Assembly (NCBI GenBank): GCA_009773805.1
Contig: WTXA01000001.1
Coordinates: 558,001 to 622,000 of the forward strand
Direction: 5' to 3'
Source of the DNA: Fusobacteriota bacterium
GTDB taxonomy: Bacteria; Bacillota; TC1
Length of the DNA: 64,000 bases
Part shown: positions 1-64,000 of the stretch, piece by piece
How the letters are laid out: the number at the start of each line of letters is the position of its first letter
Numbering within the stretch: position 1 is the stretch's first letter
Program-made: the position numbers and the translations under genes
Notes under the pieces: model-generated
Seen by the model: only the letters and a program-made list of their open reading frames with translations
Databases searched by the model: none
What the model was told of the DNA's origin: nothing

Positions 1-1383
1 CAACTTGCTAATAGCTTGTCTGATTTCCTCATCCTTCATGCCTGCATAACCCAATAAAACCGTAGCTGATTTATCCAAACTATTCTTGTTATAAAAATAG
101 TTGGAAATACCATAAACTCCAATTCCTACTTTCTTAGCCTTATCAACCAAGTCCTCTTCGCTCATCCCATTATTAACTCTCAAAAGGAGATGTAACCCTG
201 CATCAGCACCTAGAACATCTATTCGACCTTTAAATTCAACCAACTCACCAACTAGGACTTCTCGTTTCCTCTTATAAATATTCCTCATCCTATTAATATG
301 TCTTTCAAAATGACCATCTTCAATAAACCGTTGTAATACTTTTTGATCAATAGTAGGAACTGGACAAACAATGAAGGAAAGCTTCTCCCTATATTGGTTT
401 AAAAGTAATTCAGGTAAGACCATATAACTAACCCTTATCGAAGGAGACAAGGACTTTGACAAGGAACCCATGTATATAACCTTGTCATAAGTATCCAATC
501 CAAACAAGGCAGGTATCGGTTTCCCACTATATTTAAACTCACTATCATAATCATCCTCTATGATATACCTACTTTTTCTCTCATAAGCCCAGTTTAGAAT
601 CTTAATTCTCCTAGTAATAGGCATGATTTCCCCTGAAGGAAACTGATGAGCTGGGGTAATACATAAAATATCTGCTCCACTTTTCTCAATTTCCTCCATT
701 TTCATACCTTTCATATCAATATCAATCGTTTTAAATTTAGCATTATTGCTCTTGAAAAGTAGATTTAACTTCTCATAGCCAGGATTTTCTATTCCATAAA
801 TATACTCCTGCCCAAGTAATTGGATTAGTATTTGAAAAAGACTTTCAGTTCCTGAACTGATAACGATTTGCTCTGGTGAACAATTAACACCTCTAGAATG
901 CCTTAGATATTTAGCTATACTCACTCTTAAATCCCTTCTTCCTTGTGATGATCCAGGTTTTAAAAGATCCATGTCATATTCATTAATAGCTTCTTTGATC
1001 AATCTTCTCCAGATAGTAAATGGAAAAGAATCATGATCAACACCATGATAAGAAAAATCATAAACTAACTGCTCCACCTTGATCCTATTTTCAATGTATT
1101 TACCACTAGATTTTAAATCCAAATTTAAAATATTATCTAAAGGACTTACAAAAAAACCCTTCTTTGGCACAGCAACTATATATCCCTCTTCAATAAGTTG
1201 ATCATATGCTGCTTGAATAGTATTTTGACTAATATTCAAGTATGCTGACAATTTACGTTTAGATGGTAATTTTGTATTAAACTCAATTCGACCAGACCTA
1301 ATTTCCTCTTTAATATATTCATAAAGTTGATGATATAGTGGTTTCTCTCCACTACTTACAAAAGATAAAGTTAACATTTCCAT
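1..1383 (-). CDS. pdxR: PdxR, MocR-type GntR/aminotransferase-fold regulator (3' part missing)
   Basis: The reading frame runs off the left edge, so only the first 461 codons are visible. An N-terminal winged-helix GntR domain (about residues 10-75, with PLYHQLYEYIKEEIRSG and SQNTIQAAYDQL) is followed by a fold-type-I aminotransferase domain. That domain holds the PLP-lysine motif SLSKSLSPSIR. MocR proteins of this kind bind PLP and activate pdxST, and the gene is divergent from pdxS here. The start ATG at 1383 is preceded by GGAGAG about 6 bases upstream; a second ATG lies two codons in. The assignment rests on domain order plus the pdxST neighbour. Confidence 0.9.
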   Translation of the reverse strand, partial: MEMLTLSFVSSGEKPLYHQLYEYIKEEIRSGRIEFNTKLPSKRKLSAYLNISQNTIQAAYDQLIEEGYIVAVPKKGFFVSPLDNILNLDLKSSGKYIENRIKVEQLVYDFSYHGVDHDSFPFTIWRRLIKEAINEYDMDLLKPGSSQGRRDLRVSIAKYLRHSRGVNCSPEQIVISSGTESLFQILIQLLGQEYIYGIENPGYEKLNLLFKSNNAKFKTIDIDMKGMKMEEIEKSGADILCITPAHQFPSGEIMPITRRIKILNWAYERKSRYIIEDDYDSEFKYSGKPIPALFGLDTYDKVIYMGSLSKSLSPSIRVSYMVLPELLLNQYREKLSFIVCPVPTIDQKVLQRFIEDGHFERHINRMRNIYKRKREVLVGELVEFKGRIDVLGADAGLHLLLRVNNGMSEEDLVDKAKKVGIGVYGISNYFYNKNSLDKSATVLLGYAGMKDEEIRQAISKL

Positions 1384-1506
1384 TTCACACTCTCCAAATC
1401 TGATACCATTAAATTATAGATAATTGATACTTCTAATACATTCAGTTACTTAATATAATAGAGAAGTAAAAAGAAATTGTCAATAAAAACATAGGAGTGA
1501 TATTAA
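1384..1506. promoter_or_regulatory. pdxR/pdxS divergent control region
   Basis: This AT-rich intergenic region separates divergent genes. A TATAAT lies at 1454-1459 pointing to pdxS, but the hexamer 17 bases upstream (TTCTAA) is a poor -35. A better TTGATA at 1424-1429 is too far away at 24 bases. A weak -35 fits a promoter that needs PdxR as activator. GGAGTG precedes the pdxS ATG. I could not define the PdxR-binding repeats with confidence. Confidence 0.45.
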
Positions 1507-2379
1507 ATGAACAATCGTTATGAACTAAACAAAAATCTTGCCCAAATGCTAAAAGGTGGAGTAATCATGGATGTAACCACACCAGAACAAGCAAGAATAG
1601 CTCAAAGTGCTGGAGCTTGTGCTGTAATGGCATTAGAACGTATACCAGCTGATATACGAACTGCAGGTGGTGTCTCAAGAATGAGTGACCCGAAAATGAT
1701 TAAAAGTATCCAAGCAGCTGTAACAATTCCAGTAATGGCAAAGGTTAGAATTGGTCACTTTACTGAAGCCCAAATTCTTGAAGCCATTGAAATCGACTAT
1801 ATTGATGAAAGTGAAGTGCTTTCTCCAGCAGATGATAAATACCACATTGATAAGAGAGCCTTTCAAGTTCCTTTTGTTTGTGGTGCTAAGGATCTTGGGG
1901 AAGCTTTAAGAAGAATCAGTGAAGGTGCTTCTATGATTAGAACTAAGGGTGAACCTGGTACTGGTGATGTAGTTCAAGCTGTTAGACATATGAGAATGAT
2001 TAATCAACAAATGAGACAACTACAAAATTTAAGAGTTGATGAACTTTATCAAGCAGCTAAAGAGTTACAAGTTCCCTACGATTTGGTGAAATTTGTACAC
2101 GAAAATGGTAAATTACCAGTTGTTAACTTTGCCGCAGGTGGTATTGCCACTCCTGCAGATGCTGCCTTAATGATGCAACTTGGAGCCCAGGGTGTTTTTG
2201 TGGGTTCTGGTATCTTTAAATCTGGGGACCCTGAACGAAGAGCCCAAGCTATAGTAAAAGCTGTAACCAACTTTAATGATGCTAAAATCCTAGCTGAACT
2301 TTCAGAAGACCTTGGTGAAGCTATGGTTGGTATCAATGAACAAGAAATAGAAGTTTTAATGGCTTTAAGAGGTGAGTAA
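1507..2379 (+). CDS. pdxS: Pyridoxal 5'-phosphate synthase, synthase subunit
   Basis: PdxS condenses ribose 5-phosphate, glyceraldehyde 3-phosphate and ammonia into PLP in the DXP-independent pathway. At 290 residues it is the usual length. The family signature VMAKVRIGH carries the first catalytic lysine (K79), and [10 protein letters not shown] near residue 147 carries the second. The C-terminal [26 protein letters not shown] is split by its phosphate-binding glycines as expected. Its stop codon overlaps the pdxT start by one base, so the two subunits are translationally coupled. PLP made here serves HemL, the sulfhydrylase and PdxR itself. Confidence 0.97.
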
Positions 2380-2948
2380 TGAATAGAAAGATTGGCGTTT
2401 TGGCTATACAAGGTGCCTTTTATGAACATATTCAAATGTTAAGAGAATTAGGTACTGAAGTTATTGAAATCAGACAGAAGAAGCACCTCCTTAATAATCA
2501 TTTTGATGGTTTAATAATCCCTGGTGGTGAAAGTACTGTTATGGGGAAGCTTCTAAGAGAACTAGATATGTTAGCTGAGTTAAAAAAACTAATTGATAAT
2601 GGACTTCCTGTTTTTGGTACTTGTGCTGGTCTTATACTTTTGGCTAAGAATATTACAAATGATAAAGACAAACATCTTGCCGCCATGGATATTTCAGTTA
2701 AACGGAATGCTTATGGCAGACAGTTAGGTAGTTTTCAAGGCAACTATGATTTTAAACATATTGGTAGGATACCAATGGTCTTTATTCGTGCTCCATATAT
2801 AGAAAGTATTGGAGTTGGAACTGAAGTGCTTGCAGTTGTTGATAATAATATAGTTGCCGCAAGACAAAATAACATACTAGTAACTTCCTTCCACCCAGAA
2901 TTAACAGGAGATTTAAGTGTACATAAATACTTTTTAGATTTAATATAG
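2379..2948 (+). CDS. pdxT: Pyridoxal 5'-phosphate synthase, glutaminase subunit
   Basis: This is the class I glutamine amidotransferase subunit that feeds ammonia to PdxS. The triad is visible: the nucleophile cysteine in FGTCAG near residue 80 and the His-Glu pair in SFHPEL near the C-terminus. GGEST near residue 50 forms the oxyanion region. The length of 189 residues is standard. The start shares one base with the pdxS stop, and an intrinsic terminator follows the stop codon directly. Confidence 0.96.
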
Positions 2949-2950
2949 AA

Positions 2951-2974
2951 AACCAGGCAATAGCCTGGTTTTTT
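2951..2974 (+). terminator. Intrinsic terminator of pdxST
   Basis: An 8-bp stem AACCAGGC/GCCTGGTT with a four-base loop is followed by T residues, directly after the pdxT stop codon. Confidence 0.85.
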
Positions 2975-2985
2975 GTACTAATCCA

Positions 2986-3468
2986 TCAAAACTCTATGAT
3001 TTTTTCATATAATAAGGTTTTTTGAACATCAATTATTCTTTGGTTTTTTGATCCCTTAAATTGTAAGTTTCTATCTTTAAGGTTCTCTATGAAGGGTCCA
3101 TCCACAAGTACATCGATGAATTTTATTATCTCGCTTTGAATTTCATTTAATTCCTCAAATACTAATCCTGTCCATAGCCAAATAGATTTACCAGAATTCA
3201 TCTTGATAGCTTTAACCAATTCCAACATATCTCTACCTTGTAGTAAGGGTTCCCCACCAAGTATACTGTAACCATCAATAAATTCTCTTTTGCCTAAATA
3301 TATAAATTCATTTTGTTCTTGATCATTCCAATCAATGCCAAAGTTAAAATCTTGATAATTCTTGTTAAAACAACCAGGACAATTTAAAAGGCATCCAGTA
3401 ACAAATAAAGAAACTCTTATTCCTTCACCATTTGCAATGTCACATTCTCTAATTTGTGCATACTTCAT
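2986..3468 (-). CDS. nrdG: Anaerobic ribonucleotide reductase activating protein
   Basis: This radical SAM enzyme installs the glycyl radical on NrdD. The CxxxCxxC cluster motif is visible as CLLNCPGC at residues 26-33, followed by the GGEPLLQ motif. The length of 160 residues is normal. The start lies inside the 3' end of nrdD (20-base overlap), so the two are made as one unit. The usual Clostridial order nrdD-nrdG is kept. Confidence 0.95.
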   Translation of the reverse strand: MKYAQIRECDIANGEGIRVSLFVTGCLLNCPGCFNKNYQDFNFGIDWNDQEQNEFIYLGKREFIDGYSILGGEPLLQGRDMLELVKAIKMNSGKSIWLWTGLVFEELNEIQSEIIKFIDVLVDGPFIENLKDRNLQFKGSKNQRIIDVQKTLLYEKIIEF

Positions 3469-5650
3469 TGGCCACCGCTACTTTCTCGTCTAAACTTTTA
3501 AATATCTTATTATCAATATGAATAACTCTTTCACCTATCTCTTGAGTTCTCCCTTTATTCCAATAATTATCTCCTAAATAACCGCAGGTTCTCCTACAAA
3601 CATTCATTTTCACTTCTTCACGATTACCACATTCAGGACAATACCATTCATAATTATCATCTAGCAATATTTCACCAGTAAATCCACATTCCATGCAATA
3701 ATCTGACTTAGTATTTATTTCTGCATATTGTATATTATCATACATAAATCTTATTATTTTATCTAAAACTTTAAGGTTGCTACATAAATTAGGAACTTCT
3801 ATATAGCTTACACATCCCCCGGAACTAATATCTTGGAACTTAGATTCGAATCTTAATTTATCGAAGGCACTTATCTTTTCTTTAACACTTACATGATATG
3901 AATTAGTTAAATAATCTTTATCTGTAATCCCAGGAATCACACCGTAATTACTCTTAAGTTTTTTTGCAAAACTATAAGTTGTTGACTCAGAAGGTGTACC
4001 ATACAAAGCAAAGCCTATTCCAGTTTTATCTTTCCAACTAAGACAAGTATCTCTTAATTTTCTCATTATTTTAATAGCAAGCTTTTCACCTTCTTCTGTA
4101 GTGTGACTACATCCCATCAATGCCAACAAACATTCATAAAGCCCTATGTAACCAAGTGACAATGTTGAATAACCATCCATTAAATACTTCTTTATACTTT
4201 CGCCTTTGTTCAATCTAGTTAGACCACCATATTGCCAGTGAATCGGACTAATATTCGATGTAACATTACACAATGCTTCATGTCTAAGCATCAATCCTTG
4301 AAAACATAATTCTAATCTTTGCTCTAAAATATTCCAAAATGATTCTATACTTTTATTAGCTGAAAGTCCTACTTCAGCTAGATTCAAGGTAACCACCCCT
4401 TGATTAAAACGTCCGTACCATTTAAAATCACCCTTTTCATCAATATATTCAGATAAAAAACTTCTGCAACCCATTGGTGGATACACCTGTCCATTATGTA
4501 TTTCCTTCATTTTTTTTGCTGAAATGAAGTCAGGCATCATTCTTTTTGCAACAGTCTTTATTGCCAAATCTGTAAGATATCTATATTTACTATCCGCTTC
4601 TATGTTATTCTCATCCAATACATATATTAATTTAGGAAACGCTGGAGTAATATTTATACCAACTTCATTCTTCATACCAATAAATCTTAGATTTAAAAAT
4701 TCTTCAATCAATTGAGCAGTTTCTTTTTCATACTCCTTATCTTCACTAATATACATAAAAATAGATAGAAATGGGGCTTGTCCATTTGAGGTGGAAAATG
4801 TATTTATTTGATATTGAATGGTTTGAACACCATCTATAAGTTCTTTGAATAATCTCTTATCAGCAAGTAACTTTATTTGTTCTTTACTATATTCAATTCC
4901 AATAAGAGCGCCTTCATCTATAATACTTTTTTCATGTTTTTCACGACTTATTCTGACAAAAGGGGCCAAATGTGACAAGGTGATTGTTTGTCCACCATAC
5001 TGTCCATTAGCTATTTGTTGAACAATCTGAGTTGCAACTGTACATGCAGTATGAAATGATTTAGGTGGTTCAATTAATTTTCCATTGATTACAGTTCCTT
5101 CATTTAACATGTTTTTCAGATCTACCAAGCAACAATTAAAAATAGGTTGAATAAAATAATCCTTATCATGGAAATGAATTACTCCATTTTTTTCTGCTTG
5201 CACTATATTTACTGGAAGTAATCTTCTTTCACAATAATCCTTGGAATATTCACCAGCAATTAAATCTCTCTGAGTTGAAGCCATAAATGCGTTCTTATTT
5301 GAATTTTCCTTAATTACATCTAGGTTGCTACCATTAACTATTCCGGTTATTCTATCATCAATAATTAGTTTTTTACGTTGATACTCTCTTACTGACCTAT
5401 AACTTTCATAAGCTCTTGCAGTAATCTCATGTCCATTGTTTATCAACTTGCTATATACTAAAGCCTCAATATAGCTAATTTCTATTCTTTTTCCTGATTC
5501 ATCTTCAATTTCAGTTGCAATTTCAGCAGCAATAGATTCATTTATTATTCCACTGCCATATTTCATTGCTTTCATTATAGCTTCAAAAATCTTCTTACTA
5601 TCAAATGGTACAATCTTATTATTTCTTTTAACTAAATATTTATTTTCCAT
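3449..5650 (-). CDS. nrdD: Anaerobic (class III) ribonucleoside-triphosphate reductase
   Basis: NrdD reduces ribonucleoside triphosphates to deoxy forms in the absence of oxygen using a glycyl radical. An N-terminal ATP-cone (about residues 5-95) is followed by the catalytic barrel. The C-terminus holds a CxxC...CxxC zinc site (CMECGFTG and WYCPECGN) and the glycyl-radical loop RRTCGYLG. I place the start at the ATG at 5650 because AGGAAGG sits 9 bases upstream. An in-frame ATG at 5656 is only 3 bases from it and would add two residues. Expression appears to be gated by the cobalamin riboswitch and NrdR boxes upstream. Confidence 0.95.
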   Translation of the reverse strand: MENKYLVKRNNKIVPFDSKKIFEAIMKAMKYGSGIINESIAAEIATEIEDESGKRIEISYIEALVYSKLINNGHEITARAYESYRSVREYQRKKLIIDDRITGIVNGSNLDVIKENSNKNAFMASTQRDLIAGEYSKDYCERRLLPVNIVQAEKNGVIHFHDKDYFIQPIFNCCLVDLKNMLNEGTVINGKLIEPPKSFHTACTVATQIVQQIANGQYGGQTITLSHLAPFVRISREKHEKSIIDEGALIGIEYSKEQIKLLADKRLFKELIDGVQTIQYQINTFSTSNGQAPFLSIFMYISEDKEYEKETAQLIEEFLNLRFIGMKNEVGINITPAFPKLIYVLDENNIEADSKYRYLTDLAIKTVAKRMMPDFISAKKMKEIHNGQVYPPMGCRSFLSEYIDEKGDFKWYGRFNQGVVTLNLAEVGLSANKSIESFWNILEQRLELCFQGLMLRHEALCNVTSNISPIHWQYGGLTRLNKGESIKKYLMDGYSTLSLGYIGLYECLLALMGCSHTTEEGEKLAIKIMRKLRDTCLSWKDKTGIGFALYGTPSESTTYSFAKKLKSNYGVIPGITDKDYLTNSYHVSVKEKISAFDKLRFESKFQDISSGGCVSYIEVPNLCSNLKVLDKIIRFMYDNIQYAEINTKSDYCMECGFTGEILLDDNYEWYCPECGNREEVKMNVCRRTCGYLGDNYWNKGRTQEIGERVIHIDNKIFKSLDEKVAVANEVCTN

Positions 5651-5668
5651 ATTCATTTTCCTTCCTAT

Positions 5669-5701
5669 AAAAAAATCCTCTTTTCTAAAATAGAAAAGAG
5701 G
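5669..5701 (-). terminator. Riboswitch-controlled terminator before nrdD
   Basis: An 11-bp stem (5677-5687 paired with 5691-5701, loop AAA) is followed on the minus strand by ATTTTTTTA. It lies between the cobalamin aptamer and the nrdD ribosome binding site, the position of a riboswitch expression platform. Confidence 0.85.
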
Positions 5702-5754
5702 ACTATAGTCTTAACGGATACACCTTAACCATAGCTCTATACCTCCTTCCGAAA

Positions 5755-5910
5755 TATATACCAAATCATTCGACAATCGGTCTCCTGGCTCGCATCTAAA
5801 ACATAAACCCTACCTTCCCATCAAAAGACAGTGGCATAATTGGATCTACTCAATACTTACAGTAGCGGAGGCTGCAACAGCATTTAACTGTTTTCCCGTA
5901 CATTGTCAAA
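5755..5910 (-). promoter_or_regulatory. Cobalamin riboswitch upstream of nrdDG
   Basis: Read on the minus strand, the leader contains the conserved cobalamin-aptamer segments in order: GGGAAAAC, then CTACTGTAA (5857-5865), GCCACTG (5829-5835), GGGAAGG, and GCGAGCCAGGAGACC (5779-5793, the B12-box region). A terminator follows before nrdD. By analogy with other B12-controlled ribonucleotide reductases, it probably lowers the B12-independent enzyme when adenosylcobalamin is available for a class II enzyme. The exact aptamer ends are approximate. Confidence 0.92.
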
Positions 5911-5929
5911 CTAATATTAATTTAAACTA

Positions 5930-5958
5930 AAGATACCACATATAACAATATATGTAAA
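5930..5958 (-). promoter_or_regulatory. nrdDG promoter
   Basis: TTTACA (5953-5958 on the minus strand), a 17-base spacer and TATCTT (5930-5935) lie just upstream of the cobalamin aptamer. The predicted start leaves the whole aptamer in the transcript. Confidence 0.55.
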
Positions 5959-5989
5959 TACAAATAATTAAATACACTAGATATAGTGT
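5943..5989 (-). promoter_or_regulatory. NrdR box pair
   Basis: ACACTAGATATAGTGT at 5974-5989 matches the NrdR consensus acaCwAtATaTwgtgt at 15 of 16 positions. A weaker copy at 5943-5958, with a nine-base core match, begins exactly 31 bp away, the usual three-turn spacing. It overlaps the -35. NrdR is the general repressor of ribonucleotide reductase genes. Confidence 0.72.
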
Positions 5990-6056
5990 ATTTAGCTTTT
6001 TATTCACATGAATTTAAATCTTTTGCAATCAATTTACAAACAAGTGATACTTAAGT

Positions 6057-6086
6057 TTTACATATGGCTAAACCTATCTTTATATA
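6057..6086 (+). promoter_or_regulatory. Possible coaBC promoter
   Basis: TTTACA (6057-6062), an 18-base spacer and TATATA (6081-6086) lie about 70 bases before coaBC. An 11-base direct repeat TTTTGCAATCA occurs at 6021-6031 and 6126-6136; its meaning is unknown. Confidence 0.35.
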
Positions 6087-6153
6087 AAGAAATTGAGTAT
6101 AATGTATGTAGTAATTAATGCCAAATTTTGCAATCATATTTTGGAGGTAGAAC

Positions 6154-7326
6154 ATGAAAAAAATACTGCTCTGTATTACAGGATCCATAGCTGCCTATAA
6201 AAGTGCCGACCTTGCCAGCAAGCTTGTTAGTAAAGGTTATGATGTTCACGTCATCATGACCAGAAACAGCACTAAATTTATAACACCTATGGTCTTTGAA
6301 ACATTAACTAAAAACAGAGTCTACATAGAATTATTTCAAGATGACGAATATACTCATCTTACCCATATATCCAGCGCCCAGGAAGCAGACTTGATACTTG
6401 TCGCCCCTGCCACCTATAACATCATTGGGAAAATGGCCTGTGGCATAGCAGACGACCTATTAAGCTCCATACTGGCTGCTGCTTCCCCAGACAAAGTAAT
6501 AATGGCACCAGCCATGAACGTCAACATGTACAATAATCAGGCACTCACTGACAACATCGAAATCCTTAAAAACCGTGGAGCCAGTTTTATAGTGCCAGAC
6601 GAAGGAATGCTAGCCTGCGGTGATGTGGGCAAGGGTAGAATGAGAAACATCCCTTCCATCCTTGAATCCGTCAATGCATTTTTCTGTGAAAAACTACTAC
6701 TTGGTAAAAACATCCTCATAACAGCTGGAGCTACCAGAGAATATCTGGACCCAATACGCTTCATATCCAATTCTTCATCAGGCCTAATGGGACTTTCCAT
6801 AGCCAAAGCCTGTAGGAATATGGGTGCCGAGGTTACATTGATATTGGCCAATAGCCATCTAAATACAGATACCATCAAAGAATCAATTAATATAGTAGAT
6901 GTTTGTACTGTTAGGGAAATGTACGAGGCTACTATAGCCAACTATAAAGAGGCAGATATAGTCTTTGCTGCAGCAGCAGTATCTGACTACAAGCCAAAGA
7001 ACTACAGCGAACAAAAAATAAAGAAAGCCGATGATACTCTTATTCTAGAAATGGAAAGAAACATCGACATACTTTTTGAACTTGGAAAAACCAAGACCCA
7101 TCAAAAACTAATCGGTTTTGCCGCTGAAAGTGAAAATCTTCTTGAAAATGCTTTAAAGAAATTAGAGCGCAAGAATCTTGATATGATAATAGCTAACGGA
7201 CTCTCCAATTTTGGTTCCAAGTCCGGTGGGGTAACAATAATATCCAGGGACAATATTACAAACATACCAGAACAAGACAAGGAAACACTAGCCTATGAAA
7301 TATTAAAAGCTGTAATAAAGGAGTAA
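6154..7326 (+). CDS. coaBC: Bifunctional phosphopantothenoylcysteine decarboxylase / phosphopantothenate-cysteine ligase
   Basis: It catalyses two successive steps of CoA synthesis: ligation of cysteine to 4'-phosphopantothenate and FMN-dependent decarboxylation. The N-terminal flavoprotein half (1-185) shows the active-site histidine in THISSA and the substrate clamp PAMNVNMYNN; the last position is Tyr where many homologues have Trp. ACGDVGKGRM carries the catalytic cysteine. The CoaB half (about 186-390) shows AAVSDYKP with its conserved lysine downstream. GGAGG lies 6 bases before the ATG. It is the first gene of a five-gene pantothenate/CoA operon. Confidence 0.96.
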   Translation: MKKILLCITGSIAAYKSADLASKLVSKGYDVHVIMTRNSTKFITPMVFETLTKNRVYIELFQDDEYTHLTHISSAQEADLILVAPATYNIIGKMACGIADDLLSSILAAASPDKVIMAPAMNVNMYNNQALTDNIEILKNRGASFIVPDEGMLACGDVGKGRMRNIPSILESVNAFFCEKLLLGKNILITAGATREYLDPIRFISNSSSGLMGLSIAKACRNMGAEVTLILANSHLNTDTIKESINIVDVCTVREMYEATIANYKEADIVFAAAAVSDYKPKNYSEQKIKKADDTLILEMERNIDILFELGKTKTHQKLIGFAAESENLLENALKKLERKNLDMIIANGLSNFGSKSGGVTIISRDNITNIPEQDKETLAYEILKAVIKE

Positions 7327-7332
7327 ATGACT

Positions 7333-8178
7333 ATGAAAAAAACCACTACAACCTTTATGGAAGCTAAAGCTAAAGGTGACAAACTATCTTTTTTAACAGC
7401 CTATGACTACTCTAGTGCTAAATTAATAGACTCCTGCAATATTGACGGTATATTGGTTGGTGACTCACTAGGCATGGTTTGTCTAGGCTATGACAATACC
7501 TTAAAGGTAACCATGGATGACATGTTACATCACACCAAGGCTGTAGCCAGAGGTGTTAAAGAAGCCCTGTTAATTAGCGATATGCCCTTCATGTCCTATC
7601 AGGCATCAACATATGATGCCATAAAAAATGCCGGACGCTTGATTCAAGAAGGCGGTGCCGAAGCTGTAAAACTTGAAGGTGGTACTAATGTTCTAGAACA
7701 AATTAGTGGAATAGTCAAAGCTCAGATTCCTGTTGTCGGTCATCTAGGTCTAACGCCACAATCAGTTAATATATTTGGTGGTTTCAAAGTCCAGTGTACC
7801 AGTATAGAAAGTGCCAGACTTGTCATTGAGGAAGCAAAAAGACTTGAAGATGCCGGTGTGTTTGCCATAGTACTTGAATGTATGCCTAAGGAAGTGGCTA
7901 GAATAATATCTAAATCAATAAGTATACCTACTATTGGTATTGGTGCTGGTAGTGGCTGTGATGGTCAAATTTTGGTCTATCATGATATATTTGGGCTCTA
8001 CGATGGCACAAAAGCCAAGTTCATCAAGGAGTTTGCCAATATCGGAGAACTAACCAGAACCGGTATCAAGACCTATATAGATGAAGTCACAAAAGGAATA
8101 TATCCAGATGATGCCCACTCTTTCAAGATGTCACAAACAGACTTCAATCAACTGATGGAGGAATTAAATAAGGAATAA
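7333..8178 (+). CDS. panB: 3-methyl-2-oxobutanoate hydroxymethyltransferase
   Basis: PanB transfers a hydroxymethyl group from methylenetetrahydrofolate to ketoisovalerate, making ketopantoate. The family motifs [17 protein letters not shown] and [17 protein letters not shown] are present and the length is normal. I choose the ATG at 7333 because AAGGAG is 9 bases upstream; the ATG at 7327 is only 3 bases from it. It follows coaBC with almost no gap. Confidence 0.96.
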
Positions 8179-8180
8179 TG

Positions 8181-9029
8181 ATGGAAACAATATCAAAGAT
8201 TAATGAGATAAGAAATATAATAAACGAATGGAAAAGACAAGGACTTACAATAGGTTTTGTACCTACCATGGGTTGCTTGCATCAAGGACATTTGAGTCTG
8301 ATAGAACAAGCAAAGAATGAAAACGACAAAGTAATTGTCAGTATTTTCGTCAACCCACTTCAATTTAGACCAAACGAAGACTTCTCTAGATACCCTCGAT
8401 CCTTGGACAAGGATCTGGAAGGCTGCAGGAATTTTGGAGCAGACCTGGTTTTCACACCATCTCTAAATGACCTCTTACCTGAAAAAAATCTAGTCTATGT
8501 TGATGTAGACCTATTAGGTAATAATCTTTGCGGAAGTTCAAGAGAAGGCCATTTTAGAGGTGTTTGTACCATAGTAGCCAAGCTCTTTAATATACTGACC
8601 CCGGACAAATCATATTTTGGAGAAAAAGATGCCCAGCAACTAGCAATAATAACCAGAATGGCAGAGGATTTGAATTTCAACACCAAAATAGTTCCCTGCG
8701 CCATAGTAAGAGAATCCGATGGACTGGCAATGAGCTCCAGAAACGTCTACCTCACACTTGAAGAAAGGCAGGCAGCCACAATAATATCCAAGAGTCTTTC
8801 ATCAGCAAAGTCATTACTTCAAAAAGGGAAAAGAGATTCACTGAATATAAAAAGCTTCATAATAGATAGCATAAAGACAGAGCCCCTGGCCAATATAGAC
8901 TATGTGGAAATAGTCGACCATTCAACTTTACAATTTGTGGATATTATAGAAAAACCAATCTTGATAGCTGTAGCTGTCTATTTTGGAAAGACTAGATTAA
9001 TAGATAATTTGACCTATAAGGAGGTGTAA
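8181..9029 (+). CDS. panC: Pantothenate synthetase (pantoate-beta-alanine ligase)
   Basis: PanC joins pantoate and beta-alanine with ATP. The signature [15 protein letters not shown] lies near residue 30, and [16 protein letters not shown] and MSSRNVYL follow in order. Two adjacent ATGs exist at 8178 and 8181. The second is better spaced from AAGGA (6 bases), while the first overlaps the panB stop. Confidence 0.96.
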
Positions 9030-9030
9030 G

Positions 9031-9414
9031 ATGTACCTTGATATGCTCAAAGCAAAAATACATAGAGCAATTGTAACAGAAGCTAATATCAACTACGTTG
9101 GTAGCATAACTATCGACGAGGATATTATGGATGCTGCCGGACTTTTTGAATATGAACTAGTTCATGTTGTAAATGTAAATAACGGCAATCGCCTTGAAAC
9201 ATATACAATCAAAGGCCCACGTGGTGGTGGTGATATCTGTCTAAACGGAGCAGCTGCCAGACTAGTTCATGTTGGTGATCCAATCATTATCATGTCCTAT
9301 TGCCAGATAGACCAGAAAGAAGCTAAAAACCACAAGCCAAACGTGGTCTTTGTGGACAAAAAAAACAAGATAACAGAAATTGGAAACAGCGAAAAACACA
9401 GAGAAATCAAGTAA
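9031..9414 (+). CDS. panD: Aspartate 1-decarboxylase proenzyme
   Basis: PanD makes beta-alanine for PanC and matures by self-cleavage to a pyruvoyl enzyme. The cleavage site is seen as Gly24-Ser25 in YVGSITID, and [12 protein letters not shown] is conserved near residue 75. At 127 residues it is normal. It begins one base after the panC stop codon behind AAGGAGG. Confidence 0.96.
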
Positions 9415-9424
9415 GGAGACACAG

Positions 9425-10201
9425 ATGCTTTTAATTATAGATATCGGTAATACTAGTATGATGTTCGGAGTCTTTCACAAAAACGAACTAAAAGAAAAAT
9501 TTACAATTAAAAGCCATAAGACTGTAACCTCTGATGATCTTGGAGTAAGTATCATCCAGTATCTTTCCTTGTTCAATCTTGACAAGAAGCAAATAGAAGC
9601 TGTAGTCATAGCATCTGTTGTGCCCCAATTAACCGAAACCCTAGAAACAGCAATTAAGGATTATCTTGAAATTCCCACATATATTGTGGGGAGCAATTTA
9701 AACATCGATCTAGATTCCTCCAGTTACAAAAGCCAGGCAGGAATTGATCGTCTGATAAATGTATTTGGGGGCATTAGTAAATATGGAAAGTCGTTGATCA
9801 TAATCGATATCGGTACTGCCCTGACCATTGATGTAGCTGACAATAATGGTGCATTTATAGGCGGAATAATATTCCCTGGTATCCATAGTCTAAATCAAGC
9901 ATTATCCAAGGATACTGCCAAACTACCTATTGTGGATCTAGAAAGACCAGGACATATCATAGGCACTTCTACTGAAGATTGTATTCTAAGTGGAGTATAC
10001 TATGGCTATATATATGCCATTGAAGGTATGATAGAAAAAATGAAGGCTGAACTTCCATATTCTGTAACTGTCATAGCTACAGGTGGATATTCCAGCCTTC
10101 TTAAAGATTGTAATAATATTGATATCTTCGATGAAAACCTAACCCTTGACGGTATTAGATTAATTTATGAAAATAGAACTATATCTCCTTTAGCAGATTA
10201 A
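9425..10201 (+). CDS. coaX: Type III pantothenate kinase
   Basis: CoaX phosphorylates pantothenate, the entry step to CoA, and is of the feedback-insensitive type [13 protein letters not shown] at the N-terminus is the phosphate-1 motif, and [11 protein letters not shown] and the GGIIFPG loop follow. The start at 9425 ([10 protein letters not shown]) has AAGGAG 6 bases upstream; the open frame extends 15 codons further upstream into panD. Its last 23 bases overlap the 3' end of convergent ribH. With the four genes before it, everything from ketoisovalerate to 4'-phosphopantetheine is encoded except ketopantoate reductase. Confidence 0.95.
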
Positions 10202-10640
10202 CCATTTCAATTGCAGTAACTGCTGCTTCAAAGCCTTTGTTTCCAGACTTGATTCCGGCTCTTTCTATCGCTTGTTCAATACTATCTGTTGTTAAAACAC
10301 CAAAAATTATCGGCACTTCAGTTTCTAAGCCTATATGGGCTATACCCTTTGATACTTCATTGGCAACAATGTCAAAATGCGGTGTAGAACCTCTTATAAC
10401 AGCACCTAGACAAATAACACTATCATACCGGCCAGTCTTCGCCATTTTTTTTGCAACTAACGGTATTTCAAAAGCCCCAGGTACCCAGGCGATTTCTATA
10501 TTACCCTCTTTGACTCCATGTCTTTCTAAGGCATCAATGGCACCTGACAAAAGCTTACTGCCAATAAATTCATTAAACCTGCTGATTACAATTCCATACT
10601 TACCTTCACTTGATATTAAATTTCCATTATAAATTTTCAT
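10179..10640 (-). CDS. ribH: 6,7-dimethyl-8-ribityllumazine synthase
   Basis: RibH condenses the pyrimidine from RibD with dihydroxybutanone phosphate from Rib[32 protein letters not shown] and FGVLTTD are the classic family motifs, including the active-site histidine. The length of 153 residues is normal. It is the last gene of the rib operon and overlaps the 3' end of coaX by 23 bases, with no terminator between them. Confidence 0.96.
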
Positions 10641-10651
10641 ACTTCTTCCTC

Positions 10652-11845
10652 CTAGTCTAATATATGACCCATCTTGGCCTTTTTTGTATCTAAATAGTGT
10701 TTGTTTCTTTCATTATGATTCATCTGAATTGGTACACGCTCAACTATTTCCAGCCCATAACCTGATAATCCGGTTATTTTTTGAGGATTATTAGTCATCA
10801 GTCTAACCTTCCTTATTCCCAAGTCATAAAGGATCTGGGCCCCGATACCATAGTCACGCATATCATCAGGGAAGCCTAGCATGACATTGGCTTCAACTGT
10901 ATCATAACCCTCATCCTGTAATGCATAGGCCTTAATCTTATTCATTAGACCAATACCACGTCCCTCTTGTCTCATATATAAAAGAACACCTTTGCCTTCA
11001 TCGGCAATCTCTTTCATAGCCGCATCATATTGCTGGCCGCAATCACACCTCAGAGACCCAAAAGCATCACCTGTCAGACATTCAGAGTGTACCCTTACTA
11101 GCACCTCATCATGCTCCTTAATATCGCCCATAACCAAAGCTACATGATGTTCTCCATTGATTTTGTTGATATAGCCAACAATCTTGAATTCACCATATCT
11201 TGTAGGCATCTTGGCTTCTGCCACCTTCTTAATTAAAGTCTCGTTTTTTCTTCTGTAGGCTATCAGTTCTTCAATAGTTATTATTTTCAAGTCATGTTTC
11301 TTCACATATTCAAGCAACTCCGGCACTCTGGCCATAGTTCCATCCTCGTTCATGATCTCACAAATGACACCTGCTGGATAAAGCCCGGCTATCTTGGCTA
11401 TATCGACAGCAGCTTCTGTATGACCAGCTCTTTTAAGCACTCCACCATCCTTTGCTTCTAGGGGAAAGATATGTCCTGGTCTGGTAAAATCTTCACCAAC
11501 ACTTCCATCTCTAACTAGGTCTAGAATTGTTTCTGCTCTTTCTTTTGCAGAAATCCCTGTAGTGCAACATTTAGAATCTACCGACACTGTAAAGGCAGTT
11601 TCCTTGGGATCGGTATTCAACTTGATCATTGAATGGATGTTAAGTTCATCTAATCTCTTTTTTTCCATGGGCACACATATCAATCCCCTGCCATGGGTGG
11701 CCATGAAGTTGATTGCTGTCTGGGTCGCTTTTTGAGCTGCCATAAGAAGATCTCCTTCGTTTTCACGATCTTCATCGTCAACTACTACAATCATCTTACC
11801 TGCCTTAATATCTTCAATTGCTTCTTCTATAGTATTAAATTTCAC
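10652..11845 (-). CDS. ribBA: Bifunctional DHBP synthase / GTP cyclohydrolase II
   Basis: The N-terminal RibB domain (1-200) makes 3,4-dihydroxybutanone phosphate and shows [11 protein letters not shown] and the [10 protein letters not shown] region. The C-terminal RibA domain (205-397) opens GTP and shows its zinc ligands in [15 protein letters not shown], then RQEGRGIGL. The length of 397 is standard for the fusion. It sits between ribE and ribH in the order seen in Bacillus. Confidence 0.96.
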
Positions 11846-11860
11846 AATAATACTCCTTTC

Positions 11861-12505
11861 TTATAGGAATCCATTTCTATTTAAAAAGTCTACTGTCAGC
11901 TTACTACCGGCAGTTACTTTAAATTCCATCAGTCTTTCAATGTATTTACCAAGGGAGTCACATTCCAAGTTGACCAACGCACCAGGTTTCTTATCTAAAA
12001 GTGTTGTTTCCTTGCTAGTATGAGGGATAATTGATACCATGAATCCCGTTCTACTCAGGTCCGCTACAGTAAGACTAGCGCCATCAATGGCTATTGATCC
12101 TTTTTTGATAATATATTTCAGCAAAGTATTATCTGCATCAATCCATACTTCTGTGGCATTTTCACGTTCTTTTAATTCTGTTATCTTACCTGTTCCATCA
12201 ATATGTCCGGAAACTATATGCCCTCCCAGTCTGTCACCGACCATAAGCGCTCTTTCCAGGTTCACCCTGCTGCCTCTTACTAATAATCCAAGATTGGTGG
12301 CCCTTAGAGTTTCAGGCATAAAATCCACGGTAAAACTTCCATTATCAAACTTGATAACAGTAAGACAGATCCCATTGACACTGATGCTGTCGCCTAACCT
12401 GACACCCTCAATTACCTTGTTACATCCAACTTTAAGTGAACCTGACTTGGAGCTTCTGACAATATTCTCGATAATTCCAATTTCCTCTATTAGTCCAGTA
12501 AACAT
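11861..12505 (-). CDS. ribE: Riboflavin synthase alpha chain
   Basis: It dismutates two lumazines to riboflavin. The two internal repeats typical of the trimeric enzyme are visible: MFTGLIEEIG with SVNGICLTV in the first, and SGHIDGTG with IDGASLTV in the second. The length is 214 residues. It starts immediately after the ribD stop codon. Confidence 0.95.
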   Translation of the reverse strand: MFTGLIEEIGIIENIVRSSKSGSLKVGCNKVIEGVRLGDSISVNGICLTVIKFDNGSFTVDFMPETLRATNLGLLVRGSRVNLERALMVGDRLGGHIVSGHIDGTGKITELKERENATEVWIDADNTLLKYIIKKGSIAIDGASLTVADLSRTGFMVSIIPHTSKETTLLDKKPGALVNLECDSLGKYIERLMEFKVTAGSKLTVDFLNRNGFL

Positions 12506-13624
12506 TTATTCACCTCTTTTCCTAACATACCCTTCTATCATAATATTTTCGTCGAACATTTTTCTTTTAATATCATGCAGTTCAATTGCTTCACACATCA
12601 GGTTTATTCCCTTCCCTGCTACCGGTGTTGGTGCCTTGCTGCCTCCTATTATCTTAGGTGCTATATATACTTGTACCTTATCCACCAACTCATCCTCTAA
12701 TGCGCTGTAGATCAGTTCTCCTCCACCTTCTATCAAGATACTGTCTATCCCTCTATTACCTAGAATTTCAAGCAAACTTCTTAAGTCTACTCTACCACCC
12801 TTATCATCAATCACTAATACCTCTGCCCCGGTTTTCTCAACTTCGACAATCTTTAATGGGTCGGCGCCTTTAGTTACAGCTACGATGGATTTAGCATCTG
12901 AATCAATGTTGAGGACCTTGGCCGTCGGTGGTATTCTACAAAGACTATCAACTATTATTCTAACTGGATCCTTACCTTCTCCATCTCTTAATCTTGTATT
13001 AAGGCTTGGATCATCAGCTATAATTGTTCCGAGACCAACCATTATGCCACCAACTTTGTTTCGGAGTTTATGGACTTCCTGTCTGGACTTTTCATTGCTT
13101 ATCCATTTAGAATCACCGGTAATTGAAGCTATTTTTCCATCAAGTGTCATGGCATATTTCAAATATATATAAGGTATCCCCTTCGTTATATATTTTATGA
13201 ATACTTCATTCAGTTCCTTGGCTTCTTTTTCCAATAATCCTACTTCTACTATAATCCCATTTTCTTTAAGAATTTCTATCCCTCTACCTGCAACTTTCGG
13301 ATTTGGATCAAGCATTGCCACAACAACCTTGTCCACACCTTCCTCAACAAGCCTTTTAGCACAGGGCGGTGTTTTTCCATAATGGAAACATGGTTCTAGA
13401 TTTACATAGATAGTCGAACCTTCAACTGACTCCTTCGAGTTATTTATAGCTTCTACCTCTGCATGATTGCCACCATAGTAAGCGTGATAACCTTCACCGA
13501 TTATTCTGCCATCCTTGACAATAACTGCACCCACCAGAGGATTAGGACTTGTTCTACCCTCTCCTTTTCTTGCTAGTTCCATGGCTTTATTCATAAAGTA
13601 GATATCGTCAATATTGTTATCCAT
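12506..13624 (-). CDS. ribD: Bifunctional riboflavin deaminase / reductase
   Basis: RibD performs the second and third steps of riboflavin synthesis. The N-terminal deaminase shows HAEVEAI and the zinc pair in PCFHYGKTPPC. The C-terminal reductase begins near residue 148 (KYAMTLDGKIA) and contains LIEGGGELI. It is 372 residues long. GGAGG lies 8 bases before the start, directly after the FMN-riboswitch terminator, so the whole rib operon depends on that switch. Confidence 0.95.
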   Translation of the reverse strand: MDNNIDDIYFMNKAMELARKGEGRTSPNPLVGAVIVKDGRIIGEGYHAYYGGNHAEVEAINNSKESVEGSTIYVNLEPCFHYGKTPPCAKRLVEEGVDKVVVAMLDPNPKVAGRGIEILKENGIIVEVGLLEKEAKELNEVFIKYITKGIPYIYLKYAMTLDGKIASITGDSKWISNEKSRQEVHKLRNKVGGIMVGLGTIIADDPSLNTRLRDGEGKDPVRIIVDSLCRIPPTAKVLNIDSDAKSIVAVTKGADPLKIVEVEKTGAEVLVIDDKGGRVDLRSLLEILGNRGIDSILIEGGGELIYSALEDELVDKVQVYIAPKIIGGSKAPTPVAGKGINLMCEAIELHDIKRKMFDENIMIEGYVRKRGE

Positions 13625-13639
13625 ATTTTTTCCTCCAAT

Positions 13640-13670
13640 AAAAAAAGCTCCGAAGATAATCTTCAGAGCT
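13640..13670 (-). terminator. FMN-riboswitch terminator
   Basis: A 10-bp stem (13646-13655 with 13661-13670, one G-U pair) is followed on the minus strand by a run of T. It lies between the FMN aptamer and ribD. Confidence 0.85.
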
Positions 13671-13736
13671 ATAAATATAAATACACAAATGCATAAATAT
13701 CATCAATTATATGTAAATCAAATTTACATATAGATA

Positions 13737-13846
13737 CACTTCTCTCATCCAGACTTTACGGTCGGTCTTGGAATTACACCAAGTCAGCCTATTAGGCTCG
13801 TGGACTATTACCACCGGTCGGGAATTTCACCCTGCCCTGAAGTTCT
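13737..13846 (-). promoter_or_regulatory. FMN riboswitch (RFN element)
   Basis: On the minus strand the element begins TTCAGGGCAGGGTG and continues with AATTCCCGACCGGTGGT, AGTCCACGAGCC, and GACCGACCGTAAAGTC before ending near GGATGAGAGAAG. These are the conserved RFN segments in the correct order. FMN binding should favour the terminator and shut off ribD-ribE-ribBA-ribH. Confidence 0.95.
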
Positions 13847-13860
13847 ATTCAATTAAGTTC

Positions 13861-13889
13861 ATATTATCATAATAATATCTATTGGTCAA
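13861..13889 (-). promoter_or_regulatory. rib operon promoter, -35 inside hemL
   Basis: TTGACC (13884-13889 on the minus strand), a 17-base spacer and TAATAT (13861-13866) precede the FMN aptamer. The -35 overlaps the last codons and stop of hemL. Confidence 0.6.
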
Positions 13890-15174
13890 ATACCACTTTA
13901 AAAGCTTCCTCACAAACCTTGATTGTCTGGTCCAGCTCCTCATTTGTATGAGCAGCAGACAAGAACCATGATTCATATTGTGAAGGAGGCAACAATATAC
14001 CTTTTTTGAAAACTTCTCTATGAAACATCTTGAAATTCTTTAAATTGCATTTTGCTACATCGGACAAACATTCTACTGCTTCACCTGTAAAAAAGATGGA
14101 TATCATTGATTGATACCTATTGATTGTTACTGGAAGGGAATATTTTTCAATCATTAGATTTAAGGCAGTTTCCAGATATATGGCCTTAGCCTCCAACTCC
14201 TTGTAAATATCAGGATTATCCTTTAAAATATTCAATAATTTAAAGCCCAGTCCCATGGCCATAGGATTTCCTGATAAAGTTCCCGCCTGATAGACACCAC
14301 CAACCGGGGATATCATCTCCATAATTTCCTGCCTGCCACCAAAGGCACCAGCCGGAAGCCCTGCCCCTATTATCTTACCAAGAGTGATCAAGTCCGGAGT
14401 TACTCCAGCTTGTTGTCCAACAGTACCATAACCAACTCGAAATCCTGTTATGACTTCATCAAAGATCAATAGAGCTCCATACTGGTTACATATTTCTCTT
14501 AATTCTAGAAGAAATCCTTCCTTTGGTTTTACCACTCCCATATTCCCTGGTACAGGTTCAACTATAATACAGGCTATTTCCATTCCAAATTGCTGGAAAA
14601 TTTCTTTGACTCGATTCAAATCGTTATATTGACACACTAAAGTATTAGCTACAATATCCTCTGTCAAACCAAGACTTGTTGCTACACCATTATTTAAGGT
14701 ACCTGAACCTGAACTAACTAAAAGAGAGTCTGCATGGCCATGATAACAGCCGTCAAACTTCAGAATGTATTTACGATTGGTATATCCTCTACTCAGTCTG
14801 ATTGCACTCATGGTTGCTTCAGTTCCAGAATTAACCATCCTTATCATTTCAATTGCAGGTATGGCTTCAGATATTAATTCAGCCATTTCCACTTCTATTT
14901 CGGTAGGCAGGCCAAAACTCAACCCATTCTCCCCTAGAACTTTTAGTTCGTCCAGCAATATTTGGTTATTATGTCCCAGAATAAGTGGTCCCCATGAACA
15001 TACAAAGTCAATAAATTCATTGTCGTCCACATCGATAATCCTACTTCCCATACCTCTCTTGATGAATATAGGTGTTCCGTCAATGCTCTGAAAAGATCTT
15101 ACAGGGCTGTTAACACCACCAGGTATTTTTCTTTCGGCTCTTTTAAATAAATCTTTCGATTTGTCCAGTTTCAT
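13879..15174 (-). CDS. hemL: Glutamate-1-semialdehyde 2,1-aminomutase
   Basis: HemL is a PLP enzyme turning glutamate-1-semialdehyde into 5-aminolevulinate. GGVNSPVRSF, VNSGTEA, FDEVITGFRV and TLGKIIGAGLPAGAFGG (with the PLP lysine) are all present. I use the ATG at 15174, which has GGAG 6 bases upstream; an ATG at 15186 just overlaps the hemB stop. It is the last gene of the siroheme operon. Confidence 0.95.
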   Translation of the reverse strand: MKLDKSKDLFKRAERKIPGGVNSPVRSFQSIDGTPIFIKRGMGSRIIDVDDNEFIDFVCSWGPLILGHNNQILLDELKVLGENGLSFGLPTEIEVEMAELISEAIPAIEMIRMVNSGTEATMSAIRLSRGYTNRKYILKFDGCYHGHADSLLVSSGSGTLNNGVATSLGLTEDIVANTLVCQYNDLNRVKEIFQQFGMEIACIIVEPVPGNMGVVKPKEGFLLELREICNQYGALLIFDEVITGFRVGYGTVGQQAGVTPDLITLGKIIGAGLPAGAFGGRQEIMEMISPVGGVYQAGTLSGNPMAMGLGFKLLNILKDNPDIYKELEAKAIYLETALNLMIEKYSLPVTINRYQSMISIFFTGEAVECLSDVAKCNLKNFKMFHREVFKKGILLPPSQYESWFLSAAHTNEELDQTIKVCEEAFKVVFDQ

Positions 15175-15185
15175 ATTTTTCTCCA

Positions 15186-16163
15186 TTAATTATCAATACC
15201 TTTTAGCATTTTGGCTATTTCCTTGGCAAAATAGGTAATGATGATATTTGCTCCAGCTCTCTTGATTGCTGTTATGGTTTCTAGGATTACGCCTTTGTCC
15301 ATCACACCACTATCGACAGCCATTTTCAACATGACATATTCTCCACTAACACTATATGCCGCTATTGGTATATTGAAATTGTTACTATATCTTTTAATAA
15401 TATCCAGATATGCAAGTGCCGGTTTAACCATTAAGATATCTGCACCCTGGGCAAAGTCAAGTTCGCCCTCCACTACAGCTTCTCTTCCATTTCTATAATC
15501 CATCTGATATGATTTCCGGTTGCCTTTAAATGGTGCAGATTCAGCAGCTTCTCTAAAAGGTCCATAAAAGTTGGATGCATATTTGGCACTATAGGCCATT
15601 ATCGGTATATTGATGAACCCTTCATCATCAAGGACTTTTCTAATATAGCCTATTCTTCCATCCATCATGTCGGAAGGCGCCAATATATCGGCTCCTGCCC
15701 TGGCATGACTTAAGGCAATCTTACCTAGGTAATTCAAGGTTTCATCATTTTTGACATAACCAGAATCATCAATAATGCCACAATGTCCATGATTTGTATA
15801 TTCACATAGACAGATGTCGGTAATGACTATCAATTCTGAAAATTCCTTCTTTATTTCTCTGATGGCTCTTTGAATTATCCCATTATCATTATAGGCTTCC
15901 TGACCAAAAGCATCCTTTTTATGAGATATGCCAAATAGTATGACTGAATTTAATCCAAGGTAATTAAGTGAAGCTATTTCATCATTAATACAATCGACAG
16001 AAAAATGATAGTGCCCCGGCAACGACTTGATTTCTTTCTTGATATTTTTTCCATCTATAACGAATAAGGGGAATACCAGATTATCCAGACTAAATTCTGT
16101 TTCCTTTACAAGATTTCTAAGATTATCCTGTCTTAATCTTCTAGGTCTTCTTAGTTGTTCCAT
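15186..16163 (-). CDS. hemB: Delta-aminolevulinic acid dehydratase (porphobilinogen synthase)
   Basis: HemB condenses two aminolevulinates to porphobilinogen. The zinc-site cysteines are in ICLCEYTNHGHCG, the catalytic lysines in MAYSAKYASNFYGPFR and MVKPALAYLD. The length of 325 is standard. GGAGAT precedes the start, and the gene lies four bases after cobA-hemD. Confidence 0.96.
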   Translation of the reverse strand: MEQLRRPRRLRQDNLRNLVKETEFSLDNLVFPLFVIDGKNIKKEIKSLPGHYHFSVDCINDEIASLNYLGLNSVILFGISHKKDAFGQEAYNDNGIIQRAIREIKKEFSELIVITDICLCEYTNHGHCGIIDDSGYVKNDETLNYLGKIALSHARAGADILAPSDMMDGRIGYIRKVLDDEGFINIPIMAYSAKYASNFYGPFREAAESAPFKGNRKSYQMDYRNGREAVVEGELDFAQGADILMVKPALAYLDIIKRYSNNFNIPIAAYSVSGEYVMLKMAVDSGVMDKGVILETITAIKRAGANIIITYFAKEIAKMLKGIDN

Positions 16164-16167
16164 TTGC

Positions 16168-17667
16168 TTATCTCCCCATCATGTCTATTTTTAATATACT
16201 TTGAAGCAAGCCCTTATCACTATGTTCATCTGCTTCTATATCCACCTTCAAATCCAGGTCTCTTATCGATTGACTTGTAATTGGTCCTATTGAAATTATT
16301 TTAATACCCTCTAGTAAATCAATATTTTCCGATCCAAGTATTTCAAGAAAAAATTTGACTGTTGATGGACTGGTAAAAGTAAGATAATTTATTTTACCAT
16401 TCCTGAAGATATCCAACATCCTTACTTTGATTGTTTCGTTTTTTCTTTTAGAATAAACTTTAATCATCACTACATTACATATTCTTGATATTTTTTGATG
16501 AAGATACATCCTGGAGTCACTGGCACCAATCATTAGAACACTATCAACAGGTTTTAAGATAGCTTCCAGCTTTTCCACCAGGCTTTCGCTTACAAAACTC
16601 TCAGGCACTATATCAGCTACTACTCCATATTTCAACATTTCTGCAGCTGTCGAATTTCCTATTGCTACTAGCATTTTATCACCCAACACCCTGCTATCGA
16701 GGCCTAGCATGAAAATCTTCCTGAAGAAAAACTCGACTCCATTAACAGATGAAAAAATAAGATAATTATATAAACCCAAGTCTTCAATAATCTGATCAAA
16801 TTCTGCTGCATTATCATTTGACACAATTTCCATAACCGGTAATTCGATTGCTTCACCACCAAGATCCTCTATCATTTCAACCAAGCTACTATTTTGTTTC
16901 TTTGGTCTGGTTACTATGAATTTTTTTCCAAAAAGTTTCTTTTTAGCAAAGAAATCAATTTCCTCATGCAGCTTAACCACCTCACCTATTACAAATAGGC
17001 TGGGTGCTTCAATTTTTTCCTTCAGTATTTTTTCTTTCATTTCGACAAGACTTGCTGTTATGGTTCTTTGTCCGGGCAAGCTTGCCCAGCTGATGATTGC
17101 TGCTGGTTTGTAAGTTGCCATTCCACCCTCAATCAAACCATCAATAATCGAAGCTATACTGGTTACACCCATTAAGAATACAAGAGTTCCTTCTAATTTG
17201 CTAATAGTCTTAAAATCTAAATTTTCATTATGTCCGTTATAGACATGGAAACTATCTGCTAGACCTCTATGAGTCACAGGTATCCCAGCATATGCCAGTC
17301 CACCTATGGCCGATGAAATACCAGGCACTATTTCAAATTCAATATTATGTTTCTTGAGGCATAAAGCCTCTTCGCCACCTCTGCCAAAAACAAAGGGATC
17401 TCCTCCCTTAAGCCTGACAACAGTCTTAAAACAGCGACCCTTCTCAACTAAAAGTTCATTGATTTCATCTTGGTTGAGTGTATGCTTTCCCATAGATTTT
17501 CCAACATAAATCATCTCACTATCTAAAGGTGCATATTGTAGTAGTTTTTCATTTACCAGCCGATCATATATTATAACATCAGCTTTTTTTATAAGTTCCA
17601 TACCCCTGACAGTTATGATTTTAGAATCTCCTGGTCCGGCACCGACTAAATACACTCTATTATTCAT
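16168..17667 (-). CDS. cobA-hemD: Uroporphyrinogen-III C-methyltransferase / uroporphyrinogen-III synthase fusion
   Basis: The N-terminal SAM-dependent CobA/SUMT domain (1-240) makes precorrin-2 and shows VGAGPGDSKIITVRG, DRLVNEKLL and RLKGGDPFVFGRGGEE. The HemD domain (about 250-500) closes the tetrapyrrole ring and starts with GKKFIVTRPKKQ. This fusion is known in Clostridia. I place the start at 17667 (MNNRVYLVGAGPGD), overlapping the end of the previous gene by 8 bases. The frame stays open 20 codons further upstream but lacks a sensible signal there. It links the heme-type trunk to siroheme and cobalamin. Confidence 0.93.
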   Translation of the reverse strand: MNNRVYLVGAGPGDSKIITVRGMELIKKADVIIYDRLVNEKLLQYAPLDSEMIYVGKSMGKHTLNQDEINELLVEKGRCFKTVVRLKGGDPFVFGRGGEEALCLKKHNIEFEIVPGISSAIGGLAYAGIPVTHRGLADSFHVYNGHNENLDFKTISKLEGTLVFLMGVTSIASIIDGLIEGGMATYKPAAIISWASLPGQRTITASLVEMKEKILKEKIEAPSLFVIGEVVKLHEEIDFFAKKKLFGKKFIVTRPKKQNSSLVEMIEDLGGEAIELPVMEIVSNDNAAEFDQIIEDLGLYNYLIFSSVNGVEFFFRKIFMLGLDSRVLGDKMLVAIGNSTAAEMLKYGVVADIVPESFVSESLVEKLEAILKPVDSVLMIGASDSRMYLHQKISRICNVVMIKVYSKRKNETIKVRMLDIFRNGKINYLTFTSPSTVKFFLEILGSENIDLLEGIKIISIGPITSQSIRDLDLKVDIEADEHSDKGLLQSILKIDMMGR

Positions 17668-19111
17668 TTTTTCTAATTTCCTTTGCCAATTCACTAGCAA
17701 GATCATTGGCCCTAGAAACGCTTCCATTTATACTACGTTTGATTAAATTGATACCATCCACACTATATATTCCCTGTATTGTCAGATTAGCGCCCTCGAT
17801 CTGGCACAAGGCCCCAGCAGGTGAGTTACAATCTCCACCCAAAATGCTTAAGAAAGTTCTTTCTGTTTCAACTTCCAAGGTAGCTTTTTTATCGATGATA
17901 CCTTCAACGATACCCTTCAGCCAATCATCTTCGGCTCTTACTTGCATGGCGAGTGCTCCTTGAGCAGGAGCTGGCAACATTTCATTTACGGAAAAATAGC
18001 TGGTTATTCTTTGTTCTAAGCCTAGTCTTTTTAGTCCTGCCGCAGCTAGAATGATACCATCAAGATCAGAATTGTCCAACTTATTAATCCTTGTATCTAC
18101 ATTGCCTCTTAATGGCACAATATTCAAATCTGGTCTTATATGTTTAATTTGCATTGCTCTTCTTTTACTGCCTGTTCCAATTTTACCTCCAATCGGGACA
18201 TCATCCAACCCTAGCAAACCTATTCTTAATATTAGGGCGTCTCTATAGTCTTCACGCTTGGGTACTCCAGCAATTACCAGGCCACTGGTATCTTCAGTTG
18301 GCAGATCTTTCATACTATGAACAGCCAGGTCTATTTCTCCATTTAAGAGTGCTTCTTCAATTTCCTTGACAAAGACTCCCTTGCCCCCGATTGCACTAAC
18401 TTGCTTATCCAGAACAAGATCCCCCTTGGATATGATTATTTTAATTTCGAAATCAATATTTGGATTAAGACGTTTTAAATCATCGGTAACCAACTGACAT
18501 TGAGCTAAAGCTAACTTACTTCCTCTTGAACCTATAATAACCTTCATCCTTAAATCTCCTTCAATCCGATCAACTGATTCTTTCAATAATCTTCTTTTTA
18601 TGACCTTATTATGTTCCAACTTGATTATATTTTTTCTTTCTTCGCCTAAGTAGCTAATTACAGATTGAATTTCATTTCCAAAAATATTATCGATTCTCTT
18701 TAAAATTCTTCTTGTTAATATGGGGCTTTTACCATTGGTGCTAACCACTATCTGCAGGTCCCCTTTTTTGACAATTCCAGGAATATAGAAATCAGAATTC
18801 AGTCCAGATTCAACTTTGTTACATAAAATCTGATTTTCATTACAATAGTTGTATATTTCGTTGTTTTTATCACTTGAATCAGTTGCCGCTATAACCATAA
18901 AGGCATCTGCAATATATTCTTTTTTATAGTCATCCATGATCAGTTCAACTTTGTGTTCCAAGGTTAGAAATCCAGCATGGAAAGCTGGACTAATTATGGT
19001 TAGACGAGGCTGATAATCCAAAAGTTTGACAGCTTTTCTTAAAGCTATCAAACCACCACCGATTATAAATATTTTTTTCATTTTAATATCGATAAAGATA
19101 GGGAAAAACAT
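17660..19111 (-). CDS. sirC-hemC: Precorrin-2 dehydrogenase (SirC-like) joined in frame to hydroxymethylbilane synthase
   Basis: Residues 1-188 are a CysG-N/SirC-type NAD domain (IGGGLIALRKAVKLL, then AATDSSDKNNEIYNYC) that oxidises precorrin-2 to sirohydrochlorin. Residues 189-483 are a complete HemC (GSRGSKLALAQ, VHSMKDLPT, GDCNSPAGA with the cofactor cysteine), which makes hydroxymethylbilane. No stop separates them, yet an AAGGAG sits 8 bases before an internal ATG at 18545-18547 that would give a normal HemC alone. The product could be a fusion, a free HemC, or both. The start at 19111 directly follows the hemA stop and has GGAGG 8 bases upstream. Confidence 0.9.
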   Translation of the reverse strand: MFFPIFIDIKMKKIFIIGGGLIALRKAVKLLDYQPRLTIISPAFHAGFLTLEHKVELIMDDYKKEYIADAFMVIAATDSSDKNNEIYNYCNENQILCNKVESGLNSDFYIPGIVKKGDLQIVVSTNGKSPILTRRILKRIDNIFGNEIQSVISYLGEERKNIIKLEHNKVIKRRLLKESVDRIEGDLRMKVIIGSRGSKLALAQCQLVTDDLKRLNPNIDFEIKIIISKGDLVLDKQVSAIGGKGVFVKEIEEALLNGEIDLAVHSMKDLPTEDTSGLVIAGVPKREDYRDALILRIGLLGLDDVPIGGKIGTGSKRRAMQIKHIRPDLNIVPLRGNVDTRINKLDNSDLDGIILAAAGLKRLGLEQRITSYFSVNEMLPAPAQGALAMQVRAEDDWLKGIVEGIIDKKATLEVETERTFLSILGGDCNSPAGALCQIEGANLTIQGIYSVDGINLIKRSINGSVSRANDLASELAKEIRKNE

Positions 19112-20347
19112 TTAATCTTCCTCCGCTTCAAGAGTAAAAAGATCATCTATCATCTTAGCGTATTCCTTTTTCTTCTTACTATTTTCCATTTCATTAAGCC
19201 TTGATATAGGTACTTTTACAATTCTATTCAAGGAAGCACTTAATATTTTATCTACAATCAATTTATCCTTGTGCTTTAAGTCCAACTTGCTTACAAGATA
19301 TTCTAGAGTTTCTTCCCTTACATTGTCCGATACTCTTTTCAATGATTTGATTGCTGGTTCCATATATAGGTTATTGATCCATACCATTAAACCCTTAACA
19401 TCTGTACAAATTATCTCTTGTCCTTCCACTAGAAGTTTTTTTCTGATATTATAGTTTTTATCTGCTATTTTCTTTAAGTCGTCATTATTATATAGATTGA
19501 TATTATCCATTTCCCCTACCCTTGAATCTATGTCTCTAGGTATAGCCAGATCCATTATATGCATTTCCTTGGCTGTTTCTATTCTGTCTATCACCAGATG
19601 AGGTGAGGAGGTACAACTAATTATAATATCAACTTTATCGATATATGAATATCTATCCTTGAATTCTATGAATTTAATCTCAGGGAATCGAATTGCTAGT
19701 TCACAATAACTAGAATTATTTCTATATGTAGCGTAAATCTCCTTTACTCCACTTTCCATGAGGTAAGTAAAAGCTAATTTACCCATATTACCTGAACCTA
19801 TTACCAAAACAGATTTACCATCAAGAGTTCCTGCTACTTCCTGGAGATACTTGATTGCTATGTAGCCAATTGACAATGGATTCTCTGAAATTTTTAATTG
19901 TGTCTTGATCTTTTTAGCTGTGGCGATTGCCTCTCTAAATATTTTATTCAGCATTTTCTTGCTACTGCCGATACTCATGGCAAGTAGCTGAGCCTCCTTG
20001 ACCTGTCCAAGTATCTGGTCTTCGCCTATAACTAGTGAATCAAAGCCAGCTGTAACATTAAAAAGATACGTAACAGCTTCTTCTCCTTCTTTAAAATAGA
20101 GATTCTTGTCTAGATCACTTACTGCCAATGACTTTTTAAAGAAATTCATAACTTTATCTTTACTTATGTCTTCACCATAAAAATATATCTCGCTTCTGTT
20201 ACAGGTTGATAATATTACTACTTCACTAACCCCCTCTTCTACAAAAGAGTTGCTTATATCAATTTTCTTAAGGTCCTGAAATGCGACTTTTTCTCTAGTT
20301 GCTGTATTAGCTGTATGATAATTTATTCCTATACAATAAAATTGCAT
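19112..20347 (-). CDS. hemA: Glutamyl-tRNA reductase
   Basis: HemA reduces glutamyl-tRNA to glutamate-1-semialdehyde, the first committed step of C5-pathway tetrapyrrole synthesis. The N-terminal CIGINYHTA and the catalytic cysteine in ILSTCNRSEIY are present. The NADPH site VIGSGNMGKL lies near residue 180 and the dimerisation helix is C-terminal. The start at 20347 has AGGAGG nearby; 13 further upstream codons overlap cbiK and are unlikely to be used. Length is 411. Confidence 0.95.
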   Translation of the reverse strand: MQFYCIGINYHTANTATREKVAFQDLKKIDISNSFVEEGVSEVVILSTCNRSEIYFYGEDISKDKVMNFFKKSLAVSDLDKNLYFKEGEEAVTYLFNVTAGFDSLVIGEDQILGQVKEAQLLAMSIGSSKKMLNKIFREAIATAKKIKTQLKISENPLSIGYIAIKYLQEVAGTLDGKSVLVIGSGNMGKLAFTYLMESGVKEIYATYRNNSSYCELAIRFPEIKFIEFKDRYSYIDKVDIIISCTSSPHLVIDRIETAKEMHIMDLAIPRDIDSRVGEMDNINLYNNDDLKKIADKNYNIRKKLLVEGQEIICTDVKGLMVWINNLYMEPAIKSLKRVSDNVREETLEYLVSKLDLKHKDKLIVDKILSASLNRIVKVPISRLNEMENSKKKKEYAKMIDDLFTLEAEED

Positions 20348-20348
20348 T

Positions 20349-21062
20349 TCACTCCTCCTGCTGAATTTTCTCTTTATACATATCAATTATTCCACTTTGT
20401 GAAATCAAGGGTTGATATGAGATATTGACCATAAATCCCTTGCTTAATAAGAAAGTCCTTAGTGATGTCACATCATCTGAAATTACTTCTTTTTTATAAT
20501 GGTTACCTAACATGATGAAAAAAGGGGCTATTATTAATTCCTTAACTTTCCAGGAATTAATTTTATCCATGAATACATTCAGGTACTCAAGATCATTCAA
20601 GGTAATCAATATTTCTCTTTCTAGTAAGTTATCATATACTTTGCTCAATAATTTAAATGTTTCGCCACTTGACTTTCTGCTACCATGTCCCACCCAGATG
20701 ACTCCCTGATCAGGTTTCTTATTAAGGTATGTATCTTTTAATACTTCAACCAATCTTAAAATATCATCTTCATTATCCAGAAGCGGCTTTCCTATCCTAA
20801 AGTAATTGAATTGGCCTTGATAAATCAAGGCCGTTTCTTTAATCTTGTTATATTCAATTCCTTCAATTATTGTTATAGGTTGTACTATGACAGTATTATA
20901 TTTTTCCAAATCCAATCTTTGCAACAATGTTTCCAGCTCTTGACTGGTAACTAAATAAATTTCATACTCTTTAAACTTCTCAGTTATACTATTCTGGAAA
21001 TTCTCGTTTCCTGTTTTATTTGATGAGGTTAAAACAAATGCTACCGCTTTTTTATTCAACAT
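20349..21062 (-). CDS. cbiK: CbiK-type sirohydrochlorin chelatase
   Basis: CbiK-family class II chelatases insert cobalt or iron into sirohydrochlorin. The family traits VQPITIIEGIEYN, WVGHGSRKS and FFIMLGNHYKKE (metal-binding histidines) are visible over about 237 residues. Lying between sulfite reductase and hemA, it most likely inserts iron to complete siroheme, although cobalt for B12 is equally possible on sequence alone. The ATG at 21062 overlaps the end of the upstream reductase gene and lacks a clear ribosome binding site, so translation is probably coupled. Confidence 0.85.
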   Translation of the reverse strand: MLNKKAVAFVLTSSNKTGNENFQNSITEKFKEYEIYLVTSQELETLLQRLDLEKYNTVIVQPITIIEGIEYNKIKETALIYQGQFNYFRIGKPLLDNEDDILRLVEVLKDTYLNKKPDQGVIWVGHGSRKSSGETFKLLSKVYDNLLEREILITLNDLEYLNVFMDKINSWKVKELIIAPFFIMLGNHYKKEVISDDVTSLRTFLLSKGFMVNISYQPLISQSGIIDMYKEKIQQEE

Positions 21063-22608
21063 GGTTTTCTTCAACAATCATATTCTCGAGTTGACTTGAA
21101 TATGTATCAATGAATTCATTTATATCCTTGATTCCGGACTCTATTTTCAATAATGTTAATCTCTCAAGGAAATATGAAATTCCAGTATATTCCATTTCTC
21201 CATATTCCTTGCCAATTTGTGAAGAATCTTCAGATAATCTACCACCTAGAAATATTCTGAAATATGTTTTTTTTACATCATTGATTTTCTTTTGTTTACC
21301 CAAAAAGCCAATTGGACTAATGTAATGTTGTCCGCATGAACTTGGACATCCTGATATATATACTTTCGGGGCATTTTCTTTTACTGCTTTTTCAACTTTC
21401 TTGAAATGCTCCAGTATTGATTCTAATAAATCCTGGGAATTTACGACTCCAGGCTTGCAATATTTTGATCCTATACAAGCTATAGAGTTGAAAACAGGGT
21501 ATTCTCCATTAATATACCTTACCATTCTTCTTAATATACCTGCATCCTTTTCATCAAGGTTTCTAATGAAAATCCCCTGATTGGATGAAAGTCTCATATC
21601 GAGTTGATAAGGAAGGCTTTCTAAAAAATTCAGAATTTTCCTTACATCCCCTGTTTCTATGATTCCCTTGGGAGGATGGATGAATAATGAACATTTACCC
21701 TTTTCCTTTTGGAAATGGATTTGTTCCTTCTTATCTGTTTTCCCCTTCGATCTTGATTCAGGGTTGATTTTGATATTTATCTTTAAATCTTCTGATTTTT
21801 TGAGCTCATCGACAGTTTGTCTATATCTTTTAATAAACTCCTCTTCTCCAAGTCTTGTAATAATATGTCTGATTCTGGCTCTGGCTCTATTTTCTCTGTC
21901 ACCCTCTTTTTCGAAGAATATTTTCATACCCCTAACATAATACATGATGTCTTCAGGTTCAATGAAATCCTCTATTTTAAGAGCGATACGAGGGCTGGGC
22001 CCTAGGCCGCCTCCTGCATATACCTTGAAACCCAAGCTCTTGTTCTTTTTGACTGCAATGAATCCTAAATCAGCAAATGTAGCATTTCCAGTATCCTTTG
22101 AACTGTTTGAAAAAGATATTTTATATTTTCTTGGTAAAAATAGATAATCTTCATTTTTTACCAACTCTTCATTAACTAATTCTGCAAAGGAAGTAACATC
22201 AAATATCTCGTCTCTAGCAACACCTGATAAGGGAGAACAAGATACATTTCTAGCCGCATTGCCACCGGCTCCTAGAGTTGTCAGTCCAATGTCTATCAAG
22301 CCTTCTATGACTTTAATAGTATTTTCCAGTTCAATCCTATGGAGTTGAATACATTGTCTAGTAGTGAAATGTAATCTACCCTGGGCATATTTTTCTGCCA
22401 GATCGGATAGTTTTTTCAATTCGTTGATACTTACTACACCCGCACCTATTCTCGGTCTTATCATATATGTACTTCCGGATTTCTCTTCATATATACCTAA
22501 AAAAGCAGAAGCTTTTTTAAAGTTGACACTTTTGTCAAACTTGTATTCCTCAAGCACCTGACAATAGTCTTTTATAAATTTATTATATAGTTCTTTATTA
22601 TATAACAT
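21052..22608 (-). CDS. Ferredoxin-type siroheme sulfite (or nitrite) reductase
   Basis: This is a two-repeat nitrite/sulfite reductase hemoprotein of 518 residues. RLHFTTRQCIQLHRI and GNAARNVSCSPL lie in the N-terminal half. The 4Fe-4S/siroheme ligands are CIGSKYC and CPSSCGQH in the C-terminal half (C-x5-C ... C-x3-C). The family includes assimilatory sulfite and nitrite reductases. The neighbouring siroheme genes and the cys operon 6 kb away favour six-electron reduction of sulfite to sulfide. It is the first gene of the operon and has AAGGAGG before the start. Confidence 0.88.
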   Translation of the reverse strand: MLYNKELYNKFIKDYCQVLEEYKFDKSVNFKKASAFLGIYEEKSGSTYMIRPRIGAGVVSINELKKLSDLAEKYAQGRLHFTTRQCIQLHRIELENTIKVIEGLIDIGLTTLGAGGNAARNVSCSPLSGVARDEIFDVTSFAELVNEELVKNEDYLFLPRKYKISFSNSSKDTGNATFADLGFIAVKKNKSLGFKVYAGGGLGPSPRIALKIEDFIEPEDIMYYVRGMKIFFEKEGDRENRARARIRHIITRLGEEEFIKRYRQTVDELKKSEDLKINIKINPESRSKGKTDKKEQIHFQKEKGKCSLFIHPPKGIIETGDVRKILNFLESLPYQLDMRLSSNQGIFIRNLDEKDAGILRRMVRYINGEYPVFNSIACIGSKYCKPGVVNSQDLLESILEHFKKVEKAVKENAPKVYISGCPSSCGQHYISPIGFLGKQKKINDVKKTYFRIFLGGRLSEDSSQIGKEYGEMEYTGISYFLERLTLLKIESGIKDINEFIDTYSSQLENMIVEENHVE

Positions 22609-22731
22609 AAACCCTCCTTAAGAATAAAACTTCACTTTTATATTAACATTCTTTCCTCTATTAAACAACAAACTACACCCTTTAAAACGCTATAGATAGT
22701 ATTCAATTATTTCTTGCACTTTCTTTTACAT
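22609..22731 (-). promoter_or_regulatory. Upstream region of the sulfite reductase-siroheme operon
   Basis: This AT-rich stretch lies between the operon and an IS30 remnant. A weak minus-strand pair TTGTTT, 17 bases, TAATAT is present. I see no riboswitch. The motif shared by the cys and phn leaders is not convincingly present. Confidence 0.3.
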
Positions 22732-23159
22732 TCAAGCTAGAGAATTTGCCCCGTTTTTCAGCCTTTCTGCATTTGCCCTTTGGCGCAACGCCGCGACGTT
22801 TGTTTTGGTAAGCTTACCTGAATAGAGCCAATTATAGATGGTTTAGAAGCTGACTTTGCCCAACGTTATGGTGTTGGCAATTTGCTCTGGCGACCAAGTG
22901 AGTGAAAGCTTCGTTGTTATGGTTTCAGATAAATCATCCAACCACTTTCCTTTTGGCTTACATCGCTTGCGGGGTGTATGGTACGACCACTGAGCGTGTT
23001 TTGCTTGGTAACTTGTTTCGGCTACATTACGGCGTAGTTCACGGTCTACGCTGGAGCGATGGCGTCCGATCCGTTTGGCAATGGCTCGATTGGAATATCC
23101 CAATGATGATAATTCCTCTATCGGCCTCGTTCGATTGTGGTAAGATGGTGGTAGCTCAT
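22732..23159 (-). pseudogene. IS30-family transposase remnant
   Basis: The start (MSYHHLTTIERGR) has GGAGG seven bases upstream, but a one-base deletion shifts the frame after residue 13. The next frame gives LSSLGYSNRAIAKRIGRHRS, the helix-turn-helix of IS30 transposases, and PKGKWLDDLSETI. It then meets a TAA before TIYNWLYSGKLTKTN. The DDE catalytic domain is entirely missing. The base composition is visibly richer in G+C than its surroundings. It appears to have inserted into the IS3 orfA beside it. Confidence 0.85.
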
Positions 23160-23265
23160 TGTGTCGCCTCCGTTTGAATGTTGTTGTAGTAACTCCATTC
23201 TACACGAAGATCTCATAATGGGCTATTATTTTACCCAATTAGGGTGGCGCACTTCATTTTACAAT

Positions 23266-23590
23266 CTATCTTTGCTTAAGTTCTTTTTCCAGTTCTTTAA
23301 CTTTCAGAATAAGCTCATTGTTGCTTTTTGGTTCAGATCTTTTAAGACCTTTTGCTTCAGCATAGCTTGGTAGACCATGTTTTCTTCGATAGTCTCTGCC
23401 CCACCTGCAAACTGTATTGGTATCAATTCCCAATTCCTCTGATGTTGCAGTGGCTGATTTTCCATTCTCGATAACATGCCTTGCTGTGCGTTCTCTCATT
23501 TCCTCTGAGTACTTACTATTGTTACTTGCCATTTTTCTATCCTCCTATGCATATGATACTATATTCCCATAGTGGACGTTTTTCAGCGCA
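23266..23590 (-). mobile_element. 5' fragment of an IS3-family element (truncated orfA)
   Basis: The OrfA start (MASNNSKYSEEMRERTA, ATG at 23532 with GGAGG upstream) has a helix-turn-helix (SEELGIDTNTVCRWGRDYR) and the start of the leucine-zipper region. It stops after 88 residues where the IS30 remnant begins; OrfB is absent. A plausible left terminal repeat (TGCGCTGAAAAACGTCC read on the minus strand) ends near 23590. This element is a different subgroup from the one at 27.2-27.9 kb. Confidence 0.8.
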
Positions 23591-23660
23591 TAACAATAAT
23601 AATTTGTAAAAAAATTCAAAAGTAATGCTAGAATATAATAAAATATTTATGTTTTTTGCT

Positions 23661-23723
23661 ATTATATAAAACATACCAATGTAGTAGGAAAAAGATTGAC
23701 TAACACACATCACCATGTTAGTC
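23661..23723 (+). promoter_or_regulatory. Promoter/operator region of the phn-type transporter operon
   Basis: A TATATA-like -10 (around 23664-23669) is followed by ATACCA (23673-23678) and TAGTAGGAAA (23682-23691). Both blocks recur at the same relative place in the cys operon leader. An inverted repeat GACTAACA/TGTTAGTC with a ten-base loop follows at 23698-23723. This suggests regulation shared with sulfur assimilation. Confidence 0.45.
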
Positions 23724-23758
23724 TAATAAAGGAAATAAACATACTAATGAGGTGTGAA

Positions 23759-24649
23759 ATGAAAAATACAAAAATATTAATCATAATTGCTGTATTAGCG
23801 ATAGCTCTCGTTGGCTGTGGGAATACTTCGGAAAACAATAAATCAAACATAACTTTTAAGATAGGAGCCATACCAGATCAAAACTTAACAGAACTTAATA
23901 AAAACATGGAATTAATGGCAAAGTATCTTAAAGAAAATACAGGATTAAATGTAGAATTCGTACCTACAAGTGATTATGCCGCTCTTGTAACAGCCTTTCA
24001 TAGAGGAGATATACAACTAGCATGGGTTGGAGGCTTGACAGGTGTACAAGCAAGAACTCAATCAATTGGTTCAACAGCCATAGCACAAAGACCATTAGAC
24101 GCGAAGTTTAAATCTGTATTCATTTACCAGAAAGATTTAGATATTAATAAATTAGAAGATCTGAAAGGGAAAACCTTCACTTTCGGAAGTGAAAGTTCAA
24201 CATCAGGTTCATTAATGCCAAGATATTACCTTGCACAGGCAGGCATTGATGCGGAAAAAGACTTCAATGGAAAACCAAACTATGCTGGATCACATGATAA
24301 AACAATGCAATTAGTAGCGTCAGGAGCTTTCCAAGCTGGAGTGTTAAATATTTTAGTTTGGGAAAAGACAGTTTCTGAAAACAAAATAGACTTATCTAAA
24401 GTAAAAGTATTTTATACAACTCCAGAATACTATGACTACAACTGGACAATTAACGGAACAGTTGACAAACAATTTGGAAAAGGAACAAACAATAATATTA
24501 TAAAAGCAATCCTAAAGATGAATGGAAACAATAGTGAAATAGAAAAAGCCATATTAAACTATTATCAAACAGAAAAATTCATACCAACAAATAACGATAA
24601 TTATAAGAATATAGAAGAAGTTGCTAAAAAGCTAGGGATGGTTAACTAA
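23759..24649 (+). CDS. PhnD-family ABC transporter substrate-binding lipoprotein
   Basis: A signal peptide with lipobox LVGC (Cys20) precedes a PhnD-type periplasmic-binding fold. The stretch YVPTSDYAALVTAFHRGD followed by GGLTGVQART and AIAQRPLD resembles what I recall as the putative selenate subgroup of PhnD-like proteins more than classical phosphonate binders. The true substrate is unknown; sulfur or selenium oxyanions are plausible because of the cys neighbourhood and shared motif. The start at 23759 has GAGGTG upstream. Mature length is about 277 residues. Confidence 0.82.
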   Translation: MKNTKILIIIAVLAIALVGCGNTSENNKSNITFKIGAIPDQNLTELNKNMELMAKYLKENTGLNVEFVPTSDYAALVTAFHRGDIQLAWVGGLTGVQARTQSIGSTAIAQRPLDAKFKSVFIYQKDLDINKLEDLKGKTFTFGSESSTSGSLMPRYYLAQAGIDAEKDFNGKPNYAGSHDKTMQLVASGAFQAGVLNILVWEKTVSENKIDLSKVKVFYTTPEYYDYNWTINGTVDKQFGKGTNNNIIKAILKMNGNNSEIEKAILNYYQTEKFIPTNNDNYKNIEEVAKKLGMVN

Positions 24650-24655
24650 TTATTT

Positions 24656-25426
24656 ATGATGAACGAAGAACAAACAAATATATACGAACTACACAATATA
24701 ACAAAAACATTTGGGGAGAAAAAAATTATTTCTTCCCTTTCTATTAATTTTAAAAGAAATGAATTAGTGGCTATTATTGGACCTAGTGGAGCAGGTAAAA
24801 CTACCTTATTAAACATATTGGCAAATGTAATACAACCTAATGGTGGACAAATACTACTGGATCAAAAGCCTGTTCAAAACTATAAAAATTCAAAAATTTA
24901 TGCAAAGAAAGTAGGAATTATACACCAGCAGTTCGACCTGGTAGGAAAATTAGCGGTAATCAACAACGTACTAGCTGGAAGATTTAATGAATGGAACTTA
25001 GGCAAGTCACTTTTGTCCTTAATTATTCCTCAAGATAAGAAAATTGCCTTAAATGCATTAGAAAGAGTAGGGATGAAAGCTTTTACTAATGAAAAAACAG
25101 AAAATCTCTCAGGTGGAGAACAACAAAGAGTTGCAATAGCAAGAATATTAGTTCAAAATCCTGAAATAGTTTTAGCGGATGAACCGGTTTCAGCTCTTGA
25201 TCCTGCAAGAGCTGACGATATATTAGAACTATTAACTACAATAGCTAAGACAGAAAAAAAAACTTTTGTAGCAGTCATACATTCTATAGGACTGGCCAGA
25301 AAGTATTTTGATAGGATTATCGCAATGAAAGACGGGATGGTTGTATTTGACCTTCCGGCCAACAAAGTTACTGACGATGAATTAGCTAATCTTTATAAAA
25401 TTGAAGGTCAAACCGAGAATGAATAA
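24656..25426 (+). CDS. PhnC-type ABC transporter ATP-binding protein
   Basis: It powers import by the system of the preceding lipoprotein. Walker A is GPSGAGKTT near residue 38, the Q-loop IHQQFDLVG follows, the signature is LSGGEQQRVAIARIL and Walker B is IVLADEP. The length of 256 matches PhnC. Two ATGs at 24656 and 24659 are possible; neither has a good ribosome binding site, so coupling to the upstream gene is likely. Confidence 0.88.
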   Translation: MMNEEQTNIYELHNITKTFGEKKIISSLSINFKRNELVAIIGPSGAGKTTLLNILANVIQPNGGQILLDQKPVQNYKNSKIYAKKVGIIHQQFDLVGKLAVINNVLAGRFNEWNLGKSLLSLIIPQDKKIALNALERVGMKAFTNEKTENLSGGEQQRVAIARILVQNPEIVLADEPVSALDPARADDILELLTTIAKTEKKTFVAVIHSIGLARKYFDRIIAMKDGMVVFDLPANKVTDDELANLYKIEGQTENE

Positions 25427-26216
25427 AATAATTAAAAAATTGTTATATAATCAATCAAAGATATTGACAGTATTGATTATAGTTATTTTAATTAGTTCGA
25501 TAAGTGGTATTGACTGGAAATCTGGTATTATACATAAAGGCGCTTTTGATAGTTCTATTAAAATATTGAAAGCTTTTCTTAGACCTGATATTTCTATTGA
25601 AATAATAGGTGTTGCTTTTAGTGCAACAATTAGAACTTTAGTCTATGCAATAACAGGAATGACTATCGGTTTAGTTTTGTCTTTCTTTACTGGTATTTTT
25701 GCCTCAGGTAAACTACAAAAATCCACTTTGGGTCGAAAATTTACAAAGGGAGTTTGGCGGAGCATTTTAGGAGTAGTTCGTGGTATTCATGAATTAGTTT
25801 GGGCCTGGTTTTTTGTGGCATATATAGGTTTAACTCCAGTGGCTGGTGTATTGGCAATTGGTATTCCCTATGGTGCTGCTTTGGGTAGGGTATTTGCAGA
25901 TATTTTAAATGATGTCCCCGAGGAACCTATAAAATCTTTGGAATCATCTGGGGCAAATAAGAAACAAGTTATAATATATGGATATCTACCGTATGCTAGA
26001 AGAGATATGATTAGTTATAGCTTGTATAGATTAGAATGTGCCATTCGTGCATCTGTTATAATGAGTTTTATTGGTCTAGGTGGACTTGGTTATAATATTC
26101 AATTAGCGCTGAGTGATTTGAATTATAATAGAGCGGCAACCTTCATCTATTTTCTTATTATATTGATAACTTTAATTGATATTTGGAGTAATCAAATTAG
26201 AAAGGATCTAGTTTAA
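25419..26216 (+). CDS. PhnE-type ABC transporter permease 1
   Basis: This membrane permease has about six hydrophobic segments. The EAA loop, where it docks on the ATPase, is seen in the region DVPEEPIKSLESSGANKKQ. The start at 25419 overlaps the end of the ATPase gene by eight bases. It forms a heterodimer with the next permease by analogy with PhnE1/PhnE2 systems. Confidence 0.86.
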   Translation: MNKIIKKLLYNQSKILTVLIIVILISSISGIDWKSGIIHKGAFDSSIKILKAFLRPDISIEIIGVAFSATIRTLVYAITGMTIGLVLSFFTGIFASGKLQKSTLGRKFTKGVWRSILGVVRGIHELVWAWFFVAYIGLTPVAGVLAIGIPYGAALGRVFADILNDVPEEPIKSLESSGANKKQVIIYGYLPYARRDMISYSLYRLECAIRASVIMSFIGLGGLGYNIQLALSDLNYNRAATFIYFLIILITLIDIWSNQIRKDLV

Positions 26217-27079
26217 TGGAAAATTATAAAAAAAAGAATAACAAAAGTTTTCTTAGATTTTCATTAGGTTTATTTCTGTTTCTTGTTATATCGTCTTGGA
26301 TATATTTAATATTTGTTGATGGTGCTGATTTTTCTGTACTTATTAATCCAAATAATCTTCATGAGGGGAAAATCTTTATTTCGCAAATATTTGGATTTGG
26401 GACTAAGAGTGGTCTTATTTTGGATTATAAATTTATGAAAAACCTTTTAGATTTAACCTTGGAGACATTACAAATAAGTATTATAGCAATAGGTTTTGCA
26501 ACATTGGGAGTGATATTATCTGTTATACCTGCCGCAAGGAATGTGGCAGATGGATCTTTGGTTTTTAGAACTAATTGGTTAAGTTGGTTCAGGTTTGGGG
26601 TAATTCGTGGATTATATATGTTTACTAGAGCTGTTCCTGAACTCATATGGGCATTGTTTATAATATTTGTATTTAAACCTGGTATTCTTGCAGGAGCAAT
26701 TGCTTTGGGCATACATAATTTAGGTGTTCTTGGCAAATTATGTTCGGAGGTTATTGAGAACCTGGATACTAGACCAGTAAAAAGTTTAGTATCCAGTGGC
26801 GCAAGTCAGTATCAGGTTCTTTTTTATGGCATAATACCAATGGTCATGCCGAAATTCCTTACTTATATTGTTTATAGGTGGGAAATTATTATAAGGACTA
26901 CTATCATTGTTGGATTTATTGGAGCAGGTGGATTAGGGCAAGCATTTAAACTAGCTATGAGTTATTTTAAATATTCTGAGGTTGGCTTGATACTTTTAGT
27001 ATATATTATTCTTGTTTGGCTTGCTGATTTACTTTCTGGTTTGACCAGGGGAGCATCTAGAAAAGAGCTTAATAATTAA
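26216..27079 (+). CDS. PhnE-type ABC transporter permease 2
   Basis: This is the second permease of the transporter, 287 residues. A hydrophobic N-terminal anchor is followed by a permease core with the EAA-type loop LDTRPVKSLVSSGASQYQ. Its start overlaps the stop of permease 1 by one base. No terminator follows; instead IS3 remnant sequence begins within 150 bases. Confidence 0.86.
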   Translation: MENYKKKNNKSFLRFSLGLFLFLVISSWIYLIFVDGADFSVLINPNNLHEGKIFISQIFGFGTKSGLILDYKFMKNLLDLTLETLQISIIAIGFATLGVILSVIPAARNVADGSLVFRTNWLSWFRFGVIRGLYMFTRAVPELIWALFIIFVFKPGILAGAIALGIHNLGVLGKLCSEVIENLDTRPVKSLVSSGASQYQVLFYGIIPMVMPKFLTYIVYRWEIIIRTTIIVGFIGAGGLGQAFKLAMSYFKYSEVGLILLVYIILVWLADLLSGLTRGASRKELNN

Positions 27080-27249
27080 GAACAAGGCAGTGAGAACTAC
27101 TTATTTGTACACTTTTATTTAAAAACAGCATTGAAATTATATAAATTAGTAGTAAAATCAAAGTACAGAGGGAAAATAAAAGATCAGAACCTAAAACTAT
27201 TAACAATAGAACAATTTTCTGTGTTGGAAACTCTAGTATTATAAAACTA

Positions 27250-27885
27250 ATGAAAGAAATGGGACTATTCTGCATGGTACGGGCTAAAAAATATCGTTCT
27301 TACAAGGGAGATGTAGGAAGTATTGCTCCAAACTTATTAAATAGAGAATTTGAAGCATCAAGACCAAATGAAAAATGGGTTACTGATGTAACTGAATTTC
27401 ATTTGTATGGTCAAAAGCTTTATCTTTCAACAATACTTGATCTATATAACAGAGAAATAGTTAGTTATTCATTATCTTCAAGACCTAAGATGAGTATGGT
27501 TATGAATATGCTAGATAGTGCATTTGAAAGACTTGTTGGTATTAACAATATCATTCTACATTCTGATCAGGGGTGGCATTATCGAATGAATAATTATCAA
27601 CGCAAACTGAGTGCTCATGGCATTATTCAAAGCATGTCTCGTAAAGGCAACTGCCTAGACAATTCAGTTATGGAAAACTTCTTCGGCATACTAAAAACTG
27701 AACTTCTGTACCTCCAGCATTTTGATTCGCTGGAAGACTTTATAACAGAATTACATGAGTATATTTACTATTACAATAACCGTAGAATTAAGCGAAAATT
27801 AAAAGGAATGAGTCCTGTTTATTACAGAACCCATTCCACAATGGTAGCTTAATTAAACTTTGTCCTACTTTTTGGGGTCAATTCA
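27250..27885 (+). pseudogene. IS150-group IS3-family OrfB fragment with right end
   Basis: This is an rve integrase core with DDE residues visible: D in WVTDVTEF, D in LHSDQGWHY and E in SVMENFFG. The C-terminus (MSPVYYRTHSTMVA) is intact, stop at 27852. OrfA and the first part of OrfB are missing. The right terminal repeat TGACCCCAAAAAGTAGGACA (minus strand) ends at 27885. It shares near-identical 3' sequence with the element at 32865-33286. Because the N-terminal integrase part is lost, it is unlikely to transpose. Confidence 0.85.
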
Positions 27886-27942
27886 TAATTCAATCAACAC
27901 TTCTGTTTGTTCTTTTGTTAGTTCATTTTTGTTGTTTGTCAT
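27883..27942 (-). pseudogene. 5' end of a gene cut by the IS3 insertion
   Basis: GGGAGGT lies 5 bases before an ATG (27940-27942) that opens a reading frame MTNNKNELTKEQTEVLIEL. The stop TGA is made of the first three bases of the IS terminal repeat. The rest of the gene is not in the window and its function is unrecognisable from 19 residues. Confidence 0.5.
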
Positions 27943-28005
27943 AATCTACCTCCCAAAGTATTTTGTTTGATGATTAATTTGTTAGAAGTCATTTTATTGC
28001 ATAAA

Positions 28006-28700
28006 TTAGATTAATCCTAGAGCTAGAAAAACCCCAATAAGAATTAGCATAATACCTACAATTAGCTGAACTGTTTTTAATGTTATTTTTTTAAAAAGAC
28101 GTGATCCTATAAATGCCCCTGTAAATGCAGTTAAAGTAGCCGCTAATATTAATTTCCAATTAGTATCAATTCCCACGCTTCCTTATCCATTCCAGTCTTG
28201 CTTAGGAAGGCTGAACGTAGTGCTCCTTGATGTCCTGATAATCCTCCAAAAAAACCACTGATTAATCCACCTAGTGGCAAGTATTTCTTGTCAAATTCAA
28301 TTTTTTCAAACCTAGGTAATAACTCTAAAAAAGCAAAACATATTAAAAATAAACCAATAACTACCTTAACAATAGTAATTTCATAACCTCTTGATCCTAT
28401 TGTATAGCTAGTTAATATTGGTATATTTGTTAATACACTTAATAGTAGGGACCCAGCTAGAGCAGCTAAAATTGCAAAAGGTGCAAATTTTAGCAATACC
28501 TTCTTATCTACTTTTCTCCCAATAAGAAATAGTTTAAAAATATTATTTGCTAAATGAACAATAGCGGTCATAGCTATTGCAATCTCTATTGGAAAGAATA
28601 TGGCAAAGGCTGGCATTAAAATAGTCCCTAGTCCAAAGCCCGAAAATAGGGTTAGTCCAGAAGCTATTAGTGCAGTTATACAAACTATCAAGTAAATCAT
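28006..28700 (-). pseudogene. TauE/SafE (TSUP) permease gene with internal deletion and frameshift
   Basis: The first 183 codons encode a TSUP-family membrane protein (FGLGTILMPAFAIF, FFGGLSGHQGALRSAFL), a family that moves sulfite, taurine-derived sulfonates and similar anions. The frame then ends at a TAA. The typical C-terminal half (LAATLTAFTGAFIGSRLFKK ... GIMLILIGVFLALGLI) continues in another frame to 28006. The segment expected after SKTGMDKEA appears deleted. The start has AAGGAG 4 bases upstream. A short product might still be made, but it would lack the last membrane segments. Confidence 0.82.
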
Positions 28701-28777
28701 TATTCTCCTTCATAAACTCTCTCGAGTTCGGCCATGTCGAATTTTTTCATTTTCAGAAATGCTTCTTTAATTGCTAT
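28700..28777 (-). pseudogene. C-terminal scrap of a VOC (PhnB-like) protein gene
   Basis: An open stretch of 25 codons ends in AFLKMKKFDMAELERVYEGE and a stop that overlaps the TSUP start. It resembles the C-terminus of glyoxalase-fold VOC proteins (LKMKKxDIAxLExAYxG type). Nothing upstream matches, so it is a remnant. Confidence 0.5.
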
Positions 28778-28919
28778 CGATCCTTATTTCTATTAGGCTT
28801 TTAATATCATTCAAGATTTCCTGATTTCTCACTTCTATCATCAACCATCTGCCAATCTTTGAATATATTGTCTTCCTATAAAGTTCTTTTAAATAGGCTA
28901 AATACAATCCTGTTTCTAT
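28767..28919 (-). pseudogene. C-terminal scrap, possibly DUF3788-like
   Basis: Fifty open codons without a start (LYLAYLKELYRKTIYSKIGR then WLMIEVRNQEILNDIKSLIE) resemble the C-terminal part of DUF3788 proteins. The assignment is from memory of the pattern and is weak. Confidence 0.35.
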
Positions 28920-28986
28920 ACCTAACCTATCCTTACATCATTTTCTCTAAACTGATAGGCTATACATAAACTACCAGTGCTATCCC

Positions 28987-30780
28987 TTATAAATAGTATT
29001 CTATTACTTCTTGTCCTTTCAGTACTTCAAGTACTATATCCAAGGCGTTTCCCTCGTTGAAGTTAGCTATAGGTTTAAAGTTATTGAACGGTGTCTCTCC
29101 TAGATTGAATACCAATATTTCATTAGGCTGGTTGAGCACCTTAAGTTTATCAACTTCATAGTCGTCAAGGTTATAGATTGGTGATATCAATATTTGACCT
29201 GAATCTGTAAAAAGTCTAGCTACTTCACCTAATTGCCTGATATGTTCCAACCTGTCCCTATAACCTATAGAGTCTTCTGACACAAGCCCAGCTAAGAGGC
29301 TGGAAATTCCAAGATAGTAGGCTTTAAAGTTCAAATCGAATAGTTTCCGTTCTATTTGCTTCGCTATATTTTCAACAGATTTTTCTTTACCTTCACTTCC
29401 AGAAGTTATGATAATTAACTTGGATTTATGACCATATTTTGCACTTTTCTCATCTTGTGAAACTAAACTATTGGACCAGAGATATTCCCTTTCGTTGACA
29501 TGTTTCAAAAGCGAATTATCGTGCCTTGATTCACTTCCAATTATTATACCTCCTCCAGAAATATCATAATTATCAACTATGACAAATCTACCTGTTTGTT
29601 CAATATCTGATATTATATCAAATGCAATCGGTTTACCAGTTTCAAAGATACATTCTGCTACATCATGTCTTTCAACTTGGTCCTTATAACTATCAATATT
29701 TAGTTCTGCAGCATCAATGATATTGATTATCTCCAATAATTTCACCGGTATTTTTGTTGAACCTATCTTTAATTTATATTGTTTGTCCTTAACAAGAGGG
29801 GCTTTTCCGACCCAGAAAATATTTGCTCTAAAACATGAAGAAACTTCTGGTAGCTTTTCATTTGCTTTTACCAGTAATTCTCCCGGATTAATATATATCT
29901 GTTTTGAAAGAGTTATACCAGTCGCTTCTTCTGCATATGCAGTATCACGTTTTGGTACATTGAATCCCTCTATACTCTTGACCGTACTTTTTTTATATGA
30001 TGGCAAGAATACAACTTCGTCACCAACCTTGATCTTTCCACTGAGGATTGTACCTACAACAATCCTTCTGTCATCACCATTTGCAGTAAACTTATATATG
30101 TCCTGAACCGGCAATCTTAAAGGTTGTCCATAATTTTTTTTCTTGTTTTTCAGTGAGTCCAGCTGTCTTAACACATCCATTCCCTTGTACCAAGGGATAT
30201 TTTTTGATGAACTAACTATATTATCCCCATTGAAAGCACTGATTGGTATATAGTTAATAGGTTTAATATGAATCTTTGACAAGAATTCAGAGAACTCGCT
30301 TGTGATTTTTTGAAATTTTTCCTGATCGTAATCTATCAGATCCATCTTATTTACCAAGACTACAACTTGCTTGACTCCAAGCATGGATAATATATGACCA
30401 TGTCTTTTAGAGTTTTCCCTGATGCCTTCTTTGGCATCGATAACCAACAATGCTGCTTCAGCTCTGGATGCACCTGTAACCATGTTCTTAAGAAACTCGA
30501 TGTGACCTGGTGCATCAATGATGATATAGTCTCTTTTATTAGTCTTGAAAAAACATCTTGCTGTATCAATTGTTATTCCTTGTGCTTGTTCATCTTTTAG
30601 GGCATCGAGTAAAAAGGCATACTCAAATGGTCTTGAGTTATTTCTACAGTATTCTTTTACTGATTCTAACTTGCCGTCTGGCAAGGAGCCTGTATCTGCT
30701 AAAAGTCTACCAATTACTGTACTTTTACCATGGTCTACATGTCCGACTATAACTATATTCATCTGTTCTTTTAAATTCAT
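28987..30780 (-). CDS. cysN: Sulfate adenylyltransferase large subunit with degenerate APS-kinase-like tail
   Basis: CysN is the GTPase subunit that drives ATP sulfurylase. [14 protein letters not shown] and NKMD are intact, and QGITIDTA lies in switch I. Residues about 455-597 align in pattern with CysC ([31 protein letters not shown]). However, the P-loop GLSGSGKST is replaced by [10 protein letters not shown] and the DGDN active-site motif is absent. The tail is therefore probably not a kinase. The start overlaps the cysD stop. With an APS-type CysH in the same operon, PAPS is not needed. Confidence 0.9.
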
Positions 30781-31661
30781 TACATGTAACCATCCCTTCT
30801 TAAAGTTTCCAGTCCTCCACCGTCATCCTTGTCCTGTGCTCTACCTGATCTTTCAGCTATTTTTGAAAACTTGCCACTCTTTAGCTCTTCGACTATTTCG
30901 CTTACATTTTTAGAGGTAGAATCTACTGGAGTGGTACATGGATAGCAACCAAGAGATCTATATCGTTTACCATTTCCCTGATCGAAGTATAAATCTGTTA
31001 TTGGAATATTTTCTCTTTCAATATATTCCCAGATATTTAATTCTGTCCAGTCTAACAAGGGGTGTATTCTGACATGTGTTCCTGGAGCAAAATCTGTTTT
31101 ATATTGATTCCAGAATTCTGGTGGCTGATCGGAAACATCCCAGTCATTTTCCTTATCTCTTGGTGAGAAGTATCTTTCCTTGGAACGACTTCCTTCTTCA
31201 TCAGCTCTAACTCCAACTATGACTCCTGTATATTTTTCTTTATTGTCATCCTGGATATACTCTCCAGTTTCATGATCCATCTTATACCTTGGCCATTCAC
31301 CTGAAAGTGTATGTTTCAATGCTTCAGATTTTAAGGATTTACAACATTTTATTCTATCAATGTTACCATCCGGGAAAGTCATCTTGTTCTTTAAGGCTTC
31401 AGTATTTTCACCATATATCATGGTTAGTTTCCACTTCAAGGCCAAATCATCTCTGTATTTGATCATCTCCGGCAACTTGAAATGTGTATCTATATGCACT
31501 AGGGGAATTGGCACATGCCCAAAGAAAGCTTTCCTGGCCAGCCATAAAAGTACAGTACTATCCTTACCAACTGACCATAGCATACAAATATTCTTGAATT
31601 CCCTATATGCTTCTCTTAATATGTTTACACTTTGTGCTTCTAATTTATCTAAATGATTCAT
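30780..31661 (-). CDS. cysD: Sulfate adenylyltransferase small subunit
   Basis: CysD catalyses adenylation of sulfate to APS with CysN. The PP-loop is seen as [10 protein letters not shown] (SxGKDS), and the C-terminus has the typical [25 protein letters not shown], here recognised by its GRAQDKD core. The length of 293 is standard. AGGAGG precedes the start. It lies four bases after cysH. Confidence 0.95.
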
Positions 31662-31665
31662 TTAT

Positions 31666-32379
31666 TTACCTCCTGTGAAGTCCACATTCTTTTTTCAGTG
31701 GATTCTCCCACCACCATCTACCGCTTCTAATATCCTCACCTGGTGCCAAAGCTCTGGTACAAGGTTGACAGCCAATACTTGTATAACCTTTTTTATACAG
31801 TCTGTTGTAGGGAATGTTGTTTTCCTTGATGTATTCCCAGATTTCTTCCTCGGTCCAGTATGCGAGGGGATTGATTTTATACATTGAATGTGTTTCATCA
31901 TATTCAAATATCTCAATATCGTCTCTAGTAACTGATTGTTCTCTCCTAAGGCCACATATCCAGCCATCTACTGTTTTTAAAACTCTATTTAAGGGATTTA
32001 CCTTTCTGATATGGCAGCAACTTTTTCTAAGATCGATGGATTCATAGAAGCCGTTGGCTCCATTTTCCTTTATGTAATCTTCCAATTCCTTATTGTCAGG
32101 AGCATAGATTTCATAATTGAAGTTGTATCTTTTTCTAGTTTCGTCGAGCAAATCATATGTTTCCTGAAAATGTCTACCTGTATCTAGAAAGAATACTCTC
32201 ACCTTTGGATCGAATTTTAATATCATATGTGTGAGCACTTGGTCTTCTATGGAAAGACTTGAAGCCAGAATTACTCGGTCTATCCCTAATTCACTGATTA
32301 TATATTCAATCGCTCTTTTTGTATCTAGTTCTTTAAATTTTTCGTTTAGTTCTTTTATATCTTTAATATCTATTTTCAA
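31666..32379 (-). CDS. cysH: Adenylylsulfate (APS) reductase, thioredoxin-dependent 4Fe-4S type
   Basis: It reduces APS to sulfite. The iron-sulfur cysteines are present as KSCCHIRK and GCQPCTR, the feature that separates APS reductases from PAPS reductases. The catalytic cysteine is in ECGLHRR at the C-terminus. The PP-loop-like SLSIEDQ is near residue 40. I place the start at a TTG (32379) with GAGGTG 6 bases upstream. An ATG at 32412 inside the previous gene would add 11 residues but has a poor signal. Confidence 0.9.
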   Translation of the reverse strand: MKIDIKDIKELNEKFKELDTKRAIEYIISELGIDRVILASSLSIEDQVLTHMILKFDPKVRVFFLDTGRHFQETYDLLDETRKRYNFNYEIYAPDNKELEDYIKENGANGFYESIDLRKSCCHIRKVNPLNRVLKTVDGWICGLRREQSVTRDDIEIFEYDETHSMYKINPLAYWTEEEIWEYIKENNIPYNRLYKKGYTSIGCQPCTRALAPGEDIRSGRWWWENPLKKECGLHRR

Positions 32380-32392
32380 GTGGTTCACCTCA

Positions 32393-32617
32393 TTAAATGT
32401 TGTATTCGTCATCAGCGACTTTACCTAGTTTAACTTTGTCCCATGCTCTTTCATGTACGTAGTAGATTATTATCTTAGTTATAACATCGGCCACTGCAAT
32501 GGAAAGTGCAAATTCTACTTTTCTGGTTACTATAAATGTTATCAGTACGGTTGCCAATGTACCAGTAACTCTATAGGAGACTGCTTTCACTATACTTCTT
32601 AATTGTTTATCTTTCAT
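32393..32617 (-). CDS. DUF2061 small membrane protein
   Basis: The 74-residue protein has two membrane segments and the DUF2061 pattern (KAVSYRVTGTLATVLITFIV, IYYVHERAW). Members are recurrent neighbours of, or fusions to, sulfate-activation enzymes, but I know no proven function. It is the first full gene of the cys operon, with GGAG upstream. Confidence 0.8.
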   Translation of the reverse strand: MKDKQLRSIVKAVSYRVTGTLATVLITFIVTRKVEFALSIAVADVITKIIIYYVHERAWDKVKLGKVADDEYNI

Positions 32618-32650
32618 TTTATATTTTACACTCCAAATTTATTTTAATAT

Positions 32651-32734
32651 TTATTTCACACTATCAAGCAAGTTAACTTTTGTACAAATATACATTCGTC
32701 TGTTGTTTCCTATTTGATTTGTTAATACTGTCAT
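32651..32734 (-). CDS. Cys operon upstream ORF (27-residue leader peptide candidate)
   Basis: The ORF starts at ATG 32732-32734, six bases after AGGAGG; another ATG lies directly before it. The peptide is MTVLTNQIGNNRRM plus YICTKVNLLDSVK. It lies between the consensus cys promoter and the DUF2061 gene. Its NNRRMYICTKVNLL core loosely recalls the short RR-x-H-V-D-L-C leader peptides found before sulfur genes in Actinobacteria. A role in sensing cysteine by translation is an inference. Confidence 0.6.
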   Translation of the reverse strand: MTVLTNQIGNNRRMYICTKVNLLDSVK

Positions 32735-32749
32735 CATCAACCTCCTGTA

Positions 32750-32771
32750 TTTCCTACTATTCCTATGGTAT
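32750..32771 (-). promoter_or_regulatory. Candidate sulfur-regulator operator in the cys leader
   Basis: On the minus strand ATACCA, six bases, TAGTAGGAAA follow about 13 bases after the -10. The same two blocks with a three-base gap occur after the -10 of the transporter operon at 23673-23691. The TAGGAAT-type halves recall CymR sites, but I cannot prove the regulator. Confidence 0.45.
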
Positions 32772-32784
32772 TTGTATGTTATCA

Positions 32785-32813
32785 ATTATAAGGGAATATC
32801 CTGCACTTGTCAA
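32785..32813 (-). promoter_or_regulatory. Cys operon promoter
   Basis: TTGACA (32808-32813 on the minus strand), exactly 17 bases, then TATAAT (32785-32790): a perfect sigma-A promoter reading into the leader ORF and DUF2061-cysH-cysD-cysN. Confidence 0.85.
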
Positions 32814-32819
32814 TAAAAT

Positions 32820-32859
32820 AAAAAGAATCTCTAATTGAAATTAATCAATTAGAGATTCT
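32820..32859 (-). terminator. Strong hairpin terminator upstream of the cys promoter
   Basis: A perfect 15-bp stem (32824-32838 with 32845-32859) is followed on the minus strand by TTTTTATTTTATTG. It would stop transcripts arriving from the right before they enter the cys operon. Confidence 0.75.
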
Positions 32860-32864
32860 AATCT

Positions 32865-33286
32865 TGAATTGATCCCCAAAAAGTTGGACAAAGTTTAATT
32901 AAGCTACCATTGTGGAATGGGTTCTGTAATACACAGGACTCATTCCATTTAATTTTCGCTTAGTTCTACGATTATTGTATCCAACTTAGGTGGACGTCCT
33001 ACATTACCTCCAGTTTTTCTTCCACGACGTTCTATGAATAGTCCCTCCAAACCTTCCTCGAGATAAATTCTTTCCCATCTTTTTAGCTGAGTTGCGCTTT
33101 TGATATTGTACTTTGTTATGGTTTCTTGATAATTCAAGTTTGAATTCCTCATGTCTTCTACTACAAGAAGTTTGAATTCACTTGTGTATCTCACGTTTGG
33201 TATTTCTTTTGGCATAGAAAAACTGCACCCCTTTCGTTATTATTGCGGTTATTATACCACATGTCTAACTTTTTGGTTGCAGTTCA
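32865..33286 (-). mobile_element. 422-bp deletion derivative of an IS150-group IS3 element
   Basis: Terminal repeats TGAACTGCAACCAAAAAGTT (right edge) and TGAATTGATCCCCAAAAAG (left edge, read inward) bound the element. The flanks show a TCT 3-bp direct repeat at 32862-32864 and 33287-33289. Inside are the first 80 or so codons of orfA (MPKEIPNVRYTSEFKLL, start 33215) joined directly to the last part of orfB (MSPVYYRTHSTMVA in another frame). The 3' end is nearly identical to the remnant ending at 27885. It lacks a transposase and could move only in trans. Confidence 0.88.
32949..33215 (-). pseudogene. Truncated IS3-family orfA inside the deletion derivative
   Basis: The 88-codon frame begins as a normal IS150-type OrfA with a helix-turn-helix (YQETITKYNIKSATQLKRWER). 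It ends with a few foreign residues because the deletion joins it out of frame to orfB. An acaataa-like short sequence is shared at the junction, suggesting deletion between microhomologies. Confidence 0.8.
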
Positions 33287-33363
33287 TCTTGTTATATATG
33301 TTCTTTTTAATATTAAATTATTACTGGTAACCTAATGGTTCTAGCCCAAATAAGCCGAAAGCT

Positions 33364-33396
33364 CTATCTTGCTATTTTGTAACAAGATAGTTTTTT
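33364..33396 (+). terminator. Orphan plus-strand intrinsic terminator
   Basis: An 8-bp stem CTATCTTG/CAAGATAG (33364-33371, 33383-33390) is followed by TTTTTT. No plus-strand gene lies upstream; between it and the IS derivative there is only about 75 bases, including GGTAACC and AAGCCGAAAG. It may end a small RNA whose 5' part was displaced by the insertion. Confidence 0.6.
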
Positions 33397-33398
33397 AT

Positions 33399-33509
33399 CT
33401 AATTTATTATTAACGGCATTATTTCACTAGCTATATACCAAAATGAATATATTATGATTCCAGCAATAATAAAACCAATAGTAATACCAAGTAATGCTGA
33501 CTTCCACAT
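33399..33509 (-). CDS. 36-residue single-span membrane protein
   Basis: The ORF MWKSALLGITIGFIIAGIII continues YSFWYIASEIMPLIIN. Almost all of it is one hydrophobic helix. A GGGG lies 13 bases before the ATG, a poor spacing, so the call is cautious. Function unknown; the size and shape match a second small ORF at 47563-47673. Confidence 0.45.
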   Translation of the reverse strand: MWKSALLGITIGFIIAGIIIYSFWYIASEIMPLIIN

Positions 33510-33658
33510 AACAATACCCAATCCCCTTATATAATTTTTTATATATTATATTTTAATATTAACATTATTCAGGGGAATTGTAAACTTATAAAAAGCCATA
33601 AAGTACTATTTAAGAATAATGAAAGGGTAGGTTAAGGCAGCATTAAGGTTCATTGTTC

Positions 33659-34210
33659 TTATTTCAATAAAGCTGCTAGTTTTACAATTTCTTCCTTGAT
33701 TTCAGGTCGTTGGTCAAGGTTTTCTACCTTGTCTGCATCATCCATTAGAACCTGCCCCATTTTTTCTGCATTATAGACATTTAAGGCTTCTGACATTTCC
33801 AATAAACCTGCTGTAAACTGGGTCTTGAATAATGGACTTCCACCACTCATTAAAATTGCTCCTTTTTTAGTATGTTTCTCTGGTTTGTCACCTCTTAGTA
33901 TTGAAGCCCAAGAAACTTGGAATCTGTCCATAATTACTTTCAATGGGCCAGGTGTTCCAAAGAAATATATTGGAGCAGCAAAAATTATTATGTCAGCCTC
34001 TTTGACCTTTCTGTAGATATCAACCATGCCATCTTTGATAGCACATTCAGGATGAGTGTAGCAATATCTGCAATCAGTACAAGATGTAACCTTTAAACTA
34101 TAACAGTTAATTACTTCCTTTTCTCCTTCAAGATTATCTAACATATAATTAAGCATAGCCATAGTATTGCCTTTTTTTCTCGCTCCACCAAAGAAAGCTA
34201 ATATTTTCAA
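33659..34210 (-). CDS. Flavodoxin-fold NAD(P)H-dependent oxidoreductase with cysteine cluster (copy 1)
   Basis: This NADPH-dependent FMN reductase-like protein has GGARKKGNT binding the FMN phosphate, a four-cysteine stretch (SCTDCRYCYTHPECAIKDGM) as in iron-sulfur flavoproteins, and the APIYFFGTPGPLK loop. I choose the TTG at 34210, 8 bases after AAGGAG. This gives MKILAFFGGARKKGNT and 183 residues, exactly matching its neighbour. An ATG three codons upstream is too close to the ribosome site. It is a tandem paralogue of the next gene. Confidence 0.85.
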   Translation of the reverse strand: MKILAFFGGARKKGNTMAMLNYMLDNLEGEKEVINCYSLKVTSCTDCRYCYTHPECAIKDGMVDIYRKVKEADIIIFAAPIYFFGTPGPLKVIMDRFQVSWASILRGDKPEKHTKKGAILMSGGSPLFKTQFTAGLLEMSEALNVYNAEKMGQVLMDDADKVENLDQRPEIKEEIVKLAALLK

Positions 34211-34240
34211 ATTCATCACTCCTTTATCAATAATATGCTA

Positions 34241-34270
34241 ATTATATTATTATTGACAATAGTAGTCAAT
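34241..34270 (-). promoter_or_regulatory. Promoter and palindromic operator of flavoprotein copy 1
   Basis: TTGACT (34264-34269 minus strand), 17 bases, TATAAT (34241-34246). The palindrome ATTGAC-N7-GTCAAT at 34252-34270 overlaps the -35 and is identical in form to the one at 34868-34886. Confidence 0.7.
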
Positions 34271-34274
34271 TTGA

Positions 34275-34826
34275 TTAGTTCAACATTTGAGCTATTTTAA
34301 CAAGTTCTTCCTTTATTTCAGGTCTTTCATCCAAGCTTTTCATTCTATCAGCATCATCCATCAATACACGCCCTACTTCTGTAACATTACAAACATGTAA
34401 GGAATCTGCTAATTCAAGGCTGATTCCTGTAAATTGATTTTCGAACCTTGGTCCACCACCACTTACAAGAATAGCTCCTTTTTTAACAAAGACTTCAGGT
34501 TTATCCCCTCTAATAACCTGCGCCCAGTATACTTGAAATCTATCTAGCATAACTTTCATTGGCCCTGGTGCTCCATACAAATATGTTGGTGCAGCTAAGA
34601 TAATATTGTCAGCTTCTTCAATCTTTTCATAGATATCAACCATACCATCTTTAATACTGCAATATTTATGCTTCAGACAATATCTGCAGTCTATACATGG
34701 GGAATTCTTTAAATCGTAACAATATACAATTTCCTTTTCTCCTTCAATATTTTCTAAGAGGTAATTGACCATCCGCATAGTATTGCCTTTTTTCCTGGCT
34801 CCACCAAAAAATACTAATGTTTTCAT
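34275..34826 (-). CDS. Flavodoxin-fold NAD(P)H-dependent oxidoreductase with cysteine cluster (copy 2)
   Basis: 183 residues, starting MKTLVFFGGARKKGNT, with SPCIDCRYCLKHKYCSIKDG and APTYLYGAPGPMK. It is clearly a duplicate of copy 1 with the same cysteine layout. AAGGAG is 8 bases before the ATG. The two are expressed from separate promoters that share an operator. Electron acceptor is unknown. The divergent XRE-cupin gene is the likely regulator. Confidence 0.86.
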   Translation of the reverse strand: MKTLVFFGGARKKGNTMRMVNYLLENIEGEKEIVYCYDLKNSPCIDCRYCLKHKYCSIKDGMVDIYEKIEEADNIILAAPTYLYGAPGPMKVMLDRFQVYWAQVIRGDKPEVFVKKGAILVSGGGPRFENQFTGISLELADSLHVCNVTEVGRVLMDDADRMKSLDERPEIKEELVKIAQMLN

Positions 34827-34867
34827 TTTAAAAACTCCTTTATATCTTTATTCAATGTAAAATTATT

Positions 34868-34886
34868 ATTGACTTAAGTAGTCAAT
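34868..34886. promoter_or_regulatory. Shared palindromic operator between flavoprotein 2 and the XRE-cupin gene
   Basis: ATTGAC-N7-GTCAAT contains a TTGACT -35 on each strand, one for each divergent gene. The sequence from ATTATTGAC to GTCAATTTG and the following GATTAG recur almost exactly at 34249-34276. A repressor here would control both directions. Confidence 0.65.
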
Positions 34887-34948
34887 TTGGATTAGACTAA
34901 CAATAGCAAGTAAACATAAATAACAATTATTAAAACTGAGGTGCTATG

Positions 34949-35503
34949 ATGAAAATCGGAAACAAGTTAAGAACAGTTCGAAAAGCAAAAAACATAACCC
35001 TGAAAGATCTTGCAAATGCAACAAATCTATCCGTAAGTCTTTTAAGCAACATTGAAAGGGATGTTACAAGTCCGACTCTTGTCAACTTTGCAGCCATTAC
35101 TGAAGCACTAAATATTTCCATCACAGATTTTCTAGCAGAAAAAAAAATAAACTCTAAAACGCTAACCAAGCGCAGTGATTTTGAACAAATATTAAAATTG
35201 AAATCTGGCATACTATATGAACTTGCTACCTACGGCAGCAAAACCTATAAATGTGTTTGTATAACAATAGATGAAAAATGTAATGATACAGAAACTTCAC
35301 TTGGATTGCCTGAAGACAATATTGTAATCGTAACTGAAGGAACTCTAGAACTCAATCTCTACGATGAAAACTTCATCGCAGAGAAAAACGACATTCTATT
35401 TATTCCAGGTCATACACCACATTCCTTAAAAAATGCAATTAATGAAAAATGTATATCCTATTGGTTTGCGCTTCAGCCACTTCCTGAAAATCAACTAGAC
35501 TGA
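34949..35503 (+). CDS. XRE-family regulator with C-terminal cupin domain
   Basis: The helix-turn-helix (LRTVRKAKNITLKDLANATN and SVSLLSNIERD) spans residues 5-60; a small-molecule-binding cupin (LGLPEDNIVIVTEGTLEL, FIPGHTPHSL) spans about 105-183. Such proteins usually repress nearby metabolic genes and sense their substrate. The second ATG (34949) is better spaced from GAGGTG. It is divergent from the flavoproteins and overlaps the convergent amidohydrolase by 9 bases. Confidence 0.85.
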   Translation: MKIGNKLRTVRKAKNITLKDLANATNLSVSLLSNIERDVTSPTLVNFAAITEALNISITDFLAEKKINSKTLTKRSDFEQILKLKSGILYELATYGSKTYKCVCITIDEKCNDTETSLGLPEDNIVIVTEGTLELNLYDENFIAEKNDILFIPGHTPHSLKNAINEKCISYWFALQPLPENQLD

Positions 35504-36868
35504 TTTTTCAATATTGGATCTTGCCCAAAGTGCCTCTGCAGCATTTTGTATTTTTTCATACAATTCTTCTTCATCTAATCCTGCAATTATATAATTTTCC
35601 ATGATGACTTTACCGCCAACTACAGATGTTTCCACATTGTTTTCATCTGCACTATATACTAAGCTGACAATCGGATCATATAGTGGTGATGTATTGCATT
35701 TTTTATGATTGAATATGAAGAAATCTGCCTTTTTGCCAACTTCCAGAGAACCAATTTCTTCTTTCTTAAATACAGCATCAGCTCCATCAATTGTAGCCAT
35801 TTCAACTACCTTCGAGGCTGGAATAACAGATGGATCTCTGTAAAAAGCCTTTTGCCACAGTGGAGATATTTTTAACACTTCCAACATATTCTGATTGTCA
35901 TTAGAAGCTGCACCATCTGTGGCTATTCCTACAGTAATTCCTTCTTCAAGCAAATCCTTTACCGGTAAGGTCTTATAGCCAATCAACATATTAGAGATAG
36001 CATTATATGATACCTTCACATCATATTTCTTCAATTTTTTAATTTCCTCGGCATTTATTTGTGCACAATGCACTGCTAGAAACTTGGATGATAGTATGCC
36101 AGTTTTTTCGTAAAAGTCGATGGTAGACATTCCATGTTCTGCCATTGAATATTCATTATCTTCTTCAGTCTCTAAAGTATGAATAGTATTAAAAGTATCC
36201 AATTCTTTAGCTAAGTTTGCACATTTTCTGAACCCATCTTCGGACATTACCCAGATTATACCAGGCGCTAATGCAATATCTATTGTTGGACTATCCTTGT
36301 ATTTCTCATGGAGTCTTCTTACATCTTTAAAGAAATCTTCTTCTGTTTCAATTATTTCTTTTCCTGTATATTTAACAAAGTCTGTAGAATTAGTATAGCC
36401 TCTTGCAACTATACCTCTTATGCCTAAATCCTCCATCGCCTGACAAACTGCATCATTCAAATATGGTTGACCGTGTGCATATTGATAGTCCAATACAGTT
36501 GTAACCCCAGACTTAATCTGCTCCACACAACCAACCATAGTTGCTAAGTATATGTCTTCTTTGGTTATATTAAAAAAGGGTTTTTGTATAGCTTCCTCTA
36601 ACCATTTAATTAAGGCTTTCTCCTTGCCTATGCCTTTTAATAGTACTTGGAAGAGGTGATTATGGGTATTTATCATCCCCGGGAATATATACTTACCTTT
36701 TGCATCAATGACTTTTTTACCCACGTATTTTGACATCAAATCATCCGAACTGCCTATCTCAATAATAGTATCTTTTTCAATAGCCAAACCATATCCTTTG
36801 AGAATTCTTCTGTCAACATCCATTGTAATTATTGTCGCATTCGTTACTAATAAATCTACATTCTTCAT
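35495..36868 (-). CDS. Amidohydrolase-family deaminase/hydrolase (ATZ/TRZ type)
   Basis: This is a metal-dependent hydrolase of the subtype III group. Metal ligands are visible as NTHNHLFQ (HxH), IHTLETEED, VHCAQIN and ATDGAASND. These enzymes deaminate or dechlorinate aromatic nitrogen rings such as guanine, S-adenosylhomocysteine or triazines; the exact substrate cannot be read from sequence. The start at 36868 has AGGTGAGG upstream. Length is 457. The co-regulated flavoproteins suggest purine or other heterocycle metabolism. Confidence 0.83.
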   Translation of the reverse strand: MKNVDLLVTNATIITMDVDRRILKGYGLAIEKDTIIEIGSSDDLMSKYVGKKVIDAKGKYIFPGMINTHNHLFQVLLKGIGKEKALIKWLEEAIQKPFFNITKEDIYLATMVGCVEQIKSGVTTVLDYQYAHGQPYLNDAVCQAMEDLGIRGIVARGYTNSTDFVKYTGKEIIETEEDFFKDVRRLHEKYKDSPTIDIALAPGIIWVMSEDGFRKCANLAKELDTFNTIHTLETEEDNEYSMAEHGMSTIDFYEKTGILSSKFLAVHCAQINAEEIKKLKKYDVKVSYNAISNMLIGYKTLPVKDLLEEGITVGIATDGAASNDNQNMLEVLKISPLWQKAFYRDPSVIPASKVVEMATIDGADAVFKKEEIGSLEVGKKADFFIFNHKKCNTSPLYDPIVSLVYSADENNVETSVVGGKVIMENYIIAGLDEEELYEKIQNAAEALWARSNIEKSV

Positions 36869-36897
36869 GATATACCTCACCTTCTAATATTTCTATA

Positions 36898-36926
36898 ATT
36901 ATATAATTTTACGTCATATTAGTCAA
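36898..36926 (-). promoter_or_regulatory. Amidohydrolase promoter
   Basis: TTGACT (36921-36926 minus strand), 17 bases, TATAAT (36898-36903). ATTATTGAC here matches one half of the palindrome at the flavoprotein promoters; the second half is degenerate. Confidence 0.65.
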
Positions 36927-36946
36927 TAATTTTCATAATTGTAAAT

Positions 36947-36971
36947 AAAAACCATCGCTTGGATGGTTTTT
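36947..36971. terminator. Bidirectional terminator
   Basis: AAAAACCATC/GATGGTTTTT with a five-base loop. It lies after the membrane protein gene at 37009 and upstream of the amidohydrolase promoter. Confidence 0.8.
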
Positions 36972-37008
36972 ATCATCATATTAAATAATAATTCTTTTAG
37001 TAGTAATC

Positions 37009-37278
37009 TTATAAACCTAGATATTTCAATAATTCAAATACTAGTATTGCAGGCCAGACGATAGCTTTTAAGAAACCTAATACTCCCATCCAAAATCCAC
37101 TTGCGTTTGATATGAAATAAATAGCTGCTCCAATTATACCTAAACAATAAACTGCACCACCAGATGCATCAGAACTAACGTTTTTCACCTTGTTTTCTCC
37201 TTTACACTTTTCTTTTCTTGTTTCAACAAATTCTTCAATGGCTTCTTCAATTTCCTTTTCAATTTCTTTTTCTTCCAT
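37009..37278 (-). CDS. Small acidic-headed membrane protein
   Basis: The start at 37278 (MEEKEIEKEIEEAIEEF) has GGAGGG 7 bases upstream. A charged helical N-terminus of about 45 residues precedes two hydrophobic segments (VYCLGIIGAAIYFISNA; GFLKAIVWPAILVFELL). I do not recognise the family. It directly follows the Ig-like protein gene and may be co-transcribed with it. Confidence 0.65.
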   Translation of the reverse strand: MEEKEIEKEIEEAIEEFVETRKEKCKGENKVKNVSSDASGGAVYCLGIIGAAIYFISNASGFWMGVLGFLKAIVWPAILVFELLKYLGL

Positions 37279-37295
37279 CAGACAACCCTCCAATA

Positions 37296-38819
37296 TTATT
37301 TCTTATCTTTACCTAAGGTAGCATATATGTAACTAGTTACAATATATACTACCATTATTGTGAACGAAAATACATAACCTAAAGAAATCCTTAAAAAACA
37401 CAATAACGGAAACACAATTAAAGCTGAGGTAATTTGAAGAATGATCCTTATTGGTTTTTCATTAAAAAATGCTCTGTGAATTATATAATTTATTAATATT
37501 AGAATTGCACCTATTATTAAACCTATAATACAAATATCAGAAAAAATTGGTTCGGATAATAATTGTCTTTCCTCCTCAATAGGTTCTTCAATTATCTTAG
37601 CTACAGCAGTGACTACCATTTCTACAATTCCTGTGCTCTTACCAACATAACCATCTTCTAAGGTATATTCAAATGAAACATTGCCACCAAAGTTTTCAGC
37701 AGGTTCAAATAATACATTGCCGTTTTCTAGATATAGTTTGCCTGCTAGTGGATTTGAAAGTTTTGAAATAGCTACTATTTTTATGCTGTCTCCATTATCA
37801 TCATCATAATCGTTTTTTAATAATTCTAATAATATTTTACCAACATTTGATTTCATATTAAAAGTATCTTTTATAGCAACTGGTATTGTATTTGCTAGTG
37901 TTTTTACTGTTGTTTGACTTACCGTTATATTTCCAGCATTATCCCTAGATTCTACTATTAAGGTTACTTGTTGACCTCTATTATAACCTGTTAACCAGTC
38001 TTCAACTGCTGACCTCCAACTAGACCAGACTCTGCCATCATTGAGTCTATAGGCTACTGTTGCCATTCCTGATAGATCATCTACTGTTGTTCCAGTAACA
38101 TAGATACTATCGATTGTAGTGATATTGGTTTGTAATGTGAAGGCTCTAGGTCCTTCTAAATCTACTTTTATATTCCTAAGACCTGTGGCTGAAACATTTC
38201 CTGCATTGTCTATCGATCTAAAATAGAGTAGATAGTCTCCTGATATACTAAAAGTATATAAATCCCCATTTGTCCAGGCACCTTCTCCAATTTTGTATTG
38301 GTAGCCGGCTAAATCGCTTCCTCCAGTATCTACTGCTCCGTATATTTTTATATTTACTGCCATATTCACCCATGTATTGCTCACATAAGGAGTAACTCCG
38401 GCATTCATTAAAATATATGGTGCTTGTGGTGCAATCAGGTCTAATTTTATAGTTTTATTTGTTACGGCACTATTTTCAGCCTCATCTGTGACCTTAAAAT
38501 ATATCGTATAATTACCAGTTTGAGTAAGGGTTACACTATTACCCTCATTATATGTTGCTCCATCTAAAGAAATTTCATAGATAATATCCTCATTGGCGGT
38601 GATGTCATCAGTTGATCCTGTTGCTGTAACAACAGTAATTTTATTGGTCCAACTATCAGCAATATAGGTAGGATTAGTCGTAATGACAGGTATACTTGGA
38701 GCTTGACTATCGGTCATCTCAATATCTAAGGCATTTAGTCTTGAATTATTAATGACTAAAAAGGACGATAAAACCAATACCGTCATTGCAAATATTTTTT
38801 TTATTCTCGATTGAAGCAT
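37296..38819 (-). CDS. Exported Ig-like repeat protein with C-terminal membrane segments
   Basis: A signal sequence (IFAMTVLVLSSFLVI) is followed by two or three OmpL47-like Ig repeats. Their hallmark phrases are GNYTIYFKVTDEAEN, GDYLLYFRSIDNAGNVS and VTLIVESRDNAGN. A cadherin/Big-like domain (KNDYDDDNGDSIKIVAI, FEPAENFGGNVSFEYTLEDG) spans about 315-405. Three hydrophobic helices (about 430-505) end the protein. It is probably anchored in the membrane with its repeats outside. Function unknown; adhesion or cell-wall contact is only a guess. Confidence 0.75.
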   Translation of the reverse strand: MLQSRIKKIFAMTVLVLSSFLVINNSRLNALDIEMTDSQAPSIPVITTNPTYIADSWTNKITVVTATGSTDDITANEDIIYEISLDGATYNEGNSVTLTQTGNYTIYFKVTDEAENSAVTNKTIKLDLIAPQAPYILMNAGVTPYVSNTWVNMAVNIKIYGAVDTGGSDLAGYQYKIGEGAWTNGDLYTFSISGDYLLYFRSIDNAGNVSATGLRNIKVDLEGPRAFTLQTNITTIDSIYVTGTTVDDLSGMATVAYRLNDGRVWSSWRSAVEDWLTGYNRGQQVTLIVESRDNAGNITVSQTTVKTLANTIPVAIKDTFNMKSNVGKILLELLKNDYDDDNGDSIKIVAISKLSNPLAGKLYLENGNVLFEPAENFGGNVSFEYTLEDGYVGKSTGIVEMVVTAVAKIIEEPIEEERQLLSEPIFSDICIIGLIIGAILILINYIIHRAFFNEKPIRIILQITSALIVFPLLCFLRISLGYVFSFTIMVVYIVTSYIYATLGKDKK

Positions 38820-38886
38820 AATTTATCCCCCCATAGAAACTAAAATTATACCTATTACTAACATCTGTAAATTAATTATATCACTT

Positions 38887-39312
38887 TTACAGATAATTGT
38901 TCCTTAATTTATTTAGTATATTTTTCTTCAATATGATATCAATATTGAATGCTGATATCAACATAATTAATAAGACAATATGAAATAAAAGTGCCAATAA
39001 AGCAAATACTATTTTTTGAGACATCTCTATTCCACTATCCATACTTGTAGTCAAGAAAATATAGCCATATATACCAATTCCAACCAGAGAAATTAACATA
39101 AATATTATTAATATTATAGTGTTAATATATTTTTTTCTGTACTTCTCTTGCTCTTTATCATCTTCTTTTTTATCTAGTAAGCACTTCAAAGAGGTTAGTT
39201 TATTGTTCTTCAGGAAGTTGCCAATAATTTGTTGTTCTTCAGTTTTATTTAATTTATATGATTTCAGTTTTTCTATTAGTTCCTTATTATCTTCATTATA
39301 AATATAATTCAA
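38887..39312 (-). CDS. Hypothetical two-span membrane protein
   Basis: A charged N-terminal part of about 65 residues (coiled-coil-like, Lys/Glu-rich) precedes two membrane helices (TIILIIFMLISLVGIGIYGYI; FALLALLFHIVLLIML is shorter). No recognised domain. It lies 14 bases after the SDR gene in the same direction. Confidence 0.6.
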   Translation of the reverse strand: MNYIYNEDNKELIEKLKSYKLNKTEEQQIIGNFLKNNKLTSLKCLLDKKEDDKEQEKYRKKYINTIILIIFMLISLVGIGIYGYIFLTTSMDSGIEMSQKIVFALLALLFHIVLLIMLISAFNIDIILKKNILNKLRNNYL

Positions 39313-39326
39313 TTCTTTTCTCCATT

Positions 39327-40136
39327 CTATAGTAGTTTTCTTTTTTTAAATGGTGCTGATAGAAATCTTCCAATTATTTTACTAGTTGTCAGCCAACTTA
39401 TCCTGGCATCATTCTTTTTATTTGCGAGTATTCGTGGAACTATGTATTTGGCAACTTTATCTGGCTTATCTCCCAAGATATTGAAAATCTTCTTAAAGCT
39501 TATGTTATCCATGGTTTCTGCCTCTTTACCATCAGGTCCCTTGGTTATAAAATCTGTGAGCATCATCCCTGGATAGAGACGGCCTACTATAACTTCTGAT
39601 CCTTTAAGTTCTTTCGCCAGTCCTTTCATAAAGTAAGTAAGTGCATGTTTGGTTGTTCCATATAATATGGTTTTCACTTGCCACATATTATTTGATCCTA
39701 AGCCTTCCATACTATAGATTGCACCTTTTTTTTGTTTTTGCATATTTTTAGCAGCTATTTGTGAGCCGTATATCATTCCTAAAATATTTGTATTTACTAC
39801 GTTTTCCAGATAGCATGACTCAGTCTCCCAAATATTTTTATAGGGTACATTAACCCCTGCATTATTAATCCAGATATCAATAGTCGACCATTTTGATAAA
39901 GCCAAATTCCAAAGATTCTGTATGTCACTTAAAATTCTTACATCACATTGTATATAAATATATTGTTCTTTATAAACCTCTAATCTTTCAGCTAATTCAG
40001 AACTGATTTCAGGTTTTCGTCCAGAGATAGTTACATTACAACCAGCCTTAAGAAATTCTATAGCCATTTCTAAGCCTATGCCATTAGTACTTCCTGTTAT
40101 GACTACGTTTTTATTTACATTCCTATCTATATCCAT
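39327..40136 (-). CDS. Short-chain dehydrogenase/reductase
   Basis: The Rossmann motif TGSTNGIGLEMA lies near residue 18, NNAG near 95, and the catalytic YGTTKHA (YxxxK) near 160. The serine expected before it falls in IYSMEG. The substrate is unknown. The ATG at 40136 is preceded by GGTGA. Length 269. Confidence 0.83.
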   Translation of the reverse strand: MDIDRNVNKNVVITGSTNGIGLEMAIEFLKAGCNVTISGRKPEISSELAERLEVYKEQYIYIQCDVRILSDIQNLWNLALSKWSTIDIWINNAGVNVPYKNIWETESCYLENVVNTNILGMIYGSQIAAKNMQKQKKGAIYSMEGLGSNNMWQVKTILYGTTKHALTYFMKGLAKELKGSEVIVGRLYPGMMLTDFITKGPDGKEAETMDNISFKKIFNILGDKPDKVAKYIVPRILANKKNDARISWLTTSKIIGRFLSAPFKKRKLL

Positions 40137-40164
40137 GAAGATATCACCAGTCTTTCTCACAAAA

Positions 40165-40479
40165 TTATATGCTAATTAACGGGATTAATATAATTACAGG
40201 TTTTTCATAGGGATGTACTTTTTTAATTATCTTAACAACTTGTTCCATTTTATCCCTATTACAGCAGAATTCCACTTTCTGTTCTTCTTCCATATCCAGA
40301 ACACCTAACTCACCCAAATATGGATTAGCACCTTCAAGTGGTCTCCAGTAGCTAGTGACTTTTGAGGTGGTTATGCAGTTATCATAGATATCATCTATGG
40401 TCAGTGCTCCTACTTCATTAAGTTTTTCTCTAAGTTGATCAATAAAACTAGATGGTATGTATGTTTCTACCTTAATCAT
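40165..40479 (-). CDS. NIF3-like C-terminal domain protein (PII/CutA-like fold)
   Basis: The 104 residues match the insert domain found in YqfO/NIF3 proteins: SYWRPLEGANPYLGELG and KKVHPYEKPVI. Stand-alone copies are common in Firmicutes and have no proven role; the fold resembles CutA/PII and may bind a metal or nucleotide. It lies 28 bases upstream of the SDR gene. Confidence 0.75.
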   Translation of the reverse strand: MIKVETYIPSSFIDQLREKLNEVGALTIDDIYDNCITTSKVTSYWRPLEGANPYLGELGVLDMEEEQKVEFCCNRDKMEQVVKIIKKVHPYEKPVIILIPLISI

Positions 40480-40561
40480 TCCCTACTCCATCCTTCTCTT
40501 ATCTATTTACAATTTCTATTACTATGATTTTTATTATACTATATTTCATAAAAATACACCT

Positions 40562-41767
40562 CTATAAGTTATTAAAGGCTTGTTCTAAATCAGCAAGTAA
40601 ATCATTAACATTTTCAATACCAACTGACAGTCTAATCAAGTCAGGAGCTACTCCAGCTTCACGTAATTGCTCTTCTGAAAGTTGTCTATGTGTATGACTA
40701 GCAGGGTGTAACATACAAGTACGACTATCTGCAACATGAGTTGCAATAGAAACAAGTTTAAGACTATCCATGAACTTAACTGTATGTTCTCTATCTCCTT
40801 TAACTCCAAAAGAAACAACTCCACAAGTTCCATTAGGCAGGTATTTCTTTACAAGTTCGTTATCACTACTACTTGGAAGATCTGCATAATTAACCCAGGC
40901 TATATTATCATTCTCCTCTAAATACTTAGCTATAGCTAAAGCATTTTGGCAATGTCTTTCTATTCTTAGTGGTAGAGTTTCAAGACCAACATGTAAATAG
41001 AAAGCATTTTGTGGTGATTGTATAGAACCAAAGTCTCTCATTAGTTGAGCTGTGGCTTTAGTTATATAGGCTCCTTTACCAAATTTTTCAGCATAAATTA
41101 TTCCATGATAGGAATCATCAGGAGTTGTCAAACCAGGATAATTCATCGCATGTGCTAACCAGTCAAAGTTTCCACTATCTACTATACAACCTCCTACTCC
41201 AACACCATGTCCATCCATATATTTTGTTGTAGAGTGAGTTACTATATCAACACCCCATTCAAAAGGTCTGCAATTAACTGGTGTTGCGAAAGTATTATCT
41301 ATAATAAGTGGGACCCCATGACTATGAGCAACCCTAGCAAATTTTTCCAGATCGAGTATCTTTACTGTTGGATTAGTGATAGTTTCTCCGAATAGTAGTT
41401 TAGTATTTGGTTTGAAATATTTTCCTAGTTCTTCTTCTGATAAATTTTGATCTACAAAGGTACATTCAATGCCCATTTTTTTCATGGTTACATTAAAGAG
41501 GTTATAGGTTCCTCCATATATTGAAGTGGAAGCAATGAAGTGGTCTCCCGCTTCACAGATATTAAATACAGCGTAGAAGTTGGCTGCCTGTCCAGAGGAG
41601 GTTAGCATTGCTGCTACTCCACCTTCTAGTGAGCATATTTTTGCTGCTACTGCATCATTGGTTGGGTTTTGTAGTCTTGTGTAGAAGTAGCCTGCAGCTT
41701 CTAGGTCAAAAAGTTTGCCCATTTCATCGCTATTGTCGTATTTAAAGGTTGTGCTTTGATGATACAT
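40562..41767 (-). CDS. O-acetylhomoserine sulfhydrylase-type PLP enzyme, N-terminus deleted
   Basis: The protein makes homocysteine from O-acetylhomoserine and sulfide in intact relatives. PLP lysine in THSTTKYMDGHG and the NTFATP and SGQAANF motifs are conserved. Homologues begin about 20-25 residues earlier with a section ending PI-x-QSTTF; here the protein begins MYHQSTTF. A strong GGAGG-ATG (41788-41790) encodes the typical MSNKIETK opening but in another frame. A deletion has therefore joined MSNKIETK to YHQSTTF out of frame. If translated, it must start at the accidental ATG at 41767 with a weak signal. Reduced or lost function is likely. Confidence 0.8.
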   Translation of the reverse strand: MYHQSTTFKYDNSDEMGKLFDLEAAGYFYTRLQNPTNDAVAAKICSLEGGVAAMLTSSGQAANFYAVFNICEAGDHFIASTSIYGGTYNLFNVTMKKMGIECTFVDQNLSEEELGKYFKPNTKLLFGETITNPTVKILDLEKFARVAHSHGVPLIIDNTFATPVNCRPFEWGVDIVTHSTTKYMDGHGVGVGGCIVDSGNFDWLAHAMNYPGLTTPDDSYHGIIYAEKFGKGAYITKATAQLMRDFGSIQSPQNAFYLHVGLETLPLRIERHCQNALAIAKYLEENDNIAWVNYADLPSSSDNELVKKYLPNGTCGVVSFGVKGDREHTVKFMDSLKLVSIATHVADSRTCMLHPASHTHRQLSEEQLREAGVAPDLIRLSVGIENVNDLLADLEQAFNNL

Positions 41768-41912
41768 TTTGTCTCTATTTTATTACTCATTGTTTCCTCC
41801 ATTTATCTTTAATTTTCAACTATTTTAATATTAGCATATATCTGCCGGTTTTTATCAATTATTTATTTATGGTATACTTAAATCACAAAATCTTGAAAAT
41901 GGAGGATTTGTA

Positions 41913-42284
41913 ATGTTTAAGAAAAATATGTTTTTAGCTTTTATTTTGTTTTTTGTCTTGTTGTTTGTTAGTGTAACAATTTATTACTTAATAGTGAGTA
42001 AAGCTCCAAAAAATAATATTCCTTCAATTAAGAGAACAGAAATAGCTACTATAATGAAAATTATACCTAGTGGTGATTATGGTACATTTTATATTGAAAG
42101 AGATGTTTATCAAGCTTATGTTACTATAGATGAAAAGACAATTATTACAGATTCCAAAAATACTAAAGAACTATCATATAGTGATCTTAAGCTTGGGGAT
42201 AGTGTTGAGGTTACAGTTCCAGAAATGATTATTGAAATCTATCCATACCAGTATGTTACTGAGCGTATAGTGTTATTAGATTAA
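41913..42284 (+). CDS. Hypothetical membrane-anchored protein
   Basis: An N-terminal hydrophobic anchor (FLAFILFFVLLFVSVTIYYLI is split here as about residues 8-28) is followed by a roughly 90-residue beta-rich extracellular domain (DLKLGDSVEVTV). This recalls small OB-like or DUF3221 proteins, but I cannot name the family. GGAGG precedes the ATG by 8 bases. Confidence 0.6.
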   Translation: MFKKNMFLAFILFFVLLFVSVTIYYLIVSKAPKNNIPSIKRTEIATIMKIIPSGDYGTFYIERDVYQAYVTIDEKTIITDSKNTKELSYSDLKLGDSVEVTVPEMIIEIYPYQYVTERIVLLD

Positions 42285-42357
42285 TGGAAACAAATAAATG
42301 AATAAGTACAGAAATATATAAAATAAAAGAATTAAAAGAGAAATATAAAGAGAAATA

Positions 42358-42390
42358 AAAAACGAAGGAAGTTATACTTCCTTCGTTTTT
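42358..42390. terminator. Bidirectional terminator
   Basis: A 15-bp stem with a TAT loop; T runs on both strands serve the plus gene ending at 42284 and the minus gene ending at 42394. Confidence 0.85.
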
Positions 42391-42393
42391 TAT

Positions 42394-42912
42394 TTAAGCT
42401 TCCTGCTCTCTCAATTTTGCACTTTCTTCTAAGATTTCTTCCATTGGTTGGTATTTACCATACCGATAGGAGTATACTTTCATTCCCTCTTCCTCTAGGA
42501 CAGGTCCGATCATTTCCATTTCTACTCCCATAGTTTTCAACACGGCCGGGTAATCTATAAGTGTAGTCTTGTAAGGTTGTATCAAACTAAAATTCTCATA
42601 AGATACACTATAGAATATTTTCTTGACACCCAATGAGGCTATCGCCATTAGACACCTGACACAAGGTGATGTACTCGTATAGACAACACAATTAGACAAA
42701 AAGTCATCCGCATATTTTCCTACACTGTTGTGCACTAAGTTGAATTCTGCATGACCAAAAGCTCCTATTGGATTGCTTGCTGTGCTTTCTCCTTCTTCTA
42801 TTATCTTTCCATCATGGACTAGTACTGCTCCAAAGGTATTATGACCTTTCTTTCCTGATATGATTGCTAGTTCTATGGCTTTTTCCATTAATTTTTCATC
42901 TTGACTTAACAT
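42394..42912 (-). CDS. Nucleoside/nucleobase deaminase of the cytidine deaminase fold
   Basis: The zinc site is seen as HAEFNLV (HAE) near residue 55 and SPCVRCLMA (PCxxC) near 83. The tail (YSVSYENFSLIQPYK) is of the guanine-deaminase/tRNA-adenosine-deaminase superfamily. At 172 residues it is close to guanine deaminase-like proteins, but the substrate is open. Confidence 0.8.
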   Translation of the reverse strand: MLSQDEKLMEKAIELAIISGKKGHNTFGAVLVHDGKIIEEGESTASNPIGAFGHAEFNLVHNSVGKYADDFLSNCVVYTSTSPCVRCLMAIASLGVKKIFYSVSYENFSLIQPYKTTLIDYPAVLKTMGVEMEMIGPVLEEEGMKVYSYRYGKYQPMEEILEESAKLREQEA

Positions 42913-43073
42913 ATTAATCCTCCCTAATACTCATAATCGATTAATAGTATTCTATTTCTTTTAGTCTAAAAAGTAAATGATATTGAAAGCTAAAGTTTTA
43001 AATGATAAAATCTACACACAAGAGAGCAAAGAAAAGACAAGAATAAGACAATAATTATTCCGGGAGAAGAAAT

Positions 43074-43658
43074 ATGTCTATCACTATTAGACCAGCACAA
43101 AAAAAAGATACTGAATCTATTTCACCTTTAATATATTTGGCAATAGAAGATTTAGCTGAACACTTCACTGGTGCTACTTCAGCCAATGAGGCTATAGAAA
43201 GATTAACACATCTAGTTGCTGAGGAAGAGAATAGATTTAGCTATCAGTATGCACTCGTTATTGAAGAAGATGGCAATATTATTGGTGTAGGTTCTGCTTA
43301 TCCCGAAAATATTATTGATGACCTAACCTACAAAACTATTGAACTATCAAAGAAGTTTTCATGGCATATTAAAAGCAAGATAGAAAATAGGCTATTAAAA
43401 GACAAAGAGGCACCAAAAGGTACCTACTATATTGATCATTTAGCTATTAATGAAGACTATCGTGGTAAGGGTTATGCCACACTTTTAATTGAAGCTATGG
43501 AAAATAACGCTATAAAAATGGGCTTTCAAGTTATTTCTTTATTGGTTGATAATACTAATCCCAATGCAAGAGATCTCTATGAGAAACTAGGTTATAGATT
43601 CTTGTACAATGTCCAAGCAAATGGTCATAATTACATTGCTCTTGTTAAAAACCTATAA
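43074..43658 (+). CDS. GNAT-family N-acetyltransferase
   Basis: The acetyl-CoA site EDYRGKGYATLLIEAM (RxxGxG/A) lies near residue 130 and the C-terminal motif DNTNPNARDLYEKLGYRF is typical. Acceptor unknown. CGGGAG lies 4-5 bases before the ATG. Its end overlaps the convergent exonuclease gene by six bases. Confidence 0.85.
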   Translation: MSITIRPAQKKDTESISPLIYLAIEDLAEHFTGATSANEAIERLTHLVAEEENRFSYQYALVIEEDGNIIGVGSAYPENIIDDLTYKTIELSKKFSWHIKSKIENRLLKDKEAPKGTYYIDHLAINEDYRGKGYATLLIEAMENNAIKMGFQVISLLVDNTNPNARDLYEKLGYRFLYNVQANGHNYIALVKNL

Positions 43659-44195
43659 CAAACTATATTCCTTAATATACTTATCTAGCACTGCCCCTTC
43701 ATTAATTAAATTCAACAACAACTCAGCACAAGCCTTACTATCACTACCAGAATCATGATGATTAAGATCAATATCATAATGACAACAAAGAGTAGGCAAC
43801 TTATGGTTAGCTGTATCCTTCAACATAGCCCGAGCAATCCTTAAAGTATCCACATAATAAACCAAAGGCTCCTCAAAACCATAATAATAAAGAGTCTTCT
43901 TAAGAACACCCAAATCAAAAATAGCATTATGAGCCACCAAAAGATTAGACAAAAAATCCTCCCTAATCATCTTCCAAACATCAGGAAAACAAGGAGCATC
44001 CGCAACATCCTCCGGTCTAATACCATGAATACCAATATTCCTATAATCAAAATAACATTCAGGATTCACCAAATAATTATCAGACTTAACAACCTTACCA
44101 TCCTCAATAATAGCAATACCAATAGAACAAATCCTATCATTACTAAAATTAGGTGTTTCAACATCAAACACAACAATCCTACTCAAAATATCCAC
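43653..44195 (-). CDS. DnaQ-like DEDDh 3'-5' exonuclease
   Basis: VFDVETPN (Exo I), HNAIFDLGVLKK (Exo II) and HDSGSDSKAC (Exo III, with His before Asp) define the DEDDh fold over 180 residues. It resembles stand-alone exonucleases related to the PolC/DinG exonuclease domain and may act in repair or RNA processing. Its coding strand is strikingly rich in G and T. Confidence 0.82.
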   Translation of the reverse strand: MDILSRIVVFDVETPNFSNDRICSIGIAIIEDGKVVKSDNYLVNPECYFDYRNIGIHGIRPEDVADAPCFPDVWKMIREDFLSNLLVAHNAIFDLGVLKKTLYYYGFEEPLVYYVDTLRIARAMLKDTANHKLPTLCCHYDIDLNHHDSGSDSKACAELLLNLINEGAVLDKYIKEYSLL

Positions 44196-44201
44196 CCTTC
44201 A

Positions 44202-44537
44202 CTAACCTAACCTATTTGTAATATCCCTATAAAGCCCATACCACCTTTGCACACTAGTTTCCAACCTATACAAATGAACCAAATAGAAAACCTCCAAAAC
44301 ACCAATAAACAAAACCAACAACAACAACACAGGCAACTTCAAAAATAAAGCCATAAACAATGAAAAAGCCATCAAAAAACCAAAAAACAAAGTAACCATC
44401 ATATGAACCAGCCTCTCATGTTGCAAAAACATAATCTGCACTTTATGATATTTCCTTACCTTGTCCCAATCCTGCTCTTCTGTAGACTCTAAAAGTTTCC
44501 TTATATATGCTTCATGCTCTAAAATATATTGAATCAT
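44202..44537 (-). CDS. Hypothetical two-helix membrane protein
   Basis: It is 111 residues with a soluble N-terminal helix (residues 1-42) and two membrane helices (LVHMMVTLFFGFLMAFSLF; LPVLLLLVLFIGVLEVFYLV). I do not recognise the family. It ends six bases before the exonuclease start, so the two probably form an operon. Confidence 0.65.
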   Translation of the reverse strand: MIQYILEHEAYIRKLLESTEEQDWDKVRKYHKVQIMFLQHERLVHMMVTLFFGFLMAFSLFMALFLKLPVLLLLVLFIGVLEVFYLVHLYRLETSVQRWYGLYRDITNRLG

Positions 44538-44688
44538 CTCAAATGTTGCCTCCTTAAAGTATATAAATATATAATATCACATCACTTATCTATTTACACC
44601 GACTATAGACCTTCAAAACAAACAAGAATATACCAATCTTTTATGATATAATCTTATAAAATAGATAAAATAAAGCGAGGTTGCAATC

Positions 44689-45117
44689 ATGATTAAATTA
44701 CCAAAAAAACACTCTGTAAAATGGATTTATATTCTAATTGCTCTATTTGTATTAACCTTTGTTTCAATGTTCTTTGTTACTACTATTCTAGACCTACGCG
44801 TTAGCCTAGATAACCTTAGCGGATTTGCTATTTTATCCCTGGCAGTTTCACTGGCCATTGGACTTGGTGGTCTATTAGGTTCTACAGCCTATTTTAAAAC
44901 AGCACTGCTTTTCAACATCCTGGGTATAATATACATGTTTGTAATAACAATATTTAAAACAGCCGAAGGTTGGAGTGATCTTGTTAGTATAATTTCCTAT
45001 ATGTTCATTCTTTCAATAGGAATCATATTAGGAGTTATAGTTCAATTAGTATTAATAATAATTACTGGATATAAAAAGAAAAAAACACAAACATCTCAAA
45101 TACAATCAGAAAAATAA
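44689..45117 (+). CDS. Hypothetical four-span membrane protein
   Basis: The 142 residues have four hydrophobic helices, a lysine-rich N-terminus and a lysine-rich C-terminal tail (inside-positive ends). GCGAGG precedes the ATG. No recognised domain. The next gene follows after 33 bases. Confidence 0.6.
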   Translation: MIKLPKKHSVKWIYILIALFVLTFVSMFFVTTILDLRVSLDNLSGFAILSLAVSLAIGLGGLLGSTAYFKTALLFNILGIIYMFVITIFKTAEGWSDLVSIISYMFILSIGIILGVIVQLVLIIITGYKKKKTQTSQIQSEK

Positions 45118-45150
45118 ACTGAAATAAAATAAACAATAATGGAGTGTCAA

Positions 45151-45786
45151 ATGGAAAAGCTAGAATACAAAAAAGTCTACAAAGACCTTTATCTACCAAA
45201 GGATAAACCTACAATAATCGAAATTCCCCCTATAAGCTTTGTTACCATTGATGGTGAGGGAGACCCTAATGGTGATGAATTCGGGTTAGCAACAGCAGCA
45301 CTATATAGTTTTAGCTATGCAGTCAAAATGTCCTATAAAAGCAAGGAAATCCCATCTGGTTTTTACGATTATACAGTCTTCCCACTTGAAGGTGTCTGGG
45401 ATTTGGTGGATAAGACTAAACCATCAACTGATAAAAGTAATTATGCTTATTCAATTATGATTAGACAACCTGATTTTTTAGATAATAACTTATTCAATAG
45501 ATTCCTAACAGAAACCAAAAAAAAGAAGCCAAATCCATACTTAGATAAGCTTCAATTTAAAACAATAGATGAAGGACTTTGTTGTCAAATTCTACATTTA
45601 GGTAGTTATGATGATGAACCAGCAAGTTTCGAAAAAATGAAACAATACTGTACAGAAAAAGGTTATGAAAGAAAATCCCTAAAACACCGAGAAATATACC
45701 TATCAGATCCACGTAAGACAGAAAATGAAAAACTAAAAACAGTACTACGCTTCAAAGTAGTAAAAATGGACCCACCTATAAGGTAG
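45151..45786 (+). CDS. GyrI-like small-molecule-binding protein
   Basis: It is a stand-alone GyrI/AraC-effector-binding domain protein of about 211 residues (PPISFVTIDGEGDPNG near the start; FKTIDEGLCCQILHLGSYDD). Proteins of this kind bind or hydrolyse xenobiotics. The ATG at 45151 has GGAG 6 bases upstream; four upstream codons are unlikely to be used. Confidence 0.8.
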   Translation: MEKLEYKKVYKDLYLPKDKPTIIEIPPISFVTIDGEGDPNGDEFGLATAALYSFSYAVKMSYKSKEIPSGFYDYTVFPLEGVWDLVDKTKPSTDKSNYAYSIMIRQPDFLDNNLFNRFLTETKKKKPNPYLDKLQFKTIDEGLCCQILHLGSYDDEPASFEKMKQYCTEKGYERKSLKHREIYLSDPRKTENEKLKTVLRFKVVKMDPPIR

Positions 45787-45797
45787 GTCCATTTTTT
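45764..45797. terminator. Bidirectional terminator
   Basis: The stem AAATGGACC-c-ACCT / AGGT-a-GGTCCATTT is followed by T residues on both strands. It overlaps the 3' end of the GyrI-like gene and also ends bioY. Confidence 0.8.
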
Positions 45798-45804
45798 ATT
45801 TATT

Positions 45805-46365
45805 CTATTTGTCTACTAAATTCCTATTAACCAAAGCCTGTCTAATTAGAACCCCTATTAAACCAGCTACAATAGCCTTCATAATATCAGGAATGAAGAA
45901 AGGTACCATGAATCCACTAATAGTCAATAAACTCATAGCCTTGCCTATAATTGCGTTCTGAAGCACATAAAAATAGAGGATACCAGGAATATAGATAACA
46001 GCAGCCCCAATTATTGTACTCACAACACCCCTAACATAATCATTCTTGATAGCAAGTTTTTTAAACAATAGAGCTGTAATATATGCTCCGAGAATAAAAC
46101 CTAAAAGAAAACCAAAGGTTGGACTCATTAAGGCCCCAAAACCACCCTTACCTTGAGTAAAAATAGGCAAACCAAATAACCCAAGAAGTATATACACCAC
46201 TTGTGACAAGGGACCATACTTTACACCAAGAATAATACCGGACATCAACACAAATAATGTTTGCAAAGTATAAGGAATCGGTGAGCCAAAACTAACATTA
46301 ATAAAAGCCCCCACAATCATCAACACCACAAACAAAGACGTTTTAATCAAATCTTTTAATTTCAT
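45805..46365 (-). CDS. bioY: BioY biotin transporter (ECF S component)
   Basis: BioY binds biotin in the membrane. The family pattern VSFGSPIPYTLQTLFVLMSG and GLPIFTQGKGGFGALMSPTFGF is present with six helices. It lies 80 bases after birA in the same direction with no terminator between them. The regulator of biotin supply and the transporter thus appear co-transcribed. GAGGAGG precedes the start. Confidence 0.93.
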   Translation of the reverse strand: MKLKDLIKTSLFVVLMIVGAFINVSFGSPIPYTLQTLFVLMSGIILGVKYGPLSQVVYILLGLFGLPIFTQGKGGFGALMSPTFGFLLGFILGAYITALLFKKLAIKNDYVRGVVSTIIGAAVIYIPGILYFYVLQNAIIGKAMSLLTISGFMVPFFIPDIMKAIVAGLIGVLIRQALVNRNLVDK

Positions 46366-46445
46366 AAATCCTCCTCTTTCACCAATAGGATTATTATCAA
46401 GAGATATAATAAATATAATTGCATTAAAAAACTCTCTTAATAAAC

Positions 46446-47420
46446 CTAATTTTTCTTACTACTTAAGGTAACCTCTCCTGAATTCAAGATATCTGTTACC
46501 CCATTTTCTTTTTCAATAATCAAATTACCCTGATCATTTACATCAACTACCTTACCAAGACTTAAAACACCATTTCTATAATAAGTAATCTCCTTGTCGA
46601 TTAAAAAACAGCGCTGTCTGTACTCATCCATCAATACTTTATCATCACCATCAATATAGACAGCCATAACTTCATTAATTAATTTAGCAACAATAATATT
46701 CCTACTAACACTTTCCGGATTTACTGAACCGGCACTTAATGACAATTCATCAGGAAAATCACTGCTAGCTGTACTAATATTTAAACCAATTCCAATTACT
46801 ATAGCTTCTACTGTCCCACTTTCGAAGTCTGTTACCGCTTCAGTTAGTATGCCACAAACCTTTTTCTTATCAACATAGATATCATTAACCCATTTAATCT
46901 CTGCCTTACACTCCTTAATTGCTTCAATCACTCTACAAACAGCCACACAGGCTTTAGTTGTTAGGGTTCCCAGCTCACTAACATGTCTATTAGGAAATAG
47001 AACAAAACTCATATATACTCCTGTATTAGCTGGAGAATAGAATTCCCGTCCCATTCTGCCTCGTCCTTTGGTTTGTTCATTAGAGATGATGATGGTCTCT
47101 TCCTTGCTACCATTACTTATTAGTTTCTTCCCATAGTTATTGGTAGAGTCAACAGTATCATAGACTATGATGTTGTACTTATCATTTTGAGGTAATAGGT
47201 GTATTTTGATGCCTTGTTTAGTTATCATGTCACTTAATATATCAAGACGATAGCCTCTGTTGTTTATGCCTACAATACTGTGTCCTTCTTCTTGGAGTTT
47301 CTTGATATTTTTCCAGATGGCATTTCTTGATACTGACAATTTTTCTGCTAGTTCTTGTCCTGATATGTATTGTTCTCTGTTGTGTTCTAAGATATCCAAC
47401 AATTGATCTTTTATACCCAT
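46446..47420 (-). CDS. birA: Bifunctional biotin-protein ligase / biotin operon repressor
   Basis: An N-terminal winged helix (SGQELAEKLSVSRNAIWKNI, residues 20-40) precedes a catalytic domain with the biotinyl-AMP loop KGRGRMGREF and the KWVNDIYVD motif. It attaches biotin to carboxylases or decarboxylases and, with biotinyl-AMP, represses transport genes. Length 324 is normal. A likely operator is just upstream. Confidence 0.94.
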   Translation of the reverse strand: MGIKDQLLDILEHNREQYISGQELAEKLSVSRNAIWKNIKKLQEEGHSIVGINNRGYRLDILSDMITKQGIKIHLLPQNDKYNIIVYDTVDSTNNYGKKLISNGSKEETIIISNEQTKGRGRMGREFYSPANTGVYMSFVLFPNRHVSELGTLTTKACVAVCRVIEAIKECKAEIKWVNDIYVDKKKVCGILTEAVTDFESGTVEAIVIGIGLNISTASSDFPDELSLSAGSVNPESVSRNIIVAKLINEVMAVYIDGDDKVLMDEYRQRCFLIDKEITYYRNGVLSLGKVVDVNDQGNLIIEKENGVTDILNSGEVTLSSKKN

Positions 47421-47461
47421 ATTTCACCTCTAAAGGAAATATTACTATATTAACAACATAT

Positions 47462-47494
47462 TTGTCAACCAAATATTTGATATATGGTGACATT
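47462..47494 (-). promoter_or_regulatory. Candidate BirA operator upstream of birA-bioY
   Basis: TTGTCAACC, 15 bases, GGTGACATT resembles the Firmicute BirA box (TTGTTAACC-N15-GGTTAACAA), with one indel in the right half. It lies about 45 bases from the birA start. Confidence 0.45.
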
Positions 47495-47520
47495 ATTGAT
47501 ATGTGTGCTAAATACGCACC

Positions 47521-47546
47521 AAAAAAGGAGAACCGACTGGTTCTCC
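47521..47546 (-). terminator. Minus-strand terminator before the birA region
   Basis: An 8-bp stem GGAGAACC/GGTTCTCC (47527-47546) is followed on the minus strand by six T. It ends transcription from the small ORF and lipoprotein gene to its right. Confidence 0.8.
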
Positions 47547-47562
47547 TTTGGTATGATATCCC

Positions 47563-47673
47563 CTAGTTTCTTAGTAGTTTAATTAATAGCATCATTATAT
47601 ATATGAGCAATACAATTATAGAAATTAATAAGGCAATATTAATAATCTGGAATATAAAGTCTAAACTTATCAT
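47563..47673 (-). CDS. 36-residue single-span membrane protein
   Basis: The ORF starts MISLDFIFQIINIALLISII, is almost all hydrophobic, and ends IKLLRN with positive charge. AAGGAT lies 4 bases before the ATG, and a terminator follows 16 bases after the stop, which supports a real gene. Function unknown. Confidence 0.6.
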   Translation of the reverse strand: MISLDFIFQIINIALLISIIVLLIYIMMLLIKLLRN

Positions 47674-47686
47674 AACTATCCTTCTT

Positions 47687-48400
47687 TCATTCAGAACTTC
47701 TTATTTTTCCTTTAATTTCTTCAATGGAAAAATTATAGCTCGTCTTTTTCCCTTCATTATAATAATCTTGAATAAAATCACCATTGTTATCAATATATAG
47801 TTCTCCAGCAGGTGATAATCTTTCATAAGAGTCCTTAGGTAAAGGTGAAAAAGCTGGTGTAGTTACGAGGCAATATATAAAATCATTACCGAAAGTTTGA
47901 AATGGCATCCCATTATTTGTTTCTTTAATTACTGTGTTGTTGATTTCATTTTCTGATAATTTTGAAAATCTAAATTTATCATTATGATAATCTATATGAT
48001 CAGTTAACTTCATATATCCACCTATCATAAAAACAGAAACTAAGTCACCAATTTTCAAATTTCCTTTATATGAATCAGATATTAGTATATCGACTTTAGT
48101 CCATGCAATACCTTTAAAACTAGTATACGTTATTTTCTTAACTGTTCCTTTAATAATTTCTTCTGAATCATCAAAAATAGGTTTTAAATCCTGTGAATAC
48201 TTAGAATCAGCGATTGAATCTACATTGATAATTTTATTTTTTCCATCTGGCCCCAAGTATGTTTTATCGACTTGAATTGTTAAATCGCGTAAAACACTTA
48301 TAGATTTATCGTTAGAATCATTAACTTTTGAACTCTTACAACCTACAAAAATAAATGAAAAAATTACTAAAATAATTAATATTGCTTTTAAACCTTTCAT
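47687..48400 (-). CDS. Hypothetical lipoprotein
   Basis: The signal peptide MKGLKAILIILVIFSFIFVG ends in a lipobox (FVGC, Cys21). The mature 217 residues are beta-rich with an OB-like middle (EEIIKGTVKKITYT, GDLVSVFMIGG). I do not recognise a family. The 36-residue ORF follows after 13 bases and may share its transcript. Confidence 0.65.
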   Translation of the reverse strand: MKGLKAILIILVIFSFIFVGCKSSKVNDSNDKSISVLRDLTIQVDKTYLGPDGKNKIINVDSIADSKYSQDLKPIFDDSEEIIKGTVKKITYTSFKGIAWTKVDILISDSYKGNLKIGDLVSVFMIGGYMKLTDHIDYHNDKFRFSKLSENEINNTVIKETNNGMPFQTFGNDFIYCLVTTPAFSPLPKDSYERLSPAGELYIDNNGDFIQDYYNEGKKTSYNFSIEEIKGKIRSSE

Positions 48401-48698
48401 GAAAAATCCTTTCTCAAGCTGAAATAATAGTAGTTTTAATTATCCAATTTTTATTTTGTACAACTTTATATGTATTATTAAGCTCTTTTATCAATTTATT
48501 ATATAAAATATATCACCAATACTTTTTTAATACAATACTTTTTTCCAATATAATGTATATTACTCCATTCTTATAAAGAATGTAGTATCCTAATGCTATT
48601 TAAATCACTCTAAACACAATCAAAAAAGAGAACCCTTAAGGTTCTCTTCAATTACATTCTTTAGTTCATTTTAATTACCATTCATAATAATTAAAAAT
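48401..48698. other. Non-coding stretch, lipoprotein upstream region
   Basis: About 300 bases of AT-rich sequence hold no convincing gene. A weak minus-strand promoter (TTGTAT, 17 bases, TATATT) for the lipoprotein gene is possible. The only clear structure is the terminator of the tRNA transcript. Confidence 0.4.
48622..48648 (-). terminator. Terminator after the tRNA pair
   Basis: AAGAGAACC/GGTTCTCTT stem with five-base loop, followed on the minus strand by TTTT. It lies about 50 bases downstream of tRNA-Ala. Confidence 0.8.
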
Positions 48699-48774
48699 TG
48701 GTGGAGATTAGGGGACTTGAACCCCTGACCTCTTGGCTGCCAGCCAAGCGCTCTCCCAACTGAGCTAAACCCCC
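48699..48774 (-). tRNA. tRNA-Ala (anticodon GGC)
   Basis: A full cloverleaf of 76 bases with encoded CCA. The acceptor is GGGGGTT/AATCTCC and includes the G3-U70 pair that identifies alanine tRNAs. The anticodon loop CTGGCAG gives GGC. D-arm AGCTCAGTTGGGAGAGC and T-loop TTCAAGT are normal. Confidence 0.95.
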
Positions 48775-48781
48775 AAAAAAC

Positions 48782-48856
48782 TGGTGCGAGATGAGGGACT
48801 TGAACCCACGACCACCTGCACGTCAAGCAGGCACTCTACCGCTGAGTTAATCTCGC
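48782..48856 (-). tRNA. tRNA-Val (anticodon GAC)
   Basis: A 75-base cloverleaf with encoded CCA; acceptor GCGAGAT/ATCTCGC, anticodon loop TTGACGT (GAC). The T stem GTGGG/CCCTC contains one U-U mismatch (positions 50-64), which is unusual but leaves four pairs. Its first bases overlap the end of the RNA cyclic phosphodiesterase gene. Confidence 0.92.
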
Positions 48857-49392
48857 ATACCACCAAAAAATACCCTATAAATAGGAACATACATCAAAAC
48901 ACCATCAACCCTCTTACTCTCCATCAAACAAATAGAGTTAACACTAAAACCAATAATATCACAAACAATATTAGAAATACCATACCCATCACACAAAACA
49001 TTCCTGCCCAAAGTAACATGAGGCCTAAAAGACCTATCCATCCTCACAAAACCATCTCTACTCAAACAACCATCTAGATCACTACACAACCGTAACAAGC
49101 TCCAATTATCAAGAACCTTGGACCAAATAATACACCTATTTCCCTTCACGAAAACACCGAGCCCACCTAAACTAACCTCAAAATCAACTATACCTGAAAC
49201 AACCCGATCCATACAAGCCTTAATACTAGACAGACCATCAACTCCAACCTCACCAATAAACTTCAAAGTAACATGAAAATTATCCCCAAAAGAATAATTC
49301 CCAACAGGATACAAACCCTTAATTTCCTCTTGATATATCACCAATTTATCCTTAACAGATACAGGTAACTCCAAAGCAACAAAAACTCTCAT
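48847..49392 (-). CDS. thpR: RNA 2',3'-cyclic phosphodiesterase (2'-5' RNA ligase family)
   Basis: Two HxT motifs, HVTLKF near residue 40 and HVTLGR near 125, define the 2H phosphoesterase fold; the length of 181 is typical of ThpR. These enzymes open 2',3'-cyclic phosphates on RNA. The last codons and the stop lie inside the 5' end of tRNA-Val (10-base overlap). The mRNA and tRNAs are therefore probably one transcript cut by RNase P. Coding-strand bases are strongly G/T-rich. Confidence 0.88.
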   Translation of the reverse strand: MRVFVALELPVSVKDKLVIYQEEIKGLYPVGNYSFGDNFHVTLKFIGEVGVDGLSSIKACMDRVVSGIVDFEVSLGGLGVFVKGNRCIIWSKVLDNWSLLRLCSDLDGCLSRDGFVRMDRSFRPHVTLGRNVLCDGYGISNIVCDIIGFSVNSICLMESKRVDGVLMYVPIYRVFFGGMRD

Positions 49393-49482
49393 AAAACCAA
49401 CACCCAGTCAAAACAAACAATATACACGTCATCAACGCCATATTAATCTACAGTTTAAACCTTTAACCTCATAACAAATTAT

Positions 49483-49836
49483 CTATTCTACAATAACTGA
49501 ACCAGTCATATAAGGATGAGGACCACAAATATAATCAAAAACACCAACCTCATCAAAGGTAAAAGTAAACTCATCACCTTTACTCAAATTACCACTATCC
49601 ATACCCGAACCTTCAACAGTATGAATAACAGAATCTTTATTAACCCAAGTAACTGTAGTCCCTACCGTAACAGTAATATCTTGTGGTAAAAACTTAAAAT
49701 CTTTAATCAAAACTTGATTTTCAACACCAACTGGAACTTCCTCATCAGTACTATCACACCCAACTAGCATCACACCAAAACCTACCATTACTAAACAAAA
49801 CAATAACAAAACCTTCATAGTATTCATTAATTTCAT
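49483..49836 (-). CDS. Cupredoxin (plastocyanin-like) lipoprotein
   Basis: A lipobox LVGC (Cys27) places it on the outer face of the membrane. The type-1 copper ligands are visible: His in VIHTVEG and the C-x2-H-x3-M cluster in YICGPHPYM. It should carry electrons. AGGAGG is 7 bases before the ATG. It lies 11 bases after the small membrane protein gene, suggesting they work together. Confidence 0.88.
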   Translation of the reverse strand: MKLMNTMKVLLLFCLVMVGFGVMLVGCDSTDEEVPVGVENQVLIKDFKFLPQDITVTVGTTVTWVNKDSVIHTVEGSGMDSGNLSKGDEFTFTFDEVGVFDYICGPHPYMTGSVIVE

Positions 49837-49847
49837 AACATTACCTC

Positions 49848-50060
49848 CTAGCCTATGCTAAAGAAACCAAAATTCAAACCTACACCAACTAACCCATGAA
49901 AAAAGGCTGAGATAAGAATCAAATAACCTAAACGACGATGCCATTTAAACGGAATAGGCACCAATTTTTTAGCAATTAGAACCTGTAATATCAACATCAA
50001 AAACAAAACCATACCAAACCAAACATGAATAGGCTGACCAAAAATCACAGGTATAATCAT
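49848..50060 (-). CDS. Small histidine-bearing membrane protein, possible heme protein
   Basis: The 70 residues have two to three hydrophobic helices with histidines at 12 (PIHVW), 41 (KWHRRLGY) and 54 (FFHGLVGVG). The KWHRRLGY-x-FHG pattern recalls cytochrome b561 or DUF4405-type heme helices. Its partner gene encodes a blue copper protein, so heme-to-copper electron transfer is a fair hypothesis. AAGGAGG precedes the start. Confidence 0.7.
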   Translation of the reverse strand: MIIPVIFGQPIHVWFGMVLFLMLILQVLIAKKLVPIPFKWHRRLGYLILISAFFHGLVGVGLNFGFFSIG

Positions 50061-50133
50061 GAAATTACCTCCTTAATTAAACTTAATTAAATTATAGCCA
50101 TATAAAATCTTTAATACAAGATTTATTATGATA

Positions 50134-50166
50134 ATAAAAATGACCATCAGTAAATGATGATCATTT
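50134..50166 (-). terminator. Terminator after the HD-domain gene
   Basis: A 12-bp stem (50138-50149 with 50155-50166) is followed on the minus strand by TTTTTATTAT. Confidence 0.7.
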
Positions 50167-50181
50167 AAAAACATATTAATT

Positions 50182-50700
50182 TTAATTAACGAATAACATC
50201 TTAAGTCTTCTAGTAATTTTTTGTGCTTTAGCTACTACTTCCTCTAATGCACAATACTTATCCATCATCATTACAATGAAAGATTCCTTGTACTTTGGCA
50301 ATTTTATGGTCGTAGGCCACATATGCTTCTTTATAATATCTTTCTCCATGTCACTTAGCTCGAATCTTGCTTCTGCATTCATTAAAGCAATTTTAGGATG
50401 TTGTAATCCATGAAGTCCTTTGTAGTCCTTACCCTTATGCCAATCATAAAGAAAAAAATCATGTAACAAACCACCTCTGGCAGCCGCCTTGTAATCTAAC
50501 CCAAAATTCTTACACATACGATAACTATAATATGAAACATTAAGACAATGTTCTAGGGTATTTGTATCCCCATGCTGCATAAAATTCCTCATTGAACCAA
50601 CATCTCTATGAACAATCAAGTCTTTGATACATTCTTCATACTCTTCTTCACTAGGAGAAGAAACATACCAATTGAACTTAGATTTTAACCAGTTTTTCAA
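50182..50700 (-). CDS. HD-domain hydrolase
   Basis: Metal ligands of the HD family are seen as EHCLNVSYY, LLHDFFLYDWH (the HD pair near residue 80), HGLQHP and KKHMWP over 172 residues. These proteins hydrolyse phosphoesters, often nucleotides. The substrate is unknown. It is followed by a terminator and appears monocistronic. Confidence 0.83.
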   Translation of the reverse strand: MKNWLKSKFNWYVSSPSEEEYEECIKDLIVHRDVGSMRNFMQHGDTNTLEHCLNVSYYSYRMCKNFGLDYKAAARGGLLHDFFLYDWHKGKDYKGLHGLQHPKIALMNAEARFELSDMEKDIIKKHMWPTTIKLPKYKESFIVMMMDKYCALEEVVAKAQKITRRLKMLFVN

Positions 50701-50819
50701 TTATTTACTCCCTTGGCGGTTTACCATTTTATTTAAAAGCCGCTCAACTCATATACTATCACCATACTATGTAATATGTCTATCTTAATTTGATTAATTC
50801 AGCCAATTTTCACAAAGAC

Positions 50820-51605
50820 TTAACCCCTACTTAATAATTCACCTTGAAGATACAAAACGGCTTTACCACTCAAGTTAACCCTATTACCAATAATTTCACA
50901 ATTAACAATACCACCACGCTCAGACAATTGCTTACCAACAAGCACCTTTTTACCCAACTTACTACTCCATAATGGAGCCAAAAAACTATGTGCAGAACCA
51001 GTAACCGGATCCTCATTAACCCCTAACTTCGGGTAAAAGCACCTTGAAACAAAATCACAATCCACACCTTTAGCCGTAACAATAACCCCAAGACCTTCCT
51101 CTAACAAACACAACTTCAATATGTCAGGAACCATGGAACTAACCACAGCAGCATCCTTCACCAGAACCACTAAATCACGATCAAGCCAAGTTGCAATAGG
51201 CACAACCCCTAAAGCTCCCTCTAAATCCAAAGGTATATCAATAGACTTTGGCAATATAGCTGGAAAATTCATTACATACTCATCATCATTCCTAGTTACC
51301 TTAAGAATCCCACTCAAAGTACTAAACTCCATAACCTCTAACCCAACATCAACAAAATTACTCACTACGAAAGCAGTAGCCAAAGTTGCATGCCCACAAA
51401 GATCAATCTCACTTTTTGGAGTAAACCACTTCAAATCATAATGACCTAAACTCTTCCTTACTAAAAAGGCAGTTTCTGATAAGTTATTTTCAGCTGCAAT
51501 AGACTGCATCATAACTTCACTTGACGAAGCCTCTACAACACAAACCCCAGCAGGGTTACCACTAAAAACTTTATCTGCAAAAGCATCAACCACATAATAT
51601 TTCAT
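50820..51605 (-). CDS. PhzF-family epimerase/isomerase
   Basis: PhzF/diaminopimelate-epimerase-like fold: VVDAFADKVFSGNPAGVCVV at the start (split motif FxGNPAGV), AAENNLSETAF with the catalytic Glu, DLCGHATLA and NEDPVTGSAH. The physiological substrate of most PhzF proteins is unknown. The start at 51605 has GAGG 6 bases upstream. Its coding strand is G/T-rich like thpR. Confidence 0.88.
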   Translation of the reverse strand: MKYYVVDAFADKVFSGNPAGVCVVEASSSEVMMQSIAAENNLSETAFLVRKSLGHYDLKWFTPKSEIDLCGHATLATAFVVSNFVDVGLEVMEFSTLSGILKVTRNDDEYVMNFPAILPKSIDIPLDLEGALGVVPIATWLDRDLVVLVKDAAVVSSMVPDILKLCLLEEGLGVIVTAKGVDCDFVSRCFYPKLGVNEDPVTGSAHSFLAPLWSSKLGKKVLVGKQLSERGGIVNCEIIGNRVNLSGKAVLYLQGELLSRG

Positions 51606-51614
51606 TTCCAACCT

Positions 51615-52415
51615 CTATTTAAATTTTATATATTTACCAAATAATAGATAAAGTTCAGCTAATACAAAAACTATCACACAAACCAATAAGGTATTAATAA
51701 CTGAAAAATAACTATAATCAAAACCATCAGTCGCAGTATGTTTAATAAGAATACCCAAATAAGCCCAAATCAAAACAAGACCATAAGCATAATCCCTATT
51801 TCTTAACAAAGTTACAGTACCAATCAAAAGACCAACCAACAAAACTATGATTGTCCACACAGGTTCTGATATTCCAAAACCATCAAAACCAAGGCTAACT
51901 AATAAAATTGTAGCATTAGCAATAGTAGCTACTGTTATCCAACCAAAATAAACACTAAAAGGTAACGAAATAAAAAGCTTTTCCTTACGATCTAGTTCTG
52001 TTGCAAGTATCACTTTATTTATGTATATCAAACATCCTAAAATAACCAACATCAATAACATAGAAAAGGGAATATTCATATAATGCCAAGTGAAAATCCA
52101 AATTGTATTAGCTATTGATGAAATAGAAAAGATAATCCCAACTTTATTAATAAGCTTACCTTTAGTCTCAGATCCATTGTCATTAAAATAACCTATTTGA
52201 TAAAGAGTATATGCTGCTAGCAGCATATAAATAATGCCCCAGATTGAAAAAGTAGTACCAGCTGGTGCAAATAGGTTTGGATAGGAATCAGAAACTGCTC
52301 CAGTCCCTATTCCATTTATAGGTAGAATATTAGCTAGAGCATTTACTACCACCATTAAAACAAAGGTAACTGCAACAGATATCTTCACAGACCTCTTAAC
52401 AAAATTATTAAACAT
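51615..52415 (-). CDS. TspO/MBR-related seven-helix membrane protein
   Basis: It has about seven membrane segments. The opening LPINGIGTGAVSDSYPNLFAP and TFSIWGIIYMLL resemble the tryptophan-rich-sensory-protein relatives found in Firmicutes. Function unknown. I choose the ATG at 52415; the GGAGG needed for it is inside an upstream in-frame ATG-GAG-GAG. It lies ten bases from the PhzF gene. Confidence 0.72.
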   Translation of the reverse strand: MFNNFVKRSVKISVAVTFVLMVVVNALANILPINGIGTGAVSDSYPNLFAPAGTTFSIWGIIYMLLAAYTLYQIGYFNDNGSETKGKLINKVGIIFSISSIANTIWIFTWHYMNIPFSMLLMLVILGCLIYINKVILATELDRKEKLFISLPFSVYFGWITVATIANATILLVSLGFDGFGISEPVWTIIVLLVGLLIGTVTLLRNRDYAYGLVLIWAYLGILIKHTATDGFDYSYFSVINTLLVCVIVFVLAELYLLFGKYIKFK

Positions 52416-52454
52416 CCTCTTCTCCTCCATATTTAATACAAATTTATATTCCAA

Positions 52455-52786
52455 ACTATATTAAATTGTATCAAATATAAGTTTAGTGTCAATGTTTCTC
52501 ATAAAACAAGAAGCAATTAGATCATTAATCTAATTGCTTCTAATGTTTTCTTAAAATAAACAACTATGGAGGTCATTGTTGTTATGTCAATATCTTCTAC
52601 ATTATATCAACTATAATAAGAAAAATAAAGTAGTATTTATTAATAAGTAGTATTTTATTTATCCTTATAAATTACACTAATAAAAATCAGTTAAAAACTA
52701 TTATATTTACAAAGATTACATAATATACATAATATACAAATAATGATATTATACTCTTAGAGTCTTATAGAAAATGAGGATACTAA
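52455..52786. other. Divergent intergenic region with a hairpin
   Basis: This 332-base AT-rich region lies between divergent genes. A 14-bp hairpin (52509-52522 with 52528-52541) lies inside. Just after it, an open stretch of 16 codons (ATG at about 52565, MEVIVVMSISSTLYQL) is visible but has no convincing ribosome site. GAGGAT precedes the next gene. Confidence 0.4.
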
Positions 52787-54136
52787 ATGTCTAAACTAAA
52801 GATTACAGAAACCATTCTAAGAGATGCACACCAATCATTAATAGCAACAAGAATGACAACTGAAGAAATGGAACCCATTCTAGAAACTTTGGATAATGTT
52901 GGTTATCACGCACTTGAAATGTGGGGTGGAGCAACTTTCGATGCCAGTCTTCGCTTTCTTAATGAAGACCCTTGGGAAAGACTTAGAATTATTAAAAAAA
53001 ATGTCAAAAAAACAAAACTACAAATGCTACTTAGAGGACAAAACCTAGTTGGATATCGAAACTATAGTGATGATGTAGTTGAAAGTTTTGTTCGCTTATC
53101 AATAAAAAACGGCATCGATATCATCAGAATTTTTGATGCCTTAAACGATACTAGAAATATTAAAGTAGGTATTGATGCCTGTAAAAAATATGGTGGTCAT
53201 GCACAAGGTGCAATCTGCTATACCATCAGTCCAGTTCACACTAACGAACTCTTTGTAAACCTAGCTAGAGAAATAGAAGACATGGGTGCAGATTCAATCT
53301 GTATCAAAGATATGGCTGGACTTCTAGATCCATATAATACCTACGAACTAATAAGAGATATTAAAGCAGCAGTTGGAGTTCCAGTAGAACTTCATACCCA
53401 TGCAACAAGTGGACTTGGTTCTACTACCTATTTAAAGGCTGTAGAAGCAGGTGTAGATATAATTGATACTGCCCTTTCACCCTTTGGTGAAGGCACGTCT
53501 CAACCCTCAACAGAACCAATGGTTGCCACCTTCAAAGGAACTAAATATGACACTGGACTAAATCTTGATGCTTTAAATAAGGCAGCAGCATATTTTAGAC
53601 CTTTAAGAGAAAAGGCATTAGCTAGCGGATTATTAGATCCAAAGGTACTAGGCGTTGATATTAATGCTTTAATATATCAAGTTCCTGGTGGAATGCTTTC
53701 AAACCTTGTTCACCAATTAAAGTTACAAAATGCCTTCGATCGTTTTGATGATGTATTACAAGAAATTCCTAGGGTACGAGAAGATTTTGGTTTTCCTCCA
53801 CTTGTTACTCCAAGTAGTCAAATAGTTGGTAGCCAGGCTGTCTTGAATGTTCTTTTAGGTAAACGTTACAAAATGGTTCCAAGAGAAGCTAAAGATCTTG
53901 TTAGGGGTATGTATGGAAAACCAGCAATCCCAATTAGTGATGAAATATTAAAGATAATTATCGGTAATGAACGACCAATATCAGGTAGGCCAGCTGATCT
54001 TCTAGAACCAGAGTTAGAAAAAGCTAAAGCTGAACTTGGAGAATATATGGAAAGTGAAGAAGACCTACTAACCTATGTCCTCTTCCCTAAACCAGCATTA
54101 GACTATTTTAAATACAGACGACTACACAAAAAATAA
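52787..54136 (+). CDS. Oxaloacetate decarboxylase alpha / carboxyltransferase domain protein without biotin domain
   Basis: This is the carboxyltransferase barrel of oxaloacetate decarboxylase alpha or transcarboxylase 5S: ETILRDAHQSLIATRM, the metal-ligand HTHATSG, the carbamylated-lysine motif ICIKDMAGLL and the C-terminal QVPGGMLSNL. At 449 residues the biotin-carrying tail is missing, so a separate biotinyl protein is needed. No sodium-pump subunits lie nearby. It may act in pyruvate/oxaloacetate exchange or fermentation. Confidence 0.88.
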   Translation: MSKLKITETILRDAHQSLIATRMTTEEMEPILETLDNVGYHALEMWGGATFDASLRFLNEDPWERLRIIKKNVKKTKLQMLLRGQNLVGYRNYSDDVVESFVRLSIKNGIDIIRIFDALNDTRNIKVGIDACKKYGGHAQGAICYTISPVHTNELFVNLAREIEDMGADSICIKDMAGLLDPYNTYELIRDIKAAVGVPVELHTHATSGLGSTTYLKAVEAGVDIIDTALSPFGEGTSQPSTEPMVATFKGTKYDTGLNLDALNKAAAYFRPLREKALASGLLDPKVLGVDINALIYQVPGGMLSNLVHQLKLQNAFDRFDDVLQEIPRVREDFGFPPLVTPSSQIVGSQAVLNVLLGKRYKMVPREAKDLVRGMYGKPAIPISDEILKIIIGNERPISGRPADLLEPELEKAKAELGEYMESEEDLLTYVLFPKPALDYFKYRRLHKK

Positions 54137-54180
54137 TATAAATGAAGAAAATATAAGTACAAAAGATTACAAAATAATAC

Positions 54181-54211
54181 AAAAAAGATGCGTTTTAAAA
54201 CGCATCTTTTT
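54181..54211. terminator. Bidirectional terminator
   Basis: The stem AAAAGATGCGTTTT/AAAACGCATCTTTT is flanked by A and T runs. It separates the carboxyltransferase gene from convergent amt. Confidence 0.85.
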
Positions 54212-54244
54212 CAATTTCTACTAAATATATTATGATATATTAAT

Positions 54245-55459
54245 TTATATTCTATATGCATCTTCTTTATGAATGCTATAATCTAGACCTTGTAATTCTT
54301 CCTCAGGTGAAACTCTTATCTTCACGAAACGGTTCACTACAACTAGTATCAAGTAAGTTACAATAAACGCATAGGCGGCTGTAAATAATACAGCAAGTGT
54401 TTGCACCAATAATAACTTTGGATTTCCACCAATTAAGCCATTAACACCACCAATTTTTTCAACAGCAAATACCCCTACTAATATTGATCCTAAAATACCA
54501 CCTACTCCATGAACTCCCCAAACATCAAGAGCATCATCCCATTTTTTGACAGTACGTATTTGAACTGCCATGTAGCAAACAGCACCAGATGCTATACCAA
54601 TTAAAAATGCAGCCCATGGTTCAACATAACCAGCAGCAGGAGTTATAGTTGCAAGACCAGCAACAGCTCCAGTTAATGCACCAACAAAACTTGGACGTTT
54701 TTCCTTATACCAGGAAATTATTAACCAAGTTAACATCGCTACAGAACCAGCTATATCAGTATTAACAAAAGCAGCGGCAGCTATTCCATTAGCATGTAAA
54801 GCACTCCCACCATTAAAACCGAACCAACCAAACCATAGTAATGCTGCTCCTAAAGCTACATATGTTATGTTATGTGGTGTTCGATCCAACTTATCCAAGT
54901 TTTGTCTCTTACCAATAAATATAATTGATGCTAAAGCAGCCATACCTGCACTAACATGTACAACAATGCCCCCGGCAAAGTCAATAACACCCAACTGTTG
55001 CAAGAAACCTCCACCCCAGATCCAATGAGTGAAAGGAATATATACTAATAAACTCCAAATTACAAGAAACACTAAATAACCTTTAAAATTAACCCTGTCA
55101 GCAAAAGCTCCAGTAATTAAAGCCGGAGTTATTATAGCAAACATTTGCTGATATGTATAAAAGGCAACAAATGGTATTGTACCACCATAGACAGCACTTG
55201 GTTCCAGCCCCACTCCATTTAGAAATATATGTTGAAAACCACCAATGATTCCATTAATATCAGTACCAAAGGCCAAACTAAAACCAACAAGGAACCAAAT
55301 TGCAGTAACAACACCCATTGAGATAAAACTCTGCATCATAATAGTCAAAACATTTTTTCTGTTAACTAAACCTCCATAAAAGAAAGCCAGTCCTGGTGTC
55401 ATTAAACACACTAAAGCCGCACTGATTAGAACGAGGGCGGTATCACCTGTATCAATCAT
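54245..55459 (-). CDS. amt: Ammonium transporter (Amt)
   Basis: An 11-helix ammonium channel of 404 residues. The twin histidines of the pore are in FAGGIVVHVSAG and WGVHGVGG, and the aspartate needed for function precedes the first. It is encoded just downstream of a response regulator and an Amt-kinase fusion. I saw no glnK/PII gene beside it, which is unusual for amt. Confidence 0.93.
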   Translation of the reverse strand: MIDTGDTALVLISAALVCLMTPGLAFFYGGLVNRKNVLTIMMQSFISMGVVTAIWFLVGFSLAFGTDINGIIGGFQHIFLNGVGLEPSAVYGGTIPFVAFYTYQQMFAIITPALITGAFADRVNFKGYLVFLVIWSLLVYIPFTHWIWGGGFLQQLGVIDFAGGIVVHVSAGMAALASIIFIGKRQNLDKLDRTPHNITYVALGAALLWFGWFGFNGGSALHANGIAAAAFVNTDIAGSVAMLTWLIISWYKEKRPSFVGALTGAVAGLATITPAAGYVEPWAAFLIGIASGAVCYMAVQIRTVKKWDDALDVWGVHGVGGILGSILVGVFAVEKIGGVNGLIGGNPKLLLVQTLAVLFTAAYAFIVTYLILVVVNRFVKIRVSPEEELQGLDYSIHKEDAYRI

Positions 55460-55561
55460 TTAAACTCCTCCAATCTATAACTATACTAATGTAAATTATA
55501 GAACTGAAGGAGCTTATTAACAATCAGTATTTAACTGTATTATCAAGAATTATTTACTGTA

Positions 55562-56200
55562 TTAAGCCTCTATCAAATGATTTCTCACAGCATAAAGTAC
55601 TAGGTCAGCTATGTTTCTAAGGCCTAACTTTTTCATAATATTAGCTCTATGAGTTTCTACAGTCTTCACACTTAAATGAAGCGCTACTGCAATTTCCTTA
55701 TTACCCCTACCCTCAGCAAGCATTTGTAGTATTTCACGTTCTCTTATTGATAGTTGTTCAGTACTATCTTTACGATTATTAACAAATCCACCTACAACCA
55801 TCTGCAATAAATCAACTGATATAAATATCTTACCGGCTATCACAGTCTTTATGGCTTCAATAAGATCCTCCAAGGCATTATCTTTTAGCACATAACCATT
55901 AACCCCTGAACTCAAGGCCTTATAAAGCATTTCTTCAGATTTATGCATTGTCAGAATTATAACCTTAAGCTCAGGCATTTCGACCTTTAGTTTTTTACAT
56001 AAATCCAATCCGTTCAATTGTGGCATTGATATATCTAAAATAGCTATCTCCGGCTTAAGGTGTATTATTTCTTTATAGGCATCAAGACCGTTATCAGCTA
56101 CTCCGACGACATCAACTATTGCCTCCTGTCTGAGATAATGTTTTAATGACTCTCTTAATATTTTATGATCATCGGCTAGAAATACACGTCTAGTTTTCAT
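55562..56200 (-). CDS. NarL/FixJ (LuxR-type) response regulator
   Basis: The receiver domain shows DDHKILRESL, the phospho-acceptor in AILDISMPQ and the VLKD lysine. The LuxR helix-turn-helix (LSIREREILQMLAEGRGNKE, IAVALHLSVKTVETHR) occupies the last 65 residues. Its start overlaps the kinase gene by 11 bases, so it is surely the partner of the Amt-kinase. The downstream free amt gene is a likely target. Confidence 0.93.
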   Translation of the reverse strand: MKTRRVFLADDHKILRESLKHYLRQEAIVDVVGVADNGLDAYKEIIHLKPEIAILDISMPQLNGLDLCKKLKVEMPELKVIILTMHKSEEMLYKALSSGVNGYVLKDNALEDLIEAIKTVIAGKIFISVDLLQMVVGGFVNNRKDSTEQLSIREREILQMLAEGRGNKEIAVALHLSVKTVETHRANIMKKLGLRNIADLVLYAVRNHLIEA

Positions 56201-58103
56201 AAGGCATCTCCAATGTTATTTTAGTTCCTTTTCCATTTTGACTTTTAATATTTAATTTACCACCAAGTAATTTAGTCCTTTCAAGCATTGTGGTCATGCC
56301 CATACCTTCATATATATTATTAATATCAAAACCAATACCATTGTCTTCAATAGATATAATATACGAACCATGTTTATCCTTATCGAAAATAAGAATCACC
56401 TTATCAGCTTCCGAATGTTTCAATATATTACTTAAACTCTCCTGTACTATCCTGTAAACATTCAACATCTCAATTTCACCCAATAATGGTAATGGCGAAA
56501 TAATCTGAAACTCAAAAACTAAATCCTTGATTTTTTGAATCTGAGAAGTTAATTTTTGTATACTCTTCAAAAGCCCTTCTTCTTCAAGCTTAATAGGTTT
56601 CAAATTGTAAATTACAGTTCTTATTTCATCAACAGTATTATCAATCAAACCCATAATCCTAGTTGCTTGATCTTTTTGTCCATCACTAATTAATTTCTTT
56701 TTAAGCTGTCCCAAATCAATTTTAGAAGCTGCTAATAATTGACCTACGCCATCATGAAGATCTCTGGCTATTTTATCTCTTTCCTTTTCTTGAGTGGCCA
56801 TAAGTCGTTGTGATTTTTTTTCCAACTCTTGGTTTTGTTGCTGTATCTTAAGATACAGTTCATCAGTTATTTCTGTATAGGTTCTATCTTTGATTGCTTG
56901 TTGCCAGGAATAGAGATCAGAATATTCCACAATATTAAGACCCTGTTCCTCTTCTTCAGGTGTAACCCTAAGTCCGATGAATTTATCAATAATTTTAAAC
57001 ATAATATAACTCATACCAAAAACCCATACAAAATTTACTAATACCCCAAATATTTGTATACCAAGTTGCCACCAGCGATTAGATAATGACAATACCCCTT
57101 GATTAGCAAACAATGCTAATAACAATATACCTGAAACACTTCCAAACGCATGGATTGAAATAGCACCAACTGCATCATCAATTCTTAATTTCTCCAATAA
57201 AGCACTCCCTAAGATCACTATAATTCCTGTTATTAAACCAACAAAAAATGCTTGAATCGGTTCTAGAATATTTGAACTTGCAGTAATAGCGACCAAACCA
57301 CCTAGTGCCCCACTAAATATAGCCTCCATAAAGCTTCTATTTTTTAGGATAAAAAATACTGTGCAGACTGCACCTAATACCCCTGCCGATGCTGAAATAT
57401 TGGTGTTCATCAAAATTTGTCCAATACTATCATCGAACCTCATTAAACTACCACCATTAAATCCAAACCAGCTAAACCATAAAATAAATGTACCAAGTGC
57501 AGCAAAGGGGATATTGGATCTGCCCAGGTTCTTGATTCTGCCATTTGCATCCCATCGTCCTTTTCTTGGGCCCACAACTAAGACACCTGCTAGAGCTATC
57601 CAGCCTGCAGTACCATGAACTACAGTAGCCCCAGCAAAATCTATAAAGCCTAACTGTTGTAACCATGCACTTTGGTTCAAATATAAATTACCCCATACCC
57701 AATGACCGTAAACAGGATAAATCAAAGCTCCAACTACAATTGCACTTATGATTAACCCTTTAGTTTTTGTCCTTTCCGACATACTTCCTGAAAATATTGT
57801 TACAGCAGTTCCAGCAAACATCAATTCAAAAAAAACTATTACATAACTTGACGAGCCTTGTAAATGTGACCCAAACCAGAAATCACTGCCAAAAAGGCCA
57901 TGAAAAGAAGGTCCAAACATAATAGCATAACCCACAGCAAAAAATGATAACGTTGTAATTACAAATGCTATAATATTTTCTATTGCAACACTAACGACGT
58001 TTTTAGGACGAATGAAACCTACCTCATAGCAAATGAATCCGGCTTGCATAAAAAATACAAATAAGGCACATATCAAAACCCACATTTGGTCAATAATTCT
58101 CAT
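56190..58103 (-). CDS. Ammonium transporter-histidine kinase fusion sensor
   Basis: Residues 1-400 are an Amt channel (twin histidines in FAGATVVHGTAG and ISIHAFGSVSG; WFSWFGFNGGSLM). A coiled-coil linker follows (LYLKIQQQNQELEKKSQRLM). A HisKA_3 dimerisation domain holds the phospho-histidine in ARDLHDGVGQLL. A HATPase ends the protein (IVQESLSNILKHSEA; EDNGIGFD). Fusions of Amt with kinases exist, for example Amt5 of Kuenenia, which senses rather than transports ammonium. Here the kinase is of the NarX type. Confidence 0.92.
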   Translation of the reverse strand: MRIIDQMWVLICALFVFFMQAGFICYEVGFIRPKNVVSVAIENIIAFVITTLSFFAVGYAIMFGPSFHGLFGSDFWFGSHLQGSSSYVIVFFELMFAGTAVTIFSGSMSERTKTKGLIISAIVVGALIYPVYGHWVWGNLYLNQSAWLQQLGFIDFAGATVVHGTAGWIALAGVLVVGPRKGRWDANGRIKNLGRSNIPFAALGTFILWFSWFGFNGGSLMRFDDSIGQILMNTNISASAGVLGAVCTVFFILKNRSFMEAIFSGALGGLVAITASSNILEPIQAFFVGLITGIIVILGSALLEKLRIDDAVGAISIHAFGSVSGILLLALFANQGVLSLSNRWWQLGIQIFGVLVNFVWVFGMSYIMFKIIDKFIGLRVTPEEEEQGLNIVEYSDLYSWQQAIKDRTYTEITDELYLKIQQQNQELEKKSQRLMATQEKERDKIARDLHDGVGQLLAASKIDLGQLKKKLISDGQKDQATRIMGLIDNTVDEIRTVIYNLKPIKLEEEGLLKSIQKLTSQIQKIKDLVFEFQIISPLPLLGEIEMLNVYRIVQESLSNILKHSEADKVILIFDKDKHGSYIISIEDNGIGFDINNIYEGMGMTTMLERTKLLGGKLNIKSQNGKGTKITLEMPYEN

Positions 58104-58216
58104 TATCCTACCCCTAAAACTACTGTAAATAAAAATTTTTATAACATTTTAATTGTACTATAATTATTCAATAATTATACATTAATAAATTCTAATTTAT
58201 ATATACTAAGACTATA

Positions 58217-59092
58217 TTATTTAATTAATCTACTAATTGAGATACCATCAGGTTCTAATTTTTGTTTGGCCAATTGTTTCATGTAAAATGACTTCTTGTC
58301 ATATAGATCCATGACAACTGCACCATTAGGACAATAATATAGACAATTAGTACAATGTACACAAATATCATCAGGTAGCATTGTTGGATAACCATCCTTA
58401 ATCACTAAATAATTAACTGGACATTTATCTACACAGATATAACATTGCTCACAAAGATCATAATTGAATTCTATATCAGGGAAACTATTAATAGTAACCA
58501 AGCGCTCATCAGCAAGATTAGGGAATTCAGCGAAACTACTAACGAGCTTTGATTCTATATCCTTAAGAGGTCTTTCCTTATCATCAACAACCTTAATCAA
58601 ATATTCTACAAAATCTTTTACAAGCTCTAAGACTTCATCACCTGGCAAGCCTTCACTTATTGGATAGTCTATATTTCTAGATACACAGTGCTCACTATCA
58701 ACCTCCAGTGCAGCCCATGTTTTACGCCCAACTTTACCCAGCTCCTTACAAGCTTCAGCAGTACCTACACCTGGTGTGATTTTACCAAAGGTTGTAAAAA
58801 CTCCAGCATTACTAGAATGACTTATATCATCAGCCTTAGGCAGTCTTGTAATTAAATCTAGAACATTATAGTGAAGATGGTCAATATATATTGGACCACC
58901 AATTAATAATAAGTCATGGCTTTCTATTCTATTGATGAATTTAAGAAAATCTCCATTAGGGAATAAATCTAGATCCTTTGTCATATTCAACAGTTGAACT
59001 TCCCAATCTAATCTTTCAAAATCCTTGCTTATAAAGTTTGCTACCTTCCCCGTACTACCACAAGGACTAAAATATATAATTACGACCTTCAC
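58217..59092 (-). CDS. EFR1-family flavodoxin-ferredoxin fusion protein
   Basis: An N-terminal flavodoxin domain (YFSPCGSTGKVANFI, GGPIYIDHLHYN) is followed near residue 218 by two 4Fe-4S sites (CEQCYICVDKCP and CVHCTNCLYYCP). Such anaerobe proteins shuttle electrons between low-potential donors and flavoenzymes. The start is a GTG at 59092 with GGAGG 6 bases upstream. Length is about 291. Confidence 0.88.
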   Translation of the reverse strand: MKVVIIYFSPCGSTGKVANFISKDFERLDWEVQLLNMTKDLDLFPNGDFLKFINRIESHDLLLIGGPIYIDHLHYNVLDLITRLPKADDISHSSNAGVFTTFGKITPGVGTAEACKELGKVGRKTWAALEVDSEHCVSRNIDYPISEGLPGDEVLELVKDFVEYLIKVVDDKERPLKDIESKLVSSFAEFPNLADERLVTINSFPDIEFNYDLCEQCYICVDKCPVNYLVIKDGYPTMLPDDICVHCTNCLYYCPNGAVVMDLYDKKSFYMKQLAKQKLEPDGISISRLIK

Positions 59093-59116
59093 ACTATACC
59101 TCCAAGACAAATATTA

Positions 59117-59142
59117 AGCAGTAAACCTAAAGGTTTACTGCT
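59117..59142 (-). terminator. Palindromic hairpin after the bactofilin-like gene
   Basis: A perfect 12-bp stem AGCAGTAAACCT/AGGTTTACTGCT with a two-base loop. The minus-strand tail TTAATATTTG is only moderately U-rich. Confidence 0.6.
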
Positions 59143-59170
59143 TAATTATATGTTATAAACTTGGCTATTT

Positions 59171-60271
59171 CTACTCTTCAGTAGTAACTATCATTTTTTT
59201 ATCTCTATATATTAGACTACCAATAATCAAACCATACCCAATAACCAATAATGGGAACCCAACTAGACCAGAAATTATTGGTATAGCTTTAAGTATTCCT
59301 ACAACTACCGCCATTAAAAATACTATTAATATATTATTGCCAACTGCCATATTAGGAAGTTTCTTACTAAGCAAGCTACTTAAGACAACTATAGCAATCC
59401 CACCAGATAGATACAATAAAGCAGAATTCAAGATTATTGTGAATATTCCTAGCTTAATACCTACCCCAGTTAAGAAAAGCACTAGTGGCAATATGAAGGA
59501 AACAAGTAAGCCAACCAGTCCAAAAAGGAATATAGTAGTAACTGTATTTTCCTTATCCATCAATCTAACCAACTTATTCTTATGATCTTTGTTAATAACA
59601 AATGTTATAACTACCCAAATCATAATTACTGAAAATACAAAACTTAAAAATGTAAATAATTTTCCAAGCACTATTGAGCCAGCAGTTTCAGGTTTTCTTT
59701 CTTCTTTAAATATCTTTCCTCCTACATTATCTTCATCAATATCAACTTTTTCAGCACTATAGTTTAAATCACCATCGATCATACCATCTACCGAAATATA
59801 TCCAGCAGTCAGATAGCCATCACCATTAATCTGTGAGTCAACCCTAATATCACTGCCTGCCAGGAATACATCAAAACCTACAACTGATTCATCTGCAAGT
59901 TCCAGCTTATTTCCTGCTGCAAATACATTGCCTCCTACTAAGCCAGTAATTTTAATATCTTGACCAGCAGTATAAATATCTCCCCTTACCGAACCATTGA
60001 TTTCAATATTACTTCCAGCTACAAAAACATTACCCATAACCTCACCGTTGATTATCACATCATTTCCTGCAGCATATAGGTTCCCCTCAACAAGCCCATT
60101 TAATTCCAAATATGTACCGGTAAAACTGAAATTTTCTTCTATTACCTCACTATTTGGTACTATCACTCTATCTCCACTAGCAACTTTAAAACCTACAGCA
60201 GTTAGTGAAGCAAGTAGTATTAGTGTTACTACAACTAAACCTCTGAATAAATTATTCTTTTTCATTTTCAT
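59171..60271 (-). CDS. Bactofilin-domain membrane protein
   Basis: A signal/anchor helix (residues 8-30) is followed by a right-handed beta-repeat rich in GNVFVAG, GDIYTAG and GNVFAAG, characteristic of polymer-forming bactofilins (about 45-175). Four to five membrane helices follow (215-355). The repeats would lie outside the cytoplasm, unlike classical bactofilins. The start at 60271 has AAAGGGG upstream. Function unknown; surface scaffolding is a guess. Confidence 0.82.
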   Translation of the reverse strand: MKMKKNNLFRGLVVVTLILLASLTAVGFKVASGDRVIVPNSEVIEENFSFTGTYLELNGLVEGNLYAAGNDVIINGEVMGNVFVAGSNIEINGSVRGDIYTAGQDIKITGLVGGNVFAAGNKLELADESVVGFDVFLAGSDIRVDSQINGDGYLTAGYISVDGMIDGDLNYSAEKVDIDEDNVGGKIFKEERKPETAGSIVLGKLFTFLSFVFSVIMIWVVITFVINKDHKNKLVRLMDKENTVTTIFLFGLVGLLVSFILPLVLFLTGVGIKLGIFTIILNSALLYLSGGIAIVVLSSLLSKKLPNMAVGNNILIVFLMAVVVGILKAIPIISGLVGFPLLVIGYGLIIGSLIYRDKKMIVTTEE

Positions 60272-60323
60272 TATTCCCCTTTCATTTAACAATTACTTTC
60301 AAAATCTTAACTTTTATATTTTA

Positions 60324-60872
60324 TTAATTCTTGTTTTTTTTCTTCAATGCTGCGTTTACTTTGTTGATCTTTATCCTCATATTTAAAAATATTATTAGCC
60401 AGAATGTTATATAGCCACCCAGGAAGAGTAAGAGATAAACCATTAAACTTCCAAAAGTATAAGGATAAAAATAGAACACCTCCTTATTAGGTAAAAACGT
60501 TCCAAGTATTACTCTCATATTAGAAAAAAATTGAGTGATCAAATCATGTTTTATCCAATAATTTATATAAGAGACAAAGTAGAAACTAGACCCAACCACA
60601 AGAAAATGAATAATCGTAGCTTTCAAAATACTAAATTTCTCATAATGAAATATAGTTGAAATGCCACCTATGACACCTCCTAGAATCCCAGTTGTTAAAA
60701 CTTGAAAAGCCATGGCCATGGGTATACTTCCAAATAAAACAACAAGTTCTTCCTTTGCGCCATAGTATTGATTATTACCAACAACTAAAGCAACTATTAT
60801 AGAGCCAATATACAAAATAACGACTCCTATCAAAAAACCAAACATTACATTCCTTAAAATTCTATTTCTCAT
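60324..60872 (-). CDS. DUF3021 membrane protein
   Basis: The 182 residues have four membrane helices and the DUF3021 layout (GVVILYIGSIIVALV near the start, ATIIHFLVVGSSFYFV in the middle). In Firmicutes DUF3021 proteins nearly always accompany a LytTR regulator, as here (8-base gap), and are thought to modulate it. Confidence 0.83.
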   Translation of the reverse strand: MRNRILRNVMFGFLIGVVILYIGSIIVALVVGNNQYYGAKEELVVLFGSIPMAMAFQVLTTGILGGVIGGISTIFHYEKFSILKATIIHFLVVGSSFYFVSYINYWIKHDLITQFFSNMRVILGTFLPNKEVFYFYPYTFGSLMVYLLLFLGGYITFWLIIFLNMRIKINKVNAALKKKNKN

Positions 60873-60880
60873 ATTATCAC

Positions 60881-61339
60881 CTATATTCCCAAAACTTCTT
60901 TAATTTTGCTTACAAATCTTCTTGATACATATGTTGTCTCTTTATTGTCTAAGTTTACACATATGGTTCCACTAAAACTTAAATCGAAATTTACTACTCT
61001 TTTTAAATTAATAATTTCTGAATTTGATATTCTTACAAAATTATTTTTATCAAGTCTTTCTTCTAATTCATAGAGTCTTGACTTTATTAGGTAAGTACCA
61101 AAACTTGTTTCAGCCATTACCTTTTGCATAGAAGAATATATCCTGATAATTTTATTCTCATCAATAATTTCTACAATATCATCTTTAAATCCAGTTATAG
61201 TTCCTTTGCGATTTTTGTTTTCTATTTCTTTTAACTTATTGATGATTTCTGTTATTTCTTCATCAATCTTACTGGCTTGAACTATTATGGTAGTTTCTAG
61301 AGTTTTCTCATCAATTCTAATATCGATCTTCAATTTCAT
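60881..61339 (-). CDS. LytTR-family DNA-binding regulator
   Basis: The C-terminal LytTR domain (about residues 50-150) contains EIIDENKIIRIYSS, YELEERLDKNNFVRISNSEI and VSRRFVSKIKE. No receiver domain is present. It pairs with the DUF3021 gene. Direct repeats 21 bp apart in its promoter region are good candidates for its own binding sites. Confidence 0.9.
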   Translation of the reverse strand: MKLKIDIRIDEKTLETTIIVQASKIDEEITEIINKLKEIENKNRKGTITGFKDDIVEIIDENKIIRIYSSMQKVMAETSFGTYLIKSRLYELEERLDKNNFVRISNSEIINLKRVVNFDLSFSGTICVNLDNKETTYVSRRFVSKIKEVLGI

Positions 61340-61403
61340 GCCTCCTCAAGTTCTAAAAAAAGTATATCATATTAATATAAAAATTCATCAAAATATCTAT
61401 AGC

Positions 61404-61440
61404 TGGTCTATTTTCATATATATTTGGTCATTTATTCATA
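61404..61440. promoter_or_regulatory. Candidate LytTR binding repeats
   Basis: TGGTCTATTTTCATAT (from 61404) and TGGTCATTTATTCATA (from 61425) start exactly 21 bp apart, the two-turn spacing typical of LytTR operators. They lie about 65-100 bases upstream of the LytTR gene and between it and the divergent HD gene. Confidence 0.5.
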
Positions 61441-61516
61441 TTGCATAGTTGTTTTTTCTGTATTAAAATTATCGTGATGATAAATATAACAAAGAAATAG
61501 TGAAAGAGGTACAATT

Positions 61517-62065
61517 ATGAAAGAAAAAGCATTAGAAGTATTAAAAATATACAATAAAAGCCAAGCACTAGTCCGCCATGGCATTGGAGTTGGTGGTGTA
61601 ATGGCCTATTTTGCCAATGAGGCCAAAGAAGATATAGACTACTGGACAGCAGTTGGTATACTCCATGATATAGATTATGAAATGTACCCAGATGAACATT
61701 GTATCAAAGCCCAAGAACTACTAAAAGAAAATGGTTATGACCAAGAATTCATCCACGCTGTTATTTCCCATGGATATGGGCTTGTTAATGATATTGAACC
61801 AAAACTATATATGGAAAAAGTTCTCTACACTATAGATGAACTAACAGGACTAATAGGAGCCGCTGCTTTAATGAGACCATCAAAATCAGTATTGGATATA
61901 GAAGTAAAAAGTGTCAAAAAGAAATTCAAGGATAAGGCCTTTGCAGCTAGTATAAATAGAGAAGTAATACTAGACGGATGTGAGAGATTAGGGACAGAAC
62001 TAGATGTTATTATTGATAAATGTATCCAAGGAATGCGAAGTGTAGCAAAGGAAATTGGACTATGA
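61517..62065 (+). CDS. HD-domain protein
   Basis: HD ligands are seen as VRHGIGV, GILHDIDYEMYP (HD pair near residue 50) and VISHGYG over 182 residues. It resembles stand-alone HD hydrolases of the hydrolase/tRNA-processing type; the substrate is unknown. It is translationally coupled to the next gene by an ATGA overlap. Confidence 0.83.
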   Translation: MKEKALEVLKIYNKSQALVRHGIGVGGVMAYFANEAKEDIDYWTAVGILHDIDYEMYPDEHCIKAQELLKENGYDQEFIHAVISHGYGLVNDIEPKLYMEKVLYTIDELTGLIGAAALMRPSKSVLDIEVKSVKKKFKDKAFAASINREVILDGCERLGTELDVIIDKCIQGMRSVAKEIGL

Positions 62066-62592
62066 AATATATCCCTAATATAATAACCATTATAAGAATA
62101 ATATTATCATTACTTATTCTAACTACCCTACCCTTATCCCCATCATTTTTTATAATCTATTTCATTTGCGGTTTTAGCGATATTCTTGACGGATATATTG
62201 CTAGAAAAACAAAATCCACAAGTAAGCTAGGAGCTAACCTAGATGGACTTGCAGATTTCATTTTTATTATAGTTATTTTATTTTCAATAATCCCAATACT
62301 AGACTTACCAACATGGTCACTAGTATTTATGGGATTAATTGCCATAATTAGACTGCTATCACAAATAATTGGTTGGTTAAGATTTCATCAACTTGCTTTT
62401 CTTCACACCTATTTAAATAAGGCAACTGGGCTTTCACTCTTTATTTCACCAATATTACTTGTTATTTTAGATGTTGATATGACCCTTATCATACTATTAA
62501 CCATAGCTATTCTATCAGCTATAGAGGATCTATATCTTAACTTGAAGGAAAAGAAGCTTAACTTAAATAACAAAGGTATCTTCTTCAAGTAA
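62062..62592 (+). CDS. CDP-alcohol phosphatidyltransferase
   Basis: This membrane enzyme exchanges CMP for an alcohol to make phospholipid heads. Its signature DG-x2-AR-x8-G-x3-D-x3-D is visible from DILDGYIARK to LDGLADF. At 176 residues it resembles phosphatidylglycerophosphate synthase, but other substrates are possible. The ATG overlaps the preceding stop by four bases. Confidence 0.85.
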   Translation: MKYIPNIITIIRIILSLLILTTLPLSPSFFIIYFICGFSDILDGYIARKTKSTSKLGANLDGLADFIFIIVILFSIIPILDLPTWSLVFMGLIAIIRLLSQIIGWLRFHQLAFLHTYLNKATGLSLFISPILLVILDVDMTLIILLTIAILSAIEDLYLNLKEKKLNLNNKGIFFK

Positions 62593-62866
62593 CTATAGTG
62601 TATTCTTTCGCAATCTAAATCTCCAAATAGCTAATAGCAAAAAGAAAACAAATGATGCCGCAAGGACTAGAAGATGAGTTGTTAAACTTATAAAACCATC
62701 ACCTGATGTAAAAACTTATTATATCTATTGTGGTTGATTTACCTGCTCCATTAGGTCCTAGAAAAGCAAATAACTTACCTTGTTCCACTTTGAAGCTAAT
62801 ATTTTTTACCGCTTCAACAGATCCATAGGATTTTACTAAATTCTCCACCGCTATAATTTCAGTCAT
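62593..62866 (-). pseudogene. Collapsed ABC-2 type transporter locus
   Basis: An ABC ATPase start (MTEIIAVENLVKSYGSVEAV, with Walker A GPNGAGKSTT near residue 43) has GGGAG before its ATG at 62866. After about 51 codons it fuses out of frame with the last 37 codons of a membrane permease (LVLAASFVFFLLLAIWRFRL then RKNTL). The rest of both genes is deleted. No functional product is expected. Confidence 0.85.
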
Positions 62867-62992
62867 ATAATCACTCCCTTGTACAATTAATTAATAAAAT
62901 TATATCATTTCAATATTTTAGGTTCAATTCTCTTGTATGGAATATATAATTATGATAATATTTTATACAAATAATACGCTATAGGAGTAATA

Positions 62993-63868
62993 ATGAATAG
63001 AAAATTTCAACCCAAAGATATAATAATAATAGTAATAATATCCTTGTTATCAATCATTACAATTTATGGGATAATATCATTCAATACTACACAAGAATTT
63101 TTTATTACTAACCAATATGGACATGAAGTTAAATTATTTGGAAGTGGAATATATAGATATGACTCATTTTTTAGAGCACCAATTTTCATTGGATCTGACT
63201 TTACAATGTTATTCTTAGTTATACCTTTATTGATAGCTGGTTTAGTATATGATTTTAAAAATAGCAATATCAAATCAAAAATATTTATCACTTCTTTATT
63301 AGCTGTTATTTTATATTATTCAGCAAGCATTTCTTTTGGAGTGACTTATAATACTTTTCATCTACTATATATATCACTATTGAGCACTTCTCTTTTTACG
63401 TTTATTTTTAGTTTAAGAGAATTAGAAAGCACTATGAGTAGAAATAATGCAGCCAAACCTGTACATATTAAAGGAATTAATATATTTTTGATATTAACTG
63501 GAATTGCTCTATTCATAGCATGGCTACCTGACATAATACCTACATTAATTAGTAAAGAAACTTTGCCTTTAATTGAAGTGTATACAACTGAAATCACTTA
63601 CGTAATTGATATGGGAATCATTAGCCCCTTAATGTTTATTTGTTTATTTCTCTTAAAAAAGGGTAGAGTACTAGGAACAATACTCTTAGACAATCTGTTA
63701 ACACTCTGTATTATAATGGGAGTAATGCTTCCGGTTCAGTCATTATTCCAAGCACTAGCTGGTATTGCAATTCCAATTCCTGTTCTAATTATTAAGGTTG
63801 GGATTTTTGTTGTTTTAGCAAGTTTTGCTTTTTATTTTAAAATTAAGTTGCTCAAACTACTTAAATGA
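62993..63868 (+). CDS. Hypothetical multi-span membrane protein
   Basis: It has about eight hydrophobic helices over 291 residues; between helices 1 and 2 lies a loop of about 45 residues (NQYGHEVKLFGSGIYRYDSFF is its core). I do not recognise the family. It is followed by a strong terminator and has AGGAG 6-7 bases upstream. Confidence 0.65.
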   Translation: MNRKFQPKDIIIIVIISLLSIITIYGIISFNTTQEFFITNQYGHEVKLFGSGIYRYDSFFRAPIFIGSDFTMLFLVIPLLIAGLVYDFKNSNIKSKIFITSLLAVILYYSASISFGVTYNTFHLLYISLLSTSLFTFIFSLRELESTMSRNNAAKPVHIKGINIFLILTGIALFIAWLPDIIPTLISKETLPLIEVYTTEITYVIDMGIISPLMFICLFLLKKGRVLGTILLDNLLTLCIIMGVMLPVQSLFQALAGIAIPIPVLIIKVGIFVVLASFAFYFKIKLLKLLK

Positions 63869-63903
63869 TTTTACATGCCCCATACTGAAAAATGCCCCTA
63901 TAA

Positions 63904-63935
63904 AAAGGAAGCCCTTGAATTCAAGGGCTTCCTTT
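63904..63935. terminator. Bidirectional terminator
   Basis: A 15-bp stem AAAGGAAGCCCTTGA/TCAAGGGCTTCCTTT with T residues on both sides. It ends the membrane protein gene and the minus-strand gene entering from the right edge. Confidence 0.85.
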
Positions 63936-63957
63936 ACTTTTATCAGCAATTATTTAA

Positions 63958-64000
63958 TTATTTTAATTCTTCAGCTAATAGCTTAATCTTTGATTCAATA
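63958..64000 (-). CDS. 3' end of an unidentified gene
   Basis: Only the last 13 codons (IESKIKLLAEELK) and the TAA are visible before the right edge. The terminator just beyond supports a real gene end. Function cannot be judged. Confidence 0.45.
   Translation of the reverse strand, partial: IESKIKLLAEELK

Follow-up and report, generated by a model that had tools for sequence, protein, structure and literature searches.

A candidate P-II-independent ammonium-sensing circuit in a conserved Amt-histidine kinase, regulator and amt gene triad of Bacillota

How might an ammonium channel protein that is fused to a histidine kinase report on ammonium in a bacterium without a P-II gene, and does it control the transporter gene next to it? 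This question is raised by three genes in the window (the whole analyzed stretch of 64,000 nt of DNA), which are encoded in the order fusion kinase, response regulator and canonical amt (Table 1). Sensor Amts are known so far from two characterized proteins. One of these, Ks-Amt5 of 'Ca. Kuenenia stuttgartiensis', is an ammonium sensor histidine kinase (PMC5764959) whose regulator, according to PMC12918730, had still to be identified. A limited literature search retrieved no publication on an Amt-HisKA_3 fusion. The locus described here packs receptor, kinase, regulator, candidate control site and target into 4 kb, and these parts are conserved as a set. With such a compact unit, every step between the binding of ammonium and transcription could be tested in a laboratory host. 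The unit also bears on the long-standing puzzle of how a channel that is a trimer can drive a kinase that is a dimer, and on whether external ammonium is sensed by Amts in the absence of P-II.

Table 1. Features of the triad and its surroundings, given as positions in the window.
Feature	Position	Strand	Remarks
Amt-histidine kinase fusion gene	56190-58103	minus	637 aa; Pfam domains
NarL/LuxR-family response regulator gene	55562-56200	minus	212 aa; Response_reg (REC) and GerE (Pfam)
Free Amt gene	54245-55459	minus	404 aa; assimilatory type
Candidate tandem control site	55525-55563	minus	AATACAG 55563-55557, AATACAG 55541-55535, CTG 55527-55525
Promoter-like TTGTTA-17-TATAAT for amt	55495-55523	minus	consensus match
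Terminator-like hairpin 3′ of amt	54180-54213	minus	between amt and the convergent gene 52787-54136

The triad and its signaling proteins

Every domain of the three proteins has a strong Pfam match. In the fusion, Ammonium_transp covers residues 7-395 (345 bits), HisKA_3 residues 441-504 and HATPase_c residues 549-636, with a linker of about residues 396-440 in between, and both histidines of the twin pair (H163/H318) are present. A full twin-histidine Amt joined to a HisKA_3 kinase, as read in a preliminary description of this DNA, is therefore encoded here, and the 11-base overlap of the kinase and regulator genes noted there is also correct (56190-56200). The HisKA_3 domain (PF07730) scores 46.8 bits against a cut-off of 24 bits; the catalytic residues H450, N559 and D587/G589/G591 are intact, with the H, N and G boxes kept, and the receiver residues of the regulator (D10, D11, D56, T84 and K106) are intact as well. 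The assignment to HisKA_3 stands, but the original label “NarX-type” is loose, since the best named model is UhpB with 115 bits vs 69 bits for NarX, all named models scoring below their cut-offs, and the kinase is better given as a HisKA_3 kinase of the UhpB/DesK kind. A HisKA_3 kinase and a REC-GerE regulator in the same operon, which is a feature of two-component systems of the UhpB-UhpA kind, are found here.

An AlphaFold2 model of the fusion, built from eight sequences, has a mean pLDDT of 77, with poorer values in the linker and the kinase. It predicts, at low local confidence, one unbroken helix (residues 414-473) across the linker. Moreover, the linker indel between subclades is exactly seven residues long, i.e., one heptad. 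The modeled helix and the indel together support the coiled-coil linker named in the preliminary description, with its register kept. Upstream of the triad, the gene at 58217-59110 reads as a flavodoxin-like domain with a ferredoxin-type CxxC cluster region, and a homolog of it is also found near the triad in genome G001, a MAG from the same genus.

Searches within Bacillota with the protein or its profile, together with fetched regions, revealed 23 Amt-HisKA_3 loci, 20 of which carry an intact kinase-regulator-amt triad in the same order and orientation (L192 was counted as intact by reading its frames). In the three others, a stop interrupts the kinase frame (L200), the locus runs into a contig end (L199), or kinase and regulator are kept without an amt gene (L197). 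Such loci were found in 5 of 398 genomes of a phylum sample that included the own genus, in 9 of 74 genomes of one order and in 11 of 394 of another. The triads span several orders, the flanking genes differ between families, and the kinases of intact triads are 40-83% identical. The locus is thus not a one-off, and its recurrence in about 20 other species gives the triad the look of a complete ammonium-sensing circuit that can be tested directly.

A candidate control site and the proposed circuit

The gap between the regulator gene and amt carries the sequence AATACAG-N15-AATACAG-N7-CTG, with a period of 22 nt, the first two bases of which fall in the stop codon of the regulator gene. In 11 of 13 triads this tandem site scores 14-17 out of 17 (dinucleotide shuffle, p<=0.001 for each), and it is not significant in the remaining two of the 13 triads scored, L085 and L048. 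Period 22 pools 149, and no other period exceeds 121. The 11 site-bearing triads are not independent and represent about five lineages from two families. Four loci had already shown the motif when seven of the others (L149-L155) were fetched. Among these seven, L149 alone repeats the strict TACAGTNAA form, which was seen first, and the shorter AATACAG form was framed afterwards to cover all, so that the seven constitute a partial and not a blind test.

At the genome level, the perfect composite site occurs once each in the studied genome (G000) and in G403, G410 and G423, each time in the gap between regulator gene and amt, and the TACAGTNAA form is likewise restricted to this gap in G001, G012 and G160. 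About 0.0003 perfect composite sites are expected in a genome of the studied size. Two pattern searches for a wider regulon gave matches with two mismatches at about the frequency of a reversed-pattern control, and for this reason no wider regulon is claimed. A conserved site was also looked for upstream of the kinase gene, and none was found there. In a distant group, consisting of L048 and Lachnospira-like relatives, lag 22 ranks top (66 vs a mean of 52.7, s.d. 4.8). Because several gaps of this group hold terminator-like hairpins by eye, a control site there was set aside and is not claimed.

The −10 box of amt lies 27 nt 3′ of the CTG in the studied genome and 27-28 nt in relatives, so that the two sites would fall near −66 and −44 in combination with a weak −35 box. 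Sites near these positions together with a weak −35 box are a layout typical of activators. Based on the 20 intact triads and the conserved single-locus candidate site in front of amt, control of the neighboring transporter gene, as first suggested in the preliminary description, is very probable.

Overall, the triad probably forms a P-II-independent two-component ammonium sensor circuit which would switch on its own amt gene, similar to UhpCBA and UhpT. The Amt part of the fusion would be a plugged channel that acts as a receptor: NH4+ would pass the outer filter and bind a buried site made up of Q20, E27, N43, T102 and S105, where E42 probably supplies the charge that D50 provides in Ks-Amt5. 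The change upon binding would be relayed via the coiled-coil linker to the HisKA_3/HATPase kinase, which would phosphorylate the NarL-type regulator encoded next to it, and the phosphorylated regulator would then bind the tandem site and activate the amt transporter gene. NH4+ as the ligand, binding by the regulator, activation rather than repression, and the polarity are all four steps that we infer. As judged from the sequences, the circuit is real and conserved, and its regulator, its target and a probable control site are identified.

In the Uhp system, the transporter-like receptor UhpC, the HisKA_3 kinase UhpB and the regulator UhpA turn on the transporter UhpT (PMC11077982). The enterobacterial system thus resembles the triad in its transporter-like receptor, its kinase class (UhpB being the best named model for our kinase), its NarL-family regulator and in having a true transporter as target. 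In contrast to Uhp, receptor and kinase are one protein here, and the receptor is an Amt, with ammonium as the presumed ligand, and not a sugar-phosphate antiporter.

Given the rest of the circuit, a ligand-on polarity appears somewhat favored by analogy, as phosphorylation of Ks-Amt5 goes up from zero to low NH4+ (PMC5764959) and the transporter of the Uhp system is induced by its substrate (PMC11077982). The same circuit could also operate with the opposite sign, so that the apo kinase is active, NH4+ shuts it off and amt is induced by ammonium shortage. Such a mode would match scavenging physiology and the usual nitrogen regulation, it is compatible with the sequence, and Ks-Amt5 phosphorylation goes down again at high NH4+ (PMC5764959); the two analogies speak against it, however, and we consider it possible but doubtful.

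With either sign, the regulator would act on amt. That it instead acts mainly on other genes, and that the tandem site is the target of a different factor or serves repression, is unlikely. Regulator binding to the site is a step that we infer, and single-site targets would be missed by a genome search that used one composite pattern, but the site co-occurs with the triad, has its perfect copies there alone and is located at activator distance from a promoter with a weak −35 box, all of which favors amt as the target.

The fused Amt and its ammonium site

Among proteins of solved structure, the fused Amt is closest to Ks-Amt5 (371 bits) and Sd-Amt1 (308 bits), with AmtB at about 132 bits, and the same two sensors are the top folds in a Foldseek search with the fusion model. 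For the free Amt, the closest chains are A. fulgidus Amt1 (381 bits) and E. coli AmtB (298 bits), and the sensors score about 170 bits. In a FastTree phylogeny of 106 Amt modules, the 23 fused Amts group without exception in a single clade (support 1.0). This clade lies within a 29-leaf clade (support 1.0) that also includes Ks-Amt5, Sd-Amt1 and, from other phyla, four unfused Amts, and that stands apart from the assimilatory Amts. The comparison to the Amt5 sensor kinase made in the preliminary description is borne out by this proximity in both sequence and fold. At the sequence level, the fused Amt is a sensor-type Amt of the Ks-Amt5 kind.

Comparison with the residue list of Ks-Amt5 (PMC5764959) showed that, besides the twin histidines, the Phe gate F96/F215, the filter W137/S219 and D155, the equivalent of AmtB-D160, are all present in the fused Amt. 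The plug residues F27, Y30 and F34 of Ks-Amt5 correspond to F23, Y26 and F30; in the alignment, F27/F34 occur in unfused Amts too, whereas Y30 alone does not. Loop 5 spans 20 aligned residues, the same length as in Ks-Amt5, vs 15 in AmtB and AfAmt1, and is shorter in the relative L048 (12 residues). At the buried site, Q20, E27, N43 and T102 match Ks-Amt5 Q24, E31, N47 and T109, and S105 is found in place of T112, whereas two residues are changed (D50 to A46 and T51 to F47). The D50 position is A, T, N or S in all 22 readable fused Amts, and each of these has a Glu at the Ks-Amt5 R46 position, one helical turn before D50 (E42 in the studied fusion), which is seen in none of 83 other Amts. This Glu shift may represent a relocated acidic ligand, and since the fused clade is monophyletic, the Glu/D50 change may be one event. 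The free Amt carries T21, Y28, S44 and S47 at the sensor-site positions.

The site residues were rejected as proof of a sensor. Most of them (Q/E/N/D/T) are shared by unfused Amts and by Amt-PII fusions, so that the buried site alone does not prove sensing, and only Y30 and the E46/D50 change, the latter a single-clade trait, are particular to the fused clade in our sample. The residues Q/E/N/D/T are common in unfused Amts although the site was described as absent from assimilatory Amts, indicating that the Ks-Amt5-type ammonium site marks a wider Amt clade.

According to the preliminary description, ammonium might be sensed by occupancy of the pore. A fused Amt that remains a working ammonium channel and signals flux or the occupancy of its pore to the kinase would be in agreement with the intact filter, Phe gate, twin histidines and AmtB-D160 equivalent, but it is quite unlikely in view of the three bulky plug residues, as in the non-conducting Ks-Amt5, and of the separate assimilatory Amt in 20 of 22 testable loci (counting those with an intact kinase). 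Instead, the residues point to a plugged pore with a buried Ks-Amt5-type ammonium site beside it, in which one ligand has been relocated.

The fusion shares with Ks-Amt5 the Amt-kinase architecture, the best match in sequence and fold, the intact filter, gate and histidine pair, the plug, a loop 5 of equal length, the four kept site residues and the lack of an adjoining P-II gene. It differs from Ks-Amt5 by its HisKA_3 rather than HisKA (PF00512) domain, by the changes at D50, T51 and the R46 position, and by having, next to its gene, a NarL-type regulator gene of its own and an amt gene that bears a conserved candidate control site. Sd-Amt1, the ammonium receptor of Shewanella denitrificans (PDB 8qj3/8qj4), is likewise a sensor Amt with a fused cytoplasmic output. 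It is the second-best solved match and a member of the same 29-leaf clade, but keeps an Asp (D48) at the D50 position. In addition, its output domain, which we take to be a diguanylate cyclase (c-di-GMP), is unlike the kinase output of the studied fusion.

P-II content and distribution of Amt genes

The studied genome (1.68 Mb, 98.5% complete) encodes exactly two Amts, the fusion and the free Amt. No match to the Pfam P-II model (PF00543) was detected in the whole 1.68 Mb genome, nor beside amt, while the same model gave a match in 13 of 14 control genomes. The initial observation of a second, adjoining Amt and no PII gene thus holds for the entire genome and not for the neighborhood alone. 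PII independence is further supported by two other triad genomes, G001 and G398, in which a Pfam P-II match was not found either. Five to seven P-II genes each, as well as other Amts, are present in the triad genomes G012, G160 and G114.

As in the AmtB-GlnK (P-II) system, an Amt would be under a control tied to nitrogen status, but the studied genome is without a P-II gene, and control would be transcriptional via kinase and regulator. Tentatively, we propose that in P-II-free Bacillota the kinase might replace P-II as the ammonium sensor and a single operator might induce the sole transporter, and that the second acidic ligand of the ammonium site might have moved by one helical turn (from R46/D50 to E46/A-T50), which could confer an affinity or selectivity unlike that of Ks-Amt5.

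In three sister species of the same genus (G002-G004; two of the genomes are incomplete), no Amt was found, indicating a patchy distribution of the entire ammonium-transport unit among members of the genus. Although this patchiness would suit a chance assembly or recent shuffling of a two-gene regulator and amt without joint function, such an origin is hardly credible, as it is already disfavored by the conservation of 20 intact triads with kinases of 40-83% identity and different flanks.

The triad of G114 (L085:8859-11984) adjoins a nifH-like gene, and two P-II genes follow about 2 kb downstream. Other Amt fusions were seen as well. Amts with a C-terminal P-II domain occur in many Bacillota (L055-L075, 17 sequences), and a further Amt-P-II fusion (L190:2489-4264), with the P-II domain confirmed by Pfam, is encoded on an Enterococcus raffinosus megaplasmid. 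Amts joined to a chemotaxis MCP signaling domain, which are likely ammonium chemoreceptors, were found once in the same phylum (L077:431-2689) and once on a conjugative plasmid of Phaeobacter inhibens (L189:2429-4894). Finally, a plasmid of Vibrio sp. THAF191d encodes a 762-aa Amt (L188:2474-4762), the C-terminal part of which reads like another class of histidine kinase.
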